64,000 nt of DNA from Prevotella sp. (GTDB lineage: Bacteria; Bacteroidota; Bacteroidia; Bacteroidales; Bacteroidaceae): contig JAFPVC010000029.1 in NCBI GenBank assembly GCA_017413085.1, positions 1-64,000 of the forward strand. Direction: 5' to 3'. Each line of letters opens with the position of its first letter. The stretch's first letter is position 1. Both the position numbers and the translations under genes were made by a program. Under the pieces are notes generated by a model. The model was not told where the DNA came from. It searched no databases and worked only from the letters and a program-made list of their open reading frames with translations. Below are positions 1 to 64,000 of this stretch, one piece after another.

Positions 1-54
1 ATCATGCTTGAACGGGCATCTGAAGCACCTCCTGACGATACGGAAAACGAATGA
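1..54 (+). CDS. C-terminal end of an unidentified protein (partial)
   Basis: The first frame reads through 17 codons to a TGA at 52-54. The acidic, Pro/Asp/Glu-rich tail is a plausible protein C-terminus and it is followed about 25 bp later by a terminator-like hairpin. The rest of the gene lies outside the window, so the product cannot be named. The open stretch is so short that it could also be chance. Confidence 0.35.
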   Translation: MMLERASEAPPDDTENE

Positions 55-78
55 GGGGGCTTGTCATAAAACATAAAT

Positions 79-112
79 ATGCCCAACCACTGGTAATAAA
101 GAGGTTGGGCAT
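79..112 (+). terminator. Intrinsic terminator-like hairpin
   Basis: A perfect 10-bp inverted repeat, ATGCCCAACC and GGTTGGGCAT, encloses a 14-nt loop just after the partial gene at the window start. There is no long T-run on either side, so it may be a weak terminator or an mRNA 3'-end stabiliser. Confidence 0.5.
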
Positions 113-174
113 GGGGAGGTCATGTTTAGCGGACAGTAATATAATTATTTTTAATTTCTTTCTTTAAAAAATCC

Positions 175-290
175 GTGTTATCAGTGTCATCTGTGGTCAT
201 CTAAGAATCTGTTGTCCCGGATTACCGAATTACCCGAATGGTGTATAAATCCGTCCAATCAGTTTTATCCGTGTTCAGAAAAACAGAAAT
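175..290. repeat. Degenerate intergenic repeat of ATCTGTG/CCGTGTT type
   Basis: The gap before the first complete gene contains several short related words (CCGTGTTATCAGTG, TCATCTGTGGTCATC, ATCCGTCC, TTATCCGTGTTCAG). The same ATCTGTG vocabulary recurs in the hairpin at 62719-62781. It resembles the dispersed non-coding repeats common in Bacteroidales genomes. No reading frame of interest is present in it. Confidence 0.35.
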
Positions 291-344
291 CAGTCGTTAA
301 AGTGAATTAAATTGATTATCCTGATTGATTTCCAACGGAATTTC

Positions 345-375
345 TTGCGTATGTCAGGTCTATTTTGTAGTTTTG
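345..375 (+). promoter_or_regulatory. Promoter of the secreted protein gene at 469
   Basis: A TAGTTTTG -7 box lies at 368-375 and a TTG -33 element at 345-347, a 20-bp spacing typical of the Bacteroidetes sigma-ABfr promoter. The implied 5' leader of about 90 nt contains a direct repeat of AAATTCTATGA at roughly 413-435. Confidence 0.6.
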
Positions 376-468
376 CGCTCAAATGTTATAGCCGTAAAAT
401 TTACAGCCATAAAATTCTATGAAGAAATTCTATGACAGAGTACGCAAAATGATTGAGAACGGACAAAT

Positions 469-1446
469 ATGAAAAAGACTACTCTTATCATCATTTTCTC
501 CTTGCTCATAATGTCAATATGGGCACAGCGAGAAGACTTTTTCTGCACCATCAGTATTACCCAGAATGCAAGTGGAAGACTTGGCACGATGGATAAAGCT
601 GATGAAGATGCCTACAGGCAGGCTAAGCAGATGCTCAGAAATCCCAATTCCACTAAGAAACAACTTCGGAGGTCGGGAAAGGCTCTGAGAGGCATTTATA
701 AGAAGAAGAATGCTGAAATGAAACTCATCATGAAGGAGGTGGCAGAGAAAACCGGCATCACTTTCTCTTTGGAGGATGCAGGAGGCACATGGCTGGGAGG
801 TGAGGAATATAGTTTCAAGGTGGCGATAGAGGCTCCTTCACAGGATGCCTACGACAAAGCCTTGCAAGCCATCAGCTATGTTGCAGAAGCTACAAGCCAG
901 GATGCCTTCATCGAGAACCTTGGAGTGGTGGATGAGTCTGAGATTACTGATGAGGGACTGCTGAATGGCGACTACACGCCTTTTGTGTATATTCCTTTCA
1001 CAAAGCGCTTGTCACAACAAGAACTGGCGGTGGTGCAAGACGTGTTTAACATGGAAAGCAGTGATGACATCCCTCTCGACGCCACCATCACTAAGGATGA
1101 GATATGTTTTTCTCTCCCTACATGGAAATTGGGAGAGAATCCTACAATCAAAGACTATCAGGAACTGTATAATCAGTGGTCAAACAAGATAAAAGAAACG
1201 TTCAGCGATGGAAAAGAAGGAAACCTTAAAGGATTGGTTGGAGAGACGTATGGACGAAGATATGAAAAGTCTCGGTTTCACCAGGCAGACAACGCCTACT
1301 CAGAAGAGCCAACAAGAGACTACACAAATCAAAGGAACCATTACGTTTCCGAAAGGAAAATCAGCAAAGAAGGCAAGGGCTTGCTTCCAGCATCAGAAGG
1401 GCAAGCAATAAAGTCCTATGTGACAAAGCTCCTTCTTCGGAAATAG
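469..1446 (+). CDS. Secreted protein of unknown function
   Basis: A 325-residue protein with a clear Sec signal peptide: Lys-Lys followed by about 13 hydrophobic residues, ending near residue 19-20 (MSIWAQ). The mature part is mixed alpha/beta with many Lys, Glu and Gln and no motif I recognise; a WLGGEEYSFKV stretch near residue 108 and a Cys near residue 26 are the only landmarks. The start follows a good promoter at 345-375. The last 75 residues read less like a folded protein than the overlapping +2 frame from 1208, so a frameshift or a small overlapping gene is possible. Monocistronic, with no informative neighbours. Function unknown. Confidence 0.7.
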   Translation: MKKTTLIIIFSLLIMSIWAQREDFFCTISITQNASGRLGTMDKADEDAYRQAKQMLRNPNSTKKQLRRSGKALRGIYKKKNAEMKLIMKEVAEKTGITFSLEDAGGTWLGGEEYSFKVAIEAPSQDAYDKALQAISYVAEATSQDAFIENLGVVDESEITDEGLLNGDYTPFVYIPFTKRLSQQELAVVQDVFNMESSDDIPLDATITKDEICFSLPTWKLGENPTIKDYQELYNQWSNKIKETFSDGKEGNLKGLVGETYGRRYEKSRFHQADNAYSEEPTRDYTNQRNHYVSERKISKEGKGLLPASEGQAIKSYVTKLLLRK

Positions 1447-1530
1447 ACAAATCCTTCTTGTTTTTTAGGGGAGCAAAATTGTATTTAACTGCCGTTTCCT
1501 TGCGATAGAAATCACCAACAGCGATTATCT

Positions 1531-1635
1531 GTGTCGTCTTATATTTTTTGAAGACAACTTAGGACAACGAGGACAACTTTTTCTCACGCATCATTTCCGT
1601 CATACAGAAGTTGTCATTGTTGTCTGTGTTGTCTT
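1531..1635. repeat. Triple GACAAC / triple GTTGTC inverted array
   Basis: Three GACAAC words start at 1553, 1563 and 1572, and three GTTGTC words start at 1610, 1619 and 1628. The two groups are inverted copies of each other over about 28 bp with 9-10 bp phasing. In addition, a 14-bp segment (TGTCGTCTTATATT at 1533, TGTTGTCTTATATT at 1627) is directly repeated. The array lies 70-150 bp upstream of the helix-turn-helix gene at 1772. It is either an operator array or a dispersed miniature repeat. Confidence 0.6.
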
Positions 1636-1675
1636 ATATTCATCTATCAAATAAACTCTCAAAAAATGAATTTTT

Positions 1676-1706
1676 TTTGCAGATAACGGATTTTTAATTA
1701 CCTTTG
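1676..1706 (+). promoter_or_regulatory. Promoter of the gene at 1772
   Basis: TTTG at 1676-1679 and TACCTTTG at 1699-1706 are separated by 19 bp, an almost ideal Bacteroidetes promoter. The leader would be about 60 nt. Confidence 0.75.
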
Positions 1707-1771
1707 CATATGAGTTTTATAACTCAATGGTTTAGAATGTTTGTTACGACAAACCAATTAAAACAACGACT

Positions 1772-2287
1772 ATGGAGAAAGTAAAGGTTTCACAGGATGT
1801 ACTGTATCAGTATCTTACCGAACACAATGTAAACATTACAGGTATGGCACGGGAAATCAAGGTGTCAGCCACAGCATTGGTAGCCTGTTTTCTCAGAAGA
1901 GATAATAGGCATGGGAATCCGCGTTGTCTTATGGGTAAGACATTATTGTTGATGAATGAACACCTGACAGACTTCTCTCAGAAGATACGCCAAAGCCTTA
2001 TATCCTTTGGCAGTGAGCAAACTTTCACAAACAAGCATGGTAATACTTATGACCCTGCGGCGTTGGAATCAATACGTCAACTGTCAGAATTTTTTAATCT
2101 TACCGCATTTTTAATGCGTGTATTGGGATGGAATAGAAGTAAAAAAAACGTTACATTTTCATCACCGACATCCAAATTCTATGGGCATATTTCCGAAGAT
2201 GACGTGAACCGCATAAATGCGGAGCTACTTGCCGTGGCAAATGTACTTAGCAGTTATGAGGTGGTTCCTGACGCTGTTGTAGTTTAG
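1772..2287 (+). CDS. Small helix-turn-helix-like protein, mobile-element associated type
   Basis: A 171-residue soluble protein. Residues 8-45 look like a short helix-turn-helix (helix, GMAREIKVSATAL, helix with basic RRDNRHG). The C-terminal half, with SEFFNLTAFLMRVLGW followed by SKKNVTF and a YGHISEDDVNRINAELLAVANVLSSYE-like segment, resembles small proteins I associate with mobile elements of Bacteroidales (possibly the DUF5053 group); I cannot confirm the family name. Its own promoter lies at 1676-1706, with the GACAAC inverted array further upstream, which would suit autoregulation. Base composition is more AT-rich than the core genes from 6.6 kb on, consistent with acquired DNA. Confidence 0.65.
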   Translation: MEKVKVSQDVLYQYLTEHNVNITGMAREIKVSATALVACFLRRDNRHGNPRCLMGKTLLLMNEHLTDFSQKIRQSLISFGSEQTFTNKHGNTYDPAALESIRQLSEFFNLTAFLMRVLGWNRSKKNVTFSSPTSKFYGHISEDDVNRINAELLAVANVLSSYEVVPDAVVV

Positions 2288-2327
2288 AATACTTGTTATG
2301 AAAAACTGTATAATATTATGAAAAACT

Positions 2328-2960
2328 ATGCCAGCTAACAATATTTATAACGATATATATATAGTCCTTATAGTATTAATGATCTATTTTGTTATAAAAT
2401 TGATTTGTACTATAAGAACAAGGAAATCACGTGTCTTTATTAGTAATGCTCCTAAAAATATATTTAAAAAGATTATATACGAAATTAAAGGAATTAAAGA
2501 TAGGAGAGAGTGGCGTGAGGTGGCATTTGCTAAGAAATACTGTTGTGTATATAAAATAAAGGATACTTATAAATTGTGTCATTATATACACGTAAAAGAA
2601 AATGGATGGTTGATTCAGTCCGAAGATGTTCGTACGGTTAGTGTAAATGAAAGTAACACTACATTGGGCAACGCTGTTGTAGAGACATTAATGCAAACAA
2701 AAGTAGAAAAGGTTAATCTTAAAAAGTATTTCTCAGAAGAAAAGAAATGGCTTTATAGAAATTTTAAGTTGAGATCATACAAAGCCTTACATAGGAGTGA
2801 AATATGTACTGTAAGATTATATAATGATGAGTTGACAATATATCCAACAAAGGTGGTTGGAGAAGGAAAGTACACCGAACATGATGAAGAAAGAAAGTTG
2901 TCATTGTCTTATTCTCACATAATGCCAGAAGACATAGGACGCATAGTGTCGTCTTTATGA
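2328..2960 (+). CDS. Orphan single-pass membrane protein
   Basis: A 210-residue protein with a hydrophobic helix at about residues 9-27 followed by a basic stretch, so the roughly 180-residue remainder should be cytoplasmic. The soluble part is rich in Lys, Tyr and Val beta-like segments and carries no motif I recognise. DNA is strikingly AT-rich (close to one third G+C by eye) compared with the neighbours, indicating recent acquisition. The upstream 40 bp hold a direct repeat of ATGAAAAACT, one copy of which is an out-of-frame ATG at 2318. It could be co-transcribed with the gene ending at 2287. An immunity or toxin-neutralising role would fit the size and context but is speculation. Confidence 0.6.
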   Translation: MPANNIYNDIYIVLIVLMIYFVIKLICTIRTRKSRVFISNAPKNIFKKIIYEIKGIKDRREWREVAFAKKYCCVYKIKDTYKLCHYIHVKENGWLIQSEDVRTVSVNESNTTLGNAVVETLMQTKVEKVNLKKYFSEEKKWLYRNFKLRSYKALHRSEICTVRLYNDELTIYPTKVVGEGKYTEHDEERKLSLSYSHIMPEDIGRIVSSL

Positions 2961-3268
2961 ATCGCCTTGTCTTGATTAGCACATTTTTCATGCTAAACCG
3001 ATCAAAACGTATAATATACTTATATGTCCGGAAATTGATTGACGTAAAAACAAAACATACATATCACACATGGATGTGAGTCTGTGACTGAAGTAAAAAA
3101 ACATTTGTAACAAAAAGCGGGCTTTTGCTTACATTTTGAATTTTCATACCCTCGTTTCCTTGCGATATTTGAAAATGTTTTCCATCTGTTTTGCTACAGC
3201 CGAAAATAGCGTTTTTTGCAAGCGGCTGATGATTAGTACTTTAATTTTTTGGGCTATTCCCGTTCCCT

Positions 3269-3378
3269 GTAAAAGCAGCCCGATTACGTTGTAAAAGCAG
3301 CCAAATTACACTGTAATCGGGGCCTGATTACGAGGTAAAAGTGGCCTAATTGCACTGTAAAAGTGGCCTGATTGCGTT
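3269..3378. repeat. 22-bp palindromic repeat array A (5 units)
   Basis: Five consecutive 22-bp units start at 3269, 3291, 3313, 3335 and 3357. Each has the form GTAA-N4-RGCC-N2-ATTRC-N3, where the ends GTAAT and ATTAC are inverted copies. There are no unique spacers between units. Similar arrays are at 24280-24367 and 57124-57211. Array A is followed after about 33 bp by a hairpin beginning AAAAGTGCCG, as in array C. Confidence 0.8.
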
Positions 3379-3411
3379 TGGGAAGTGTTTTTTGCTTGAA
3401 GGAACGCACAA

Positions 3412-3458
3412 AAAAGTGCCGTCAGAAACTCTATTTTGAGTTTTCCGACGGCACTTTT
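3412..3458 (-). terminator. Hairpin between the accessory stretch and the DUF2795 gene
   Basis: Arms AAAAGTGCCGTCAGAAACTC and GAGTTTTCCGACGGCACTTT pair with one bulge and one mismatch around a 6-nt loop. Poly-A before and poly-T after make it a bidirectional terminator candidate. For the minus strand it would end the transcript of the gene at 3529-3750. Confidence 0.65.
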
Positions 3459-3528
3459 CGTCTTGACAATTTGTCAAGGAAAACAGCATGAAACATATCA
3501 GAATGTCAAAACATGTTATTCCTGATAC

Positions 3529-3750
3529 TTAGTATTCCTCTTCATCGAAGAGAAAGTCTTCCTTGGTTGGATAGTCGGGCCAGATGTCCTCTATCGAGTC
3601 ATACACTTCACCCTCGTCTTCCAGTTCCTCGAGGTTTTCAATCACTTCAAGAGATATGCCGCTTCGTGTGGCGTAGTCAAGGAGTTCTTCTTTTGTTGCA
3701 GGCCATGGTGCATCTTCAAGTTTTGATGCTAATTCAAGTGTCCAGTACAT
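3529..3750 (-). CDS. DUF2795 family small acidic protein
   Basis: A 73-residue, very acidic protein starting MYWTLELASKLEDAPWPATKE. Its pattern (a short helical domain with PWPATKEEL and LLDYATRSG, then an acidic tail with IEDIWPDYPTKEDFLF) matches the DUF2795 proteins that are highly conserved across Bacteroidetes; their role is unknown. A promoter with -7 box TACCTTTG (minus strand, 3838-3831) lies about 80 bp upstream. It is monocistronic and ends near a bidirectional hairpin at 3412-3458. Confidence 0.85.
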   Translation of the reverse strand: MYWTLELASKLEDAPWPATKEELLDYATRSGISLEVIENLEELEDEGEVYDSIEDIWPDYPTKEDFLFDEEEY

Positions 3751-3830
3751 AGTTTAATTAATAATTTAGTGAATTAATAATTAACAGTGATATCGTTAAG
3801 GCTGTGTGTTGCCTGTTTTTAATTTGACTG

Positions 3831-3861
3831 CAAAGGTAATATTTTTTTTTTTATCTGCAAG
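3831..3861 (-). promoter_or_regulatory. Promoter of the DUF2795 gene
   Basis: On the minus strand TACCTTTG occupies 3838-3831 and a CTTG -33 element 3861-3858, with 19 bp between. Confidence 0.6.
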
Positions 3862-3908
3862 AGTTTTGTTATTTTTTTTTCTTTTATCTCTTATTTTATT
3901 ACGGTTTC

Positions 3909-4394
3909 TTATGGTTGCAGTATGTTGTAATGCTCTGGATAGCGGTTTTTGTCGAAAATAGCAATGCCTATGTCCACCATGTCGAATGTTATGCAACGGC
4001 TTGAGGTGACAGAATGCCAAGTGCTTGAATTGACAGCGTTTATGCCGTTGATGATGAGCATGTCGGTATCGTGGAAATGCTTGGGCGGGTCTTTGCTTAT
4101 TATGGTTTGGCCGTCGGCTTTGAGAATTGCCGCTGTCTCAACGTCTGAAAAAGAGCCGACAACGGTCAGTCGCTTGCCCTTTGCTGCATTGCATAGCCTG
4201 AACAGGAGTTTTGCCTTGCGCATGGAAGAGCATGAAGCGCTGGGATAATCATGCTCCAGTTCATCGTAGGCATAATAAGGCAGTCGCTCGCGGATTACGT
4301 CGTGCAGGAAGGCATAGTCGGTTTTTGACTCAATGCCGAATCCGAAATTCTGCCACCATCTTCGTGGTGAATACCTATATAGTCTCTGCTGCAT
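3909..4394 (-). CDS. Shortened class I methyltransferase-like protein
   Basis: A 161-residue protein. The N-terminus (RRWWQNFGFGIES, then VIRERLPYYAYDELE) and the C-terminus (FDMVDIGIAIFDKNRYPEHYNIL) match the ends of a group of Bacteroidetes O-methyltransferase-like proteins of about 230 residues. The expected Gly-rich SAM-binding loop is not visible: the equivalent segment reads RLTVVGSFSDVETAAIL. The protein is also about 70 residues short, so it may have lost methyl transfer activity. Its start overlaps the end of the 7TM-HD gene by 20 bp, so the two are translated from one mRNA. Family assignment is by pattern memory and only moderately sure. Confidence 0.6.
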   Translation of the reverse strand: MQQRLYRYSPRRWWQNFGFGIESKTDYAFLHDVIRERLPYYAYDELEHDYPSASCSSMRKAKLLFRLCNAAKGKRLTVVGSFSDVETAAILKADGQTIISKDPPKHFHDTDMLIINGINAVNSSTWHSVTSSRCITFDMVDIGIAIFDKNRYPEHYNILQP

Positions 4395-6471
4395 CCTGTT
4401 TCTGCTCTTTTGTTGCCAGTTCCGGATATTGTATTCTTGGATGATAGATGGCTCCGAGCCTTTCGATTAGAATACGCTTGGCGGTGGCTATGTCGCGGAA
4501 TGTGATGGGACACTCATTGAAGAAACCTTCTGCCACTTGTGAGTCAACAATCTTGTTGACCAAGGCAGCGATGGACTCTTCGTCGTATTTGCTGAGCGAG
4601 CGTGACGCAGCCTCGACGGCATCGGCCATCATAAGTATGGCCTGCTCCTTGGAGAAAGGATTGGGGCCTGGATAGCGGAATGGAGTGTCGTCTATCTCTT
4701 CGTTGGGATGCTCGTTCTTGTATGTGTTGTAGAAGAATTTTGTCAGTCCCTTGCCGTGGTGCGTAAGTATAAAGTTGCGCAGCACGTCGGGCACTCCATT
4801 CTCTTTTGCTTTTTCCACTCCGTCGGTGACGTGTGAGATAATCACCTTTGCGCTCACCTGAGGAGTAAGGCGTGTGTGGGGATTAATGCCTGCCTGGTTT
4901 TCAGTGAAGAATGTGGGGCGGCGCAGCTTGCCGATGTCGTGATACAGTGCGCCTGTACGCACCATAAGACTTTTCGCCCCAATCTCGGAGGCTATGGCAG
5001 CAGCGATGTTGCCCACCATGATGGAATGCTGGAAAGTGCCGGGAGCCCTTTCAGACAGTTCGCGCAGTATGCCGCGGTTGGTGTCAGACAGTTCGATGAG
5101 CGTCACGGGCGAAATAAAACCGAATGCCCTCTCTACGAAAAGCATGAAGGGGTAGGCAAGCAGGAGAAGAATGCCGTTAAGCACGAAGCACATGTAGGAA
5201 TGTTTAAGCAACTCAAATGTTACGTCCTTGTTGTTCAGGAATTTTGTTACGGTGTATGCCACAAGGCAGGTGACGGCTACGTATCCTGCCGTGAGGAACA
5301 TGCTTGAGCGCTTGGATATGGCGCGCAGTCCGCAGATTGCTATTACGCCTGCCGACATCTGTATGAAGATGTATTCAAACTTGTCGCTAACCGGTGCCGC
5401 GCATATAAGCACCGTGACCACGTGGGTCATGAAGGCCGTGCGTGAGTCGAGGAAAACGCGGATGAACATGGGCACGAGGCATATAGGCAGTATATATATG
5501 TTGCGAGGGTCGAAACGCATGATTATGGAATTGACAACGGGAAACACCGTTACAAGAAAGAACACCATGTTGAGCGAACGCTGTTTAGGCAGATAGTCGC
5601 GGCGGAACAGCTGCAGGTAAAGCATAAGCATAAGCATGAGCATGGCCACGTATGTCCACTGAATGCCGTTGGTACGCAGCAGGTCATACCATGTGTTGTT
5701 AGACTGTGTGTCGAGGAAGGCGTTGTAGCTGTCAATCATGCGTGCCTTCTCCTCGGTTATGATGTCGCCACGGTTTATTATTTCCTGTCCAGGCTTGATG
5801 ACGCCAGAGTTGGTTGGTATCATTGCTATGATGTCGTGCTTCGCCTGCTCGCTCCTCTGTGCATCGTAGATTACGTTAGGCACGAGAAACTCGTTGATGT
5901 TGATTTTCTGCAGTTTCTCTTTTTCCGCCTCTATTCGCTTGTCATTGAACAGCAACTCGTAGGCCTGTTTCGTTGACAGACAGTCGCGTACAGGCTTGCG
6001 GCTGGCTATCTTGTCGTCGACAATGATTATGGATGCCAGACTGTCCTCGGAAGTCAACTTTGTGTAGTCGCTGAGAGATATTATGCCCTGCTTGTATATG
6101 TCGGCAAGAATATTGGCAACCGACTGCAGGCAGTATGCCGACAAGTCGCCGTCGCTGTGCTGGCTGATGAAAGCGGCAGTCTGCTTCTCGCCTGTCGACT
6201 TGTCAAGGCTATAGTATGGCAGATATTCGTTTTGCAGAGCCTCCTGCTGTTCCTGCTCTACAATCCGTGGGTCTTTCTGAATCAGTATTTCACCCGGCGA
6301 TATAAGCTGGGCGTTAGTCCATGGGTTGCCAGTCTCGTAGGTGAGTTTAGGCTTCTCGGTGTTAGGCATTGCAATAACAATCAGCGTTACCGAAACCACC
6401 ATGATAGATAATATTTTAAGTATAGACTTCGCACCAAATTGATTATTGGTGTTGACATTCTCCATTGCCAT
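4375..6471 (-). CDS. 7TM-HD family membrane phosphodiesterase (PgpH type)
   Basis: A 698-residue inner-membrane protein. One N-terminal transmembrane helix (about residues 18-36) precedes a 240-residue extracytoplasmic domain (7TMR-HDED type). A cluster of hydrophobic helices follows at about residues 275-460, then a cytoplasmic HD domain with ALYHDIGK near residue 512, THHGKG near residue 565 and a DAVEAASRS segment. Family members such as Listeria PgpH hydrolyse cyclic di-AMP, so a c-di-AMP phosphodiesterase role is likely by homology. The ATG at 6471 is followed by another in frame at 6465; either could be used. Promoter-like TATTTTTG lies at 6510-6503. The downstream shortened methyltransferase gene overlaps its 3' end. 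Confidence 0.85.
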   Translation of the reverse strand: MAMENVNTNNQFGAKSILKILSIMVVSVTLIVIAMPNTEKPKLTYETGNPWTNAQLISPGEILIQKDPRIVEQEQQEALQNEYLPYYSLDKSTGEKQTAAFISQHSDGDLSAYCLQSVANILADIYKQGIISLSDYTKLTSEDSLASIIIVDDKIASRKPVRDCLSTKQAYELLFNDKRIEAEKEKLQKININEFLVPNVIYDAQRSEQAKHDIIAMIPTNSGVIKPGQEIINRGDIITEEKARMIDSYNAFLDTQSNNTWYDLLRTNGIQWTYVAMLMLMLMLYLQLFRRDYLPKQRSLNMVFFLVTVFPVVNSIIMRFDPRNIYILPICLVPMFIRVFLDSRTAFMTHVVTVLICAAPVSDKFEYIFIQMSAGVIAICGLRAISKRSSMFLTAGYVAVTCLVAYTVTKFLNNKDVTFELLKHSYMCFVLNGILLLLAYPFMLFVERAFGFISPVTLIELSDTNRGILRELSERAPGTFQHSIMVGNIAAAIASEIGAKSLMVRTGALYHDIGKLRRPTFFTENQAGINPHTRLTPQVSAKVIISHVTDGVEKAKENGVPDVLRNFILTHHGKGLTKFFYNTYKNEHPNEEIDDTPFRYPGPNPFSKEQAILMMADAVEAASRSLSKYDEESIAALVNKIVDSQVAEGFFNECPITFRDIATAKRILIERLGAIYHPRIQYPELATKEQKQDAAETI

Positions 6472-6502
6472 GATGAAAAGGTTTTAAAATGGTTTGTGAA
6501 TG

Positions 6503-6510
6503 CAAAAATA
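6503..6510 (-). promoter_or_regulatory. -7 box of the 7TM-HD gene
   Basis: TATTTTTG on the minus strand about 30 nt before the start codon. The -33 element is not obvious. It lies between divergent genes, with the gltX promoter about 40 bp away in the opposite direction. Confidence 0.45.
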
Positions 6511-6549
6511 CAAAAAAAAAATGAGTTACAGACAGATATAAGACTAAAA

Positions 6550-6581
6550 TTTGCCTGTTTCGATATTTTTTAGTAACTTTG
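6550..6581 (+). promoter_or_regulatory. Promoter of the gltX run
   Basis: TTTG at 6550-6553 and TAACTTTG at 6574-6581 with 20 bp between. The leader to the gltX start is about 55 nt. It probably drives the five-gene run to 13795. Confidence 0.7.
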
Positions 6582-6641
6582 CATCGTTTTTACGGATATT
6601 TGGGTATCCGTGGTCAGAATTAGAATATACTGAAGAAATCA

Positions 6642-8159
6642 ATGGAAAGCAAGAAAGTAAGGGTGCGTTTCGCCCCCAGTCCAACCGGTGCACTGCATAT
6701 TGGCGGTGTGCGCACAGCATTGTTTAACTATCTTTTTGCCCGTCAGCATGGCGGTGACTTGATATTTCGCATAGAGGATACCGACTCAAACCGTTTCGTG
6801 CCAGGTGCGGAGGAATACATAATAGAGTCATTCCGCTGGCTCGGAATTAAATTTGACGAGGGAGTGAGCTTCGGCGGCGATAAAGGTCCTTACCGCCAGA
6901 GCGAGCGCAGGGAGATATACAAGCAGTATGTGAAACAGCTGATTGATGCAGGCAAGGCATATATAGCCTTTGATACGCCGGAGGAACTTGAGGCAAAGAG
7001 AAATGAGACTCCTAATTTCCAGTATGATGCACGCACCCGTGGGGAAATGCGTAATTCACTATCTCTGTCGAAGACAGAAGTGGATGAACTGCTGGCCGAT
7101 GGCAAGCAGTATGTGGTGCGCTTTAAGATTGACGCAGGCGAGGAGGTCGTGGTGAACGACCTGATACGCGGTGAAGTAAGGATAAAGACAGACATACTTG
7201 ACGACAAGGTGCTGTATAAGAGTGCAGACGAACTGCCAACATACCACCTTGCCAATATAGTAGACGACCATTTGATGGAGGTCAGTCATGTAATACGCGG
7301 CGAGGAGTGGTTGCCGAGTGCACCACTGCATGTGCTGCTGTATCGTGCATTCGGCTGGGAGGACACTATGCCGCAGTTTGCCCATCTGCCACTGCTGCTG
7401 AAGCCGGAAGGCAAGGGAAAACTCTCGAAGCGCGACGGCGACAGGCTTGGATTCCCCGTTTTCCCGCTAGAGTGGCATGACCCGAAAACCGGCGAGGTGA
7501 GTGCGGGCTTCAGAGAGAGTGGATATTTCCCGGAGGCAGTAGTGAACTTCCTTGCACTGCTTGGATGGAATCCTGGAACAGAGCAGGAGATGTTCTCGCT
7601 TGATGAACTTGTGAAATCATTCGATATATCACGCTGTTCAAAGGCAGGAGCAAAGTTTGATTATAAGAAATGTATATGGTTCAACCATGAATACATCTTG
7701 CGCAAGACACCTGCCGAGATAGCAGCGGTGTTTGCCCCTATCGTTGCAAACAATGGAGCAGAGGTTTCTTTTGAGCAAGTGACCAAGGTGGTTGAGATGA
7801 TGAAGGACAGGGTGAATTTCGTAAGCGAACTGTGGCCCTTGTGTTCGTTCTTCTTCTTTGCTCCGCAAACGTATGATGAAAAAACGGTGAAGAAACGCTG
7901 GAAAGAAAATTCAGCACAGGTTATGACAGAACTGGCCGCAGTGCTTGAAGGAATATCCGATTTCTCTATTGAAGGTCAGGAACCTGTAGTAATGAAGTGG
8001 ATAGAAGACAAAGGATATAAACTCGGCGATGTGATGAACGCGTTCCGCCTGTGTCTCGTAGGCGAGGGCAAAGGTCCGGGCATGTTCGACATATCATCAT
8101 ACCTTGGAAAGGAAGAGACGGTAAAGCGTATAAATAAGGCTGTAGCAACGTTGGGATAA
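6642..8159 (+). CDS. gltX: Glutamate--tRNA ligase
   Basis: A 505-residue class I aminoacyl-tRNA synthetase that charges tRNA-Glu with glutamate. The HIGH-type motif reads [13 protein letters not shown] at residues 11-23 and the KMSKS-type motif KLSKRDGD lies near residue 260. An IEDTD segment follows the HIGH motif as in all GluRS, and the ATP-site RGEEWLPS is near residue 220. Length is normal for the family. First gene of a plus-strand run: its TAA stop overlaps the next ATG by one base. A short paralogue, gluQ, is at 24401-25336. Confidence 0.97.
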
Positions 8160-9397
8160 TGTATAACCTTGTTTTCTATATATACGAACTCGGAGTATTT
8201 GTGGCAAGCTTCTTTTCACAGAAGATAAAAAAAATGTGGAAAGGTGAGCGTGCCGCATTTGCGTTGCTGAAGGAAAAGGTAGACCCCAATGCAGAGTATG
8301 CCTGGTTTCACGCCGCCTCATTGGGCGAATTTGAGCAGGGCAGGCCGATTATCGAAGAGTACCGCAGAATGTTTCCTGACAAGAAGATTCTGCTTACGTT
8401 CTTCTCTCCTTCAGGCTATGAGGTGCGCAAGGATTATGACGGCGCCGACATTGTGTGCTATCTACCCATTGACACACCTACCAATGCAATACGTTTTCTC
8501 AGGACTGTGCGGCCGGTCGTTGCTTTTTTCATAAAATATGAGTTCTGGTATAACTATCTGCATATACTCAGACACCGTAAAGTACCGGTATACAGCGTGA
8601 GCAGTATCTTTAGGCATGATCAGATATTCTTTAAATGGTATGGCAAGCAGTACAGGCAGGTACTGAATTGCTTTACTCATTTCTTCGTGCAGAATGAGCA
8701 GAGTCTGCAGTTGCTCCACAGTATCGGCCTTGACAATGTGGAGGTGACTGGCGACACACGTTTTGACCGTGTGCTGCAAATAGCCGGCAGGAGTAAGGAT
8801 GTGAAAGAGGTGGAAACCTTCTGCAATGGTAAGCGCATATTCGTTGCAGGCAGTTCGTGGCAGCCAGATGAGGAGATATTTATTCCTTATTTCAAGGATA
8901 AGCCTGACTGGAAGATGATAATCGCTCCGCATGTGATAGATGAGTCGCACCTGGTGCAGATAGAGCATTTGCTGGAAGGGAAGCAGGTGGTAAGGTTCAC
9001 TAAGGTGAAAGATGCTGATGAAGAATTGCTGCGCAGTGCCGATGTTATGATTATAGACTGTTTCGGCCTGTTGTCATCGCTGTATAAATATGGTGAAGTG
9101 GCATACGTCGGTGGAGGTTTTGGCGTGAGCATACATAATTTGCCTGAGGCGGCTGTGTGGCAGATGCCCGTCATCTTCGGTCCGAATAACGAGAAGTTTA
9201 TGGAAGCTCAGGAGTTGAAGGCCTGTGGTGGCGGAAAGGAAATAAAAGATGCAGCCGACTTCCGTGTGGTAATGGATGCCTTTGCCGGTGACCCACGCCA
9301 GTTGAGTGCTTCGGCTAAGGCGGCCGGTGATTATGTCAAGTCACATTCGGGGGCTACGGAGAGAGTATTGCAATATGTAAGTAAAACAGATAAATAA
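8159..9397 (+). CDS. waaA: 3-deoxy-D-manno-octulosonic acid (Kdo) transferase
   Basis: A 412-residue GT30 glycosyltransferase that adds Kdo to lipid A precursor at the inner face of the cytoplasmic membrane. Landmarks: N-terminal hydrophobic anchor; WFHAASLGEFEQGRPII near residue 47; LLTFFSPSGYEV near residue 80; VAGSSWQPDEE near residue 230; and the C-terminal nucleotide-sugar site AYVGGGFGVSIHNLPEAA near residue 315. Its ATG overlaps the gltX stop (TAATG), so translation is likely coupled. Confidence 0.93.
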   Translation: MYNLVFYIYELGVFVASFFSQKIKKMWKGERAAFALLKEKVDPNAEYAWFHAASLGEFEQGRPIIEEYRRMFPDKKILLTFFSPSGYEVRKDYDGADIVCYLPIDTPTNAIRFLRTVRPVVAFFIKYEFWYNYLHILRHRKVPVYSVSSIFRHDQIFFKWYGKQYRQVLNCFTHFFVQNEQSLQLLHSIGLDNVEVTGDTRFDRVLQIAGRSKDVKEVETFCNGKRIFVAGSSWQPDEEIFIPYFKDKPDWKMIIAPHVIDESHLVQIEHLLEGKQVVRFTKVKDADEELLRSADVMIIDCFGLLSSLYKYGEVAYVGGGFGVSIHNLPEAAVWQMPVIFGPNNEKFMEAQELKACGGGKEIKDAADFRVVMDAFAGDPRQLSASAKAAGDYVKSHSGATERVLQYVSKTDK

Positions 9398-9412
9398 ACA
9401 ATAATAAAAGAA

Positions 9413-10690
9413 ATGAAGAAGAACATCGAAACTTTATGTATACACGGAGGCTGGAAGCCTTCTAAGGGTGAACCACAGCAGTTGCCTATCTATCAGTCTA
9501 CCACATTCAAGTATGACACCAGCGAGCAGATGGCACGTCTGTTTGACTTGAAAGACTCTGGCTATTTCTATACCCGTCTTGCCAATCCGACGAATGATGC
9601 CGTTGCCAAGAAAATAGCTGCCCTTGAGGGTGGCGTGGGTGCAATGCTCACGTCGTCAGGTCAGGCTGCCAATTTCTATGCTGTATTCAATATATGTCAG
9701 TCAGGCGACCATTTCATTACTTCAAATTCAATATATGGTGGCACATATAATCTTTTTGGTGTTACCATGAAGAAACTGGGCATTGAATGTACGTTCATTG
9801 ACCCGGACTGGGATGATGAGAAGATAGAGGCTTGCTTCAAGGAGAACACTAAGTGCTTCTTCGGTGAGACGATATCTAATCCCGGCGGCAACGTGTTTGA
9901 TATCGAACGCTTTGCTAAGATGGCTCACAAACATGGTGTGCCCCTGATTGTTGATAATACATTCGCTACACCTGTAAACTGCCGTCCGTTTGAGTGGGGA
10001 TGCGATATTGTGACTCATTCTACGACTAAGTATATGGATGGCCATGCAACGCAGGTTGGCGGCGTAGTGGTTGACTCTGGCAACTTCGACTGGGATAAGT
10101 ATGCAGATAAGTTCCCCGGACTGACAACACCTGACGATTCGTATCACGGGCTCACATACACCAAGGCTTTTGGCAAGATGGCCTACATGACTAAGCTTGT
10201 CGCCCAGTTGATGCGAGACCTCGGTTCTATCCCTGCACCACAAAATGCTTTCCTGCTTAACCTTGGACTTGAGACGCTTGCTCTGCGTATGAAGCAGCAT
10301 TGCAGCAATGCACAGAAAGTGGCAGAGTGGCTTGAGAAGAATGAGAAAGTAGGGTGGGTGAATTACTGTGGCCTGCCGTCCAACAAATACTATGCACTGG
10401 GCCAGAAATACCTGCCAAACGGTTCTTGTGGCGTGATAGCCTTTGGATTGAAAGGCAGTCGTGAAGAGGCCATCAAGTTCATGGATAACCTTGATTTTAT
10501 ATCAATAGTTACCCACGTGGCCGATGCACGCACCTGTGTGCTTCATCCTGCCAGTCATACGCATCGTCAGCTGTCAGATGAGCAACTGCGCGAGGCAGGT
10601 GTGGCTCCTGATCTTGTAAGGCTGTCCGTAGGCATAGAGAATGTGGAAGACATCATAGCCGATTTGGAGCAGGCTATGGCGAAAATGTAA
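9413..10690 (+). CDS. metY: O-acetylhomoserine aminocarboxypropyltransferase (sulfhydrylase)
   Basis: A 425-residue PLP enzyme of the Cys/Met metabolism family, likely converting O-acetylhomoserine and sulfide to homocysteine. Visible: LCIHGGW at the N-terminus, YTRLANPTNDAVAKKIAALEGG near residue 62, the SIYGGTYNLF segment near residue 105, IVDNTFATPVNCRPFEWGCDIV near residue 180, and the PLP lysine in HSTTKYMDGH near residue 206. The overall length of about 425 favours the sulfhydrylase over cystathionine synthases (about 390). It sits 15 bp after waaA and 12 bp before the ComM-like gene. No SAM riboswitch was seen because it lies inside an operon. Confidence 0.92.
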   Translation: MKKNIETLCIHGGWKPSKGEPQQLPIYQSTTFKYDTSEQMARLFDLKDSGYFYTRLANPTNDAVAKKIAALEGGVGAMLTSSGQAANFYAVFNICQSGDHFITSNSIYGGTYNLFGVTMKKLGIECTFIDPDWDDEKIEACFKENTKCFFGETISNPGGNVFDIERFAKMAHKHGVPLIVDNTFATPVNCRPFEWGCDIVTHSTTKYMDGHATQVGGVVVDSGNFDWDKYADKFPGLTTPDDSYHGLTYTKAFGKMAYMTKLVAQLMRDLGSIPAPQNAFLLNLGLETLALRMKQHCSNAQKVAEWLEKNEKVGWVNYCGLPSNKYYALGQKYLPNGSCGVIAFGLKGSREEAIKFMDNLDFISIVTHVADARTCVLHPASHTHRQLSDEQLREAGVAPDLVRLSVGIENVEDIIADLEQAMAKM

Positions 10691-10702
10691 GAAAGCGGTC
10701 GT

Positions 10703-12247
10703 ATGCTGTCGAAGACGTATTGTGCGGCTGTAAATGGACTTAGCGTCAACACTGTAACAGTGGAAATCAGTGTTGAGCCGGGACAGAAGTTTATCCTTTC
10801 CGGACTTGGTGACGAAGCTATTCGTGAGAGCTTCGGAAGGATAACGACTGCCGTCGGCTATAGCGGTTTTAAGTTTCCGCAAAAGTCGATAATAATAAAT
10901 CTTTCGCCAGCAAACCTGCGCAAGGAGGGGTCGGCTTACGACCTCTCCATGGCTGTGGGAGTAATGGCAGCGGATGATGATTTGCCCCACACCCACCTGC
11001 ATGAGTACATGCTTGTAGGCGAAGTGGGACTTGACGGGCGGCTAAAACCGGTTGCCGGCATACTGCCGATGGCTATACTTGCCAGGAAGGAAAAATTCAA
11101 GGGCATTATCGTTCCGCGTGAGAATGCACGCGAGGCGGCAGTGGTAAACAATCTTGAGGTTTACGGCATGGATACCTTGCTTCAGGTTGTGCAGTTCCTT
11201 TCCGACCAGATTACGGCTGAGCCGTTGGTGGTTGATACACGTAAGCTGTTTTATCAGCAGCAGTTGGAGGCTTCTGACCTTGATTTCGCTGACGTAAAGG
11301 GCCAGGAGTCTGTAAAGCGTGCTATGGAGGTGGCTGCTGCCGGTGGTCATAATATTATAATGATAGGTCCGCCGGGTTCGGGCAAGAGTATGATGGCAAA
11401 ACGACTGCCTAGTATTCTGCCGCCGTTGTCATTGGCAGAGAGTCTGGAGACTACGCAGATACATTCAGTAGCTGGTAAGCTCGGCACTAATCAGTCGCTT
11501 ATCTACCAGCGACCGTTCAGGGCACCTCACCACACTATTTCGCAGGTAGCACTTGTGGGCGGAGGCATATCGCCGCAGCCAGGTGAGATAAGTCTGGCTC
11601 ACAACGGGGTGCTGTTTGCTGATGAGCTGCCGGAATTTAATAAGAGTACGTTGGAAGTGTTGCGCCAGCCGTTGGAAGACAGGAAGATAACCATATCAAG
11701 GGCAAAATACACTACGGAGTATCCTTGCTCGTTTATGTTTGTTGCTAGTGCCAACCCCTGCCCATGTGGCTACTATGGCGATGCTACACATAACTGCGTA
11801 TGTACTCCGGGACAGATACACCGTTATATGTCGAAGATAAGCGGGCCGTTGCTTGACCGTATTGACATACAATGTGAGATACAGCCTGTATCAACCGAAA
11901 GTCTTTCGCAACTTGGCAAGGCAGAGCCGTCGTCAGAAATAAGGAAGAGGGTGATTGCAGCAAGAAAGATACAGGAAGAGCGTTTCAAACCATACAAGGA
12001 TGTGCATTGCAATGCCATGATGAATGAGAAAATGCTCCATGAATTTGCTGAGCCTGATGAAGAATCGGTAAAGATGCTTCGTATGGCTATGGAGAAATTC
12101 AAACTCAGTGCGCGTGCATACAGCCGTATACTCAAGGTATCGCGCACTATCGCCGACCTTGAGGGATGTGAATGCATAAAGATGAATCATATAGCTGAGG
12201 CTGTGGGTTATCGTAATTTGGATCGCAGTGACTGGGCTGAAAGGTAA
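10703..12247 (+). CDS. comM: YifB/ComM family Mg-chelatase-like AAA+ ATPase
   Basis: A 514-residue protein with the Lon-like ChlI N-terminal domain (VEISVEPGQKFILSGLGDEAIRES near residue 14), a Walker A MIGPPGSGKSMMAKRLP near residue 220, a Walker B VLFADELPEF near residue 305, and a zinc-binding loop NPCPCGYYGD near residue 350 with further Cys residues. ComM helicases drive branch migration during uptake of DNA in naturally competent bacteria; the role in Bacteroidetes is inferred from family only. Twelve bp separate it from both neighbours in the same operon-like run. Confidence 0.92.
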   Translation: MLSKTYCAAVNGLSVNTVTVEISVEPGQKFILSGLGDEAIRESFGRITTAVGYSGFKFPQKSIIINLSPANLRKEGSAYDLSMAVGVMAADDDLPHTHLHEYMLVGEVGLDGRLKPVAGILPMAILARKEKFKGIIVPRENAREAAVVNNLEVYGMDTLLQVVQFLSDQITAEPLVVDTRKLFYQQQLEASDLDFADVKGQESVKRAMEVAAAGGHNIIMIGPPGSGKSMMAKRLPSILPPLSLAESLETTQIHSVAGKLGTNQSLIYQRPFRAPHHTISQVALVGGGISPQPGEISLAHNGVLFADELPEFNKSTLEVLRQPLEDRKITISRAKYTTEYPCSFMFVASANPCPCGYYGDATHNCVCTPGQIHRYMSKISGPLLDRIDIQCEIQPVSTESLSQLGKAEPSSEIRKRVIAARKIQEERFKPYKDVHCNAMMNEKMLHEFAEPDEESVKMLRMAMEKFKLSARAYSRILKVSRTIADLEGCECIKMNHIAEAVGYRNLDRSDWAER

Positions 12248-12259
12248 TAGATAGATTAG

Positions 12260-13795
12260 ATGGAAGACAAGAGGATAGAAATAATGGATTCGACACTTCG
12301 TGATGGTGAACAGACCAACGGAGTGTCTTTCCTGCCGCATGAGAAACTTAGCATAGCCCGCACGTTGCTCAGGGATGTTAAGGTGGATCGCATTGAGGTG
12401 GCGTCGGCTCGCGTATCAGATGGCGAGAAGGACGCTGTAAAGATGATATGCCGTTATGCAACGGCACTTGGACGACTTGATGCTGTTGAGGTGCTGGGCT
12501 TTGTGGATGATGGCAAGTCCATAGAATGGATAAAAGAGTGTGGAGGCAAGGTGATTAACCTGCTTACCAAGGGCTCTGAGCGCCATTGCCGTCATCAGCT
12601 TGGCAAGACTCCTGATGAGCACATAGCTGATATCAGCAGGAATGTGAACATGGCGGTGAATGAAGGCCTGACGGTTAATGTGTATCTTGAGGACTGGTCT
12701 AACGGAATGAAGAACTCGCCGGAGTATGTGTATCATCTTGTGGAGTCGTTGAAAGATAAGCATATACAGCGTTTTATGCTTCCAGACACCCTCGGAGTGC
12801 TTACTCCTGATGATACGGCCTGTTTCTTTAAAGATATGGTCAGCCGCTTTCCTGGTTTGCATTTCGATTTTCATTCGCATAACGACTATGACCTTGCTGT
12901 GGGCAACAGCCTTGCGGCTGTAAAGAATGGTGCAAGTGGACTTCATGTAACGGTTAACGGACTTGGTGAGCGTTGCGGCAATGCTCCTTTGGCTTCTGTC
13001 CAGGCTGTGCTTCATGACCAGTGTGGCATTGTCACGTCGATAGACGAAGGTGTACTTAATGATGTAAGTCGCATGGTTGAAGGTTACAGCGGTATAGTCA
13101 TAGCCCCCAATCAGCCTATTGTGGGCGAGAATGTGTTTACACAGGTTGCTGGTGTGCATGCTGACGGTGACAACAAGCATAATCTGTATCAGAATGCACT
13201 TGTGCCAGAGCGTTTCGGACGTAAGCGTGAATATGCGCTGGGCAAGAACTCTGGCAAGGCAAACATTGAAAAGAACTTGCAGGAGTTAGGTCTTGACCTG
13301 ACACCAGAGCAGACACGCAAGGTTACGAAGCGTATCACTGAACTTGGTGACCGCAAGGCTCTCGTAACTCAGGAAGACCTTCCGTATATCATAGCCGATG
13401 TGCTGAAGCACTCTGCTCCCGAAGACCGCGTAAGGTTAAAGGGATATATGGTGAGTCTCTCATACGGATTGAAACCTCATGCGTGCGTTAAGATAGACAT
13501 TGACGGCAAACGCTATGAAGCTGATTCAAGCGGCGATGGTCAGTACGATGCCTTTGTTAAGGCATTGCGCCATATATATAAGGAGGTGTTGGGACGTACA
13601 TTCCCCATGCTTGAGAATTATGCGGTGTCGATACCTCCCGGCGGACGTACTGATGCCTTGGTGCAGACTCAGATTACGTGGCGGATGAAAGATGGACGAC
13701 TGCTTCGCACGCGTGCTCTTGATGCCGACCAGACAGAGGCTGCCATCAAGGCTACAATAAAGATGCTTAATCAGATAGAACCAGAGTACGCTTAA
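12260..13795 (+). CDS. 2-isopropylmalate / citramalate synthase family enzyme
   Basis: A 511-residue HMGL-like acyltransferase. The catalytic motif DSTLRDGEQTNGVSF is at residues 10-24, HSHNDYDLAVGNSLAAV lies near residue 210, and HVTVNGLGERCGNAPL near residue 232. A LeuA allosteric-dimerisation domain follows from about residue 380. Members condense acetyl-CoA with 2-oxoisovalerate (LeuA) or pyruvate (CimA); Bacteroidetes often carry this second, slightly divergent paralogue next to leuB. Here leuB is about 3.5 kb downstream, so the two act in one pathway but not one operon. Substrate cannot be decided by eye. It ends the gltX run, before a bidirectional terminator. Confidence 0.88.
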   Translation: MEDKRIEIMDSTLRDGEQTNGVSFLPHEKLSIARTLLRDVKVDRIEVASARVSDGEKDAVKMICRYATALGRLDAVEVLGFVDDGKSIEWIKECGGKVINLLTKGSERHCRHQLGKTPDEHIADISRNVNMAVNEGLTVNVYLEDWSNGMKNSPEYVYHLVESLKDKHIQRFMLPDTLGVLTPDDTACFFKDMVSRFPGLHFDFHSHNDYDLAVGNSLAAVKNGASGLHVTVNGLGERCGNAPLASVQAVLHDQCGIVTSIDEGVLNDVSRMVEGYSGIVIAPNQPIVGENVFTQVAGVHADGDNKHNLYQNALVPERFGRKREYALGKNSGKANIEKNLQELGLDLTPEQTRKVTKRITELGDRKALVTQEDLPYIIADVLKHSAPEDRVRLKGYMVSLSYGLKPHACVKIDIDGKRYEADSSGDGQYDAFVKALRHIYKEVLGRTFPMLENYAVSIPPGGRTDALVQTQITWRMKDGRLLRTRALDADQTEAAIKATIKMLNQIEPEYA

Positions 13796-13816
13796 GGCAT
13801 AGTGTAGAATGTTAAA

Positions 13817-13876
13817 TAAAAAGTACGGTTACTGTTTTACTGACCCGTGATGGTCTGAACAGTAATCGTACTTTTT
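13817..13876 (+). terminator. Bidirectional terminator between convergent genes
   Basis: Arms AAAAAGTACGGTTACTGTT and AACAGTAATCGTACTTTTT pair with one mismatch around a 21-nt loop, with A-run and T-run flanks. It serves the synthase gene (plus) and the glucosaminidase gene (minus). Confidence 0.85.
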
Positions 13877-13901
13877 GCTTAAAGACATTGATTGCATGAC
13901 C

Positions 13902-14912
13902 TTAGTAAACCCTCAGTCTGTCGCCCACACGTGGCATATAGTCATCGGGCAGGTTGTTCATCTTGTAGAGACTGCTCAGTCTTATGCCGTAGAGCTGTGA
14001 GATGTCGTACATGCTCTGTCCTGCCATTACCGTGTGCAGGAACCCCTTGTATTTGCGCTCAGCCCTCTTGGCTTTCTTCTGCAGGTAGACTATATCGCCT
14101 TCTGCAAGAACGGTATTCTTGTCGCGCTCGTTGTAGCGTGCCAGAGCCTTGTAGCCTACATTAACGTCAAGTGCTACGGAACGGTAAGTCTCCCCGCGTT
14201 GAGCCACTATGTATGTGTTGTTGTTGTATGCGTATATGGTGTGGTTCTTGACGATGCGACCCAGTTGTTCTGTTTTCGTCTTCTTCGTCTTCTTTTTGTC
14301 TTTGGCTTTTGTCTGGCCCTTTGTCTTCTTTATGCGTCCGAGAATGTCTTTCACTTCTCCGGCAATGTCAACGTTAGAGGCGTTATACGTGGTCTGTGTG
14401 TCAAACTGATATAACTTATATAGTTCGATTATTTCAATCAGTTTCTCTGCATACTGTGGGTTAGTGGCATATCCGCATGCTTTAAGTCCTCTTGCCCATC
14501 CTTTATAGTCTGTGGTGCTCAGTGAGAATAGCGACTTGTATCTGTTGCCTTGTAGGAATTTGCTGTGGTCAACGAAACTCTCACGTGCGCTGCTGTAGGC
14601 ACGGAAGCAGTCATTCTTTATGTCATCATCTACATAAATAGTTCCGCCAGACCAACCGTTGTGGCATTTTATTCCGAAGTGGTTGTTGGCTTTGGTAGCC
14701 AGTCGGCTCAGTCCGGCTCCGCTCTCAAGTAGTCCCTGTGCCAGTGTGATTGATGCAGGTACGCGGTATGCCTGCATTTGCTCCACGGCTATGTCTTTAT
14801 ATTTGTTTATGTAATTCTGGTATGCTGAATTCCATTTTATCGCAGCGTTTGCCTGCATCATATTTAATGCAAGCAGAATGAGAAAAGACAGTATTTTGTT
14901 CATGTTCTTCAT
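13902..14912 (-). CDS. Secreted glucosaminidase (GH73-type) with LysM repeats
   Basis: A 336-residue exported protein. Signal peptide to about residue 23 (NMMQANA). The lysozyme-like domain (about 30-165) contains SITLAQGLLESGAGLSRLA, where the Glu of LLESG is the expected acid, and NNHFGIKCHNGWSGGT, typical of N-acetylglucosaminidases that cut peptidoglycan. A Lys/Thr-rich linker (about 190-215) precedes two LysM modules: one around NTYIVAQRGETYRSVA, one around HTVMAGQSMYDISQLYGI. It probably remodels the cell wall in the periplasm. An alternative start is the Met at codon 4. Convergent with the synthase gene and divergent from trmN6. Confidence 0.88.
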   Translation of the reverse strand: MKNMNKILSFLILLALNMMQANAAIKWNSAYQNYINKYKDIAVEQMQAYRVPASITLAQGLLESGAGLSRLATKANNHFGIKCHNGWSGGTIYVDDDIKNDCFRAYSSARESFVDHSKFLQGNRYKSLFSLSTTDYKGWARGLKACGYATNPQYAEKLIEIIELYKLYQFDTQTTYNASNVDIAGEVKDILGRIKKTKGQTKAKDKKKTKKTKTEQLGRIVKNHTIYAYNNNTYIVAQRGETYRSVALDVNVGYKALARYNERDKNTVLAEGDIVYLQKKAKRAERKYKGFLHTVMAGQSMYDISQLYGIRLSSLYKMNNLPDDYMPRVGDRLRVY

Positions 14913-14942
14913 TAAAAGTTATATTGTTACGATAATTTTTCG

Positions 14943-14950
14943 TAATTTTG
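14943..14950 (+). promoter_or_regulatory. -7 box of trmN6
   Basis: TAATTTTG ends 8 nt before the preferred trmN6 start codon, implying an almost leaderless transcript. A TATTG -33-like element is at 14922-14926. Confidence 0.6.
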
Positions 14951-14958
14951 CACTCATT

Positions 14959-15654
14959 ATGAGTATGTTCTCTTTTAAACAGTTTTCTGTATGTCAAGAC
15001 CGTAGTGCCATGAAAGTAGGCACCGATGGTGTGTTGCTCGGGGCATGGGCGTCGGGTGGCAACAGTATACTTGACGTAGGCACAGGCACCGGACTGATAG
15101 CCTTGATGATGTCACAGCGGTTTCCTCATGCACAGGTCACTGCTATAGATATAGACGAGCAGGCTGCCGCTGAGGCATTACAGAATGTGGAATCCTCGCC
15201 TTTTTCACAACGCATTACCGTCTGTTGTAGCAGTTTGCAGCAGTTTGCTGTTTTGCATAACCATTCGTCATTCGACAGTATCGTGTGTAATCCTCCATTC
15301 TTTGAGGAAACACTGCATTGTCCTGATGCTGCGCGCAATGTTGCGCGCCATACGGAAGCTTTACCGTTTTCTGATTTGACGGACTGTTGTGCAGCGCTAC
15401 TTTCAGAGCGGGGTACGCTCAATCTTATCATTCCTGTCAGTGCACTTGGTAGGGTAGAGGAGCGTTGCGCCTACAGTTCGTTATTTGTTAGTGAGAAATT
15501 GTTCGTCCGTACCGTGCAGCGTAAGCAGCCTAAGCGTGTTATGCTGCGTATGGGCAAGCATCCTGTGCCGTGCGTCATCAATGAGCAGGTACTTATGGAA
15601 GACGGGTGTCGCAGTCAGTGGTATGCTCAAATAACAAATGATTTTTATTTGTAA
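14959..15654 (+). CDS. trmN6: tRNA1(Val) adenine(37)-N6-methyltransferase
   Basis: A 231-residue SAM-dependent methyltransferase. Motif I reads ILDVGTGTGLIALMM near residue 38, the acidic AIDIDEQAAAEA near residue 65, and the catalytic NPPF-type motif IVCNPPFFEE near residue 110, the signature of N6-adenine methyltransferases of the YfiC group. An in-frame ATG exists at 14878 but it precedes the promoter box, and the residues it would add are unrelated to the family, so 14959 (MSMFSFKQF) is chosen. Divergent from the glucosaminidase gene. Confidence 0.88.
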   Translation: MSMFSFKQFSVCQDRSAMKVGTDGVLLGAWASGGNSILDVGTGTGLIALMMSQRFPHAQVTAIDIDEQAAAEALQNVESSPFSQRITVCCSSLQQFAVLHNHSSFDSIVCNPPFFEETLHCPDAARNVARHTEALPFSDLTDCCAALLSERGTLNLIIPVSALGRVEERCAYSSLFVSEKLFVRTVQRKQPKRVMLRMGKHPVPCVINEQVLMEDGCRSQWYAQITNDFYL

Positions 15655-15708
15655 CCGCTTCCACTGAATTTGATTTCTCAAGTGTAAGAGTTCTCTGTTT
15701 TCAAATAT

Positions 15709-16443
15709 TCAGAACCACAGCGGGCCGTTGCCGTGTCCGATGCTTAGATTCTTGCCTCCTTCAATACCTCGGTTTATTATCTCTTTCGCTTCTCCTACAG
15801 CCTCGGGAAGTGATTTACCACGTGCCAGGCCAACGGCTATGGCGGTAGACATAGTGCATCCTGTGCCATGCAGGTTCGTTGAGTCAATCTTGTTTGACGA
15901 ATAAGTGTGTACGGTTCCGTCAGGCATCATAAGTCGGTCAGTCATTACGTTGCTGTTGTTGTGCCCCCCCTTTATGAGCATTGCCGTTGTCAGTTTGCTG
16001 CATCCGTCTGCATTCAGTCGTTTCGCTTCGGGCAGGTTGGGGGTGATTACGGTGCATAACGGAAAGAGACTGCTTCTCAGATAGTCAATGCAGTCTTCGC
16101 TCATCAGCCTTGTACCACTTGTAGAAATCATTACTGGGTCACACACGATGGGGCATACCGCATTGCTGAGAGCATTAACGATGATTTTGGCACATTCTAT
16201 GTTTGGTATCATGCCTATTTTCACCGCTTTTATGTCGAGGTCACTGAAAACGGCTTGTAGCTGTGCCCTCACCACTTCAGATGGAACGGTCATTACCTCG
16301 TTAACCCCCATGGTGTTTTGTGCCGTAATGGCGGTTATCACCGTGGCGCAGTATGCACCCATGCAGGTGGCCGTCTTCAGATCTTGCTGTATGCCGGCTC
16401 CTGCACTGCTGTCGCTGCCTGCTATCGTAAGTATTATCTCCAT
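15709..16443 (-). CDS. thiD: Hydroxymethylpyrimidine/phosphomethylpyrimidine kinase
   Basis: A 244-residue ribokinase-fold enzyme that phosphorylates HMP and HMP-P in thiamin synthesis. The N-terminal TIAGSDSSAGAGIQQDLKT, the conserved VCDPVMISTSGTRL near residue 100, MLIKGGH near residue 157 and the anion-hole/catalytic HGTGCTMSTAIA near residue 194 are all intact. It overlaps thiE by 10 bp. It is useful as the in-window reference for the degenerate copy fused to an AraC domain at 53991. Confidence 0.94.
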   Translation of the reverse strand: MEIILTIAGSDSSAGAGIQQDLKTATCMGAYCATVITAITAQNTMGVNEVMTVPSEVVRAQLQAVFSDLDIKAVKIGMIPNIECAKIIVNALSNAVCPIVCDPVMISTSGTRLMSEDCIDYLRSSLFPLCTVITPNLPEAKRLNADGCSKLTTAMLIKGGHNNSNVMTDRLMMPDGTVHTYSSNKIDSTNLHGTGCTMSTAIAVGLARGKSLPEAVGEAKEIINRGIEGGKNLSIGHGNGPLWF

Positions 16444-16985
16444 GCGTCTCCCAATATCATGGCTCCTCCGAAGCCCATTGTCTTTATTTCGTCTAACTTC
16501 TTGAACGTTACACCGCCAAGTGCAAACACTTTTCTGTCGATTATTCCTTTCTCTGCTGCCAGTGTTATGTCATCCGTGCTGAATGAGGAGGAGTAACCTT
16601 GTTTGGAGATGGAGTCGAATATGGGTGATAACGATACGTAGTTACACTTTTCCTTCCATTCTACCACTTCGTCAAGTGAATGGCAACTGCGGCTCAAGGT
16701 CATTCGTTTGTGGTCAAAGTCTGGAGGAATAAGGTTGTTCCTTTTATTAAGGTGTATTCCACCAAGAGAGTATGTCGTGGCCAGTTCGTGCCAGTCATGC
16801 AATACTGTTACTCTGCGTACTTCATCTGGCAGTTTGCCTAACAGTTGTTCAGTCTCTTCTTTTGTCCACGCAGGTTTGCGCAGGTGTATCCTCATGCCTG
16901 ATGTAGCATAATGGCAGATGCGTTCCACCTCGTTGCTGACATGGTCTGGCATAGTTATTATTATGGTGGTGAAGTTATTTGTCAT
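16434..16985 (-). CDS. thiE: Thiamine phosphate synthase family protein
   Basis: A 183-residue TIM-barrel protein of the ThiE/TenI family. Landmarks: IHLRKPAWTKEE near residue 33 (the usual QLR/IRLRKP position), TVLHDWHELATTYSLGGIHLNKR near residue 60, SLSPIFDSISKQGYSSSF near residue 118 and the phosphate-binding FALGGVTFKKLDEIKTMGFGGA at the end. It is shorter than typical ThiE (about 205-220), as in many Bacteroidetes copies. It joins HMP-PP and thiazole phosphate if active; a TenI-like regulatory role is the alternative. Upstream gene of the thiE-thiD pair. No TPP riboswitch could be seen in the very short upstream region. Confidence 0.8.
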   Translation of the reverse strand: MTNNFTTIIITMPDHVSNEVERICHYATSGMRIHLRKPAWTKEETEQLLGKLPDEVRRVTVLHDWHELATTYSLGGIHLNKRNNLIPPDFDHKRMTLSRSCHSLDEVVEWKEKCNYVSLSPIFDSISKQGYSSSFSTDDITLAAEKGIIDRKVFALGGVTFKKLDEIKTMGFGGAMILGDAWR

Positions 16986-16993
16986 TCTGACTG

Positions 16994-17001
16994 CAAAGTT
17001 A
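16994..17001 (-). promoter_or_regulatory. -7 box of thiE-thiD
   Basis: TAACTTTG on the minus strand ends 8 nt before the thiE ATG, again implying an extremely short leader and leaving no room for a riboswitch. Confidence 0.6.
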
Positions 17002-17103
17002 AGAAAAAAGTCTGTATTATAGATGTTTTATTGTCTTTTGAATGATGTAATATGATTTAAATCAAGAGCGATGCGTCGCATTGCAGTTTTTTTGTATATT
17101 TAT

Positions 17104-17134
17104 TTTGTAGTTTCGTTAAAACTTTGTACCTTTG
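17104..17134 (+). promoter_or_regulatory. Promoter of tRNA-Pro
   Basis: TTTG at 17104-17107 and TACCTTTG at 17127-17134 with 19 bp between. The predicted start is about 30 nt upstream of the mature tRNA. Confidence 0.75.
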
Positions 17135-17169
17135 CACCGCATTTGAAAGAAAGATAGTTCATTTGTATC

Positions 17170-17242
17170 CGGGGTGTAGCGCAGTTGGTAGCGTTCCTGG
17201 TTTGGGACCAGGCTGTCGCAGGTTCGAGTCCTGTCACCCCGA
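17170..17242 (+). tRNA. tRNA-Pro (anticodon UGG)
   Basis: Acceptor arms CGGGGTG (17170-17176) and CACCCCG (17235-17241) pair perfectly and are followed by discriminator A. The D arm is GCGC-AGTTGGTA-GCGT, the anticodon arm CCTGG-TTTGGGA-CCAGG gives anticodon TGG, and the T arm is GCAGG-TTCGAGT-CCTGT. CCA is not encoded. The 3' end is followed by a strong terminator. Confidence 0.96.
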
Positions 17243-17257
17243 CAGTCAGAAAACAGG

Positions 17258-17290
17258 AAGGAGACATCCTATAAAGGATGTTTCCTTTTT
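17258..17290 (+). terminator. Terminator after tRNA-Pro
   Basis: AAGGAGACATCC and GGATGTTTCCTT pair around the loop TATAAA and are followed by a T-rich run. It separates the tRNA from leuB about 55 bp further on. Confidence 0.85.
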
Positions 17291-17345
17291 TCTTTTCTAT
17301 ACTGTAGGTTGTTTTTATTACATTATAAATATATATAATAAGCTT

Positions 17346-18425
17346 ATGAAACTGAATATTGCAGTTCTGGCTGGTGACGGTATCGGACCAGAAATTATGG
17401 AGCAGGGCGTGGCTGTAATGTCTGCTGTGGCAGAGAAATTCGGTCACGAAGTTACTTACAAGGAAGCTCTCTGTGGAGCTCATGCCATTGACGAGGTAGG
17501 TGATCCGTTCCCAGAGGAGACTTATCAGATTTGCGAGGCTGCCGACGCAGTGCTGTTCGCATCTGTGGGCGACCCAAAGTTTGATAACAATCCTTCTGCT
17601 AAGGTACGCCCAGAGCAGGGACTTCTCGCTATGCGTAAGAAGTTGGGCCTGTTCGCAAATATCCGTCCTGTAACGACTTTTGACTGCCTTGTGCATAAAT
17701 CACCGTTGAAGGACGAAATCGTTAAGGGTGCTGACTTCATCTGCATTCGTGAGCTTACTGGCGGTATGTACTTCGGCAAGAAGCAGGAGCCTCAGATGAA
17801 CGCTGAGCTTGGTACAGAGGATGCACTCGACACCAACTATTACTCTCGTCCTGAGGTTGAGCGCATTCTTAAGGTTGCTTATCAGTATGCTCGTCAGCGC
17901 AAAAAGCACCTCACTGTGGTTGACAAGGCTAATGTGCTTGCTTCTTCTCGCTTGTGGCGCAAGGTTGCTCAGGAGATGGCACCACAGTACCCAGACGTTA
18001 CAACCGACTATATGTATGTTGACAATGCTGCCATGCGTATGATACAGGAGCCTACATTCTTCGATGTTATGGTTACAGAGAATACCTTCGGCGACATCCT
18101 TACCGACGAGGGCTCTTGCATTACCGGTTCTATGGGCTTGCTGCCATCGGCATCTACTGGTTCTTCTACTCCTGTGTTCGAGCCTATCCATGGTTCATGG
18201 CCACAGGGTAAGGGACTGAACATTGCCAATCCTTTGGCTCAGATTCTCTCTGTTGCCATGCTCTATGAGTATTTCGACCTCAAGGAAGAGGGCGCACTCA
18301 TCCGCAAGGCTGTAGATGCATCTCTCGACCAGAATGTCCGCACACCTGAGATTCAGGTTGAGGGTGGTGCTAAATACGGTACCAAGGAAGTTGGTCAGTG
18401 GATTGTTGACTACATAAAGAAATAA
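17346..18425 (+). CDS. leuB: 3-isopropylmalate dehydrogenase
   Basis: A 359-residue isocitrate/isopropylmalate dehydrogenase family enzyme, third step of leucine synthesis. Visible: [17 protein letters not shown] at the N-terminus, [17 protein letters not shown] near residue 95, the catalytic Tyr segment GGMYFGK near residue 140, [14 protein letters not shown] near residue 193, and the NAD loop [21 protein letters not shown] near residue 280. An open frame continues upstream into the tRNA, but the ATG at 17346 matches the family start. No TAnnTTTG box is evident between the tRNA terminator and this start. Confidence 0.95.
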
Positions 18426-19237
18426 TGAGAAAGTTATTATCGGCGTTTTTCGCTTTCTTTGCCTTGACAGGCATGGCAGAGAGCACAGACAGGAAGTTGG
18501 TGATAGTCAATTCGGCTGACTCTCTGTCTGAGATGACTGTTTACCTGCCTAAGGCAAAGAATGCCACAGGCAGGGCGGTCGTAGATTGTCCCGGAGGTGG
18601 CTACACACATCTTGCCATCGACCATGAAGGACATCAGTGGGCTGAGTATTTCAACAGTCGCGGCATAGCCTTCATTGTGCTTAAATACCGTATGCCTAAT
18701 GGTGACCGCAATATACCATTGACGGATGCCTATAATGCCATACGTACTGTTAGGGTTAATGCGGCGGATTGGAATATTAACCCTGATGATGTGGGAATCA
18801 TGGGTTTCAGTGCAGGTGGTCACCTTGCTTCGGCTGTGTCGACGCATGCAGAAGAGTCGGTGCGTCCTAATTTCTCTATACTCTTCTATCCTGTGATTTC
18901 GATGAATGAGTATGAGACGCACAAAGGCTCATGTGTCGGTTTCCTCGGTGAGAAGCGCGGCGACAAGGCTCTGCAGTGGGAGTGGAACTCTGCTACGGCG
19001 GTAAGGCCAGGAGTCACACCTCCTGCCATTATACTGCTTGCCGGTGATGACAATGCAGTGCCGGCTCTCACTAATGGCGTGGCGTATTACACGTCGATGA
19101 TAAAGGCTGGCAACCGCTGTGCAATGATGTGCTATCCAAGTGGTGGACACGGCTTTGGCTTCAAAGATACTTTTAAGTATCATGAGCAGATGCTGGCTGA
19201 CTTGTCACGTTGGCTTGAGACGGTGCAAGCAAAGTAA
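18425..19237 (+). CDS. Secreted alpha/beta-hydrolase (acetyl-esterase type)
   Basis: A 270-residue serine hydrolase with a signal peptide ending near residue 18. The oxyanion loop is DCPGGGYTHLA near residue 56, the nucleophile Ser is in IMGFSAGGHLAS near residue 123, the acid is in LLAGDDNAVP near residue 204 and the catalytic His in YPSGGHGFG near residue 237. This pattern matches exported carbohydrate acetyl-esterases and BD-FAE-like enzymes of gut bacteria. The ATG overlaps the leuB stop by one base, an unexpected pairing of a biosynthetic and an export gene. It may remove acetyl groups from plant polysaccharides, but the substrate is an inference. Confidence 0.85.
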   Translation: MRKLLSAFFAFFALTGMAESTDRKLVIVNSADSLSEMTVYLPKAKNATGRAVVDCPGGGYTHLAIDHEGHQWAEYFNSRGIAFIVLKYRMPNGDRNIPLTDAYNAIRTVRVNAADWNINPDDVGIMGFSAGGHLASAVSTHAEESVRPNFSILFYPVISMNEYETHKGSCVGFLGEKRGDKALQWEWNSATAVRPGVTPPAIILLAGDDNAVPALTNGVAYYTSMIKAGNRCAMMCYPSGGHGFGFKDTFKYHEQMLADLSRWLETVQAK

Positions 19238-19253
19238 TTCTTAATTATAATTG

Positions 19254-19290
19254 AAAAAGGTCGGATGCAATGACGCATCCGACCTTTTTT
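19254..19290 (+). terminator. Terminator after the leuB-esterase pair
   Basis: AAAAAGGTCGGATGC and GCATCCGACCTTTTT pair perfectly around a 6-nt loop. Confidence 0.9.
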
Positions 19291-19301
19291 GTTTTCTATT
19301 T

Positions 19302-19359
19302 CGATATTTCGATATAACGTCATAACGAAATGTTGTAATAACGATATAACGAAATATCG
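19302..19359. repeat. CGATATTTCG inverted repeat
   Basis: CGATATTTCGATAT (19302) and ATATAACGAAATATCG (19344-19359) are near-perfect inverted copies, and GATATAACG appears twice. This AT-rich palindromic word cluster sits just after the end of ettA (minus) and looks like a dispersed intergenic repeat. Confidence 0.5.
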
Positions 19360-19366
19360 TAATTAA

Positions 19367-21064
19367 TTACCCCTCCATCAACTTGCGGTAGCGTGGGCGT
19401 TTTATCTCGTCTGTGCCGAGGCGACGGGCCTTGTTTATCTCGTAGTCAGAGTAACTGCCCTCGAAGAAGAATACCTCTCCGTTGCCCTCGAATGCGAGGA
19501 TATGCGTACAGATACGGTCGAGGAACCAACGGTCGTGCGAGATTACCACGGCACAGCCGGCGAAGTTCTCCAGACCTTCCTCCAAGGCACGAAGTGTATT
19601 TACGTCGATGTCGTTGGTAGGCTCGTCAAGAAGAAGTACGTTGCCCTCTTGCTTCAATGCCAGAGCCAGTTGCAGACGGTTGCGCTCACCACCTGAGAGC
19701 ACACCGCAGAGTTTGCCCTGGTCGTTGCCAGAGAAGTTGAAGCGTGAGAGGTATGCGCGTGCGTTCACGTCACGACCACCCATGCGGAAAGACTCTACTC
19801 CCTGACTCACTACGTCATATACTGTTTTCTTAGGGTCGATGTCCTTGTGCTGCTGGTCAACGTATGCCAGTTTCACTGTCTCGCCCACTGAGAACGAACC
19901 GCCGTCAACCTGTTCTAGTCCCATGATGAGTCGGAACAGCGTCGTCTTACCTGCGCCGTTAGGGCCTATCACGCCCACGATGCCGTTAGGCGGCAACATG
20001 AAGTTGAGGTCCTTGAACAGTACCTTGTCGCCGAAAGCCTTTGCCACATGCTCAGCCTCGATGACCTTGTTGCCCAGTCGCGGACCGTTGGGGATGAATA
20101 TCTCGAGGCGTTCCTCGCGCTCCTTCTGCTCTTCGTTGAGCATGGCATCGTATGAGTTCAGACGAGCCTTACCCTTTGCCTGGCGTGCCTTAGGTGCCAT
20201 GTGAATCCACTCCAGCTCGCGTTCCAGAGCCTTACGGCGCTTCGATGCAGTCTTCTCCTCCTGTGCCATGCGCTTTGTCTTCTGGTCGAGCCATGAAGAG
20301 TAGTTGCCCTTCCAGGGTATTCCCTCGCCACGGTCAAGTTCGAGTATCCACTCCGAAACATCGTCGAGGAAGTAACGGTCGTGCGTTACGGCAATCACCG
20401 TGCCCTCATACTGCTGCAGATGCTGTTCCAACCAGTCGATGGACTCTGCATCGAGGTGGTTGGTAGGCTCGTCGAGCAGAAGCACGTCGGGTTTTTGCAA
20501 CAAGAGTTTGCACAGAGCCACACGGCGGCGCTCACCTCCAGAGAGGTTTGTTACAGGCCAGTCGCCCGGCGGACAGTGCAGCGCGTCCATGGCGCGTTCC
20601 AGCTTTGAGTCCATGTTCCATGCATCGGTAGAGTCGATGATGTCCTGCACTTCGGCCTGGCGCTGCATCAGTTTGTCCATCTTGTCAGGGTCGCCGTAGT
20701 ATTCCTCCAGTCCGAATTTCTCGTTTATCTCGTCGTATTCCTTCAGTGCGTCATATACATACTGCACGCCCTCACGCACATTGTCCATGACGCTCTTCTC
20801 CTCGTTGAGCGGTGGGTCCTGCGGCAGGTAGCCTACTGTGTAGCCGGGGCTCCATACCACTTCGCCCTGAAACTGCTGGTCAAGTCCGGCTATGATTTTC
20901 ATCAGAGTGGATTTACCGGCGCCGTTCAGACCCACGATGCCTATCTTTGCACCATAGAAGAACGATAGGTAAATGTTTTTTAATACTTGTTTCTGGTTTT
21001 GCGGAATGATTTTGCTCACTCCCACCATAGAGAAGATGATTTTCTTGTCGTCAACAGTTGCCAT
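19367..21064 (-). CDS. ettA: Energy-dependent translational throttle protein
   Basis: A 565-residue ABC-F protein with two ATP-binding cassettes and no membrane helices. First cassette: Walker A GIVGLNGAGKSTLM near residue 42, signature NLSGGERRRVALCKLLL near residue 173, Walker B LLLDEPTNHLDAESIDWLE. The linker (about 250-310) contains the basic MAPKARQAKGKARLNSYD arm characteristic of EttA. Second cassette: GVIGPNGAGKTTLF near residue 362 and VLSGGERNRLQLAL near residue 456. EttA binds the ribosomal E site and gates elongation by ADP/ATP ratio. Length and the arm separate it from Uup or ribosome-protection ABC-F proteins. Confidence 0.95.
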   Translation of the reverse strand: MATVDDKKIIFSMVGVSKIIPQNQKQVLKNIYLSFFYGAKIGIVGLNGAGKSTLMKIIAGLDQQFQGEVVWSPGYTVGYLPQDPPLNEEKSVMDNVREGVQYVYDALKEYDEINEKFGLEEYYGDPDKMDKLMQRQAEVQDIIDSTDAWNMDSKLERAMDALHCPPGDWPVTNLSGGERRRVALCKLLLQKPDVLLLDEPTNHLDAESIDWLEQHLQQYEGTVIAVTHDRYFLDDVSEWILELDRGEGIPWKGNYSSWLDQKTKRMAQEEKTASKRRKALERELEWIHMAPKARQAKGKARLNSYDAMLNEEQKEREERLEIFIPNGPRLGNKVIEAEHVAKAFGDKVLFKDLNFMLPPNGIVGVIGPNGAGKTTLFRLIMGLEQVDGGSFSVGETVKLAYVDQQHKDIDPKKTVYDVVSQGVESFRMGGRDVNARAYLSRFNFSGNDQGKLCGVLSGGERNRLQLALALKQEGNVLLLDEPTNDIDVNTLRALEEGLENFAGCAVVISHDRWFLDRICTHILAFEGNGEVFFFEGSYSDYEINKARRLGTDEIKRPRYRKLMEG

Positions 21065-21096
21065 AGTTCAATATTTTTTCGTTATTGTTTTCTTTT

Positions 21097-22326
21097 TTAT
21101 TTAAAAATCAGTGTAAACAGTCTTTCTTCGCTTAATACTGTGTTCATCAGCTGATGTATGTCGTCGGGTGTCACCCTGTCTATGCGGTTGCATATATCCG
21201 CATCATCGCGCAGTTTGTTGTAATGCAGGTATTGTTTTGCCATATCTATGGCATAGTTTTCACGGTGTTGTGCTGCAAGTGCCAACTGTCCTTTCAGTTG
21301 CCGTTTTGCAGCATGCAGCGTATTTGCGGAAAGCGGCTGTCTGCGCAGGCGTCGCAGTTCGCTCATGGTCAGTCTGCGGCAGCGACTGTTGCTTTCTGCG
21401 TCGCAGCCGAAGTAGACCGTCCAAGTCAGTGTGTCGGTGTAAGTCGTCATTACGCTTTCTACACCGTAAACGAGTCCGCGGCGTTCGCGCAACGCAAGGT
21501 TCAGCCGTGAGTTCATGCCGGGGCCGCCAAGCATGTTGTTTACGAGAAACAGTGGTATGCGCCAGCGTTCTATGTCGCTGCGTGTGGCAGTGCCTATCAT
21601 GATGTGGTTCTGGTGTGTGTCCTTGCGCATCCGCTTTATGCTTGCCGTTGGCATGATGAGCGGCACCGGTGTTGTTTGTGATGTGCCGTGGTTCATGCTG
21701 TCTGCAGGTGTTAGTCGTTCCAGTTTTTTCACAAGTTTTGTGAAGTCAATGTTTCCCACCACGTAGAATACCATGCGTGAAGGCAAATACAGCCTGCCTG
21801 TAAATCTTTGGCAGTCGCTGGTGCAGAACCTGCGCACGCCTTCTGGTGTGCCGAGCACGCTGTGTCCTAAGTCTTGGCCTCTGAAGAATTCATTTTCAAA
21901 TTCATCATATATCAGTTCGGCAGGAGAATCGTTGTAGCTCTCTATCTCGTCGCATACTACCTCTACTTCTTTTTCTATTTCCGACTGTGGATATTGGCTG
22001 TTGAACACGATGTCGGTGAGTAAGTCAACTGCTCTGTGAAAGTATTGTCTGAGTACGGCTGAATAGTACACCGTCTCCTCTTTGGCGGTGAAGGCGTTGA
22101 GTTCGCCGCCCACGCTCTCGAGTGAATTGATTATCTGTATGGATGTTCGTTTGTTTGTGCCCTTGAATGTCGTATGCTCACAGAAATGAGCCAGACCATA
22201 TTCATCTTGCGCCTCGTCCCTCGTGCCGACTTTTATGGCGTAGCCGCAGTAGACCACCTCGCTGTCTTGCATAAGATGGATTATGCGCATGCCGTTGTGT
22301 AGTGTGTGTGTGTTATAGCGATTCAT
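21097..22326 (-). CDS. M16 family zinc metallopeptidase
   Basis: A 409-residue pitrilysin/insulinase family protein. The inverted zinc motif is H47-F-C-E50-H51, followed at about residue 127 by EVVCDEIESYNDSP, supplying the third ligand. The C-terminal domain has the usual GGPGMNSRLNLALRERRGLVYGV. No signal peptide is evident, so cytoplasmic peptide cleavage is likely. The promoter box TAACTTTG lies only 9 nt before the start codon. Downstream, ettA follows after 32 bp on the same strand. Confidence 0.9.
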   Translation of the reverse strand: MNRYNTHTLHNGMRIIHLMQDSEVVYCGYAIKVGTRDEAQDEYGLAHFCEHTTFKGTNKRTSIQIINSLESVGGELNAFTAKEETVYYSAVLRQYFHRAVDLLTDIVFNSQYPQSEIEKEVEVVCDEIESYNDSPAELIYDEFENEFFRGQDLGHSVLGTPEGVRRFCTSDCQRFTGRLYLPSRMVFYVVGNIDFTKLVKKLERLTPADSMNHGTSQTTPVPLIMPTASIKRMRKDTHQNHIMIGTATRSDIERWRIPLFLVNNMLGGPGMNSRLNLALRERRGLVYGVESVMTTYTDTLTWTVYFGCDAESNSRCRRLTMSELRRLRRQPLSANTLHAAKRQLKGQLALAAQHRENYAIDMAKQYLHYNKLRDDADICNRIDRVTPDDIHQLMNTVLSEERLFTLIFK

Positions 22327-22335
22327 AATGAATTA

Positions 22336-22343
22336 CAAAGTTA
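22336..22343 (-). promoter_or_regulatory. -7 box of the M16 peptidase gene
   Basis: TAACTTTG on the minus strand with a TTG-type -33 element about 20 bp upstream. Very short leader expected. Confidence 0.6.
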
Positions 22344-22364
22344 GTGCTTTTTCTCCAAATATAC

Positions 22365-22640
22365 AAGAAAAATACGGCGGAGCAACCGCCTGTCGGTGAT
22401 TTCTCCGTCGTTTTCTTATCTCCTATTATTCTTTGCTTTAAATAATTATTCCTACTGAGATTGGAACTTTGCTCTTCTGGTGGGGGTCAAGTTCGTGTCT
22501 TTTCGTCCTAAAAACCAATTCTCGCCGGTCGTGTGTGCAAACACTTAATGTCAAGATTTTTGATTTTTATTGTTTTTAGTTAATCAAGATACAATCCTTT
22601 TGTCTTAAGAGCAAAATTAGCCTTTCCTATATCAAAATAC
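22365..22640 (-). ncRNA. Candidate orphan small RNA
   Basis: Minus-strand unit bounded by a TATCTTTG box (22652-22645) and a terminator hairpin (stem 22374-22382 with 22403-22411, inner stem ACCG/CGGT, followed on the minus strand by TTTTT). No ATG occurs in the interval on that strand. The words at 22607-22615 and 22468-22476 (AAGAGCAAA and TTTGCTCTT) are perfectly complementary and could close a domain of about 130 nt. The following peptidase gene has its own promoter, so this RNA need not be its leader. It is not recognised as SRP, RNase P or tmRNA; 6S RNA or an unknown family are open possibilities. Confidence 0.5.
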
Positions 22641-22644
22641 TATG

Positions 22645-22703
22645 CAAAGATACAAAATTGTTTGCGCACACAGAAATTATTTTGTGTAATTGTGTGCGCA
22701 AAC
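22645..22703 (-). promoter_or_regulatory. Promoter with overlapping palindromic operator
   Basis: TATCTTTG (minus, 22652-22645) is preceded by the 13-bp perfect inverted repeat GTTTGCGCACACA (22660-22672) and TGTGTGCGCAAAC (22691-22703) with an 18-bp spacer. The inner arm covers the -33 position. A further near-copy, GTGTGTGCAAACAC, lies at about 22531-22544 inside the transcribed region. This looks like a regulated promoter. Confidence 0.5.
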
Positions 22704-22758
22704 AGTGCATTTCTTGACTTATGTCATGTGTCGTGGGTGGAATAATAAACGGCAGTGC

Positions 22759-23685
22759 TTACAATAGGTTTTTCTGGCGAAGTATCACCCATGAGCCTAT
22801 GCTGACGACAAGCGACAATATGAGTGCAAAGGGGAATCCCCAGTTGCTGGCCTCCATGCCGTTGACGAGGTTCATGCCGAAGAGTGATGATATGAGCGTT
22901 GGGAACATCAGTATGATAGAGAATGATGTCAGCGTTCGCATCACCGTGTTCATGTTGTTGTTGATGATGGAGGTGTATGTGTCCATCGTTGATTCGAGAA
23001 TCTCGGAATAGATGTTGGCGGTTTCTCTTGCCTGGCTAATCTCAATGTTTACGTCTTCGATGAGGTCGGCGTCAAGTTCGTCCACGGGAAGCTTGAACTT
23101 CAGTTTCTGCAGCAGTGTTTCGTTGCCGCGTATTGAAGTGATGAAGTATGTCAGCGAGTCCTGAAGTCGCGACAGGTTTACCAAAGAGGTATTGTCCACG
23201 GTATGGTCCATTGAACGCTTGGCGCGGTTCAGCAGCAGTGATATTTGCTTCAGTCGCTTCAGATACCATACGGATGATGACAGGAACAGACGGAACACCA
23301 TGTCTACGTAGTCAATGAATCCCGTGGCGCGCCGTTGTTGGAAACTGACGAAGTCAATCATCATGTCGGTCTCAAAGTAGCACACGGTAATCGTCACGTC
23401 TCCCTTGTGTATTATGCCTAGCGGCACGGTGGTGTAGGGTGTGCGCGAACGCACCTCTTTCATATAAGGTATACGCAGGATTATGAGCTGCCATCCTTCA
23501 TCGTATTCATAACGTGGCCGCTCGTCGGCATCTGAGATGTCTGAGAAAAAGTAATCTGGGATTTTGTGTTCGTTTTCAAGTTGCTGGCAGTCGTCGTCTG
23601 TCGGACATGTCACCTGTATCCAGCAGTTGGGCTCCCATTCAGGAATGGTTCGGAGTCCGCCATTGGTATTCCAGAAGGTCTTCAT
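22759..23685 (-). CDS. corA: CorA family magnesium/divalent metal transporter
   Basis: A 308-residue inner-membrane channel protein. A large cytoplasmic N-terminal domain with long helices (about residues 140-245) leads to two C-terminal transmembrane helices (about 250-272 and 282-303). They are linked by the signature GMN in LFGMNLVNGMEASNWGFP. Length fits CorA. The gene has a 210-nt leader with two hairpins and its own promoter at 23900-23907. It could carry Mg2+, Co2+ or Zn2+ like other members. Confidence 0.92.
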   Translation of the reverse strand: MKTFWNTNGGLRTIPEWEPNCWIQVTCPTDDDCQQLENEHKIPDYFFSDISDADERPRYEYDEGWQLIILRIPYMKEVRSRTPYTTVPLGIIHKGDVTITVCYFETDMMIDFVSFQQRRATGFIDYVDMVFRLFLSSSVWYLKRLKQISLLLNRAKRSMDHTVDNTSLVNLSRLQDSLTYFITSIRGNETLLQKLKFKLPVDELDADLIEDVNIEISQARETANIYSEILESTMDTYTSIINNNMNTVMRTLTSFSIILMFPTLISSLFGMNLVNGMEASNWGFPFALILSLVVSIGSWVILRQKNLL

Positions 23686-23896
23686 AGTTTGTTCCTCTTA
23701 GTAATGTCGTTGTTGAAACTGTGGTGAGGAACGCTTCTGGCCTTTTGGCATTGCTCCCCACGCTTTACATGTTGTTGTTACTTGTCGCGTGATAGTCGTC
23801 CATTTCTGTTGCTGTTTAGTTAATAATAAGGGGTGGTATTTGTATGCCAGAGTGCATGTGTCATTCGTATGAATGGTGCACGTCTCTGATTTGCAA
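23686..23896 (-). promoter_or_regulatory. Long structured leader of corA
   Basis: Between the predicted start site and the corA ATG the transcript can form two hairpins. The first, near 23830-23890, has outer arms CAGAG/CTCTG, then TGCA/TGCA and ATTCAT/AATG. The second, near 23720-23765, pairs GTGGGGA with TTCCTCAC around a GCC-AAAA-GGC core. A metal-sensing role is an inference from the gene it precedes; it does not match the M-box as I know it. Confidence 0.4.
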
Positions 23897-23899
23897 GTG

Positions 23900-23907
23900 C
23901 AAAGTTA
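23900..23907 (-). promoter_or_regulatory. -7 box of corA
   Basis: TAACTTTG on the minus strand, about 210 nt before the start codon. Confidence 0.55.
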
Positions 23908-23973
23908 CAAAAAAAAACTCATTTTGGCAAATATCGTTTTGTTTTTTTATGGAATATAGTGGTATTTTTCATT

Positions 23974-24055
23974 TTTCAACCCTTTAATTCTTCAATTTTT
24001 CAACCCTTCAATTCTTCATTTTTTCCATCCTTCATTTTTTCAATTCTTCAACCTT
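23974..24055. repeat. 8-bp tandem repeat TTCAAYYY
   Basis: About ten 8-bp units alternate between TTCAACCC, TTCAATTC, TTCAATTT and TTCATTTT. Related 8-bp arrays lie at 27660-27680, 28738-28778 and, inverted, 55101-55171. Confidence 0.75.
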
Positions 24056-24180
24056 AAAAAGTTGTTCTATTTCTCCACTATTAAGAAAACTCGTTTTAAG
24101 CAGGGGTAAATAGGGTGTGTGGACTATGTGTCCAGAACGGGGGTGGAATCGCGTAGAGGTACCTTAAAACGCTTTTTAAA

Positions 24181-24275
24181 AATGCACAATGCATAAGGCA
24201 CAATGCATGGTTATGTTAAATCGGACAATTGTTGCGAATTTTACATAAGGATTGTGCATTACGCATTATGAATTA
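24181..24275. repeat. Inverted AATGCACAAT repeat
   Basis: AATGCACAATGCAT and GCACAATGCAT are directly repeated at about 24181-24208, and ATTGTGCATTACGCATT lies inverted at 24251-24267. The perfect core is AATGCACAAT/ATTGTGCATT. A small dispersed repeat without coding content. Confidence 0.5.
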
Positions 24276-24279
24276 CGCT

Positions 24280-24367
24280 TTAATCAGGTTCAAATTACTG
24301 CATAATCAAGCCTTGATTACCACCCAATCAGGGGCAAATTACAGTGTAATTAGGGCCTAATTACACC
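24280..24367. repeat. 22-bp palindromic repeat array B (4 units)
   Basis: Units start at 24280, 24302, 24324 and 24346, all ending in -ATTAC-N3 and mostly starting N-TAATCA/CAATCA. Same unit length and consensus as arrays A and C, but without the downstream hairpin. It lies just past the 3' end of gluQ. Confidence 0.75.
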
Positions 24368-24400
24368 GCATTAAGAAAACTTTACATTTTTAACATTTTC

Positions 24401-25336
24401 CTATTTCTCCAATGTTGGTGTTTCGATATCGTTGCACGGAACCTTGTTCCAGTCGAAAAAAGGCAGTAGAGCCTGCGGTGTGACAGGGGTAGGTTGCGGC
24501 TGCAAGTTGGCATAGTATGCCAGCCGTCCTATAATATCTTCTGGCGTGTAGTTGTTGCGTAGACGGCCTAGGTCAAGGGCGAGGTCGCGCTTTGACAATC
24601 GTTGTCCCTCGTGGTTTGTCAGTAATGGCAGGTGGATGAACTGCGGGGTGGGGAAATCCAGTAGTTCTGCTACGTATATCTGCTGTGCGGCGGACAGTAG
24701 CAGGTCTCTGCCGCGCACCACTTCGTTTACGCCCATTAGGGCATCGTCAACGACCACGGCAAGCTGATAGGCCCATGCACCGTCCTTGCGGCGGATGATG
24801 AAGTCACCCACGTGGGTGGCAAGGTTCACCTGCTGAGCACCGTAATGCCCGTCGGTAAATGTCATCTCCCTGTCGGGCACGATGAGACGTGTGGCCGCTG
24901 CGCCGGTTCTCGTTGTTGGGACAGTGGCCCCAGGCCGGCAAGTGCCACGATACACTATGCGCCCGTCGCTCTCATGCGGAGCCTGAGTGGCGAGAATATC
25001 GTTGCGGGTGCAGTAACAGGGATATGTCAATCCCTTGTCGGCAAGAAGACGGAAATAGTACTCATATATCTCGCTGCGCCGGCTCTGGTATACAGGAGCA
25101 CCGTCCCATTCGAGTCCGAGCCATTCAAGGTCGCTCATCAACATGTCGGCATATTCCTGACGTGAGCGCGCCGGGTCTATGTCCTCGATGCGTAATAGCC
25201 AGTCGCCGCCCTTGCTCTTTACGGAGAGCCACGACAGCAGTGCGCTGAACACGTTGCCGAGGTGCATGCGTCCGGTGGGGGAAGGTGCGAAGCGTCCGGT
25301 GGTGATTGTGTGAGATATGTTGGCGTAGGTATTCAT
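24401..25336 (-). CDS. gluQ: Glutamyl-Q tRNA(Asp) synthetase
   Basis: A 311-residue truncated GluRS paralogue that lacks the anticodon-binding domain. The HIGH-type motif reads FAPSPTGRMHLGNVFSAL near residue 17, LRIEDIDPARS follows, and the KMSKS-type motif is RLSKRDLAL near residue 265. Zinc ligands typical of the family are present as YPCYC and YRGTC (about residues 106-133). The enzyme attaches glutamate to queuosine in tRNA-Asp. A TTG codon precedes the ATG at 25336, which is preferred because the promoter box TAACTTTG ends 6 nt before it. Confidence 0.92.
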   Translation of the reverse strand: MNTYANISHTITTGRFAPSPTGRMHLGNVFSALLSWLSVKSKGGDWLLRIEDIDPARSRQEYADMLMSDLEWLGLEWDGAPVYQSRRSEIYEYYFRLLADKGLTYPCYCTRNDILATQAPHESDGRIVYRGTCRPGATVPTTRTGAAATRLIVPDREMTFTDGHYGAQQVNLATHVGDFIIRRKDGAWAYQLAVVVDDALMGVNEVVRGRDLLLSAAQQIYVAELLDFPTPQFIHLPLLTNHEGQRLSKRDLALDLGRLRNNYTPEDIIGRLAYYANLQPQPTPVTPQALLPFFDWNKVPCNDIETPTLEK

Positions 25337-25342
25337 CAATTA

Positions 25343-25350
25343 CAAAGTTA
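25343..25350 (-). promoter_or_regulatory. -7 box of gluQ
   Basis: TAACTTTG on the minus strand ends 6 nt before the gluQ ATG; the transcript would be practically leaderless. Confidence 0.6.
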
Positions 25351-25446
25351 CGACTATTATTTCAATTATGCAACAGAAATTAGGGAAAATACATGGAATG
25401 TAAAATTTTTAACGTCGTCAGGGTGTGGTAATTCGCAGAAAATATG

Positions 25447-25454
25447 TAAATTTG
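25447..25454 (+). promoter_or_regulatory. -7 box of menA
   Basis: TAAATTTG on the plus strand, divergent from the gluQ box about 100 bp away. It lies downstream of the first in-frame ATG (25425), so that codon cannot be the start if this promoter is used. Confidence 0.6.
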
Positions 25455-25463
25455 CATGGTGAT

Positions 25464-26384
25464 ATGACAGTAGTAGATATAAATATGAGAGTTAACTCGG
25501 TGAAGGCGTGGTTTCTGGCAGCAAGGCCAAAGACGCTGACCGGGGCGGCCGTGCCAGTGATGCTTGGTGCGGCATACGCATGGTACGTGGTGCAGGACAT
25601 GAGCAGTATAGAGTGGGGGGCACTGGCGTTGTGCTTCCTGTTTGCTTTCGTAATGCAGATAGATGCCAACTTCATCAATGACTATTATGACTGCAAGAAG
25701 GGGCGCGACAATGAGGAGCGCTTGGGGCCGCTCCGGGCTTGCCAGCAAGGGTGGGTTACAATGCCTGCCATGCGCCTGGCGATAGTGCTGACTACGTTGC
25801 TGGCCTGCGCCGTGGGACTTCCACTTATATATTATGGTGGCGTGGAGATGATAGCGGTGGGCGTGGCCTGCATAGTTTTCTGTTTCCTCTATACTACGTG
25901 TCTGGCTTCTCTGGGACTGGGCGATGTGCTGGTGGTGGTGTTCTTCGGGCTGATACCGTGTTGCCTGACATATTATGTGATAGTGCCGGAGGCATGGCAG
26001 CGGTTGGAGATGATGCCGTGGATGCTGGGACTGGCCAACGGACTTATGACTGACACCCTGCTATTGGTTAACAACTACCGTGACATAGACAACGACCGTA
26101 ACGCAGGAAAGAAGACGCTTGTTGTGCTGATTGGTAAGGAGCGTACGGAGTGGCTGTTCCTTTTCATAGTGCCGGTGGCACTATGCATCGTGCTGTTAGA
26201 GTTCGGCTGGACAAACATGAATATAATACTATGTTTCGGCGTTTACTTCTTTCATATCTCAACATGGAACGAGATGCGCCGCATCGGACAGGGACGGGCA
26301 CTCAATGGCACGCTCGGCAAGACTGCGCGTAATATCCTGTTTTTTGGAATATTGATAAGTCTGCTTGTCATTTTGTCGAAATAA
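25464..26384 (+). CDS. menA: 1,4-dihydroxy-2-naphthoate polyprenyltransferase
   Basis: A UbiA-family integral membrane prenyltransferase of about 306 residues, making demethylmenaquinone for anaerobic respiration. The first Asp-rich motif is NFINDYYDCKKGRDNEER near residue 70 and the second NNYRDIDNDRNAGKKTL near residue 200. Eight or nine hydrophobic helices are spread over the length. The family usually begins close to WFLAARPKTLTGA, so the start is either 25464, 9 nt after the promoter box, or the Met at 25485. The upstream in-frame ATG at 25425 precedes the promoter box. Confidence 0.92.
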   Translation: MTVVDINMRVNSVKAWFLAARPKTLTGAAVPVMLGAAYAWYVVQDMSSIEWGALALCFLFAFVMQIDANFINDYYDCKKGRDNEERLGPLRACQQGWVTMPAMRLAIVLTTLLACAVGLPLIYYGGVEMIAVGVACIVFCFLYTTCLASLGLGDVLVVVFFGLIPCCLTYYVIVPEAWQRLEMMPWMLGLANGLMTDTLLLVNNYRDIDNDRNAGKKTLVVLIGKERTEWLFLFIVPVALCIVLLEFGWTNMNIILCFGVYFFHISTWNEMRRIGQGRALNGTLGKTARNILFFGILISLLVILSK

Positions 26385-26436
26385 CGTAAGCAAAAAGAAA
26401 GAATTTTGCGCAAAATGCTAAATTTGTGCAACTTTT

Positions 26437-26468
26437 TTTGCCGATTTCATTAAAAATATGTAACTTTG
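26437..26468 (+). promoter_or_regulatory. Promoter of serC
   Basis: TTTG at 26437-26440 and TAACTTTG at 26461-26468, 20 bp apart; leader about 50 nt. Confidence 0.7.
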
Positions 26469-26523
26469 CAGTCTAAAAACATAAATAAGATAAACAAACT
26501 TATTTTAGATAATAAAAAATCAA

Positions 26524-27591
26524 ATGAAGAAGTACAATTTTAACGCAGGTCCGTCAATCCTCCCACGCGAGGTGATTGAGCAGACAGCAGCAGCATGTCT
26601 TGATTTTGACAACTCAGGACTTTCACTTATGGAAATCAGCCACCGTGCAAAGAATTTCCAGCCAGTAGTTGACGAGGCAGAGGCTCTGATGAAAGAGCTC
26701 CTCGACATTCCAGAGGGCTACAAGGTGTTGTTCCTCGGCGGCGGTGCCTCATTGGAGTTCTGCATGGTGCCTTACAACTTCCTTGAGAAGAAGGCTGCAT
26801 ACCTCAATACTGGTGTGTGGGCAACCAAGGCAATGAAAGAGGCTAAACTCTTTGGTGAGGTAGTTGAAATTGCTTCGTCGGCTGATAAGAATTTCACATA
26901 TATTCCAAAGGACTATACCATCCCGACAGATGCAGACTATCTGCACATTACTTCTAACAACACCATCTATGGTACAGAGATTCGTTATGACATCGATTCA
27001 CCAGTGCCATTGATTGCCGATATGTCTTCTGACTTCCTGTCTCGTCCTATCGACGTGAGCAAGTATGCTATGATTTATGGTGGTGCACAGAAGAACCTCG
27101 CTATGGCTGGTGTGACATTCGTAATCGTTAAGGAGGATGCACTTGGTAAGGTGTCACGTCAGATTCCTACGATGCTCGACTACCGCACACACGTGAAGAA
27201 AGGCTCTATGTTCAATACTCCTCCAGTAGTGCCTATCTACTCTGCACTGATGAACCTCCGTTACATTAAGGCTCATGGCGGCGTAGTTGCAATGGACAAG
27301 CTGGCTAAGCAGCGTGCAGAAATCGTTTACGGTGAGATAGACCGCAACAAGCTCTTCGTTGGTACAGCAGAGGAGGACAGCCGCTCACTGATGAACCTCA
27401 CCTTCGTATTGAAGCCTGAGTATCAGGACCTGCAGGACGAGTTCCTCGCCTTCGCTACAGAGAAGGGTATGGTAGGTGTCAAGGGTCACCGTGACGTAGG
27501 TGGCTTCCGCGCTTCTTGCTACAACGCTATGTCAATCGAAGGCTGTGAGGCTCTCGTGGCTTGCATGAAGGAGTTTGAGGCAAAGCACTAA
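26524..27591 (+). CDS. serC: Phosphoserine aminotransferase
   Basis: A 355-residue class V PLP aminotransferase converting phosphohydroxypyruvate to phosphoserine. It begins [15 protein letters not shown] and has the GGGASLEF cofactor segment near residue 77. The Schiff-base Lys is in [12 protein letters not shown] near residue 190. The C-terminal [15 protein letters not shown] supplies the substrate-binding His-Arg region. It sits 106 bp upstream of serA, so the two steps of serine synthesis are adjacent. Confidence 0.96.
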
Positions 27592-27615
27592 TATAATATA
27601 ACTGAAAAATAATAG

Positions 27616-27685
27616 GATTGAAAAATTGAAGTTTCAATATGTATTGATTTTAACTTCAGTTTTTCAATTCTTCAATTCTTAAACT
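27616..27685. repeat. Inverted TTGAAAAATTGAA / TTCAATTCTTCAA element
   Basis: Between serC and serA, ATTGAAAAATTGAAGTT and AACTTCAGTTTTTCAAT are inverted with one gap, followed by two more TTCAATTC octamers. It could be a weak terminator or processing site within the serCA transcript; it belongs to the 8-bp repeat family. Confidence 0.45.
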
Positions 27686-27697
27686 TTACATATAATT

Positions 27698-28618
27698 ATG
27701 GCAAAAGTATTGATTGCAACGGAGAAACCGTTTGCAGCTCCTGCAGTAGCAGGCATTAAGGAGATAATAGAGAAAGCAGGCTTTGAACTTGCTCTGCTTG
27801 AGAAATATACAGAAAAGTCACAGCTCCTCGCAGCTGTAGCAGACGTTGACGCTATCATCATCCGCTCTGACAAGATAGACGCAGAGGTGATGGACGCTGC
27901 CAAGAACCTGAAGATTGTTGTACGTGCTGGTGCTGGTTATGACAATGTTGACCTCGAGGCTGCTACTGCACGCAACATCGTGGTTATGAATACTCCAGGA
28001 CAGAACGCTAACGCAGTGGCAGAGCTCGTACTCGGTCTCCTCGTTTACTGCGTACGTAACTTCTACAACGGCAAGGCTGGTTCAGAGTTGATGGGTAAGA
28101 AGCTCGGTATCCTCGCTTTCGGTAATGTAGGTCGTAATGTGGCACGTATCGCCAAGGGCTTCGGCATGGAGGTTTGTGCATACGACGCATTCTGCCCAGC
28201 TGACGTTATCGAGGCTGCAGGCGTAAAGGCTATGGCATCTCAGGCAGATCTCTTCAAGGAGGCTGACATCGTTTCACTCCACATCCCTGCAACTGCAGAG
28301 ACTAAGCAGTCTATTAACTACGACCTCTGCAGCACTATGAAGAAGGGTGCGATACTTATCAATACCGCACGTAAGGAGGTTATTGATGAGGCTGGTCTCC
28401 TAAAGTTGATGGCTGAGCGTGAGGACTTGAAGTATATCACAGATATTAAGCCAGATGCTGATGCTGATTTCGCTAAGTTTGAAGGCCGCTACTTCTCTAC
28501 TCCTAAGAAGATGGGCGCACAGACTGCAGAGGCTAACACAAATGCTGGTCTTGCTGCTGCAAACCAGATAGTAGGTTTCATCAAGGAAGGCATTACAAAG
28601 TTCCAGGTGAATAAATAA
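27698..28618 (+). CDS. serA: D-3-phosphoglycerate dehydrogenase, short lysine type
   Basis: A 306-residue 2-hydroxyacid dehydrogenase for the first step of serine synthesis. The NAD loop is LGILAFGNVGRNVARIA near residue 142; VRAGAGYDNVDLEAA near residue 72 and the Arg segment NTARKEVID near residue 226 are conserved. There is no C-terminal ACT or intervening domain, so no serine feedback site is visible. At the position of the usual catalytic His (PHxG) the sequence reads STPKKMGAQTAEAN, that is a Lys, as in the so-called type IIIK enzymes of Bacteroidetes and Entamoeba. Pairing with serC supports the assignment. Confidence 0.93.
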   Translation: MAKVLIATEKPFAAPAVAGIKEIIEKAGFELALLEKYTEKSQLLAAVADVDAIIIRSDKIDAEVMDAAKNLKIVVRAGAGYDNVDLEAATARNIVVMNTPGQNANAVAELVLGLLVYCVRNFYNGKAGSELMGKKLGILAFGNVGRNVARIAKGFGMEVCAYDAFCPADVIEAAGVKAMASQADLFKEADIVSLHIPATAETKQSINYDLCSTMKKGAILINTARKEVIDEAGLLKLMAEREDLKYITDIKPDADADFAKFEGRYFSTPKKMGAQTAEANTNAGLAAANQIVGFIKEGITKFQVNK

Positions 28619-28677
28619 TTGACTAAATAATAAGTAAGCGTAAAGTATCTTTACGTTTGCGATAATACTTCTCCATA

Positions 28678-28719
28678 TGTGTGCGTAGGTGCTTCTAATA
28701 GCCTTACGCATACATTTTT
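28678..28719 (+). terminator. Terminator after serA
   Basis: TGTGTGCGTAGG and CCTTACGCATACA pair with one bulge around a short loop and are followed by TTTTTG. Confidence 0.75.
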
Positions 28720-28737
28720 GTATCTTGGGGAGTAAAT

Positions 28738-28778
28738 TTCAATTTTTCAATTTTTCAATTTTTCAATTTTTCAATTTT
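28738..28778. repeat. 8-bp tandem repeat AATTTTTC
   Basis: Five uninterrupted copies of an 8-bp unit (TTCAATTT in another phase) immediately upstream of the -33 element of the dockerin gene. Slippage here would move sequence relative to that promoter. Confidence 0.8.
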
Positions 28779-28779
28779 A

Positions 28780-28811
28780 TTTGGTTGTTTCATGGAAATT
28801 TTATAACTTTG
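28780..28811 (+). promoter_or_regulatory. Promoter of the dockerin protein gene
   Basis: TTTG at 28780-28783 and TAACTTTG at 28804-28811, 20 bp apart. The leader of about 125 nt contains three 11-bp tandem units of the form TGYCCATGTAA at 28864-28896. Confidence 0.7.
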
Positions 28812-28940
28812 CAAGCTAGAAAAAGATATGTGCGGACGGTTTGGGTTTCTTTGAAACATATAATGTCCATGTAATGCCCATGTAATTGTTCATGAAATTA
28901 TTATCGAAATAAAAGACATACAAACATAAAGAATAAAACG

Positions 28941-30590
28941 ATGAAAACAAAAAACAGAATGAAACGAATTTGTCTCCTAATCTTATTCCTCGTGGCAACG
29001 GTCATGAACGTCAGTGCAGCGAGCTATGACCTAGTGATTTGTGGTACGCGAGTGACTGATGCAAACAAAGATGACCTGTCGGTCATTAATGGTGTGAGCG
29101 GCACCGTAAAATATAATCCGTCAACTAAGACTTTGACGCTGGACAATGCAACTATGACGCGTGATATTGTAAGTCCAATTAAAAGCGAAATAGACGGATT
29201 GACGATAAATGTGAGCGGAACGAACAGTATTTCGTCTAATGCTAAAGGCTGTAGAATTATATATGCGTCTGGTGACCTCATTATAAATGGTAGTGGCACA
29301 CTGTCTATAAATGAGAGTAATTTTGAAAGTTTTGCATACGGAATATACCTTGATAATTGTAATTTGACAGTGAGTGGCTGTGCATTGAAAGTGACGGCAT
29401 ATGGTGCCATTAATTTTTTCGGTAGTAATCATTACAAGATGAGCGTTACCAATGATGCACATCTTGATTTGAATGGATATGAGTGTATAGTGGGAGCCTA
29501 CATATCAGAGGGGCAAACTGGTACCGTGACACTTGAGGTGCTCGGTGAGCAAACGTTTATAGAAGCAAATAATATTGAACTTCCTTCGGGAAAATATGGG
29601 CCTTGTTTTGAAGGTATCTCTCAATTTATTTTTAGTGACGGTATAGATATTTTTGAACCAGCGGAGCCACCACACCTCTTTCAAGGTAGACTTGTCGCCG
29701 TTGACGGCGTAGATTGTGCGAGTGTGAAGATAGGACCGGTCACGAAATACGGCCTGTGGTTTGGCGGCGTGCCGGTGACATCAGCCAATTGTGACAACAT
29801 CACCGGACGCTACATCAAACAGGGCACTGCCACCTACGATGACGAGACAAAGACACTGACGCTTACCGACTGCCGCATCATTTTTGACAAATTAACCGAA
29901 GGTACTAACGGAATAATAAGCACCATGGACAGCCTCGCCATACACCTTGTGGGAAGCAACTCCATAGCCGCGGCGGATACAGGTATAGTGAGCAACGGCG
30001 ACCTGACCATTGCCGGTCCCGGCAAACTGGACTGGGGGCTTTGCACCACTGGCATATCTATGACAAGAAATAGTGACTGCGACATCAGGGTAACAGATGG
30101 GGCCAGCTTGAATATGTTGCTTGTCATTACTGGTATAGTTGGAAAAACGTGGTCATTAAGAATCAACAAAGACAAAACAGCTACTCTGTACCGAAATAAG
30201 CTCTATGTAAGCGGCGGCATGACCGATGTCAGCATTATGGCCAGCACATCTGCTATCAGCGACATAAAAAACCTTGTTCTCAGTGACGGTCTCTCGCTGA
30301 CCGCACCGATAGGAGCAAAGTTTGATAACCACGCTGTGTGCGACAAGGACGGCAACGTAGTAGGCAATTTCAAGACCGTGCGCATTTCACATCAGGGCGA
30401 CGTGAACAATGACGGTGCAGTCACGATGGCTGACGCCAATGCCGTGGTGAACTATTTCCTTGCTACCGAAAAACCGTCGGGCTTCGACTTGGGCAATGCC
30501 AACGTGAACGGTGATACAGATGATGACGGTAATCCTGCAATCACGATGGCAGACGCCAATGCAATAGTAAACATGTTCCTGGGACAGTAA
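28941..30590 (+). CDS. Secreted repeat protein with C-terminal dockerin-like module
   Basis: A 549-residue exported protein, signal peptide to about residue 27. Two homologous halves can be seen: one starting YDLVICGTRVTDANKDDLS (about residue 29), the other YGLWFGGVPVTSANCDNIT (about residue 269). Each contains a TKTLTL beta motif and repetitive beta-strands resembling Bacteroidetes carbohydrate-binding-like domains. The C-terminus (about 486-549) has two calcium-loop repeats, GDVNNDGAVTMADANAVV and a second with NVNGDTDDDG and ITMADANAIV, matching the dockerin/EF-hand pattern. No catalytic motif was found. Likely exported or surface exposed; ligand unknown. Confidence 0.75.
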   Translation: MKTKNRMKRICLLILFLVATVMNVSAASYDLVICGTRVTDANKDDLSVINGVSGTVKYNPSTKTLTLDNATMTRDIVSPIKSEIDGLTINVSGTNSISSNAKGCRIIYASGDLIINGSGTLSINESNFESFAYGIYLDNCNLTVSGCALKVTAYGAINFFGSNHYKMSVTNDAHLDLNGYECIVGAYISEGQTGTVTLEVLGEQTFIEANNIELPSGKYGPCFEGISQFIFSDGIDIFEPAEPPHLFQGRLVAVDGVDCASVKIGPVTKYGLWFGGVPVTSANCDNITGRYIKQGTATYDDETKTLTLTDCRIIFDKLTEGTNGIISTMDSLAIHLVGSNSIAAADTGIVSNGDLTIAGPGKLDWGLCTTGISMTRNSDCDIRVTDGASLNMLLVITGIVGKTWSLRINKDKTATLYRNKLYVSGGMTDVSIMASTSAISDIKNLVLSDGLSLTAPIGAKFDNHAVCDKDGNVVGNFKTVRISHQGDVNNDGAVTMADANAVVNYFLATEKPSGFDLGNANVNGDTDDDGNPAITMADANAIVNMFLGQ

Positions 30591-30595
30591 AGCAG

Positions 30596-30650
30596 CCCCC
30601 TCCTACCTACCCCGTGGGGGGAGGGAAGTGAAAAGTGAAAAGTGAATAAT
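30596..30650 (+). terminator. GC-rich hairpin after the dockerin gene plus 8-bp repeat
   Basis: CCCCCTCC and GGGGGGAGGG pair just after the stop codon, followed by two and a half copies of AGTGAAAA. Probable transcription terminator without a T-run. Confidence 0.5.
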
Positions 30651-30687
30651 ACAGGTTGCTGTTAGCCTGTAGAAGTTTCTGAGATAT

Positions 30688-30765
30688 CCTAAAATCCCTG
30701 AATCCTTAGAATGGCGTCATTCTCTACGGAGTACGCGTATATTCTAAGGATTCAGGGATTTTAGG
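30688..30765. repeat. Perfect 25-bp inverted repeat
   Basis: The arms 30688-30712 and 30741-30765 (starting CCTAAAATCCCTGAATCC) are exact inverted copies around a 28-bp loop, followed by a T-rich tract. It may be a terminator or a miniature mobile element. Confidence 0.85.
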
Positions 30766-30919
30766 GTTTTATTTTGCTTATTTTTGTTTTGCATTTCTGT
30801 TTTTTTGATTAAGCACTATTCTTTATTCCTATTCAGAAATGACACAATATAAATCAATTTTTTTGTGGTAAATTGTTGAAAACTACCACATAGATAATGA
30901 GAATTTATGATTTTTTCAT

Positions 30920-30927
30920 TAACTTTG
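30920..30927 (+). promoter_or_regulatory. -7 box of the glycogen genes
   Basis: TAACTTTG about 58 nt before the glycogen synthase start, inside a very AT-rich region. Confidence 0.6.
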
Positions 30928-30985
30928 CATATTATTCATTATTATAACAACACATATATAACAACACAAGATAGAGAGTAATATC

Positions 30986-32620
30986 ATGATAAAGCCAGAA
31001 TATATTTTTGAGTCAAGTTGGGAGGTATGTAATAAGGTAGGTGGTATCTATACAGTGCTTTCCACACGTGCGAAAACTCTGCAAGAGGCCATAGGCGACC
31101 GCCTCATATTCATAGGGCCGGATTGCTGGGGCGAAAAGCAGAGTCCGTTTTTCAAGGAAGATGATAAGGTACTTGCCGATTGGCGGGCGCAGGCAGAAGC
31201 CGACGGCCTGAAGGTAAAGGTAGGACGTTGGGATGTTCCGGGACAGCCTGTAGCAGTGCTTGTCGACTTCACTCCTTATTATGAAATCAAAGACGAGATA
31301 TACACAAACCTTTGGAATGACTATCAGGTAGACTCGCTGCACGCTTACGGTGACTATGACGAAGCGAGCATGTTCTCGTATGCCGCAGGGTTAGTGGTAG
31401 AGTCGATATATAAGTTCCGTGGTCTTGACAGTAAGAAGGTTATATACCATGCCAACGAGTGGATGTGTGGCCTTGGTATGCTGTATGTGAAAAAGCATCT
31501 GCCGAAGGTAGGTACCGTGTTTACGACCCATGCTACCTCGATTGGCCGCAGCATAGCAGGCAATGACAAACCATTGTATGACTATCTGTGGGCATACAAT
31601 GGCGACCAGATGGCGGGAGAGCTAAACATGCAGTCGAAACACTCTATAGAGAAGCAGGCTGCTCATAATGCAGACTGCTTTACCACGGTGAGTGACATTA
31701 CGGCTCTTGAGTGCAAGGAACTGTTGGATAAACCCGTTGACGTGGTGTTGCCGAACGGATTTGAGGACGATTTTGTGCCAAAGGGAGCAAAATTCACAAG
31801 CAAACGAAAAGTGGCACGCAAGGCTATACTGCGGGTGGCAAACTGCTTGACGGGTTGCGAGTTCCCTGACGACACACTTATTATAGGTACGAGCGGACGC
31901 TATGAGTTCCGCAACAAGGGTATCGACGTGTTTATTGAGGCAATGAATCGTTTGAACCGTTACAAAAACCTCAAGAAACAGGTGCTGGCATTCGTTGAGG
32001 TACCCGCATGGGTGGGCGAGCCGCGTAAAGACTTGAAGGAACGGGTTGACAGCGGCAAGAAATTTGACACACCGCTCGATTGCCCAATGATAACGCATTG
32101 GCTGCATAACATGTCGCACGACAATGTGCTTGGCATGATGAAGTATAACGACATGTGGAACCGACGCGAGGACAATGTGAAACTTATCTTCGTGCCGTGT
32201 TATCTGAATGGCAGCGACGGAATATTGAACATGCCTTATTATGATGTGATAATAGGCAAGGACTTGTCTGTTTATCCCTCGTATTATGAGCCGTGGGGAT
32301 ACACACCGCTGGAGTCGGTGGCATTCAAGGTGCCGTGTATCACGACGGACTTGGCAGGATTCGGCTTGTGGGCTAATTCTGTAAAGGGGGCATACAGCGA
32401 GATTACAGACGGTGTCAAGACAATTCATCGTACCGACTATAATTACTCTGAGGTGGCAGACGTCATCAAAGACACCGTGGCGGCATTCTCCGCTATGACC
32501 GACGCTCAGGTGAAAAAGGCACGTGCGGCGGCTGACAAACTGTCGAAGAAGGCTTTGTGGTCAGAGTTTATGAAGTATTATTGGCAGGCATACGATTTTG
32601 CCCTTAAGAATAAGAAGTAA
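30986..32620 (+). CDS. Glycogen synthase, GT3 (eukaryotic-like) family
   Basis: A 544-residue cytoplasmic glycosyltransferase. It begins IFESSWEVCNKVGGIYTVLSTRA, which is the GT3 glycogen-synthase start (the KVGGIYTV glucosyl donor site). It also has HANEWMCGLGMLY near residue 155, TTHATSIGRSIAG near residue 177 and SYYEPWGYTPLESVAFKVPCITTDLAGFG near residue 433. Animals and fungi use this family, whereas most bacteria use GT5 GlgA; Bacteroidetes are a known exception. It is followed after 24 bp by the phosphorylase, giving a synthesis/degradation pair. The donor (UDP- or ADP-glucose) cannot be read from sequence. Confidence 0.9.
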   Translation: MIKPEYIFESSWEVCNKVGGIYTVLSTRAKTLQEAIGDRLIFIGPDCWGEKQSPFFKEDDKVLADWRAQAEADGLKVKVGRWDVPGQPVAVLVDFTPYYEIKDEIYTNLWNDYQVDSLHAYGDYDEASMFSYAAGLVVESIYKFRGLDSKKVIYHANEWMCGLGMLYVKKHLPKVGTVFTTHATSIGRSIAGNDKPLYDYLWAYNGDQMAGELNMQSKHSIEKQAAHNADCFTTVSDITALECKELLDKPVDVVLPNGFEDDFVPKGAKFTSKRKVARKAILRVANCLTGCEFPDDTLIIGTSGRYEFRNKGIDVFIEAMNRLNRYKNLKKQVLAFVEVPAWVGEPRKDLKERVDSGKKFDTPLDCPMITHWLHNMSHDNVLGMMKYNDMWNRREDNVKLIFVPCYLNGSDGILNMPYYDVIIGKDLSVYPSYYEPWGYTPLESVAFKVPCITTDLAGFGLWANSVKGAYSEITDGVKTIHRTDYNYSEVADVIKDTVAAFSAMTDAQVKKARAAADKLSKKALWSEFMKYYWQAYDFALKNKK

Positions 32621-32644
32621 GAATAAATAAAGAATAAGAAAGTT

Positions 32645-35209
32645 ATGAAAATCAAAGCAGATTATGCAAATACTCCGGTTTGGAAGGAGTTTAACGTAAA
32701 GTCAACGCTTCCAAAGGAATTGGAGTGTCTTGACGAACTTGCACACAACATGTGGTGGGTTTGGAACTATGATGCACGTGAGATGTTCCGCAGTCTTGAT
32801 GAGGATATATATGAGCATGTGGGACACAACCCGGTTCAGCTCCTCGAATTGCTCTCATACGAGCGTAAGGAGGAAATCGTCAAGGATAAGGTGATAATGG
32901 ACAATGTTAAGGCTGTATACAAGCGTTTCCAGGACTATATGAGCGTGAAGCCCAACGAGAAGCGTCCTTCCGTGGCTTATTTCTCAATGGAATTTGGCAT
33001 ACACAACTCGCTGAAGATTTACTCAGGCGGTCTTGGTATGCTCGCTGGTGACTATATCAAGGAGGCGTCAGACTCAAACGTTGACATGTGCGGCATCGGC
33101 TTCCTCTATCGTTTCGGCTACTTCAAGCAGAGCCTCTCTATGGATGGCCAGCAGATAGCCAACTACGATGCGCAGAACTTCAACTCGCTGCCTATCACCA
33201 AGACTCTTGACAAAGACGGCAATCAGGTGGTTGTTGACGTGCCTTACATGAACTACATGGTTCATGCTCTTGTATGGCAGGCTAACGTTGGTCGTGTGAC
33301 ACTGTATCTGCTCGATACTGACAATGAGATGAACTCAGAGTATGACCGTCCGATTACCCACGCACTCTACGGCGGTGACAGGGAGAACCGTCTGAAGCAG
33401 GAGATACTCCTCGGCATAGGCGGTGTGCTGCTGCTGAAGAAACTCGGCATTAAGAAGCAGGTGTACCACTGCAACGAGGGACATGCTGCACTCTGCAACC
33501 TGCAGCGTCTCGTAGACTATATCAACGAAGACGGTCTGACTTTCAACCAGGCCATGGAGGTAGTACGTGCGTCATCACTTTACACCGTACATACACCAGT
33601 ACCAGCCGGACACGATTACTTCGACAAGGACCTCTTCGGTAAGTATATGGGCGGTTACCCACAGATGCTCGGTATCTCATGGAAGGAGTTCATCGGCATG
33701 GGACGTATTAACCCAGAGGATGACAACGAGCGTTTCTGTATGTCGACCTTCGCCTGCAACACCTGTCAGGAAGTCAACGGTGTATCAATGCTTCACGGAT
33801 GGGTATCACAGAAGATGTTCTCGTCAATCTGGAACGGTTACTATCCAGAGGAGAATCATGTTAGTTATGTAACCAACGGCGTTCACTTCCCGTCATGGTG
33901 TGCTACGGAGTGGCGCAAGGTCTATGACAAGTATCTCAAGAAGGGATTCTATGAGGATCAGTCAAATGAGGAACTGTGGCATGGTATCTATGATTGCCCT
34001 GACGCAGAGATATGGGAGACACGCACGGCATTGAAGAACAAACTCGTGAAGTATATCCGTGAGAAGTTTACCGAGTCTTGGCTGAAGAATCAGGGAGACC
34101 CTGCACGTGTTGTGTCACTGCTTGAGCGCATCAATCCTAATGCACTGATGATTGGCTTCTGCCGCCGCTTCGCTACCTATAAGCGTGCCCATCTGCTGTT
34201 TACAGACTTGGAGCGTCTGTCAAAGATAGTTAACAATCCTGAGCACCCAGTGCTGTTCTTCTTCTCTGGTAAGGCTCATCCAGCTGACGGTGCAGGTCAG
34301 GGACTCATCAAGCGTATATACGAGATTTCGCAGCGTCCTGAGTTCCTCGGCAAGATTATCTTCCTTGAGGACTATGACTTCCAGCTTGCTCGTCGTCTTG
34401 TTTCAGGCGTAGACATCTGGATGAACACCCCAACACGTCCGCTTGAGGCTTCTGGCACGTCAGGTGAGAAGGCTGAGATGAATGGCGTAGTAAACCTCTC
34501 CGTGCTCGACGGTTGGTGGGTTGAGGGCTACCGCAAGGGTGCCGGCTGGGCACTGAAGCAGGAACGCACCTACGAAAACCAGGGTTATCAGGACAAACTC
34601 GATGCCGCTACTATTTATAATATGCTTGAGAATGAGATAGTACCGATGTATTATAATAAGGATGAGAACGGTATATCGAAGGAGTGGATTCAGGTAATCA
34701 AGAATTCTATCGCCACCATCGCACCGCACTATACAATGAAGCGTCAGCTTGACGACTACTATTCTAAGTTCTACTGCAAACTGGCAGAGCGCTCTGCAAA
34801 GGTAAATGCCAATGACTATCAGATGGCCAAGGACATTGCGCAGTGGAAAGAGAACGTTGCCGAGCGTTGGGATGGTATCAACGTTGTGTCTTCTGACACT
34901 TCTGTACTTACCACTGGTGGTGAGACGGGCAAGGAGTACACTATACAGTATGTGATTGATGAGCAAGGTCTCAATGACGCTGTTGGCCTTGAACTTGTAA
35001 GCCTGAAGAACGATATGAGCGGCACTGACCGTGAGATTAACAAGGTTACACCGTTCAAGATGATTAAGCAGGAAGGCAATCAGTATACTTTCGAGTGCAA
35101 GCTGTCTGTAGACAAGGCTGGTGCCTTCAAGACATGCGTACGTATGTTCCCGAAGAATGACCTGCTGCCTCACCGTCAGGATTTCTGTTACATCAAGTGG
35201 CTTGACTAA
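32645..35209 (+). CDS. glgP: Alpha-glucan (glycogen) phosphorylase
   Basis: An 854-residue GT35 enzyme that releases glucose-1-phosphate from glycogen. The N-terminal DUF3417-like segment ([21 protein letters not shown], near residue 30) marks the long bacterial type. [28 protein letters not shown] is near residue 115, [15 protein letters not shown] near residue 508, and the PLP lysine is in [11 protein letters not shown] near residue 609. An extra C-terminal region follows from about residue 720. Co-transcribed with the GT3 synthase. Confidence 0.95.
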
Positions 35210-35261
35210 TCAAAGGCTTTTAGTCGTGCGGCAAGTGCCGTATGACGCATGAATAATAAAG

Positions 35262-35299
35262 ACCGCTGAACCCCTTTCTTTTGTGGTTCAGTGGTTTTT
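35262..35299 (+). terminator. Terminator after glgP
   Basis: ACCGCTGAACC and GGTTCAGTGGT pair (one G-U) and are followed by TTTTTG. Confidence 0.8.
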
Positions 35300-35353
35300 G
35301 TGTGTTTTTTTATAGTTTTTATTTATTTGTTCGTTTAATTCAGAAATATTTTG

Positions 35354-35361
35354 TACCTTTG
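35354..35361 (+). promoter_or_regulatory. -7 box of the aminotransferase run
   Basis: TACCTTTG about 36 nt upstream of the start codon at 35398. A TTTG at 35326-35329 is 24 bp away, longer than ideal. Confidence 0.55.
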
Positions 35362-35397
35362 CAGGTTGAAAGAGTGTAATAAATAGAAAAAAATAGG

Positions 35398-36597
35398 ATG
35401 CCTCTAATATCAAACCGTGGCGTGGAAATGCCCGAATCACCTATACGCAAGCTTGCACCGCTTGCGGCTGCCGCAAAGAAACGCGGTACGAAGGTGTATC
35501 ACCTGAACATAGGTCAGCCTGATCTGCCTACTCCGCAGGTTGGACTTGACGCGTTGAAGAATATCGACCGCAACATACTTGAATACTCTCCATCGCAGGG
35601 GTATCTCTCATATAGGGAGAAACTCGTGGGGTATTATGAGAAATATAATATAAAGGTAACGCCTGATGATATAATTATCACCAGCGGTGGCTCTGAGGCC
35701 ATATTGTTCGCTTTTATGGCCTGTCTGAACCCTGGCGACGAGATTATCGTGCCGGAGCCAGCGTATGCCAACTATATGGCGTTTGCCATATCCGCAGGTG
35801 CGAAGATACGCACTATTGCCACGACAATAGACGAAGGCTTCTCCTTGCCGAAGGTTGAGAAGTTTGAGGAACTCATCAACTCGCGCACGCGTGCCATAAT
35901 GATATGTAACCCCAACAATCCAACGGGTTATCTGTATACGCGTCGTGAGATGAACCAGATTCGTGACCTCGTGAAGAAGTACGACTTGTATCTCTTCTCC
36001 GACGAGGTGTACCGTGAGTATATCTATACAGGCAGCCCGTACATATCCGTATGTCATCTTGAGGGTATAGAACAGAATACTGTGCTAATCGATTCTGTCT
36101 CGAAGCGTTATTCTGAGTGTGGTATCCGCATTGGCGCACTGATAACCAAGAATGAGGAGATCCGCAAGGCGGTGATGAAGTTTTGTCAGGCACGCCTGTC
36201 ACCACCACTGATAGGACAGATTGTTGCCGAAGCTTCGCTTGATGCACCGGAGGAATACTACAGAGATGTATATGATGAGTATGTAGAGAGGCGAAAAGTA
36301 CTCATTGATGGTTTGAACCGCATTCCGGGAGTGTATTCCCCGATACCTATGGGCGCATTCTACACTATGGCGCAGTTGCCTGTTGATGATGCGGAGAAGT
36401 TCTGCCGCTGGTGTCTGGAGAAATTCAATTATGAAGGTGAGACGGTGATGATGGCTCCGGGAGCTGGATTCTACACCACGCCTGGTGCAGGGGTTAATCA
36501 GGTGCGCATTGCATACGTATTGAAGAAACCTGACCTTGAGCGTGCCCTCGTAGTGTTGCGTAAGGCGTTGGAGGCTTATCCGGGCAGAGTGGAATGA
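35398..36597 (+). CDS. Class I PLP-dependent aminotransferase (aspartate type)
   Basis: A 399-residue fold-type I aminotransferase. HLNIGQPDLPTP near residue 35, ITSGGSEAILFAF near residue 97, ICNPNNPTGYLYTRREM near residue 169, FSDEVYREY near residue 199 and the Schiff-base Lys in IDSVSKRYSECGIRIGAL near residue 236 are all in place. It most resembles aspartate/aromatic aminotransferases of Bacteroidetes; the amino acid substrate is not certain. The stop codon overlaps the next gene's ATG by 4 bp (ATGA). Confidence 0.88.
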   Translation: MPLISNRGVEMPESPIRKLAPLAAAAKKRGTKVYHLNIGQPDLPTPQVGLDALKNIDRNILEYSPSQGYLSYREKLVGYYEKYNIKVTPDDIIITSGGSEAILFAFMACLNPGDEIIVPEPAYANYMAFAISAGAKIRTIATTIDEGFSLPKVEKFEELINSRTRAIMICNPNNPTGYLYTRREMNQIRDLVKKYDLYLFSDEVYREYIYTGSPYISVCHLEGIEQNTVLIDSVSKRYSECGIRIGALITKNEEIRKAVMKFCQARLSPPLIGQIVAEASLDAPEEYYRDVYDEYVERRKVLIDGLNRIPGVYSPIPMGAFYTMAQLPVDDAEKFCRWCLEKFNYEGETVMMAPGAGFYTTPGAGVNQVRIAYVLKKPDLERALVVLRKALEAYPGRVE

Positions 36598-37862
36598 ATT
36601 TGCCATACTACATAGCCAGGCATCTTTACAAGGACGGCGGTCGTTCGCAAAACGTCAGCAGACCGGCGGTGAGGATAGCCACTCTCGGCATAGCTGTGGG
36701 TGTGGCTGTGATGATTATATCCGTATGTGTGGTGCTTGGCTTCAAGCATACGGTGAGAGACAAGATAGTAGGCTTTAACAGCCATATCATCGTATCGAAT
36801 TACATGACGCTGCAGACGAGTGACCAAAGTCAATCGGTTAATGCAAATGACAGTCTCGTCTCAGTCTTGCGTAAGACTGAGGGCGTGAAGCATGTGCAGC
36901 GTTATTCCCTGAAGCAGGGTGTGTTGAAGACTGACGCTGATTTCCTTGGCGTTATGTTTAAGGGAGTGGGTGAGGACTTCGATACTTCTTTCGTTGCTGG
37001 AAATTTAGTGGAAGGCAGATTGCCGCAGTTCTGTTCAGATAAGAGTGCGCGCCAGATAGTGGTGTCGAAGACAATGGCAGACAAGTTGCGTCTCAGAATA
37101 GGTAGCAAGGTTTATGCTTATTTCCTCTCTGACGATGATGTGAGAGCGCGTTCTTTTAACGTGGCGGCCATATATCAGTCAAACATGAGTAGGTATGATG
37201 AGTCTTTCTGTTTCACAGACTTGTATACAGTCAGCAAACTGAATGGATGGACGTGTGATGGAGATTCTGGACGCTGCGAAGTCTCGGGATTGGAACTTGC
37301 CGTGAACGATTTCGACAGCCTGCTAAATGTGGAAGACCGCATAATAGATCATGTGAACAAGACGCATGACAGTGATGGTAACACTTTGTCGTCGCTTACG
37401 GTATATGAAATGAGTCCGCAGACATTCTCCTGGCTCGACCTCCTTGATCTTAATGTTTGGATAATACTAGCGCTGATGGTGTGTGTGGCAGGTGTCACGA
37501 TAGTCAGCGGACTGCTTATCATTATTCTTGAACGCACGTCGATGATTGGATTGCTGAAAGCCCTGGGTGCGCGTAATTCGCTTGTGAGACGCACGTTCCG
37601 TTGGCTCGCTTTCTTCATCGTTGTCAAGGGCATGTTGTTGGGCAATGTGCTCGGTATAGGTCTATGCCTGATACAGGAGTATTTTGGATTGGTGAAACTT
37701 GATCCCTCTGTGTATTACGTCAGTGAGGCACCTGTTGAGATAAACATCCCTCTGATTGTATTGCTCAATGTTGCTACGCTCATCATAACCGTACTAGTGC
37801 TGGTGTTGCCCAGTTATTTCGTTTCTACGATAAATCCGGCCAGGTCAATGAGAATAGAATGA
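36594..37862 (+). CDS. LolC/LolE-type ABC transporter permease
   Basis: A 422-residue inner-membrane protein. One N-terminal transmembrane helix (about 30-52, with IATLGIAVGVAVMIIS), a periplasmic domain of about 220 residues, and three C-terminal helices (about 285-310, 335-360 and 380-410) form the MacB/FtsX topology. ERTSMIGLLKALGARNSLVRRTF is the cytoplasmic coupling segment typical of lipoprotein-releasing LolC/E. No ATPase or periplasmic partner gene is adjacent. lspA, two genes downstream, is also part of lipoprotein maturation, which fits a lipoprotein export role. Confidence 0.85.
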   Translation: MNLPYYIARHLYKDGGRSQNVSRPAVRIATLGIAVGVAVMIISVCVVLGFKHTVRDKIVGFNSHIIVSNYMTLQTSDQSQSVNANDSLVSVLRKTEGVKHVQRYSLKQGVLKTDADFLGVMFKGVGEDFDTSFVAGNLVEGRLPQFCSDKSARQIVVSKTMADKLRLRIGSKVYAYFLSDDDVRARSFNVAAIYQSNMSRYDESFCFTDLYTVSKLNGWTCDGDSGRCEVSGLELAVNDFDSLLNVEDRIIDHVNKTHDSDGNTLSSLTVYEMSPQTFSWLDLLDLNVWIILALMVCVAGVTIVSGLLIIILERTSMIGLLKALGARNSLVRRTFRWLAFFIVVKGMLLGNVLGIGLCLIQEYFGLVKLDPSVYYVSEAPVEINIPLIVLLNVATLIITVLVLVLPSYFVSTINPARSMRIE

Positions 37863-37908
37863 TTATATCACCGAACTAACGTTAAACAGACAATATAACA
37901 TTATCAAG

Positions 37909-38424
37909 ATGAAAAGGACAATTCTCACATTCGTTGCGATGCTGTGTCTTGCTGTCAGTGCAATGGCACAGTCAATAGAGGTGTATATCAGCGACAACAG
38001 TGGTCAGGCTACCAACATACGTAATGCACCGAAAGGTAAGGTGGTGTGCCGTTTGCCGTTGCCAGCCTCAAATGGTATAATGTTCAGTGTGGACCGTCAG
38101 GTTAACGGTTGGTGGCATGTTGATGGTAATGAGTATTGGGATCCCGCTACCGATATACAGTCTTTCACTGGTTCTGACACTGGCTACTGGGTTCACAACT
38201 CTGTAATCGCCTTTGCTACGCGAAATTATGGCGGTCAGAAACTCTCATTGCGTAGCAAACCGTCGGCTTCTGCTCCTGTGGTATATTCGTTTACAAAGGA
38301 GTTGAAACTGCGACCGCTTGACGTAATGGGAAAGTGGGTTAAGGTACAGACGTATGACGGCAAGCATATAGGTTGGATTGAGTTGGAATGGATATGTGGC
38401 AATTCCGTAACTAACTGCTGCTGA
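37909..38424 (+). CDS. Secreted SH3-domain protein
   Basis: A 171-residue exported protein; signal peptide to residue 21 (AMAQ). Two bacterial SH3-like halves are visible: SGQATNIRNAPKGKVVCRL near residue 31 with WWHVDGNEYW, and KLSLRSKPSASAPVVYSF near residue 111 with KWVKVQTYDGKHIGWIE. Such domains bind peptides or cell wall. Lies 46 bp after the permease gene and may be cotranscribed. Specific role unknown. Confidence 0.75.
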   Translation: MKRTILTFVAMLCLAVSAMAQSIEVYISDNSGQATNIRNAPKGKVVCRLPLPASNGIMFSVDRQVNGWWHVDGNEYWDPATDIQSFTGSDTGYWVHNSVIAFATRNYGGQKLSLRSKPSASAPVVYSFTKELKLRPLDVMGKWVKVQTYDGKHIGWIELEWICGNSVTNCC

Positions 38425-38495
38425 TATTGACGGTGGCTTGTGTTTTTTTATCGATATTATAAATCAAGGTAAAGTTTATTGTGAGTTCAAAGACA

Positions 38496-39098
38496 ATGAG
38501 GCAGGGTGCAGCGTATGCATCGCTTGTACTGTTGCTGCTGTTTATTGACCAGACGATAAAGGTCTGGGTAAAGACAAATATGTGTCTGCATGAGAGCATA
38601 CACGTGACAGATTGGTTCTATCTTTCTTTTATAGAGAACAATGGCATGGCATACGGTATGACCTTCATACCAAAGTATGCGCTCAGCATATTTCGTTTGT
38701 TAGCATGTTGTTTCCTTGTATGGTATATTAGGAAGCAGATAATTTCTGGAGCACGCAAGGTATGGCTGTTGCTGTTGTCTATGGTTCTGGCTGGTGCTGC
38801 AGGCAACTTGATAGATTGTATGTTCTATGGACTTATATTCACAGGGGCTTCGCCATACAGTGTTTCGTTCTTTACGGACTTCGGCATGGGCTATGCTCCG
38901 TTTCTGCAAGGCAAGGTCGTTGATATGTTCTATTTCCCGCTCATTGTGACTACGTATCCTGATTGGTTCCCAATGTGGGGTGGGCAACCGTTCATATTCT
39001 TTTCGCCTATTTTCAATTTTGCAGATGCGTGCATATCTGTCAGTGTCGTTGCACTGTTATTGTTCTGCAGAAAAGAATTGGCGGCATTGAATGGCTGA
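38496..39098 (+). CDS. lspA: Lipoprotein signal peptidase (signal peptidase II)
   Basis: A 200-residue aspartic membrane peptidase that removes signal peptides from prolipoproteins. FIDQTIKVWVKTN near the N-terminus, ENNGMAYGM near residue 50 (NxGxAxG type), GAAGNLIDCM near residue 107 with the first catalytic Asp, VVDMFYFP near residue 142 and FNFADACISVSV near residue 170 with the second. Four transmembrane helices. A GTG at 38481 would add five residues; the ATG at 38496 is preferred because it matches the usual short N-terminus. A loop of about 15 residues after LIDC is longer than in E. coli, as in other Bacteroidetes. Confidence 0.92.
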   Translation: MRQGAAYASLVLLLLFIDQTIKVWVKTNMCLHESIHVTDWFYLSFIENNGMAYGMTFIPKYALSIFRLLACCFLVWYIRKQIISGARKVWLLLLSMVLAGAAGNLIDCMFYGLIFTGASPYSVSFFTDFGMGYAPFLQGKVVDMFYFPLIVTTYPDWFPMWGGQPFIFFSPIFNFADACISVSVVALLLFCRKELAALNG

Positions 39099-39164
39099 TG
39101 TCTTGTCTGTTGAATACAATTTTATTCACACCATATACCATATATATAATAGGTCTTGGTATAC

Positions 39165-39198
39165 AAAAGGTCTTGTCGGCTTGCTGACAAGACCTTTT
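39165..39198 (+). terminator. Terminator after lspA
   Basis: AAAAGGTCTTGTC and GACAAGACCTTTT pair perfectly around an 8-nt loop. Confidence 0.9.
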
Positions 39199-39332
39199 AT
39201 TAGACACATAGGTTATCATATTTGTTGTTTTTCACCCTCAAACAACTTTTTCTTTTTAATCTTTCAAGTATGTAGTATTTGCATAACTAAAGTAAGGAAT
39301 CTGCGAGCATGATAAATGTGTCTATGAGTTTA

Positions 39333-39366
39333 TGTCGTATATCTATAAACATGTGTCGTATATCTA
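39333..39366. promoter_or_regulatory. Direct repeat upstream of the SusC gene, possible operator
   Basis: TGTCGTATATCTA occurs at 39333-39345 and 39354-39366, start to start 21 bp, two helical turns. A degenerate third copy (TGTCTATGAGTTTA) precedes it near 39319. Positioned about 60-90 bp upstream of the TAAATTTG box, it suits a dimeric activator site. No regulator gene is next to the locus. Confidence 0.45.
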
Positions 39367-39423
39367 CAATTACGTTGTGCGGTTTTGTTGCATGTGACAA
39401 AAAACAACAATAATGAAACGTTA

Positions 39424-39431
39424 TAAATTTG
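39424..39431 (+). promoter_or_regulatory. -7 box of the SusC/D locus
   Basis: TAAATTTG about 97 nt upstream of the SusC start. A TTTG -33 box is lacking, which is consistent with activator dependence. Confidence 0.45.
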
Positions 39432-39527
39432 TACGGAGTGTAAAAAAGTGTAATTTAGCGTTCGATTTCGTAAATCAATCTTAAATTTTTTCTTTATATT
39501 AATAAATAACTTAAACAGATCAAAAAA

Positions 39528-42500
39528 ATGCGAAAACTTGAAAAGTTAGGAACTTGGAGTAGGAAATTCTTCCTATTTTCCATCCTTTGCTTTGTTACCG
39601 TTTGTGCTCAGGCTCAAAAGGTGTCAGGTGTCGTAAAAGACTCGAGTGGTGAACCTGTTATGGGTGCTACCGTGAGGGTTGATGGCACGAACACGGGTAC
39701 TGTTACAGATGCTGACGGACGCTATTCTATTGAAGCGTCGTCTGGTTCTACAATCAGTATCAGCTACATCGGCTTTAATACAAAGCAAGTGCGCCTGTCA
39801 GGCGAGAGTACCGTTAACGTTGTTCTTGAAGAGGACAACACAGGTCTTGACGAACTTGTAGTCGTTGGTTACGGCGTTCAGAAGAAGAAACTCGTTACTG
39901 GTGCCACAGTACAGGTATCGGGTGAGTCTCTTGCAAAACTGAACACCACTAACGCACTCGAAGCAATGCAGTCAAGCTCTCCTGGTGTGCAGATTACACA
40001 GTCATCTGCTCAGCCAGGCAAGGGCTACAAGGTTTACATCCGTGGTATCGGCACCACAGGTGACTCTAAACCTCTTTATGTAGTCGATGGTGTGGCGTGC
40101 GATAACATTGATGGTATCAACCCTAACGACATCGAGAGCATCGACGTGCTGAAGGATGCCGCATCGGCTGCCATCTATGGTGCGCGTGCTGCAAATGGTG
40201 TAATCCTCGTGACCACCAGGCAGGGTAAGGCTGGTAAGATAGAACTGTCCTATAATGGCTCTATCGGCTGGTCTAACGCTTACAAGCGTCCGCAGCTGCT
40301 CAATGCATCGCAGTTCATGACAATCATGGATGAGTACACCTTCAATACTTCTGGTCAGAAGATGGATTGGGCAGGTTATGTTCCTCAAGACATCATCACT
40401 AAGGTGAACAGTGGTTGGACTGGCACAGACTGGTGGGGAAAGTTCGAGAACAAGAACGCCGTGCAGCATAATCATTCATTCACTCTGACAGGTGGTACCG
40501 ACCGTTCTAAGTTTGCCATGTCATACACATATACTGGTAACGAAGGTATCATGGGTGCCGACCAGGCTTCTTTCTACAAGCGTCATACGATCCGCCTCAA
40601 CAGTGACCACGTGCTCCTGAAGGCAAAGGATTTTGATGCCATCACCATCGGTGAGAACTTCTCTGTAGGCTATACAAGAAGCCACGACCTGGCAGAGGAT
40701 GGCATGTACTGGAGCTACATCCACAGTCTGCTCCAGACTACTCCGCTTATGCCGCGTGACGCTTATAATGGCGACACATATTATTATCAGAACTTTGACG
40801 GTAATGCAGTGTATGGTCAGGGTTGGAACTCTTCTTTGTTCAGCAACCCATGGGAGAACCTCTCAACTGGTGGCTTCAACTCTCTGGCAGAGAGCCGCAA
40901 CGTCAATACCAGTGCTACTGTTTACACCATCATCCAGCCTATCAAGGGTCTGAGACTCCGTTCACAGTTGAACTACAACTGGAACTCAAATGCATATCGT
41001 GGCTATGGTGAGCCTCGTTCTTCTGGTTATGGCAACTCTACATCGGTTGTATATACCAATAACCAGAGCTCAGGTATGAATACCAATTACTCTTTTGAGA
41101 ACACCCTTACTTACGATCTTCCTGAACTGAATGGACACAAGATCAGTGCAATGGTCGGTCAGTCATTCGAGAGCTCAGCTTGGAGTTTCAACCTCGCTGG
41201 ATCTAATAAGGTATCTTATGGCGAGCAGCTCGCAACTCTGAAGGGTTGGGATTCTGCATGGCTTTCAAACTTCAAGGTGCTGAATACTACTGATGTGACA
41301 CTGACAGGCAAGCCAAATGACGAGGAGTATCTCGCTTCTTGGTTCGGTCGTGTGAACTGGGACTGGAATGAAACTTATATGGCTACAGTGACCATGCGTT
41401 ATGACGGTTCAAGTATCTTCACCGACGGCAAGCGCTGGGGCTTCTTCCCATCATTCTCTGCAGGTTGGGTAGTCAGCAATGAGGCTTTCATGGAGAGCAC
41501 TAAGAACTGGATGGACTTCTTGAAGATCCGCGCATCTTGGGGCCAGAACGGTAACAAGAATATCTCTAAGTATCAGTATCTGGCTACTATCGCTCTGTCA
41601 GGCGAGGCTGGTGACAGTGGTTACAAGTTCGGTTCTGACATGGCTACTTCTGTTGCCGGTACACCTAACGTTGGTGCTTATGCCAACATCGTGCCTAACC
41701 CAGACCTTACTTGGGAAACTTCTGAGCAGTTAGACTTCGGTCTCGATGCTCGCTTCCTCAACAGCCGTTTGGGTGTAAACTTCGACTGGTATAAGAAAAC
41801 TACAAAGGACTGGCTGATCACAGGTCAGCAGGTTGCTATCAATGGTACCAACCCTGCAGCTATCAACGGTGGTGACGTTCAGAATACAGGTGTTGAGCTT
41901 GCTCTCACTTGGAACGACAAGATTGGTCGCGACTTCCGTTACAACGTTGGTGTGAACTTCACAACCAATAAGAACAAGGTAACCCGTATCGCTAACGACA
42001 ACCACTATATCAATGGTCCTTCAGGCGTTCTCTCACAGGGTACTGAGTACATCTACCGCGCAGAGGAAGGCAAGCCTATCGGTTACTTCTACGGCATGTC
42101 TTACAGCGGTATCTGGCAGAACCAGGATCAGATTGATGCAGCACGTGCTAATGGCCAGGCAGTCCTTGACAATGCACAGCCAGGTGACATGATCTGGGAC
42201 GACTATAACGGTGATGGTGTTATCACATACGCTGAAGGCGCTTCTTCAGACCGTCATGAGATTGGTAACCCGAACCCAGACGTTATGCTCGGTATCAACC
42301 TCGGTCTGAGCTATAAGGGCTTTGACTTCGCTTTGAACGGTGCCGGTGCATTCGGTATGCAGATTATGCGTTCTTACCGTTCATACAGTGATGCTCCTTA
42401 CCAGAACTATGATACCTCTATCTTGAACCGTTGGACTGGTGAGGGTACCTCAAACACTCAGCCACATATCACAAGTACTGGTAGTGAGAACGTAAACTGG

Positions 42501-42770
42501 GTATCAACCCGCTATATGGAGGACGCTGACTACTTCAAGATCAAGACCGTTACACTCGGTTACGACTTCAAGTATATCTGGAAGACATGTCCATTCCAGC
42601 AGCTCCGCCTCTATGTTCAGGCTCAGAACCTCTGCACATTCACAGGTTACACAGGCCTCGATCCTGAGGTAGGTAACTCAGCAGGTGGTAATGGCTGGGC
42701 TTCTGGTGTTGACCTTGGTCTTTATCCATCATCTCGTACATATTTGATTGGTGCAAGTATTAAATTTTAA
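39528..42770 (+). CDS. SusC/RagA family TonB-linked outer membrane protein
   Basis: A 1080-residue outer-membrane transporter. Signal peptide to about residue 32 (AQAQ), then a carboxypeptidase-regulatory-like domain (KVSGVVKDSSGEPVMGATV, residues 33-108). LDELVVVGYGVQKKKLVTG follows near residue 109, then a plug domain with KPLYVVDGVACDNIDGINPNDIES near residue 182 and the family signature GARAANGVILVTTRQGK near residue 219. The rest is the 22-stranded barrel, ending in SRTYLIGASIKF. It imports oligosaccharides or other large nutrients with its SusD lid. First gene of the locus; SusD follows after 15 bp. Substrate is suggested by the linked GH3 enzyme to be a xylo- or other beta-oligosaccharide. 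Confidence 0.97.
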   Translation: MRKLEKLGTWSRKFFLFSILCFVTVCAQAQKVSGVVKDSSGEPVMGATVRVDGTNTGTVTDADGRYSIEASSGSTISISYIGFNTKQVRLSGESTVNVVLEEDNTGLDELVVVGYGVQKKKLVTGATVQVSGESLAKLNTTNALEAMQSSSPGVQITQSSAQPGKGYKVYIRGIGTTGDSKPLYVVDGVACDNIDGINPNDIESIDVLKDAASAAIYGARAANGVILVTTRQGKAGKIELSYNGSIGWSNAYKRPQLLNASQFMTIMDEYTFNTSGQKMDWAGYVPQDIITKVNSGWTGTDWWGKFENKNAVQHNHSFTLTGGTDRSKFAMSYTYTGNEGIMGADQASFYKRHTIRLNSDHVLLKAKDFDAITIGENFSVGYTRSHDLAEDGMYWSYIHSLLQTTPLMPRDAYNGDTYYYQNFDGNAVYGQGWNSSLFSNPWENLSTGGFNSLAESRNVNTSATVYTIIQPIKGLRLRSQLNYNWNSNAYRGYGEPRSSGYGNSTSVVYTNNQSSGMNTNYSFENTLTYDLPELNGHKISAMVGQSFESSAWSFNLAGSNKVSYGEQLATLKGWDSAWLSNFKVLNTTDVTLTGKPNDEEYLASWFGRVNWDWNETYMATVTMRYDGSSIFTDGKRWGFFPSFSAGWVVSNEAFMESTKNWMDFLKIRASWGQNGNKNISKYQYLATIALSGEAGDSGYKFGSDMATSVAGTPNVGAYANIVPNPDLTWETSEQLDFGLDARFLNSRLGVNFDWYKKTTKDWLITGQQVAINGTNPAAINGGDVQNTGVELALTWNDKIGRDFRYNVGVNFTTNKNKVTRIANDNHYINGPSGVLSQGTEYIYRAEEGKPIGYFYGMSYSGIWQNQDQIDAARANGQAVLDNAQPGDMIWDDYNGDGVITYAEGASSDRHEIGNPNPDVMLGINLGLSYKGFDFALNGAGAFGMQIMRSYRSYSDAPYQNYDTSILNRWTGEGTSNTQPHITSTGSENVNWVSTRYMEDADYFKIKTVTLGYDFKYIWKTCPFQQLRLYVQAQNLCTFTGYTGLDPEVGNSAGGNGWASGVDLGLYPSSRTYLIGASIKF

Positions 42771-42785
42771 TTCGACAAATAAGTT

Positions 42786-44681
42786 ATGAATAAATATATA
42801 TTATCAGCATTAGTCGCTTCGTCAGCAGCCCTCTTTACATCTTGTAATGATATGCTGGACACTGATCCTCGTGTGACAGAGATGACGGCGGCTACATTCC
42901 CTGGCAAGCCTGCGGACGTTGAGGCTTTGAATACTGCTACCTATAGTATCATGAATACATTGGGTGGCGGTGATCAAAGTGGTGTGTTGAATAATCCTTT
43001 CTATTGGTGGTCTATCATGTCAGACGACTGCTACGGCAGTGGTGGTTTGCAGGATAATGTGATTAAGTCACTCCATCATTTCACAACGGCAAGTTCTAAC
43101 CAGTATGAATATGACTTCACATGTCTCTATGGTGGCATTTCTCGTGCCAACAACATGATTGCGACTATCGACAACGTCGATTGGACAGGCAATACCGCTC
43201 AGCGCAATCAACTGCTTGGTGAGGGCTATTTCATGCGTGGCCTCTATTACATGTGGCTGAGTCAGTTGTACGGCGATGTGCCTCTGATTACTTCTACTAC
43301 TATTACAGAAGATATGAAGCAGGAGGTAAGTGCAGAGACTGCTATCTATCCGCAGATCCTCTCAGACTTTGTTTCTGCCAAGAATCTCATGAAACCAGAA
43401 AGAGCCAACGGCTCTGGTCATGCTGACAAGTTCGCTGCTGAGGCTTTCATGGCACGTGCATGGATGTTCTGGGCAGGCTTCTATAAGAAAGCTGGTGAAC
43501 TTGCCAATGCTGATGCAACTATTGAACTCGTAGAGCAGGAAGGCTGCCCAGGTGGTACTCTTTCAAAGGCTGACATTGTCACAGCCCTGAAGGACATCGT
43601 TACTAATGGCGGATACAAACTTTGTGAGGACTTCCGTTCACTCTGGCAGTACTCTAACAGTCTTCTCTGGGATGAGGCTCACGACGGTAAGGGTCATGCA
43701 TACGAGTTCATCGCCGACATGAAGCGTGAGAACTGCTTCGACATGCCTGGTATGGGTAACGGCAACACGGAGGAAATCTTCCAGATTCAGTTTATGAATG
43801 CTTCAAGCTGGAACATCAGTGGTACATACAACAACCCACGTATGTATTCTAACTACCTCTCTTGCTTCTGGGGTCTTCGTAACGGTGCTTCCCAGGACAA
43901 TGGTAAGCGCGACAAGACTTATCCGTTCAACCAGGGTTGGGGTCAGGGTACTCCTTCTGTTAATATCTGGGCAGACTGGACAGCAGCAGAGGAAGCTGGC
44001 GGCTATACTGACCTCCGCAAGAAGGCTTCTTTGATTGATCTTGGAGAAGAGCTTGCATCCTATACTTATGAGAAGGATGACTGTGAGGAGTCTGGCTATG
44101 CAGTTAAGAAGTACGCTGATGTAAACCTTGACGCTTGCGCTGCCGACAACGATTCTTGGTGGTCAAAGTGCCCAGGTTATTCTGCAAGTTCACTTGACAA
44201 CAAGCAGCAGGGTGACCACTTTGAGGACTACTACCTGATGCGTTATGCTGACGTGCTGCTGATGCTGACCGAGCTCACAGGTGATGCTCAGTACATGAAT
44301 CAGGTTCAGAAGCGTGCTGGTGTGCCTCAGACAGGATATTCATGGAAGATTGTCCAGGATGAGCGCCGCTGGGAGTTCGCATTGGAAGGCCTGCGTTTCA
44401 ACGATATGCGTCGTTGGTCAGGTATTAATTCAGGTGAGACTTCATACGCTGCCAAGGCTCTTCAGGCTCAGACAGGAAAGTCTATTACCGTCAAGGGAAA
44501 GAAGAATGCCATGACTATGGCTCACATGACCTGTTCTTGGACTAAGCGTTACGCAGACACCAACGGTTTCCTGCCTAAGCCTCAGTCTCAGATTAATCTT
44601 ATGAATGGTGCCCTTAAGCAGAACCCAGGATGGGGTGAAGAGACTCCTGCTAATGAGTACACATACAAAGTTCTTTATTAA
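42786..44681 (+). CDS. SusD/RagB family nutrient-binding lipoprotein
   Basis: A 631-residue surface lipoprotein with lipobox ending at Cys20 (ALFTSC). The SusD pattern is clear: CNDMLDTDPRVTEMT after the Cys, ADVEALNTATYSIMNTLGG, EGYFMRGLYYMWLSQLYGDVPLI near residue 143, and a C-terminal DERRWEFALEGLRFNDMRRWSG near residue 518. Tetratricopeptide-like helices hold a loop that binds the ligand above the SusC barrel. Somewhat longer than the usual 500-560 residues. Confidence 0.96.
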   Translation: MNKYILSALVASSAALFTSCNDMLDTDPRVTEMTAATFPGKPADVEALNTATYSIMNTLGGGDQSGVLNNPFYWWSIMSDDCYGSGGLQDNVIKSLHHFTTASSNQYEYDFTCLYGGISRANNMIATIDNVDWTGNTAQRNQLLGEGYFMRGLYYMWLSQLYGDVPLITSTTITEDMKQEVSAETAIYPQILSDFVSAKNLMKPERANGSGHADKFAAEAFMARAWMFWAGFYKKAGELANADATIELVEQEGCPGGTLSKADIVTALKDIVTNGGYKLCEDFRSLWQYSNSLLWDEAHDGKGHAYEFIADMKRENCFDMPGMGNGNTEEIFQIQFMNASSWNISGTYNNPRMYSNYLSCFWGLRNGASQDNGKRDKTYPFNQGWGQGTPSVNIWADWTAAEEAGGYTDLRKKASLIDLGEELASYTYEKDDCEESGYAVKKYADVNLDACAADNDSWWSKCPGYSASSLDNKQQGDHFEDYYLMRYADVLLMLTELTGDAQYMNQVQKRAGVPQTGYSWKIVQDERRWEFALEGLRFNDMRRWSGINSGETSYAAKALQAQTGKSITVKGKKNAMTMAHMTCSWTKRYADTNGFLPKPQSQINLMNGALKQNPGWGEETPANEYTYKVLY

Positions 44682-44699
44682 TTTAGATAAGAAGTCAAT

Positions 44700-45803
44700 A
44701 TGAAAAAGATATTTTTATTATTTGCCTCAGTGTGTGCTTTGGCTGCTTGTGATCCCGTTCATGAGGATTTCAGCAATGGTGGTCACATCACTGCTGACGA
44801 GCTCAAGGCAATGTCCACTGTCACTGTTGAGAAGGTGGAGCAGATAGGGGGACAGCAAACCTTTACGGCAGCAAAAGGAGAGTCTGTTGTTTTGTTGGAG
44901 AATGTTGACGTTACTGACTGCAACGCTGTTGTCATTTACTTTGCAGAAAAGGTTGACAAAAACTGGGAGATTTCTTACCTGCCTGACGGAAGCTTTGAAA
45001 AGATTCCTGGAGGTACGTCAGAGTACTATTGCCCTTTTGATGACAAGGCTGTTAACGGCAAGCTGAACCAGATTGTATTAAAGCGCACAGAAGACACAGA
45101 AGACAACTCTGTCAAAGTTAAGGCCATTTACAAGACCTATGGAACTAAGGTGGCTTCTGGTAAAGGAGGTGAATTCGGTAACGTAATCACCTGCCAGACC
45201 TCAGCTCCTGTCAATGCAAAGTGGGAAATCAGTGGAAAGGAATTCATCGGTAACTATGCAAATAGTAAGGTGAAGGTTAATTGGAATGATGATGGTGATT
45301 TTGTTACTACAGATTATGTAATTACTCTCACTGCTCTTTGTCCTGACGGTACCAAGGTTACTGTAGATTTCCCTGTTAAGTGTGACAAGATTTCCAATCC
45401 GCTTGTTAAGCACTACATCTATGGTGATCCTAACAGGACAGATGATGAAAAAGCTGAAGATCCGCAACTGCCGTTCAAGCCTGCTGCATGGAGTGGTGCA
45501 GACATGCGTTTCAGCTCTACTGAGGGTTCACACTTGCCCACCATTCCAGATGATGTTTACTTCGGCCTGAAGACCTTGATATTTGACGTCGCAGATGCAA
45601 CTGACAATTTGAATATTATTGTCCTCAACGGTTGGTGGGGTGGCAACTATTACACAGGTGTCAAATGGAAGGATGGCTTGAACGAACTCAAGATCACCCA
45701 GGAAATGGCAGATCAGTGCGCTAAGGGTGGCGAAGGCCGTGACCTCATGCCTCAGGTGCGTGGTGGCTCTATGACCCTTAAGGCTGTCTACTATGAGGAA
45801 TAA
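44700..45803 (+). CDS. SusC/D-associated lipoprotein, probable surface glycan-binding protein
   Basis: A 367-residue lipoprotein, lipobox CALAAC with Cys17. The mature protein is beta-rich with repeated immunoglobulin-like strands (ITLTALCPDGTKVTVDFPV) and aromatic patches near the C-terminus (NGWWGGNYYTGVKW, near residue 316) that could stack on sugar rings. Third position after SusC and SusD is where SusE/F-like binding proteins usually lie. No enzyme motif was seen. The family cannot be named from sequence alone. Confidence 0.75.
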   Translation: MKKIFLLFASVCALAACDPVHEDFSNGGHITADELKAMSTVTVEKVEQIGGQQTFTAAKGESVVLLENVDVTDCNAVVIYFAEKVDKNWEISYLPDGSFEKIPGGTSEYYCPFDDKAVNGKLNQIVLKRTEDTEDNSVKVKAIYKTYGTKVASGKGGEFGNVITCQTSAPVNAKWEISGKEFIGNYANSKVKVNWNDDGDFVTTDYVITLTALCPDGTKVTVDFPVKCDKISNPLVKHYIYGDPNRTDDEKAEDPQLPFKPAAWSGADMRFSSTEGSHLPTIPDDVYFGLKTLIFDVADATDNLNIIVLNGWWGGNYYTGVKWKDGLNELKITQEMADQCAKGGEGRDLMPQVRGGSMTLKAVYYEE

Positions 45804-45841
45804 TTCGTTCTAATATGTATAATATTTAAATATTGCTTATA

Positions 45842-47146
45842 ATGAAAAAAATAATGAATTATAGTAAGCTCGCACTCTCCGCGCTTGTCACTTCAAGCTT
45901 GTTTGTGGCCTGCAGTGAGGAGATTAGCGAAAATACGGTCGATACCCCATATACAGCAAACACTGCTAATATTCGTAATGCAGGTCAGGCTGTAGATTTG
46001 GGACTTCCGAGTGGTACCCTGTGGGCTAGTGTTAATGTCGGAGCTGCGTCAGAAACAGACAATGGCATTCTCTTCGTTTGGGGAGATGTGACAGGAACCA
46101 AGCTCCTGGCAGACAATTCTACGTCCTATACAGATGTGACAGAACAAACACCTCTGTCTGATCTGTTTGACCTGTACAAAGGCGACGAGAAGACAGGAAA
46201 AGTTTGTGACACGACAACTATTTCCAAGACTACAGAGCCTTTGCTTATAAACTTGTCGGCAGTAGAGGATGATCAGAAGAAGGATGCAATTGTTTCATTC
46301 GTAGAGAATAAGTTGAACTTCGTAAAGGAATCTAATCCGGGATTCCTTGAGGCAACACTTACCAATGATGAGTTTGAGTGCATCATAGATTGGAACGGTT
46401 CCAAGTTTATTGAGAGACTGCCTAATATTAAGGAAGCATTAAAGCTGGATCATGATGCAAAAGCCCAGGATACACTGGACTATTACAAGACGTTTGACTA
46501 CACGAAGGCAACCACTCTCGTTATTGATAAGATTGATTCTACAGAAAACAAGTTCTTTGAGTCTTCTTTGTTAACTGATAAGTACACTGAGATCAAAGAT
46601 CAGTTTGGTGCAGTGATGCGTAAGGACTACGCTGGTGGTGACATCGGAAATGATGTAAAGGACAGACATGATGACAAGAAGAAGGGCAACATGACTTTCG
46701 TTCCTGTTTACAACATTGTTGCAGATACAGAGCATGACCCAGCAGCAGCAAACTGGGGTGGCGGCTGGCAGATGCCTACCACTGCTGATTTCGTAGAGCT
46801 GCTTGAGAATTGCGATTGGGAGTTTGTTGGTAATGGATATAGAGTGACTTCTAAAGCAGAAGGAAACACTAACAGTATCTTCCTGCCTGCTGCAGGTTTC
46901 CGTTACGGAGAGCAGCAGTATGGAAATGGAAATGCTGGCTACTATGCTACTGGTGAGATTACCGGTACTTACAGCTTCCCATCAATGGCTGCACAGATTA
47001 AGGGCTCAAAGGGTGAGATTAATGGCAATGAGAATATGCCTAACATGTTGATCTTCCAGCATGGACAGTATAATTCTCTGGATCTCTACAACAACCTGAG
47101 CACCAGTTTCGGAGTTTCTGTAAGACCAGTTAAAAAGGTACAGTAA
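45842..47146 (+). CDS. Lipoprotein with split FISUMP-type domain
   Basis: A 434-residue lipoprotein, lipobox LFVAC with Cys24; the ATG at 45842 is chosen over 45833 because it gives a normal signal peptide. VDLGLPSGTLWASVNVGA (near residue 49) and the later GGGWQMPTTADFVELLENCDW, FLPAAGFRYGEQ and GVSVRPVKKV segments are the hallmarks of the Fibrobacter succinogenes major paralogous domain. Between them lies an insertion of about 180 mostly helical, Lys/Asp-rich residues that the usual domain does not have. Role unknown; the location in the SusC/D locus suggests a surface or adhesion function. Confidence 0.7.
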   Translation: MKKIMNYSKLALSALVTSSLFVACSEEISENTVDTPYTANTANIRNAGQAVDLGLPSGTLWASVNVGAASETDNGILFVWGDVTGTKLLADNSTSYTDVTEQTPLSDLFDLYKGDEKTGKVCDTTTISKTTEPLLINLSAVEDDQKKDAIVSFVENKLNFVKESNPGFLEATLTNDEFECIIDWNGSKFIERLPNIKEALKLDHDAKAQDTLDYYKTFDYTKATTLVIDKIDSTENKFFESSLLTDKYTEIKDQFGAVMRKDYAGGDIGNDVKDRHDDKKKGNMTFVPVYNIVADTEHDPAAANWGGGWQMPTTADFVELLENCDWEFVGNGYRVTSKAEGNTNSIFLPAAGFRYGEQQYGNGNAGYYATGEITGTYSFPSMAAQIKGSKGEINGNENMPNMLIFQHGQYNSLDLYNNLSTSFGVSVRPVKKVQ

Positions 47147-47212
47147 AGTCTGATGAAAGTGCTTTATTACTATATATTATTAGAATGACAGTAGAGCACT
47201 GGATAATTAATC

Positions 47213-47247
47213 AAAGGCTGACTCATTCATTGAGTCAGCCTTTTTAG
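47213..47247 (+). terminator. Terminator of the SusC/D operon
   Basis: AAAGGCTGACTCA and TGAGTCAGCCTTTTT pair perfectly around TTCAT. It separates the four-gene operon from the GH3 gene. Confidence 0.9.
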
Positions 47248-47296
47248 GTTTGCTCAGTATAAGTAATCTAACAATATTATGTTTTCAATAATTTTT

Positions 47297-49903
47297 ATGA
47301 AACGCCTGACAATTATTTCAGCGGCTTTTGCCGTTTGTTCTTTTCTAATTCCGGCATCAGTCTCCGCACAGATGCCTTACCAGAATCCCAATCTTACGGC
47401 TCATGAGCGTGCCGTCGATTTGTGCGGCAGGCTTACGCTTGAGGAGAAAGCCTCGCTCATGCTCGATGCATCACCGGCAATACCGCGACTGGGAATAAGG
47501 GAGTTCCAGTGGTGGAGCGAGGCCCTGCACGGAGTGGCAAACATGGGTAACGTCACAAACTTCCCCGAACCGATAGGCATGGCGGCCTCTTTCAACCAGG
47601 ACCTTATATATAAGGTGTTCGATGCCACGAGTACCGAGGCACGCGCCAAGTGGAACGAACTGCAGCGCAAGGGCGGTGAGGTAACACGCTTCCATGCACT
47701 GTCTTTCTGGACACCTAATGTGAATATCTTCCGCGATCCACGCTGGGGACGCGGACAGGAGACTTACGGTGAAGACCCATACTTGACAAGTGTGCTTGGT
47801 TCTGCCGTTGTTTGCGGTCTGCAAGGCCCTGAGAGCAGCAAGTACCGCAAGTTGTGGGCATGTGCAAAGCACTATGCCGTGCACAGCGGACCGGAATGGA
47901 GCCGTCATACGGCAAACCTTATTGATGTGTCGGCACGCGACCTGTGGGAGACTTACCTCCCTGCATTCAAGGTTCTCGTAGAGGATGCCAAGGTGCGCGA
48001 GGTGATGTGCGCCTATCAGCGCCTTGACGACGAACCGTGTTGCAGCAGTAATCGCTTGTTGCAGGATATCCTCCGCAACGAGTGGGGCTTCAAATACCTG
48101 GTGGTGAGCGATTGCGGTGCAGTCACTGACATCCATTCGAGTCATAAGACAGCGAGCGATGCCGTACACTCAACGGCTCGCGCCACATTGGCGGGAACCG
48201 ACGTGGAGTGCGGTTTCGACTATGCATACAAAAGCATCCCTGATGCCGTGAAGCGCGGATTGATAAAGGAATCGGAGGTTGACAAGCACGTCATCCGCCT
48301 GCTTGAAGGACGTTTCGACCTCGGCGAGATGGACGACCCGTCGCTTGTGGAATGGTCGAAGATTCCTTCAAGCGTCCTTGAGAGCAAGGAACATCTTGGC
48401 ATAGCCCTCGACATGGCGCGTCAGTCTATGACACTGCTTCAGAACAAGAATAATGTTCTGCCGCTGTCAAGAGGCGAGAAGGTTGCCGTCATCGGTCCTA
48501 ACGCCAACGACAAACCAATGATGTGGGGCAACTACAATGGTGTGCCTACAACCACCGTTACAGTCCTTGACGGTATCAAGGCCATGAACAAAAATGTGAC
48601 GTATTATCAGGGATGCGACCTTACGGACGATCGTATCGTGACCGACCTCTTCGACCAGCTCTCCTTTGAGGGAAAGAAAGGTATCAAGGGCACATTCTGG
48701 AACAATACCGAGCGTGAGGGCAAGCCCGTCACTACGGAATACTACACACGTCCGTTCTCAAAGACCACCGCAGGCAACTATCAGTTTGCACCCGGCGTGA
48801 ACCTTGAGGATTTCAGCGCACAGTATGAGACGGTGCTCAAGCCGAAGAAGTCGGGCGAGGTAGTCATCAACGTGGAGTCGGTGAGCAATTTCGATGTTTA
48901 TGTGAACGGAGAAAAGAAGGTGGAGCACAGCACATGGCGCGTTACTCCTACCCGCACGCCTATCCAGGTGGAGGCAGGCAAGGAATACAAGATAGAGATT
49001 CACTTCTCTCACATCCATACTTATGGTGCAAGCATCAAGGTGAACATAGGTACGGAGTCGATAATCAACTATGCCGACATCATAAAGAAACTGGACGGAA
49101 TAAACAAGGTGGTATTCGTGGGCGGCATAGCCCCATCGCTTGAAGGCGAGGAGATGCCGGTGCAGATTGACGGCTTCAAGGGTGGCGACCGCACAAATAT
49201 CGAACTGCCGGCCGTTCAGCGTAATTTCCTGAAGGCTCTCAAGTCTGCCGGCAAGACCGTAGTATATGTTAACTGCTCCGGTTCAGCCATTGCCCTACAG
49301 CCAGAAACGGAAAGCTGCGATGCCATCCTTCAGGCATGGTATCCAGGCATGGTGGGAGGTACCGCCGTTGCTGAGGTGCTCTATGGCAAGTACAACCCAG
49401 GCGGCAAGTTGCCTGTGACATTCTATAAGAATTCAGAGCAGCTCCCCGACTTCGAGAACTATGACATGAAGGGCCGCACCTATCGTTATATCTCTGACGG
49501 CACGGCGCTGTTCCCCTTCGGCTACGGACTGTCATACACTACCTTCAACATAGGTGAGGCGTCATTGTCCGCTACTTCTATTAAGGCTAAAGGTTCTTCG
49601 GAAATAAAGGTCACTATCCCTGTTGAGAACACAGGCAAGATGGACGGCACGGAGGTCGTGCAGCTTTATGTGCGCAATCCACAGGATCCGTCAGGACCGG
49701 TCATGCAGCTTCGCGGATTTGAGCGTGTCAATGTAAAGGCTGGTCAGACTGCCAATGCAGTGATAACACTCAATGCCAAGTCGTTTGAGTGGTTTGATGA
49801 AGCATCAAACACCGTACGCACAAAGGAAGGAACGTATGAACTGCTATACGGCAACAGTTCTGCCAAGAGTGCGTTGAAATCAGTTACTGTTAATGTTGAG
49901 TAA
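47297..49903 (+). CDS. GH3 glycoside hydrolase with PA14 domain (beta-xylosidase/beta-glucosidase type)
   Basis: An 868-residue exported enzyme; an upstream in-frame ATG at 47279 would spoil the signal peptide, so 47297 is preferred. The (beta/alpha)8 domain has WWSEALHGVAN near residue 64, FWTPNVNIFRDPRWGRGQETYGEDPYL near residue 135, KHYAVHSGPEWSRH near residue 190 and the nucleophile Asp in LVVSDCGAVTDIHSSH near residue 272. DVECG follows, a pattern of the plant/fungal xylosidase branch of GH3. A PA14-type insert sits at about 475-600, the second GH3 domain around it, and a fibronectin-III-like end (LRGFERVNVKAGQTA) from about 770. It probably releases xylose or glucose from oligosaccharides in the periplasm. 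Own transcription unit behind the SusC/D terminator. Confidence 0.9.
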   Translation: MKRLTIISAAFAVCSFLIPASVSAQMPYQNPNLTAHERAVDLCGRLTLEEKASLMLDASPAIPRLGIREFQWWSEALHGVANMGNVTNFPEPIGMAASFNQDLIYKVFDATSTEARAKWNELQRKGGEVTRFHALSFWTPNVNIFRDPRWGRGQETYGEDPYLTSVLGSAVVCGLQGPESSKYRKLWACAKHYAVHSGPEWSRHTANLIDVSARDLWETYLPAFKVLVEDAKVREVMCAYQRLDDEPCCSSNRLLQDILRNEWGFKYLVVSDCGAVTDIHSSHKTASDAVHSTARATLAGTDVECGFDYAYKSIPDAVKRGLIKESEVDKHVIRLLEGRFDLGEMDDPSLVEWSKIPSSVLESKEHLGIALDMARQSMTLLQNKNNVLPLSRGEKVAVIGPNANDKPMMWGNYNGVPTTTVTVLDGIKAMNKNVTYYQGCDLTDDRIVTDLFDQLSFEGKKGIKGTFWNNTEREGKPVTTEYYTRPFSKTTAGNYQFAPGVNLEDFSAQYETVLKPKKSGEVVINVESVSNFDVYVNGEKKVEHSTWRVTPTRTPIQVEAGKEYKIEIHFSHIHTYGASIKVNIGTESIINYADIIKKLDGINKVVFVGGIAPSLEGEEMPVQIDGFKGGDRTNIELPAVQRNFLKALKSAGKTVVYVNCSGSAIALQPETESCDAILQAWYPGMVGGTAVAEVLYGKYNPGGKLPVTFYKNSEQLPDFENYDMKGRTYRYISDGTALFPFGYGLSYTTFNIGEASLSATSIKAKGSSEIKVTIPVENTGKMDGTEVVQLYVRNPQDPSGPVMQLRGFERVNVKAGQTANAVITLNAKSFEWFDEASNTVRTKEGTYELLYGNSSAKSALKSVTVNVE

Positions 49904-49908
49904 TTTAG

Positions 49909-49944
49909 AAAAATGGGTTCGCCTTACATGGTGAACCCATTTTT
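49909..49944 (+). terminator. Bidirectional terminator between GH3 and uridine phosphorylase genes
   Basis: AAAAATGGGTTCGCC and GGTGAACCCATTTTT pair with one G-U around TTACAT. Confidence 0.88.
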
Positions 49945-49945
49945 C

Positions 49946-50824
49946 TTATATCCTGTCGAGCACGGTGGTTATTAGCGTGTCAATGGTATTCTTGTATTCG
50001 GTGTTCATCTCTTTATTGTAACGGTTGGCTATCACCATGCAGCAGGTCATGGCACGATGTCCGAGTAGCGACGCCAGACCTGCCAAAGCCGACGACTCCA
50101 TCTCATAGTTGCATACGGCGAGCGTACCGTATGGCTTTACGTCGTGACGGAACGCCTCCACCTTCATATTTTGTTCGGGGTCTTGCGTGCGCAGCCTTAC
50201 CTGCCGTCCCTGCGGACCATAGAACCCGCCGCAGGCTATCGTTATGCCACGCACCATGTCGTCTGCTGCAATTCTGTTTATCAGTTCCTCATTGGCACAT
50301 GCAGCGTATGGTGCCCCTTTCTGCGGCCACCACTGCATGTGTTCCGTGAAGGCACGCTCAAGGTCAAGGTCACACACTTCATCACGGCCGGCATAATAGT
50401 TCAGCAGACCGTCGAAGCCGATGCTGCGCACCGATGCCACAAACGTGCCGATGGGCGTAAACGGCTGCAGTCCGCCGCACGTTCCCACACGCACCAGCGT
50501 GAGTTGCTTGTGCTCAGGGCGCACCTCGCGCGTTGTGAGGTCTATATTTACCAGTGCGTCAAGTTCAGTCATCACAATGTCGATATTGTCACACCCGATG
50601 CCTGTTGACACGCACGATATACGCTTTCCCTTGTATGTACCCGTGATGGTATGAAACTCGCGCGACTGCACCTCACACTCCACGGTGTCGAAATGCTTTG
50701 CCACTGTGCTTACTCTGTCTTGGTCACCCACGAGAATCACTCGATCGGCCAGTTGTTCTGGGCGCAGATGCAGGTGAAACACGCTGCCGTCGCCGTTAAT
50801 AGGTAATTCTGATGCTGCAATCAT
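49946..50824 (-). CDS. udp: Uridine phosphorylase-like nucleoside phosphorylase
   Basis: A 292-residue NP-I family enzyme that splits uridine to uracil and ribose-1-phosphate. ADRVILVGDQDRVSTVAKHFD near residue 26, phosphate-binding STGIGCDNIDIVMTEL near residue 73, LVRVGTCGGLQP near residue 109 and CNYEMESSALAGLASLLGH near residue 238 (ribose-binding MES motif) are present. The promoter at 50856-50887 is divergent from the toxin-antitoxin promoter, with the two -7 boxes about 65 bp apart. Confidence 0.88.
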   Translation of the reverse strand: MIAASELPINGDGSVFHLHLRPEQLADRVILVGDQDRVSTVAKHFDTVECEVQSREFHTITGTYKGKRISCVSTGIGCDNIDIVMTELDALVNIDLTTREVRPEHKQLTLVRVGTCGGLQPFTPIGTFVASVRSIGFDGLLNYYAGRDEVCDLDLERAFTEHMQWWPQKGAPYAACANEELINRIAADDMVRGITIACGGFYGPQGRQVRLRTQDPEQNMKVEAFRHDVKPYGTLAVCNYEMESSALAGLASLLGHRAMTCCMVIANRYNKEMNTEYKNTIDTLITTVLDRI

Positions 50825-50855
50825 GGTCTTATATGTTATCGTTTAGATTTCACTG

Positions 50856-50887
50856 CAAATTTACTTTTTTTCCCTGAAACATCCAAA
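50856..50887 (-). promoter_or_regulatory. Promoter of udp
   Basis: Minus-strand TAAATTTG (50863-50856) and TTTG (50887-50884), 20 bp apart. Confidence 0.7.
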
Positions 50888-50903
50888 AGTTTTCCCAAAA
50901 TAA

Positions 50904-50935
50904 TTTGGCGCATTTGGAAAAAAAACTTAACTTTG
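50904..50935 (+). promoter_or_regulatory. Promoter of the toxin-antitoxin operon
   Basis: TTTG at 50904-50907 and TAACTTTG at 50928-50935, 20 bp apart. The box lies inside an in-frame upstream extension of the antitoxin, which fixes the real start at 50966. Confidence 0.7.
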
Positions 50936-50965
50936 TACTCAGGAAATATCCAAACTGAATATTAT

Positions 50966-51223
50966 ATGAACGCACTTCAACTTAATGCCGAACTATATCG
51001 CACACTGGGACAGATAGCAGAAAATGAGACTCTGCTTGAAAAGACCCTGAAATACGTCAAGAAACTCGCAGCTAAGAAACCCGATCCAACGCTGATGAGC
51101 AAGGATGAGTTTTATTCACGTATAGATAAAGCGGCAAAACAATATGAATGCGGTGAGTACACCGTACTGATGCCAGGTGAAACAGTTACCGACATGCTAA
51201 CAAGATGTGGATATGATGTATGA
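50966..51223 (+). CDS. Antitoxin of a YoeB-type module
   Basis: An 85-residue soluble protein beginning MNALQLNAELYRTLGQIAEN. It is helical with a basic middle (KYVKKLAAKKPDPTLMSKDEFYSRIDKAA) and an acidic C-terminal tail. It lacks the classical Phd/YefM N-terminus, but its position, size and overlap with the toxin gene fit an antitoxin. The antitoxin should neutralise the toxin and, with it, repress the promoter at 50904-50935. An in-frame ATG at 50933 is rejected because it lies within the -7 box. Confidence 0.75.
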   Translation: MNALQLNAELYRTLGQIAENETLLEKTLKYVKKLAAKKPDPTLMSKDEFYSRIDKAAKQYECGEYTVLMPGETVTDMLTRCGYDV

Positions 51224-51488
51224 AATTAGATTTACCACAGAAGCAAATGAAGGTCTCTTGAAACTGGCTAAAAGTGAATTGGGTGCCTATAAGAAAGCAT
51301 TGAAATTCATTGACGAATTACAAAAACACCCAACTACTGGTACAGGTCATCCTGAACGTTTAAAAGGGTTCGTACAGGAGCGTTGGAGTCGTAGGATTTC
51401 AAGTAAACATCGTATGGTATATGAGATTTACGAAAAAGAAATAGTCGTATTAATTCTCACTGCCTACGGACATTATAACGACAAATAA
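51207..51488 (+). CDS. YoeB/Txe family mRNA-cleaving toxin
   Basis: A 93-residue RelE-superfamily toxin. LKFIDELQKHPTTGTGHPERLKG near residue 30, the central WSRRISSKHRMVYEI near residue 62 and the terminal AYGHYNDK with its His-Tyr pair match YoeB, including the basic and His residues needed for ribosome-dependent mRNA cleavage. It overlaps the antitoxin by 17 bp; alternative ATGs at 51213 and 51216 (MYEIRFTTEA) would also fit. Translational coupling to the antitoxin is expected. Confidence 0.88.
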   Translation: MDMMYEIRFTTEANEGLLKLAKSELGAYKKALKFIDELQKHPTTGTGHPERLKGFVQERWSRRISSKHRMVYEIYEKEIVVLILTAYGHYNDK

Positions 51489-51546
51489 CGACGGAAGGCT
51501 GTAAGGCTCTCTATGAGTCTGAAGCCACCGCTCATACATACTTTAT

Positions 51547-51731
51547 AGGACTTTTGTCCTTGTTCTCTAAACAGTAAAACCGCCAAAACTTACTTAACAC
51601 AGAGAGCAAGCGATTAAAGGTTCACGTCCTTGTATTAGGGCGTGAACCGCTCTTGCTTGTTTCGTGTTAAAGGCGCTTGGCGGTGCCCACTGTTTGAAAC
51701 AAGTTTAAGAGCGGTTCCGCCCTAATTTTTT
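51547..51731 (+). other. Nested inverted-repeat element (structured RNA, attenuator or mobile-end candidate)
   Basis: After a small AGGAC-TTTT-GTCCT hairpin (51547-51560), five arms nest in order. These are ACAGT/ACTGT (51571, 51689), ACCGCCAA/TTGGCGGT (51579, 51677), AACAC/GTGTT (51596, 51664), AGCAAG/CTTGCT (51605, 51652) and GGTTCACGTCC/GGGCGTGAACC (51619-51629, 51638-51648). A competing fold pairs 51635-51663 with 51696-51725, nearly 28 bp, and is followed by a T6 tract like a terminator. It lies between the toxin gene and the glycosyltransferase start at 51754. Confidence 0.7.
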
Positions 51732-51753
51732 ACATATTTCTACATAATTTATT

Positions 51754-52587
51754 ATGAACTTTCTCCTTTTCGTATTAGGCAGCAACAGCATTCTGCACAT
51801 GCAAGCTCATTATGCTCTCAGAACCCTTTATGTTCATTCTACGCATGATGACAAGTTTTTCATACTAACAGATTCGCCCATTCTCTACGAAAATCTACCT
51901 TTTGTTGAAGTTATTGCAATAACGGCAAAAGACATAATAGAATGGAAAGGAGAATATGATTATTTCTTCCGCATAAAAATTAATGCTATCAGAAAATTTG
52001 TACACGCACATTCTGATAAACATTTGATTTACGTTGATTGTGACACATATTGCATCCGAGATTTTTCTTCTTTCAAGTTATTATTAGACAAAGGACATGG
52101 TATCATGCATAAAGATGAAGGTAGCATAGAGCACATGAAGGGTGATTCACAGACAATGTGGAAACAAACTCATGGGAAGAAATTTGCTGGCATCACCATA
52201 ACTTCTGATTATCATATGTGGAACAGCGGTGTGCTTGGTATACCTAAAGAGCATGTTATTTCCGTAATGGATAAAGCATTGGAGATATGCGACGCTTTTC
52301 TAACATCAGGTGTTACATGTTTCAATATGGAGCAATGGGCTATCTCTATCGCCTTAGCCCATTATTGTTCTCATGGGATTAAGGAAGGAAATAAAATCAT
52401 TGGACATTATTGGCATCATAAATATGTGTGGAGCAGGTATATTGCCCTATTTTTTGCTGACACATATTCACATGGCCGAACATTGGAATCTGACCTCCAT
52501 ATCATCAAACACACAAACTTCCATTGGCTGGCAAGGAGATTGGCAACACAAAGAATTCTGATGAAAATATTTTGCACGTCATATTAA
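51754..52587 (+). CDS. Glycosyltransferase with DxD motif
   Basis: A 277-residue soluble protein of the nucleotide-sugar transferase fold. LIYVDCDTYCIRDF near residue 90 carries the metal-binding DxD, and MWNSGVLGIP near residue 154 is the NSGV motif seen in GT8-like and related transferases. His-rich segments (GHYWHHKYVW, near residue 213) may complete the metal site. DNA is AT-rich relative to neighbours, suggesting acquisition. No sugar-nucleotide or export genes are adjacent, so the acceptor is unknown. Confidence 0.75.
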   Translation: MNFLLFVLGSNSILHMQAHYALRTLYVHSTHDDKFFILTDSPILYENLPFVEVIAITAKDIIEWKGEYDYFFRIKINAIRKFVHAHSDKHLIYVDCDTYCIRDFSSFKLLLDKGHGIMHKDEGSIEHMKGDSQTMWKQTHGKKFAGITITSDYHMWNSGVLGIPKEHVISVMDKALEICDAFLTSGVTCFNMEQWAISIALAHYCSHGIKEGNKIIGHYWHHKYVWSRYIALFFADTYSHGRTLESDLHIIKHTNFHWLARRLATQRILMKIFCTSY

Positions 52588-52616
52588 CATCAACATTTTG
52601 ACACACTATAAAAACC

Positions 52617-52682
52617 AAATTCCGAAATTATTATGATATTTTCGGAATCAATTCCCGAAAAATCATAATAATTTCGGAATTT
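52617..52682 (+). terminator. Perfect 21-bp palindromic hairpin after the glycosyltransferase
   Basis: Arms 52617-52637 and 52662-52682 (AAATTCCGAAATTATTATGA... and its exact complement) enclose an inner TTTTCGG/CCCGAAAA pairing. The word TTCGGAA or its complement occurs four times. Terminator or miniature element. Confidence 0.7.
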
Positions 52683-52726
52683 AACAGTCTGGCTGGCATA
52701 TAAATATAGCATAGAATACACATTTT

Positions 52727-52789
52727 GCGCTAAATAAATGCATTTTTTGAAGAAACATGCTTTTATTTAGCGCTTTTTTTGTAATTTTG
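52727..52789 (+). promoter_or_regulatory. Hairpin plus promoter of the ATPase gene
   Basis: GCGCTAAATAAA (52727) pairs with TTTATTTAGCGC (52762-52773), followed by T8, an intrinsic terminator. TAATTTTG at 52782-52789 directly after the T-run is the -7 box of the downstream gene, so the hairpin occupies the -15 to -55 region of that promoter and might also act as an operator. Confidence 0.6.
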
Positions 52790-52836
52790 CATTATACAAA
52801 CATTATAATAATAATTGTATAATAAGATAAAGTGTT

Positions 52837-53964
52837 ATGAAACAGGCTAATCCATTTGTTATAGAGGGGTATGTCTCTCCTGAATATTTCTGCGACCGTG
52901 AGGAGGAAACAGCGCTACTGACGCGACATCTTACTAACGGCTGCAATGTAGCATTGATAGCTCCAAGAAGGATAGGCAAGTCTGGACTGATACACAACTG
53001 TTTTCATCAGGAACAACTGTCGGCAAGCCACTATCTGTTTTATGTAGATATATATGAGACAAAGAACCTCAACGAATTCGTGTATGAATTAGGCAAATGT
53101 GTACTGAACACGCTGAAACCCTTGGGCCGTAAAGTGTGGGAAGGCTTTCTCTCTATCCTCCAGTCGCTGAAGGGTGCCGTGACGTTCGACATAAACGGCA
53201 ACCCGGAATGGAGCCTGAGCATTGGGGAAATGGTGCAGCCTGACACTATGCTTGACGAGATATTCCTGTATCTTGAGAAGGCAGACCGTCCATGCATCGT
53301 TGCAATAGACGAGTTTCAAGTCATTGCAACATATCCTGAGAAGACAGTGGAGGCTGCACTTCGCAAACGCATACAAAACTGTCACAACGTACGTTTCGTA
53401 TATTCTGGAAGCAAGCGCCACATGATGGCCGAGATGTTTGCTTCAACCTCGCGTCCATTCTATAATAGTTGTTCAATTATGGGACTGGATGTTATTCCAT
53501 ACGACAAATACTTTGCTTTCGCCCAAGGGAAGATGCAAGCGAAATCCCTTGCCATCCCTGATGAAGCATTCCGTATAATCTACGATTCATACGATGGGAT
53601 GACATGGTACATACAGTATGTTCTCAATATCCTTTACACGATGAAAGATGATGCCGGAATCATATCTGCCAGTGATGTGGAGACGGCTGTTCAGACCATC
53701 ATGTCGCAACACAGCTTTGCCTACAAGGCTTTGCTATTTCAACTTCCATCGAAACAGAAGCAGGTTCTTACGGTCATAGCATGCGAGGGTAAGGCCAACA
53801 ATGTCATGTCTAAGGATTTTCTGCGTCGTCATGCGCTCACCGCAAGTTCTGTGCAAGCAGCCCTGAGAGTCTTGCTCGACAAGGATTTCATTACCTTTGA
53901 CGATGGCTTCTACAAGTTGAGCGATGCTTTTTTCTCTCAATGGATTAGTACACACGACAGGTGA
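52837..53964 (+). CDS. ATP-binding protein of the archaeal-ATPase/STAND-like type
   Basis: A 375-residue P-loop ATPase. Walker A: VALIAPRRIGKSGLIHN near residue 38; Walker B: CIVAIDEFQVIATYP near residue 151; sensor-like RFVYSGSKRHMM near residue 187. The C-terminal 100 residues contain a winged-helix-like region (QKQVLTVIACEGKANNVMS...SVQAALRVLLDKDFI). Many Bacteroidetes encode such proteins singly or in variable islands; some relatives act in stress or defence, but the role is unknown. It lies 26 bp before the kinase-AraC fusion and could be cotranscribed with it. Confidence 0.82.
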   Translation: MKQANPFVIEGYVSPEYFCDREEETALLTRHLTNGCNVALIAPRRIGKSGLIHNCFHQEQLSASHYLFYVDIYETKNLNEFVYELGKCVLNTLKPLGRKVWEGFLSILQSLKGAVTFDINGNPEWSLSIGEMVQPDTMLDEIFLYLEKADRPCIVAIDEFQVIATYPEKTVEAALRKRIQNCHNVRFVYSGSKRHMMAEMFASTSRPFYNSCSIMGLDVIPYDKYFAFAQGKMQAKSLAIPDEAFRIIYDSYDGMTWYIQYVLNILYTMKDDAGIISASDVETAVQTIMSQHSFAYKALLFQLPSKQKQVLTVIACEGKANNVMSKDFLRRHALTASSVQAALRVLLDKDFITFDDGFYKLSDAFFSQWISTHDR

Positions 53965-53990
53965 TATATGTTTATTGCGAATTATGAATT

Positions 53991-55112
53991 ATGTTGGGCA
54001 AACCATCCATATTAAGCATTACTGGCTCTGACCCTAAGGGCGGGGCTGGCGTGCAGGCTGACATAAAGACCATCACGGCGATGGGGGCTGATGCCTATGC
54101 CGTGGTGACGGCGGTGACGGCGCAGGATGCTGAAGGTATTTCGTCAATTTATGATCTGCCTGAGCACATGGTGATGGGGCAGGTGAGGGCTGCCATCAAG
54201 GAGATGAGGGCGCAGTCTGCCGTGAATGAAACAGTGCAGAAAGCCGTCAAGGTGGGAATGGTGCGCGATGCTGATACCATCGTTTCATTGAGTAAGGAGA
54301 TAGTAGCAATGCGCAACATCGTGTCGGCACCAGGAATAGTGTCGTCAGGCGGTAGCAGACTGTTGCCTGATGAAGCCGTGATGATGTGGGAGCGTTATGT
54401 GTTGCCTATGACGAAGGTGCTGGTAGTGCGGTGTGACGAGGTGGAGGTGTTGCTCAAGATGCGCATATCCACCAACGAGGATATGGAGCGTGCGGCACAG
54501 ATGCTTGCTGGTAAAGGGGCGGAATCGGTGTTGATACGCGGCGGAAACCATGTGGAGGGTATGCTCACGGCATTGCTCTATGACAAGGGGAGGGCAAGAT
54601 TCTTCACGTCGCACAACATGGAAGGATGGAAGCGGCACGGCATCGGTGGGGCAATGTCGACTGCGATAGCCGTTAGGCTGGCCATGGGAGACGACGTTGT
54701 GAAGGCTGTAGACAAGGCGCATGAGTATATGCACAGTCAGGTGGTGTATGCCATGACTCCCTCACATACATTGGTGGCAGAAACGGCATACAGGCCAGTC
54801 GACCTTTATAATCAGTTTCTGTCGCTTGTGGCCGACAACTACCGCGCGGCGCACGATGTGGCTTTCTATGCGGACAGGATGGCTATCACGGCGCGCTATT
54901 TATATAATGTGACGGACAGAATGGTGGGCAAGTCGCCCAAGACGGTCCTTGCGGAATACATACTGCATGAGGCGAAGAAACTGCTTGAGACGTCGCGTCT
55001 GTCGGTGCAGGAAATATCTGACGAACTGGGCTTTTCGTCGCAGGTGATATTCTGCAGGTTCTTCAACAACTATGCCGGATGTACACCGAGCAGTTATAGG
55101 TTGAAGAATTGA
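53991..55112 (+). CDS. ThiD/PdxK-like domain fused to an AraC DNA-binding domain
   Basis: A 373-residue two-domain protein. Residues 1-265 follow the HMP/pyridoxal kinase fold: ILSITGSDPKGGAGVQADIKT at the N-terminus, VSSGGSRLLPDEAV near residue 115, VLIRGGNH near residue 181. Where active ThiD has DPVM and HGTGCTMS (see the copy at 15709), this protein has APGIV and HGIGGAMS, so the catalytic Cys and neighbours are gone. Residues 270-373 are a full AraC double helix-turn-helix (FYADRMAITARYLYNVTDR, SVQEISDELGFSSQVIFCRFF, YAGCTPSSYR). Probable regulator sensing a B6 or thiamin compound. It converges with pdxT-pdxS on the other strand. Confidence 0.85.
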   Translation: MLGKPSILSITGSDPKGGAGVQADIKTITAMGADAYAVVTAVTAQDAEGISSIYDLPEHMVMGQVRAAIKEMRAQSAVNETVQKAVKVGMVRDADTIVSLSKEIVAMRNIVSAPGIVSSGGSRLLPDEAVMMWERYVLPMTKVLVVRCDEVEVLLKMRISTNEDMERAAQMLAGKGAESVLIRGGNHVEGMLTALLYDKGRARFFTSHNMEGWKRHGIGGAMSTAIAVRLAMGDDVVKAVDKAHEYMHSQVVYAMTPSHTLVAETAYRPVDLYNQFLSLVADNYRAAHDVAFYADRMAITARYLYNVTDRMVGKSPKTVLAEYILHEAKKLLETSRLSVQEISDELGFSSQVIFCRFFNNYAGCTPSSYRLKN

Positions 55113-55171
55113 AGGATTGAAGGATTGAAGAATTGAAGGATTGAAGGATTGAAGAATTGAAGAATTGAAGA
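55101..55171. repeat. 8-bp tandem repeat ATTGAAGR
   Basis: Eight copies of ATTGAAGG/ATTGAAGA. The first unit contains the stop codon of the kinase-AraC fusion, so the last three codons (Leu-Lys-Asn) derive from the repeat. Inverted orientation relative to the TTCAAYYY array at 23974. Confidence 0.8.
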
Positions 55172-55181
55172 GTAGAAGTTG

Positions 55182-55266
55182 GAAGAAGATAGAAGACGTA
55201 TGTGTTAGACTGATGACACACAAGCGTAATGTCCTTTATCTCCCTCTATCTTCCTCTATCTTCTTC
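55182..55266 (+). terminator. Long inverted repeat after the kinase-AraC gene
   Basis: GAAGAAGATAG (55182-55192) and CTATCTTCTTC (55256-55266) are exact complements; a TGTGT/ACACA pair lies inside. Possible terminator for the plus-strand gene. Confidence 0.4.
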
Positions 55267-55278
55267 ACTATTGCAATG

Positions 55279-55317
55279 AAAATACTTCCTTAGCTGGCGA
55301 GGCTAAGGAAGTATTTG
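55279..55317 (-). terminator. Terminator overlapping the pdxT stop codon
   Basis: AAATACTTCCTTAGC and GCTAAGGAAGTATTT pair perfectly. The upstream arm on the minus strand encodes the last residues of PdxT and the stop codon lies in the loop region, so coding and termination signals overlap. Confidence 0.75.
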
Positions 55318-55865
55318 TGTATTCTGAGGTCGTCATTCAGTTCAGGATGGAAGGCAGTAACGAGTTGCTTGCCCTGCTGTGCTGCTATGATGTGGCCGTC
55401 GTGCTCTGCAAGAATCTTTACACCGTTGCCCACGTCCTCAATGTATGGGGCACGAATGAATGTCATGGGCAGTGGCTCGCCGCCGTCGTTGACGCCCTGC
55501 AGGCGGCCTTCGGTGTAGAAACTGCCCAGCTGGCGACCGTAGGCATTGCGTCGCACGGTGATGTTCATCGTGCCGAGGTGCTTGCCGTCAAGCATTATCA
55601 GTCCGGCGCAGGTTCCAAACACCGGCAGATCGTCAAGTATGGCCTGACGTATGGGTTCAAACAGGTTCTCGTCTTTTATTATCCTCGTCATGGCAGTGCT
55701 CTCGCCGCCTGGTATTATCAGAGCGGCACCTTTGCGGCTGACGAAATCGTTCCAGTCGCCCAGGTTGCGTATCAGCATACTGTCAACGCCAATGCGGCTC
55801 AGCATCTGCTGGTGTTCGGCAAAAGCACCCTGCAAGGCAAGAACTGCAAATAACTTTTTGTTCAT
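55290..55865 (-). CDS. pdxT: Pyridoxal 5'-phosphate synthase glutaminase subunit
   Basis: A 191-residue class I glutamine amidotransferase that supplies ammonia to PdxS. LALQGAFAEHQQML at the N-terminus, LIIPGGESTAMTRII near residue 50, the nucleophile Cys in VFGTCAGLIMLDG near residue 84 and FHPELNDD with the catalytic His/Glu near residue 172. It starts 13 bp after the pdxS stop. The 3' end overlaps a terminator stem. Confidence 0.95.
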   Translation of the reverse strand: MNKKLFAVLALQGAFAEHQQMLSRIGVDSMLIRNLGDWNDFVSRKGAALIIPGGESTAMTRIIKDENLFEPIRQAILDDLPVFGTCAGLIMLDGKHLGTMNITVRRNAYGRQLGSFYTEGRLQGVNDGGEPLPMTFIRAPYIEDVGNGVKILAEHDGHIIAAQQGKQLVTAFHPELNDDLRIHKYFLSLAS

Positions 55866-55878
55866 GTCAATCAGCTGT

Positions 55879-56754
55879 TTATTTTCCGCGCTCAGCCATG
55901 AGCAGTTCTATCTCGCTTTCGTTGATTCCGACCATTGCTTCGCCGAGGTCTTCGCTCAGTTCTGCTATAATCTTCGGGTCGTTATAGTTCGTCACAGCCT
56001 TTACTATGGCCTGTGCGCGCTTCACGGGATCGCCGCTTTTGAAAATGCCGCTGCCCACGAACACACCCTCGGCGCCAAGCTGCATCATAAGTGCTGCATC
56101 GGCAGGTGTTGCCACACCTCCGGCGGCAAAGTTGACAACCGGCAGTTTGCCGTTTTCGTGTACGTAGCGCACCAGTTCGTAAGGCACGCGAAGCTGTTTT
56201 GCAGCCTCATACAGTTCGTCCTCGCTCATGGATGTGAGCCGGCGTATTTCGCTTTGCATCATGCGCATGTGGCGCACGGCCTGAATGACGTCGCCGGTGC
56301 CAGGCTCACCCTTCGTGCGTATCATCGTGGCCCCCTCGTTGATGCGGCGCAGAGCCTCGCCAAGGTCTTTCGCTCCGCATACGAAAGGCACGTTAAACTG
56401 CCTCTTGTCAATATGATACACATCATCGGCAGGCGACAGTACTTCGCTCTCGTCAATATAGTCAATTTCGATAGCCTCCAGTATCTGGGCCTCTACGAAA
56501 TGACCTATGCGGCACTTTGCCATCACTGGTATGCTTACGGCCTGCTGTATTCCCTTAATCATCTTCGGATCGCTCATGCGGCTCACGCCACCGGCGGCAC
56601 GTATGTCGGCCGGTATCCTTTCGAGTGCCATTACTGCGCAGGCTCCAGCAGCCTCGGCTATCTTTGCCTGTTCAGGGGTTGTTACATCCATAATTACGCC
56701 GCCCTTCAGCATCTGTGCAAGGTTGCGGTTAAGTTGTGCTCTGTCTTCTTTCAT
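55879..56754 (-). CDS. pdxS: Pyridoxal 5'-phosphate synthase lyase subunit
   Basis: A 291-residue TIM-barrel enzyme that makes PLP from ribose-5-phosphate, glyceraldehyde-3-phosphate and ammonia. [27 protein letters not shown] near residue 12, [18 protein letters not shown] near residue 75, the lysines around [20 protein letters not shown] near residue 113, and [30 protein letters not shown] near residue 205. An upstream in-frame extension is rejected: it would begin before the promoter box and read through the hexanucleotide repeat as Thr-Lys repeats. The real start ([11 protein letters not shown]) sits directly on that repeat. Confidence 0.95.
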
Positions 56755-56783
56755 TTTCGTTTTCGTTTTCGTTTTCGTGTTCG
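56754..56783 (-). repeat. Hexanucleotide microsatellite at the pdxS start codon
   Basis: Five CGAAAA-type units (one CGAACA) in the transcribed leader of pdxS; the unit nearest the gene shares a base with the ATG. A related array precedes holA. Confidence 0.85.
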
Positions 56784-56802
56784 TTTTTTTGCTTACGGGG
56801 TG

Positions 56803-56834
56803 CAAAATTAGGCATCTTAACAGATACATGCAAA
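56803..56834 (-). promoter_or_regulatory. Promoter of pdxS-pdxT
   Basis: Minus-strand TAATTTTG (56810-56803) and TTTG (56834-56831), 20 bp apart, so the microsatellite falls in the 5' leader. Confidence 0.7.
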
Positions 56835-57123
56835 CGATTGTTCTGTTTAGGTAAAAAACTATACCGAAAAAAGAAAAAGTAGTACTTTGTTGTATTTTTT
56901 TTGTGAAAAGTTTCTGCTTTTTTGTGGTTTGCCAATGCTTTTCTGCGTAGTGACATAATGTTACTTTTTTTATGGATATTCTGACAAAGTGATTTTTCGT
57001 ACTGTTGAAATACTCGCTTATTTCAGTAAATTATTCCAGCTTGTTTCGTACAGCGTAATTTTGGCGTTTTTGCTAAAGTGCTATAAAACAGCATGTTTGT
57101 TTTTTGAAGAAAATCAAGGCTTC

Positions 57124-57211
57124 GTAATCAGTACCTAATTACGGTGTAATAGTGGCCTGATTACATGGTAATCAGGCACTGATTGCAGTGTAAAATGGTA
57201 CAAATAACAAC
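57124..57211. repeat. 22-bp palindromic repeat array C (4 units plus hairpin)
   Basis: Units start at 57124, 57146, 57168 and 57190. The next 22-bp phase begins exactly at the left arm of the hairpin 57212-57252 (GTAAAAGTGCC). Consensus GTAATCAGG-N2-CTGATTRC-N3. The rest of the gap (56835-57123 and 57253-57574) shows no gene. Confidence 0.8.
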
Positions 57212-57252
57212 GTAAAAGTGCCGCAAGTTTATCGAACTTGCGGCACTTTTAC
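57212..57252. terminator. Perfect 18-bp hairpin closing array C
   Basis: GTAAAAGTGCCGCAAGTT (57212-57229) and its exact complement (57235-57252) flank the loop TATCG. It is very like the 3412-3458 hairpin in its AAAAGTGCCG outer arm. Confidence 0.85.
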
Positions 57253-57574
57253 GCTAAATTCTTGATAATTTGTACAAATAACTGGGTGTTGACTATCGTT
57301 GAATATCTAAATTGCAAGCCAGAGGTAAAACTCTGGAAATATCATTATGTAAGCAAATATGGCAGAAAAGTGTCAATGTGTTATTTCCTAAAAATGCGTG
57401 TTTTTTTGCTATTTTATTTGAGTTTTCTTGTAAATTACTGAAACACAAACACTAAGGTTGCGTTCTGAAATTTCGAGTTTTTTCAATCAAACTGACCATC
57501 GGTTCGAAATATCGCAAGCATTTGAAGGAAAAATAAATTTGTGGAGTATAGGTGAGTATTCCTATACCTTGTTT

Positions 57575-58210
57575 TTAGTTTTTCTTCGGTACGAATGCCT
57601 CCCAGGTCTGGTCATCATAAAAAACGCGGATTTCTGTTACGCGGCGTTTGGATGGAGTGGGAGAGTCCACTTGTTCAATCTGTGGTCGAATGGAAACAGA
57701 TGGTTGAGCAGATGGTTGGTTTTGTGGAAAAACTTGTTGGCTGGTTGCGCGGTTCTGTTGTCTGTTTGGTGATGGTTGACGCTGTTGTGGCTCCTCAAAA
57801 AAAGAAGTAGCGACTGCCATATTGTCACTATTGATTGCGTGGTTGTTCTGTGCTGGTTCGGTAGGGCGATTGACAGTGGGCTGCACCTGTGGAGCATCAT
57901 TGAATGACGACACTGTTGCCTGTGGCGTGTGTGGTTTTGAGAAAAGATTTTCGTTGCCAGAATCGGTGGACGATGGCTGCGAGGTTGGGGTAGGATTGTT
58001 GCTCGCAATCATGCCTCCCTGACCAAACATCAGCCAGTTGATATTGATGTTTGGAAACTTTCTCATAATAGCGTTTACCACTTTTATTGTTGGCTGTGTT
58101 CTGCCGGTGAGGATGCCGCTCAGGGTTGCGGTGTTGATGCCGATGCAATTAGAGAAGGTTTGCTGATTCATGTGCTGTGCCTCCATCAGTTCGCGTATTC
58201 TGTCTTTCAT
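57575..58210 (-). CDS. XRE-family helix-turn-helix regulator with disordered linker
   Basis: A 211-residue protein. Residues 1-60 are an XRE-type HTH (RIRELMEAQHMNQQTFSNCIGINTATLSGILTGRTQPT). It is followed by about 120 residues rich in Gln, Pro, Ser, Asn and Thr that look disordered, and a short conserved-looking tail (KRRVTEIRVFYDDQTWEAFVP). This three-part plan recurs in Bacteroidetes regulators of unknown target. Promoter box TACCTTTG at 58391-58384 gives a leader of about 170 nt. Next to a large non-coding AT-rich region. Confidence 0.82.
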   Translation of the reverse strand: MKDRIRELMEAQHMNQQTFSNCIGINTATLSGILTGRTQPTIKVVNAIMRKFPNININWLMFGQGGMIASNNPTPTSQPSSTDSGNENLFSKPHTPQATVSSFNDAPQVQPTVNRPTEPAQNNHAINSDNMAVATSFFEEPQQRQPSPNRQQNRATSQQVFPQNQPSAQPSVSIRPQIEQVDSPTPSKRRVTEIRVFYDDQTWEAFVPKKN

Positions 58211-58383
58211 ATAGCTAAAGTTTAAATTGTTCTATTTCTCCACAAAGTGCTTTTTCAATTCTGTGTGGCTGGTGGTGTAGTCTTCAGACAAATTTCTGCA
58301 TGTGAGAATCGGTTTGCCTGATGTGAGTGATAGGGTAGGCCACTACTTGATGAGCATGAAAAAGCCCTTTTTCTTTCATTTTA

Positions 58384-58391
58384 CAAAGGTA
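58384..58391 (-). promoter_or_regulatory. -7 box of the XRE regulator gene
   Basis: TACCTTTG on the minus strand, at the edge of the AT-rich island. Confidence 0.6.
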
Positions 58392-59490
58392 ATAATAATA
58401 TTTTAAATACACAAGGGTTTTAAATTAAATTTTATAAAAACAAATCAAGATTTATAAAGTTTACAGATTTAAACCAGTAAAGTAATATAAAGAGTTAAAT
58501 ATATAAAATTAAAGTATGTAAATTTATTGTATTAAACAGTATATTTTATTTTATATAGCCATTTATGCATAAAAAACTGAGTTCCTACTCATTATATGAT
58601 GAATATACTGCCTAAAAGCCCTATATATGCAACACTGATGCACACAGCACTGTCTAAAAGCCCTTGTGTTGTATATCTAACGGCTAAAAATACCTCGTTC
58701 AGAGTATGATATGAGCCTATAATCTACATGAATAAATATGCAGGATGCAGATTTGTAAATAGGATTTATATTTAGAAAATAAAACGAATATGATTTAACT
58801 CATATAGAATAGTGTACATTTCTAAACTCACAGAAGTATAAAAATGTAAACATTAAGTGCGTTATTACATTAAATTACAATATTAAATAATAAATTTCAT
58901 ATTTAAAAAGATAAAAACCGTAATCCACATAACTCTAAATGACCAAAATTTAAAGAATTTCGCCACAGAGCTGTAAAACTCATCTAAAAGCCAAAAATTT
59001 TGAAAAAATAAAGGGGGTAAATTGCGCTAATGCGCTGATTTACAAGTATTAATATGTATATTCTTTACCTTTATAAAACTCAATTCTACGTGTAAAATAC
59101 CCCTAAATTGATGAAATTTAGGCTTTAAAAAGCCTTTTTACCACCCAGAAAACGCTAAAAAACCGCTTATTACGGCCTAAATTTACTTTTTTATAATAAT
59201 TATTTATCTTTTCTTGCTATAGAAGGCTCTCAAAATGGTTGAGCAAACTATATTGTATGGTTTTAGATGTAAAATAGAGATGCTGTAGATGATGCAGAAT
59301 TAACTAAAAAAGTGCTCAGGAGATTGTTATTATAGATGATGCGGCTAAATAATGAATTTGTCTATTTAGGAATATTTCGCTGAATCATCTATACTGATAT
59401 TTTTATCCGAAATAGATGCTCTGGCCGATACCTAAATGAACAGCAATGCACCGCAGGTTTGTTTTCTTTTAGAGTTATGGATTGGGTATA
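58392..59490. other. AT-rich non-coding island of about 1.1 kb
   Basis: No credible reading frame on either strand; roughly one quarter G+C by eye. Near-identical 16-bp direct repeats ACTGCCTAAAAGCCCT (58607) and ACTGTCTAAAAGCCCT (58649) are 42 bp apart, and CTAAAAGCC recurs at 58985. Several short palindromes (GGCTTTAAAAAGCC near 59122) are present. A single TAATCCACA resembles a DnaA box, but there is no cluster. It could be a decayed element, a nucleoid-protein target or an unrecognised RNA region. Confidence 0.6.
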
Positions 59491-59496
59491 TAATAG

Positions 59497-59538
59497 AAAA
59501 ATGCCTGTCTGGGTGAAACACTCTGACAGGCATTTTAG
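59497..59538 (-). terminator. Terminator downstream of holA
   Basis: AAAAATGCCTGTC and GACAGGCATTTT pair perfectly around a 15-nt loop with a GTG/CAC mini-stem. Confidence 0.8.
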
Positions 59539-59623
59539 TCGTTCTTGTTTTATCTTTTTGAGTTGTTTCCAAAGTCTCATTTCGTTCAACTTTTATGGTT
59601 GATACGGATTTCCTTTTTCGTGT

Positions 59624-60679
59624 TCAGTGCAGTATGAAAGATACCAGTTCCTTGAGCAGTTCATCGGGCTGTGTACTTGCATTGTCGAGACCTTTTGAGC
59701 GTGCGTCAATCTCTCTGAGTTTGGATATTATTTGTATTGTTTTGCGGGCAGGAAAGTTATTCATAGCCGTGATATAGTCCTTCGTTCCCCATGTGGATTT
59801 TAATCCCAATTGTGCCATAATGGCATTTTCGTTAACAGGCTTTGGGGTGTAGTAGCAGAGCATCAGATTTTGGAAAAAACTGAATGTAAGTGGCAGCAGG
59901 GCGAACAGTCCCCCGGCCTTGGGGTTTGAACAGTAGTATTTGGCTATTCTGTGTGCTTTCAGTGCATCTTTGTTTATCAGTGCGTCGCGCATTTCAAACA
60001 CGTTATACTGTTTGCTGATGCCTATTTTCTGCTCAATGAGGTCTTGGGTTATCTTGCGTGGTGCACCGGGTGCGAATGAAAGCAGCAGTTTGTCAAGTTC
60101 TGATGACAAGCGTTTCAGGTCGCTGCCGATATGTGCTGCCAGCAGTTCGGCAGACCTCGCGTCTATCGTTGCATTATATTCCGGCTGGCTTATGTATTCA
60201 TTGACAAAGGAGATTATTTCGCGGTCGTACCTCAGAGGGTCGCTTACCATCAGGCGGCCCACTTGTGCGGCACGTGTCACAATCTTCTTTCTGGAGTCGA
60301 TTGTGCCGTTCATATAGCATATTACAAGTACAGTAGTGGGCACGGGCTTCTCCATGTATTTCTCCAGCGGCTCCAGGTTTTTCAGCCCCTGGGCGTCGCG
60401 CACAATCAGCACCTGCCTTTCAGCCATAATGGGATAGCGGCGTGCGTTGTCGGCTATTTGTTGTGCATTAGTAGTGTTGTCAGAACCATAGACGATGCTC
60501 AGGTTGAAGTCTTTCTCGTCCTCATTGAGCAGGTTGTTCTGAATCCATTCGCTCACCTTGTCGATATAATAGCTCTCTGCCCCCATCAGCAGATAGACGG
60601 GAGCCACTTTGCCGGCTTGTAGTTCCGACAGTATGCTGTGGCATACATCAGCGGTGCTTTGTTTCCTTGCAGCAGCCAT
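59624..60679 (-). CDS. holA: DNA polymerase III subunit delta
   Basis: A 351-residue clamp-loader subunit that opens the sliding clamp. VAPVYLLMGAESYYIDKVSEWI near residue 26 (degenerate P-loop region), RYPIMAERQVLIVRDAQGL near residue 81, IGSDLKRLSSELDKLLLS near residue 187 and the YNVFEMRDALINKDALKAHRIAKYY stretch near residue 230 fit HolA. The gene begins immediately behind a hexanucleotide array and 75 bp after aguB, so it may be the last gene of an aguA-aguB-holA transcript. A terminator follows at 59497-59538. Confidence 0.9.
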   Translation of the reverse strand: MAAARKQSTADVCHSILSELQAGKVAPVYLLMGAESYYIDKVSEWIQNNLLNEDEKDFNLSIVYGSDNTTNAQQIADNARRYPIMAERQVLIVRDAQGLKNLEPLEKYMEKPVPTTVLVICYMNGTIDSRKKIVTRAAQVGRLMVSDPLRYDREIISFVNEYISQPEYNATIDARSAELLAAHIGSDLKRLSSELDKLLLSFAPGAPRKITQDLIEQKIGISKQYNVFEMRDALINKDALKAHRIAKYYCSNPKAGGLFALLPLTFSFFQNLMLCYYTPKPVNENAIMAQLGLKSTWGTKDYITAMNNFPARKTIQIISKLREIDARSKGLDNASTQPDELLKELVSFILH

Positions 60680-60682
60680 AGG

Positions 60683-60741
60683 TTTTCGTCTTCGTTTTCG
60701 TCTTCGTTTTCGTCTTCGTCTTCGTCTTCGTTTTCGTCTTG
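60683..60741 (-). repeat. Hexanucleotide microsatellite upstream of holA
   Basis: Nine and a half units of CGAAAA/CGAAGA fill the gap between the aguB stop and the holA ATG, starting 4 nt from the start codon. Same repeat type as at pdxS. Confidence 0.9.
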
Positions 60742-60754
60742 TTTCCTACCTCGT

Positions 60755-61639
60755 TTAGTCCCTGAATCGTTTTGTTATGTCGCTGTAGGCGTCAATCCTG
60801 CGGTCGCGCAGGAACGGCCACCAGCGGCGCACATCCTCGCTGTGGTCAAGGTCGATATTCACGATGACGCTCTCCTCCTCATTGTCGGAGGCGCAGTAAT
60901 ACAGTTCGCCTTGCGGACCGGCTACGAAACTGGAACCCCAGAACTGTATGCCGTCGGTCTGCTTGCTTGGGTCAGGTTCATAACCTACGCGGTTTACTGC
61001 CACCACGGGAAGGCCGTTTGCCACGGCATGGCCGCGCTGCACGGTTGTCCATGCTTCGCGCTGTCGCTGCTGCTCCTGCTGTGTGTCGGTAGCGGCATAA
61101 CCTATGGCAGTGGGGTAGATGAGCAGTTCTGCTCCAGCCAGTGCCATCAGGCGTGCAGCCTCGGGGTACCACTGATCCCAGCAAACCATCACGCCTAACC
61201 GTCCGACAGACGTGTTAATAGGCTGAAATCCTATGTCGCCCGGCGTAAAGTAAAACTTCTCGTAATAGGCAGGGTCGTCGGGAATGTGCATCTTGCGGTA
61301 TGTGCCGGCTATGCTACCGTCGCGCTCGATTACCACGGCGGTGTTGTGATATAGTCCGGCACTGCGTCGCTCAAACAGCGAAGTGACAATCACTACGCCG
61401 AGTTGCCGGGCCAGTTCGCCAAAATAGTTCGTTGAAGGACCTGGTATAGGCTCTGCAAGATTGAAATTGTCCACATCTTCTGTCTGGCAGAAATACAGAC
61501 TGTTGTGCAACTCCTGCAATACGATGAGTTGCGCGCCGCGTTTAGCCAGGTCTACGATACCCTGTGCCAGTCGCATCATGTTTGTTTTGCGGTCAGCCAC
61601 GTTGTGCTGCTGCAGTATTCCTATTTTCAGTTCTTTCAT
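60755..61639 (-). CDS. aguB: N-carbamoylputrescine amidase
   Basis: A 294-residue nitrilase-superfamily enzyme giving putrescine, CO2 and ammonia. The Glu-Lys-Cys triad is visible: VLQELHNSLYFCQ near residue 42, YRKMHIPDDPAYYEKFYFTPGD near residue 119 and MVCWDQWYPEAARLMALAGAELLIYPTAIG near residue 154. It follows aguA after 6 bp, completing the agmatine-to-putrescine route. Confidence 0.94.
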   Translation of the reverse strand: MKELKIGILQQHNVADRKTNMMRLAQGIVDLAKRGAQLIVLQELHNSLYFCQTEDVDNFNLAEPIPGPSTNYFGELARQLGVVIVTSLFERRSAGLYHNTAVVIERDGSIAGTYRKMHIPDDPAYYEKFYFTPGDIGFQPINTSVGRLGVMVCWDQWYPEAARLMALAGAELLIYPTAIGYAATDTQQEQQRQREAWTTVQRGHAVANGLPVVAVNRVGYEPDPSKQTDGIQFWGSSFVAGPQGELYYCASDNEEESVIVNIDLDHSEDVRRWWPFLRDRRIDAYSDITKRFRD

Positions 61640-61645
61640 GTCGTG

Positions 61646-62692
61646 TCAGAATAATTGCATGGTGCAGCAGTGAATGCTGCCATGCTGTTTAATTATTATG
61701 CGTGAATCGATGGCTATTATCTCACGGTCAGGAAAAGCCTTGGCTATGGCATCGCAAGCCATCTTGTCGTTTTCAGGTTGTGCGTAAGTGGGCACAAGCA
61801 CCGCATCGTTTATAATCAAGAAGTTGGCGTATGTGGCCGGCAACCTGTCGTCATCATCGTATATTGCATCAGGTTGCGGCAATGGAATCAGACGGTATGG
61901 CTTGCCGTCAATGGTGCGCAGCGTCTTGAGTTCCTCTTCCAATGCGAGGAAGTCAGCATACTGTTCGTCATCCTTGTTGTAGCACTTGTGGTAAAGCAAA
62001 GTGTCGTCAGGGGCTATACGCACCGTGGTGTCTATGTGTCCGTCGGTGTCATCACCTTTAAGCTGTCCGTGGTGCAGCCATATTATGCGTTCGGCTTTCA
62101 GGCGGTGTAGGAGTTCATCCTCAATCTCCTCCTTCTCAAGCGGTTGGTTGCGGTTAGGTGCAAGCAGACAAAACTCAGTGGTGAATACAGTGCCTTTGCC
62201 GTCACTTTCTATCGAACCGCCTTCAAGCACGAAATCGTCGTTGTCCACCAATCGTGGTGTATTGCCCTGTTCGGTGTCGAAAGCGCCTTCTTTGTGCAGT
62301 GTGCTCGTAATCTTGTTGTCAAGTGCTGCTTCGAATTTCTCGCCCCAGCCGTTGAAACGGAAGTCGAGCAGGGTACGTTTATGAGTGTCACGTTCCACCA
62401 GAGTTATCGGGCCGTGGTCACGTGCCCACGTGTCGTTGGTTTTGCAGTGGTAGATATACACATTCGACATCTGCTTCTGAGGCAGACGTCCGCTAAGCAA
62501 CGCCCCCACCTGAATGGGGTGTGGCGTGGCAATCACCAGTTGCTCATGCCGCGTTATGGCATCAGCCATCCTGATGTATGTCTCTGTTATTTCAGTCAGA
62601 TAGGGCAGCCAGTCTGTTTCACGGTGAGGCCATGTCAGCATCACCATGCTCTGCTGCTCCCATTCTGCCGGCATACAGATGTTTCTCTTCAT
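61646..62692 (-). CDS. aguA: Agmatine deiminase
   Basis: A 348-residue guanidino-group-modifying enzyme turning agmatine into N-carbamoylputrescine. MPAEWEQQSMVMLTWPH at the N-terminus, TWARDHGPITLV near residue 98, DFRFNGWGEKF near residue 119, VLEGGSIESDGKGTVFTTEFCLL near residue 163, GHIDTTVRIAPDD near residue 220 and the nucleophile Cys at the C-terminus in HGSIHCCTMQLF. First gene of the aguA-aguB pair. Confidence 0.94.
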   Translation of the reverse strand: MKRNICMPAEWEQQSMVMLTWPHRETDWLPYLTEITETYIRMADAITRHEQLVIATPHPIQVGALLSGRLPQKQMSNVYIYHCKTNDTWARDHGPITLVERDTHKRTLLDFRFNGWGEKFEAALDNKITSTLHKEGAFDTEQGNTPRLVDNDDFVLEGGSIESDGKGTVFTTEFCLLAPNRNQPLEKEEIEDELLHRLKAERIIWLHHGQLKGDDTDGHIDTTVRIAPDDTLLYHKCYNKDDEQYADFLALEEELKTLRTIDGKPYRLIPLPQPDAIYDDDDRLPATYANFLIINDAVLVPTYAQPENDKMACDAIAKAFPDREIIAIDSRIIIKQHGSIHCCTMQLF

Positions 62693-62718
62693 TTTGGAAA
62701 CCTCCCTCAGGAATACTA

Positions 62719-62781
62719 TTTTCCCACAGATAACCCAGATTACCCACCTATAGTAGTAATCTGTGTGTATCTGTGGGAAAA
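62719..62781 (-). terminator. Hairpin after the zinc-ribbon gene (ATCTGTGG repeat)
   Basis: TTTTCCCACAGATA with CCAGATTA pairs with TAATCTGTGTG and TATCTGTGGGAAAA across a 14-bp loop. Acts as a terminator for the minus-strand gene ending at 62791 and shares its vocabulary with the repeat at 175-290. Confidence 0.7.
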
Positions 62782-62790
62782 CTAAAATTA

Positions 62791-63618
62791 TCAGTCTTCT
62801 GCTTTGTCCTCGGCTTTCTTGCGTGGCGTGCGCTTGCGCTTAGGCTTCTCTGTGGTTGGAGCCTCAATCTTAACGCCTGCCAGTTCTGGGTCAATGAGGA
62901 TTCGTCCGCAGTGCTCGCATACGATAATCTTTTTATGCATCTTAACGTCGAGCTGACGCTGTGGCGGTATCTTGTTGAAGCAGCCACCGCATGCGTCACG
63001 CTGTACGTAAACGATGCCTAGGCCATTGCGTGCATTCTTGCGTATGCGCTTGAAACTGCTGAGCAGACGGCTTTCTATCTTGAGCTCGGTATCCTTTGCC
63101 TTGGCTTTGAGAATATCCTCCTCCTCGCGTGTCTCCTGCATGATTTCGTCGAGTTCGTTGCGCTTGTCGTCCAAGTCGCGCTCGCGCTCGTTAATCAGTT
63201 CCTCCACGCGCTCGCTGTTGTTCTTGCACTCTTCAATGCGCTGCTCAGCCTCACGAATCTTCTTCTCGCAGAGTTCAATTTCCAGTTTCTGGAAATCGAT
63301 TTCTTTTGTGAGCGTGTCATATTCGCGGTTGTTTTTCACGTCGTTGAGCTGTTCGTTGTAGCGGTCAAGGCTTGCCTTGGCTTCCTCAATGTCAGCCTTG
63401 CGTTTGCTTACGGCGGCTGTAAGTTCTTCAGCCTCCTGGTTGATGCGGTCCAAGCGCACGCTCAGTCCTTCAACCTCATTTTCCAAATCTTCCACCTCGA
63501 GTGGGAGTTCACCGCGCAGTGCGCGTTTCTCATCAATCTGCGACAGTGTGGTCTGCAGTTGGAAGAGAGCCTTCAGTTTCTCCTCTACTGTAAGGTCTTT
63601 AGGGTCTTTTCTTGCCAT
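62791..63618 (-). CDS. Coiled-coil protein with C4 zinc ribbon
   Basis: A 275-residue protein. Residues about 20-185 form a long charged coiled coil. A four-Cys zinc ribbon follows (CGGC near residue 211 and CEHC near residue 235), with a Lys/Arg-rich tail (KPKRKRTPRKKAEDKAED). This is the architecture of the CT398/DUF164-like zinc-ribbon family, widespread in Bacteroidetes and thought to bind RNA polymerase or secretion components in some species. It is 59 bp downstream of the Nif3 gene on the same strand, a common pairing in Bacteroidetes. Confidence 0.88.
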   Translation of the reverse strand: MARKDPKDLTVEEKLKALFQLQTTLSQIDEKRALRGELPLEVEDLENEVEGLSVRLDRINQEAEELTAAVSKRKADIEEAKASLDRYNEQLNDVKNNREYDTLTKEIDFQKLEIELCEKKIREAEQRIEECKNNSERVEELINERERDLDDKRNELDEIMQETREEEDILKAKAKDTELKIESRLLSSFKRIRKNARNGLGIVYVQRDACGGCFNKIPPQRQLDVKMHKKIIVCEHCGRILIDPELAGVKIEAPTTEKPKRKRTPRKKAEDKAED

Positions 63619-63677
63619 GTTATTTCAATTATTTATTATTTACGTTCTTTATTCCTTAATTCTTAACTCTTAACGGA

Positions 63678-64000
63678 CTACCAGTATCGCACGGGGTTTG
63701 TATTATGCTGCGTAATAACAGTACGTATGCCGGGATACGCCTTGCTTATTATTTCCTCGAGCAATTCCCTGGTGTATTGTTCGCTCTCATAATGTCCTAT
63801 CACGCTGATTTGTATCTCCTGTTCATGGTCGAAATACTCGTGATAGTGCATTTCGCCTGTCAGGAAAGCATCTGCACCGGCACTTATGGCTTTCGGCAGA
63901 ACGAACGCTCCTGCACCACCGCATACGGCCACCTTTTTAATCGGACGGTTCAGCAGTTCGTTAGTCATCACGCATCCGGCATTAAATACAGTCTTCAGCT
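63678..64000 (-). CDS. Nif3-like dinuclear metal-centre protein (C-terminal part)
   Basis: The reading frame runs off the window edge; 107 codons are present. VAVCGGAGAFVLPKAISAGADAFLTGEMHYHEYFDHEQ is the conserved metal-binding C-terminal region of the Nif3/YqfO/YbgI family, with the HxxxxE-type ligands, and IGHYESEQYTRELL follows. The upstream residues (LKTVFNAGC) continue the family pattern, so the internal Met is not the start. These proteins are often labelled GTP cyclohydrolase I type 2; the real substrate is unsettled. Confidence 0.9.
   Translation of the reverse strand, partial: LKTVFNAGCVMTNELLNRPIKKVAVCGGAGAFVLPKAISAGADAFLTGEMHYHEYFDHEQEIQISVIGHYESEQYTRELLEEIISKAYPGIRTVITQHNTNPVRYW

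Follow-up and report, generated by a model that had tools for sequence, protein, structure and literature searches.

The 64-kb stretch of Prevotella DNA analyzed here, hereafter the window, contains an open reading frame in which a kinase-like N-terminal half is joined to an AraC-type C-terminal domain (hereafter the fusion). The fusion gene is convergent with pdxT-pdxS (Table 1). The Phos_pyr_kin profile matched the N-terminal half with a value of 5.8e-51. HTH_18 matched the C-terminal part with a value of 3e-18 over profile positions 1-78 of 80, and its score of 66.3 bits against a cut-off of 33.6 places the protein among the tandem helix-turn-helix (HTH) proteins of the AraC/XylS family. 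In addition, HTH_AraC matched residues 332-370. A sequence-only reading of this DNA had claimed a ThiD/PdxK-type kinase fold followed by a complete AraC double HTH, with pdxT and pdxS next on the opposite strand, and the profile matches bear out each of these assignments. With the HMP-P_kinase profile of NCBIfam (TIGR00097), the fusion scored 169.4 bits, below the curated cut-off of 204.95 bits for ThiD, and the proteins at L036 and L050 scored 184.5 and 152.7 bits, respectively. The score of the window's own ThiD (15709-16443, minus strand) was 250.4 bits.

Table 1. Positions of the fusion, its parts, the pdxST genes and the predicted promoter elements in the window.
Feature	Position	Strand	Evidence
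Putative pseudokinase-AraC fusion regulator, 373 aa	53991..55112	+	Open reading frame, Pfam, NCBIfam; relatives elsewhere
ThiD-like (ribokinase-fold) putative sensor domain, residues 14-258	54030..54764	+	Pfam PF08543
Retained pocket motif GSDPKGGAGVQAD, residues 12-24	54024..54062	+	Conservation among fusions
Degenerate anion-hole motif HGIGGAMS, residues 216-223	54636..54659	+	Window's ThiD: HGTGCTMS
AraC-type double helix-turn-helix, residues 293-370	54867..55100	+	Pfam HTH_18
pdxT, glutaminase subunit of PLP synthase; presumed target	55290..55865	-	TIGR03800, 203.9 bits
pdxS, lyase subunit of PLP synthase; presumed target	55879..56754	-	TIGR00343, 508.9 bits
-7 element TAATTTTG	56803..56810	-	33 nt after the GAAC core; consensus TAnnTTTG
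TTTG, -33 element that shares bases with the motif's 3' end	56831..56834	-	Sequence; presumed -33 consensus
Predicted operator before pdxS, motif TTTGTCAnnAnnGGAACnnnATTTTG	56829..56862	-	Motif score 15.6

Residues were compared between 53 distinct fusions and 78 ThiD-like proteins, with residue numbers and roles as in Salmonella ThiD. The catalytic Cys213 of HGTGC, the Asn of NxxE and the Lys of KGGH were each present in all 78 ThiD-like proteins and in none of the 53 fusions, although the GG of KGGH is still present in the window. Moreover, the segment from NLPE to HGTGC, which belongs to the ATP lobe, had 53 to 71 residues in all ThiD-like proteins and no more than 41 in 35 of the 53 fusions; it is full length in the window (66 residues) and in 17 of the 52 other fusions. 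The residues that form the substrate pocket were retained: D23, T39 and G79 in 53 of 53 fusions and T42, Q44 and K77 in 52, so that the ThiD pocket set (D23, Q/E44, K77 and G79) was found in 53, 52, 52 and 53 fusions, respectively. In the region of GSDPKGGAGVQAD, the D of QAD was present in all 53 fusions, and G12, D14, G20, Q22, A23 and D24 were invariant among the 28 sequences of A1. Similar to ThiD (TIGR00097, PF08543), the fusion thus has the fold and the pocket residues; different from ThiD, it lacks the catalytic and ATP-lobe residues, is joined to an AraC domain and scores below the TIGR00097 cut-off. The sequence-only reading had based the loss of activity on two changes, from HGTGCTMS to HGIGGAMS and from DPVM to APGI. 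Both changes are present in the window, but the second is not general, as the D of DPVM is found in 30 of the 53 fusions. These patterns suggest that the kinase domain has lost catalysis while its substrate pocket stayed nearly invariant across the fusion family.

The fusions formed a single clade relative to the 78 ThiD-like proteins (SH-aLRT 99.3, from 138 columns of the kinase half with a quick method) and have so far been found in Bacteroidia only. The window's family was surveyed in 251 genomes. All 39 that carried a fusion also had PdxS on the same contig, and all 40 fusion copies were within 5.8 kb of a pdxS. Of the fusion copies, 35 were on the same strand as and upstream of pdxS, and the convergent order in the window is therefore unusual. 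The fusion was found in 39 of the 46 genomes with PdxS and in none of the 205 genomes without it. The remaining 7 of the 46 indicate that the fusion is not needed for pdxST. The recurrence of this domain pair and its pdxST neighborhood across dozens of genomes is beyond chance.

Of 60 locus groups with pdxS, 57 had a motif, TTTGTCAnnAnnGGAACnnnATTTTG, in front of either pdxST or the fusion gene (left-one-out score of at least 9); the exceptions were L052, L053 and the detached pdxS of G016 (L182). The log-likelihood of the motif was 660 (40 starts), whereas five sets shuffled by mononucleotide gave 140-154 with 12 starts each. A T...TTTG box followed the GGAAC core at 31-34 nt in 55 of 64 sites. 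The predicted operator before pdxS has the highest score of the window on both strands. When the window was excluded from the model, it scored 13.3, which is among the weaker sites; in shuffled controls the 99.9th percentile was 11.9 and the maximum of 3160 was 16.0. The second-best place in the window, at 52202, equals this 13.3 but has no -7 box. We take TTTG at 56834-56831 to be the -33 element of pdxS. Together with TAATTTTG at 56810-56803, which fits the -7 consensus TAnnTTTG described in PMC5682007, it coincides with the pdxS promoter span of 56803-56834 named earlier. No motif was found upstream of the window's fusion gene (score -10.3), and Rfam identified only one tRNA and no TPP riboswitch in the window.

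Two genera without an observed fusion provided seven pdxS genes, none of which had the motif. As background, 6 of 275 other gene starts scored at least 9, two of them also with the spacing. One of these two precedes the pyridoxamine kinase gene of Palleniella muris; the other, in L119 at 8600, is downstream of pdxT and terminator-like and was discarded. As a general target, pdxK was also rejected: motif and spacing were present in 1 of 22 loci and absent from the window's genome, in a check where L224 had only 81 bases of upstream sequence and several start codons were guessed. A pattern scan of nine other genomes gave 15 matches with no more than three mismatches, compared with 17 for a backwards control given without mismatch numbers, so the pattern overall was no commoner than the control. 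All seven matches with no more than two mismatches, as well as one with three (G043), precede a fusion gene, while the upstream region of the fusion gene in G191, the ninth genome, was missed by the pattern. The scan thus gave no evidence for a wider regulon.

From these results, we infer that the fusion is probably a one-component transcription factor, an activator of pdxST with a B6 vitamer as its ligand. Its N-terminal half would be a former ThiD/pyridoxal-kinase domain that has given up catalysis and kept a vitamer-binding pocket, and its C-terminal double HTH would bind the conserved site that lies directly before the -33 element of pdxST and extends into it. When the vitamer, PLP or pyridoxal, is scarce, the fusion would most likely activate pdxST, and binding of the vitamer would switch this activation off. 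The earlier suggestion that a dead vitamin kinase may act as the sensing part of a protein that regulates PLP synthesis is consistent with the pattern of lost and kept residues, the pdxST linkage and the promoter motif.

Such logic would resemble that of the unrelated regulator PdxR of the MocR family, whose apo form is described as the activator and PLP as the anti-activator (PMC5320631). As is proposed for the fusion, PdxR controls pdxST as a one-component regulator, and its sensor stems from the fold of an enzyme that binds B6; MocR proteins combine a GntR-type winged helix with an aminotransferase fold, as outlined in the same source (PMC5320631). By Pfam, however, the fusion has neither of these two domains. 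Among 20 genomes, 13 of which carry the fusion, no MocR candidate was found with GntR matches at E<=1e-6, the longest frame having 348 residues. MocR proteins have about 450-500 residues. MocR-type regulators were counted in 11 of 38 Bacteroidetes genomes (PMC5320631), so such regulators are not foreign to the phylum.

The same site could also serve a repressor with the vitamer as co-repressor, since the overlap of the motif with the -33 element would permit repression as well; we consider this unlikely, although it is the strongest of the alternatives. AraC-family proteins whose site has a fixed place and ends at the -35/-33 box usually act as class II activators, and the distance of 31-34 nt to the -7 box, present in 55 of 64 sites, would be anticipated for an activator in contact with the polymerase and is unnecessary for a repressor. 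It is more doubtful that HMP or HMP-P is the ligand of the fused domain, so that thiamin status sets B6 synthesis. The domain is nearest to ThiD rather than to the B6 kinases (TIGR00097, pyridox_kin and PdxY scores of 169, 20 and 26 bits, respectively), the residues conserved in its pocket match ThiD, and in L113, a locus without pdxS, the next gene encodes an APH-type kinase with a weak thiamine kinase match (67 bits, cut-off 299). Against HMP sensing, the usual neighbors and motif targets are pdxST and once pdxK, with few neighborhoods typed for other genes, and ThiD-family kinases are described as acting on B6 vitamers too (PMC5320631). On balance, B6 is favored over thiamin. We give slightly less credence still to a family ranging from a full-length dead kinase, as in the window, to little beyond the vitamer-binding half, in which a ThiD-type pocket would read HMP or HMP-P and the thiamin pathway would set B6 synthesis.

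That the linkage reflects only a travelling gene cassette, with the fusion regulating something else or only itself, is very improbable. In four genomes outside the window's family (G891-G894), the fusion was present and PdxS was not detected, PdxJ being found in two of them; in two of the four (loci L111 and L113), the motif still precedes the gene for the fusion, so part of the role of the fusion may be autoregulation. Moreover, PdxS of the window is 93% identical to that of G077 from another family, which makes cassette transfer plausible. However, the motif precedes pdxS even where the fusion is elsewhere: at 1.75 kb (L043), at 2.4 kb in convergent order (L187 and L188), at 4.5-5.8 kb (L185 and L186) or on another contig (L178, L179 and L181), and at the seven best matches of the pattern scan, the fusion gene is either the first gene of the pdxST operon or located a short way before it. 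Finally, a kinase half that is still a slow enzyme, in a bifunctional protein like RbkR or NadR, would fit the full-length segment and the GG kept in the window and the similar segment in some other fusions, but it can hardly be reconciled with the loss of the Cys, Asn and Lys from every fusion and the shortened segment in most of them.

Similar to other members of the AraC/XylS family, the fusion has a complete C-terminal double HTH, and its candidate site abuts a promoter. The usual sensor domains of this family are cupin-like or others; that of the fusion would instead be a ThiD-type pseudokinase. The fusion is also comparable to archaeal RbkR (riboflavin) and ThiR (related to thiamine-phosphate synthase), in which a vitamin enzyme domain is likewise joined to a DNA-binding domain and which control the genes of their own vitamins, as is proposed for the fusion. 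RbkR and ThiR differ from it in enzyme fold, DNA-binding domain and vitamin, and are from Archaea. No pdxST regulator of this kind was found for Prevotella-type bacteria in the literature searched. In some gut and oral bacteria, a worn-out vitamin enzyme seems to have become the sensing part of a protein whose other part is a DNA-binding switch. If true, this would explain the control of B6 synthesis in many Prevotella-type bacteria, give the AraC family a new sensor fold, the ThiD pseudokinase, and provide graded natural intermediates between enzyme and sensor together with a predicted operator.

The fusion protein of the window carried a ThiD-type domain (PF08543) at residues 14–258 and, C-terminal to it, a complete AraC double HTH (HTH_18) at residues 293–370, as assigned by Pfam. 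With TIGR00097, the HMP/HMP-P kinase model, it scored 169.4 bits, below the cut-off of 204.95, and the window's own ThiD scored 250.4 bits. None of the PDB matches listed covered both halves of the fusion. The AAA ATPase gene preceding the fusion gene is possibly co-transcribed with it.

Features of the window
Feature	Position	Strand	Remarks
ThiD	15709-16443		
Two small overlapping ORFs	50933-51488		possible YoeB/RelE-type toxin-antitoxin pair, by eye
AAA ATPase ORF (AAA_14/ATPase_2)	52837-53964	+	ends 26 bp before the fusion gene
Fusion ORF	53991-55112	+	373 aa; PF08543 + HTH_18
TTGAAGAA, 8-base tandem unit	55101-55171		8.9 copies, between fusion gene end and pdxT
pdxT	55290-55865	-	strand opposite to fusion gene
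pdxS	55879-56754	-	strand opposite to fusion gene
TTTCGT repeat	56749-56787		6.5 copies, in the leader and at the start of pdxS, separating promoter from coding sequence
TAATTTTG	56810-56803	-	its TTTG comes 33 nt after GAAC of the predicted operator
Predicted operator ATAGTTTTTTACCTAAACAGAACAATCGTTTGCA	56862-56829	-	motif score 15.6

After removal of fusions at least 80% alike, 53 of 90 remained (some loci had been fetched twice and are counted double in the 90). They were compared with 78 ThiD-like proteins, which were the window's ThiD and 77 from loci matched mainly over the kinase half, with residue numbers and roles following those of Salmonella ThiD. Pocket residues D23, T39 and G79 were found in all 53 fusions and T42, Q44 and K77 in 52 each, while position M80 was M in 30, L in 22 and W in one. 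Cys213, the Asn of NxxE and the Lys of KGGH were each absent from all 53 fusions but present in all 78 ThiD-like proteins. The NLPE-to-HGTGC segment was at most 41 residues long in 35 fusions, compared to 53 to 71 residues in the ThiD-like proteins; the other 18, including that of the window, had it at full length. The two groups separated at one branch (SH-aLRT 99.3) in a tree built by a quick method, without bootstrap, from few columns (138 of the kinase half). Such a residue pattern would be expected with selection on ligand binding rather than on phosphotransfer.

The sequence-only reading had suggested a survey for the same fusion beside pdxST, and the arrangement did recur. Among the matches listed from 100 related genomes, relatives were full-length or in two pieces with a shortened middle. 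Of 29 of their places, which were chosen by eye and then fetched, 25 contained both pdxS and pdxT. The remaining four were L034, a 4.8-kb contig; L044, which stops 0.2 kb past the fusion gene; L035, which is at another place of its genome; and L059, the second copy in genome G077, whose two fusions (L033 and L059) belong to different subgroups and only one of which adjoins pdxST. PdxS was found somewhere in the genomes of all four, as well as in the Palleniella genome G895. In a public scan, at least 24 loci (L097–L120) matched the fusion nearly full length among the 80 listed of 589 confirmed loci; by record title, 23 of these listed matches were Bacteroidales and one Marinilabiliaceae, also Bacteroidia. 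Bearers among the matches listed included Prevotella multiformis DSM 16608, Prevotella denticola NCTC13067, Xylanibacter ruminicola D31d and Palleniella muris. The fusion was found in five genomes outside the window's family in an order-level draw (n = 295) and only in the window's own genome in a phylum-level draw (n = 296).

In 251 family genomes, fusions were called at E ≤ 1.4e-94 over nearly the full profile; the next matches, from 3.0e-70, covered the kinase half only. Fusions were present in 39 genomes (38, and also G322, whose copy is divided between frames) and PdxS in 46. All 39 fusion genomes had PdxS, none of the 205 genomes without PdxS had a fusion, and seven had PdxS alone (five of genus g53 and two of g65; Fisher 6e-39, which overstates independence because the genomes are related). 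All 40 fusion copies shared a contig with pdxS, the farthest at 5.8 kb; 35 were upstream on the same strand, three convergent, including that of the window, and two divergent. Four genomes reached via named loci, of unstated completeness (G891–G894; loci L107, L109, L111 and L113, all Bacteroidales, two titled Paludibacteraceae), had the fusion and no PdxS match, which counts against a strict link. PdxJ was found in G891 and G893. Directly behind the fusion gene of L113 lies an APH-type kinase gene (6973–7839), whose product resembled GntI (93.7 bits) and thiamine kinase (67 bits) weakly, with scores far under either cut-off.

A motif upstream of fusion genes was visible by eye. Expectation maximisation on 52 upstream regions (window left out; 40 starts) reached a log-likelihood of 660, and five mononucleotide-shuffled sets (12 starts each) reached 140–154. 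A second model, from 89 regions upstream of fusion genes or of pdxS not simply downstream in an operon, had the consensus gtTTTnTTTgTCAAaAtgGGAACannaTTTTg. These 89 exclude L177 and L180, which duplicate the window and L033 respectively, as well as L202 and L194, where pdxS is directly behind the fusion. With each locus left out, a site scoring at least 9 preceded pdxS or the fusion gene in 57 of the 60 locus groups with pdxS, groups that are not independent (L178/L179 and L187/L188 are close, and 13 separately fetched pdxS loci were unfiltered against the remaining loci). In divergent L033 and L092, the site was before the fusion within the shared gap. Three of six further groups without pdxS in the fetched stretch had a site before the fusion. 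The motif still precedes the fusion gene in L111 and L113, where no PdxS match was found. A T...TTTG box lay 31–34 nt from the GGAAC core in 55 of 64 sites.

The telling cases for a link between motif and pdxS are loci in which pdxS and the fusion lie far apart or on different contigs. Sites were found at pdxS of L043, L178, L179, L181 and L185–L188, and in the convergent window. No site of at least 9 was found in L053 (pdxS 0.9 kb from the fusion) or L182, the detached pdxS of G016; with L052, these make up the three groups that have none. In two genera without a seen fusion, none of seven pdxS had a site (the highest score was 8.6, and the spacing was absent from all). Shuffled regions scored 7.8 at the 99th percentile, with a maximum of 16.0 in 3160, and of 275 starts of other genes within the loci fetched, six scored at least 9, two with the spacing. 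The better of these two (17.8) was the pyridoxamine kinase gene of Palleniella muris, the only one of 22 pdxK loci with the motif; pdxK of the window's genome had none. In the Palleniella-type loci L034 and L116, the fusion gene adjoins an MFS transporter gene of the fucose-permease-like type and is near a pyridoxamine kinase gene, which has the motif in L116.

The window's predicted operator scored highest on either strand of the 64 kb with a model that included it as one of many sites, followed by 13.3 at 52202, which is without a -7 box; with the window left out, it scored 13.3, equal to that second place. No site was found upstream of the window's fusion gene (-10.3).

The motif ends at a TTTG at -33, and its distance to the -7 box is mostly constant, an arrangement seen with class II activators. 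We infer that the fusion binds the motif at the pdxST promoter, where it would activate pdxST without vitamer and would not with vitamer; given a vitamer pocket and pdxST as the target, end-product control would be the simplest circuit. As a whole, a pseudokinase-AraC activator of pdxST that senses a B6 vitamer is probably the right explanation, with slightly reduced confidence because some fusions have the motif in genomes without any PdxS match.

An AraC-ThiD regulator of pdxST was not named in the literature searched, including the accessible parts of PMC5320631, PMC6593275 and PMC5682007; as RegPrecise and most subscription journals were outside its scope, an earlier description is possible. 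The proposed control would parallel that by the MocR-family regulator PdxR, which is described as activating pdxST without vitamer and not with it (PMC5320631). Among 20 genomes, of which 13 carry the fusion, none showed a GntR frame of MocR length. Thus, the fusion protein may take the place of PdxR in these genomes.
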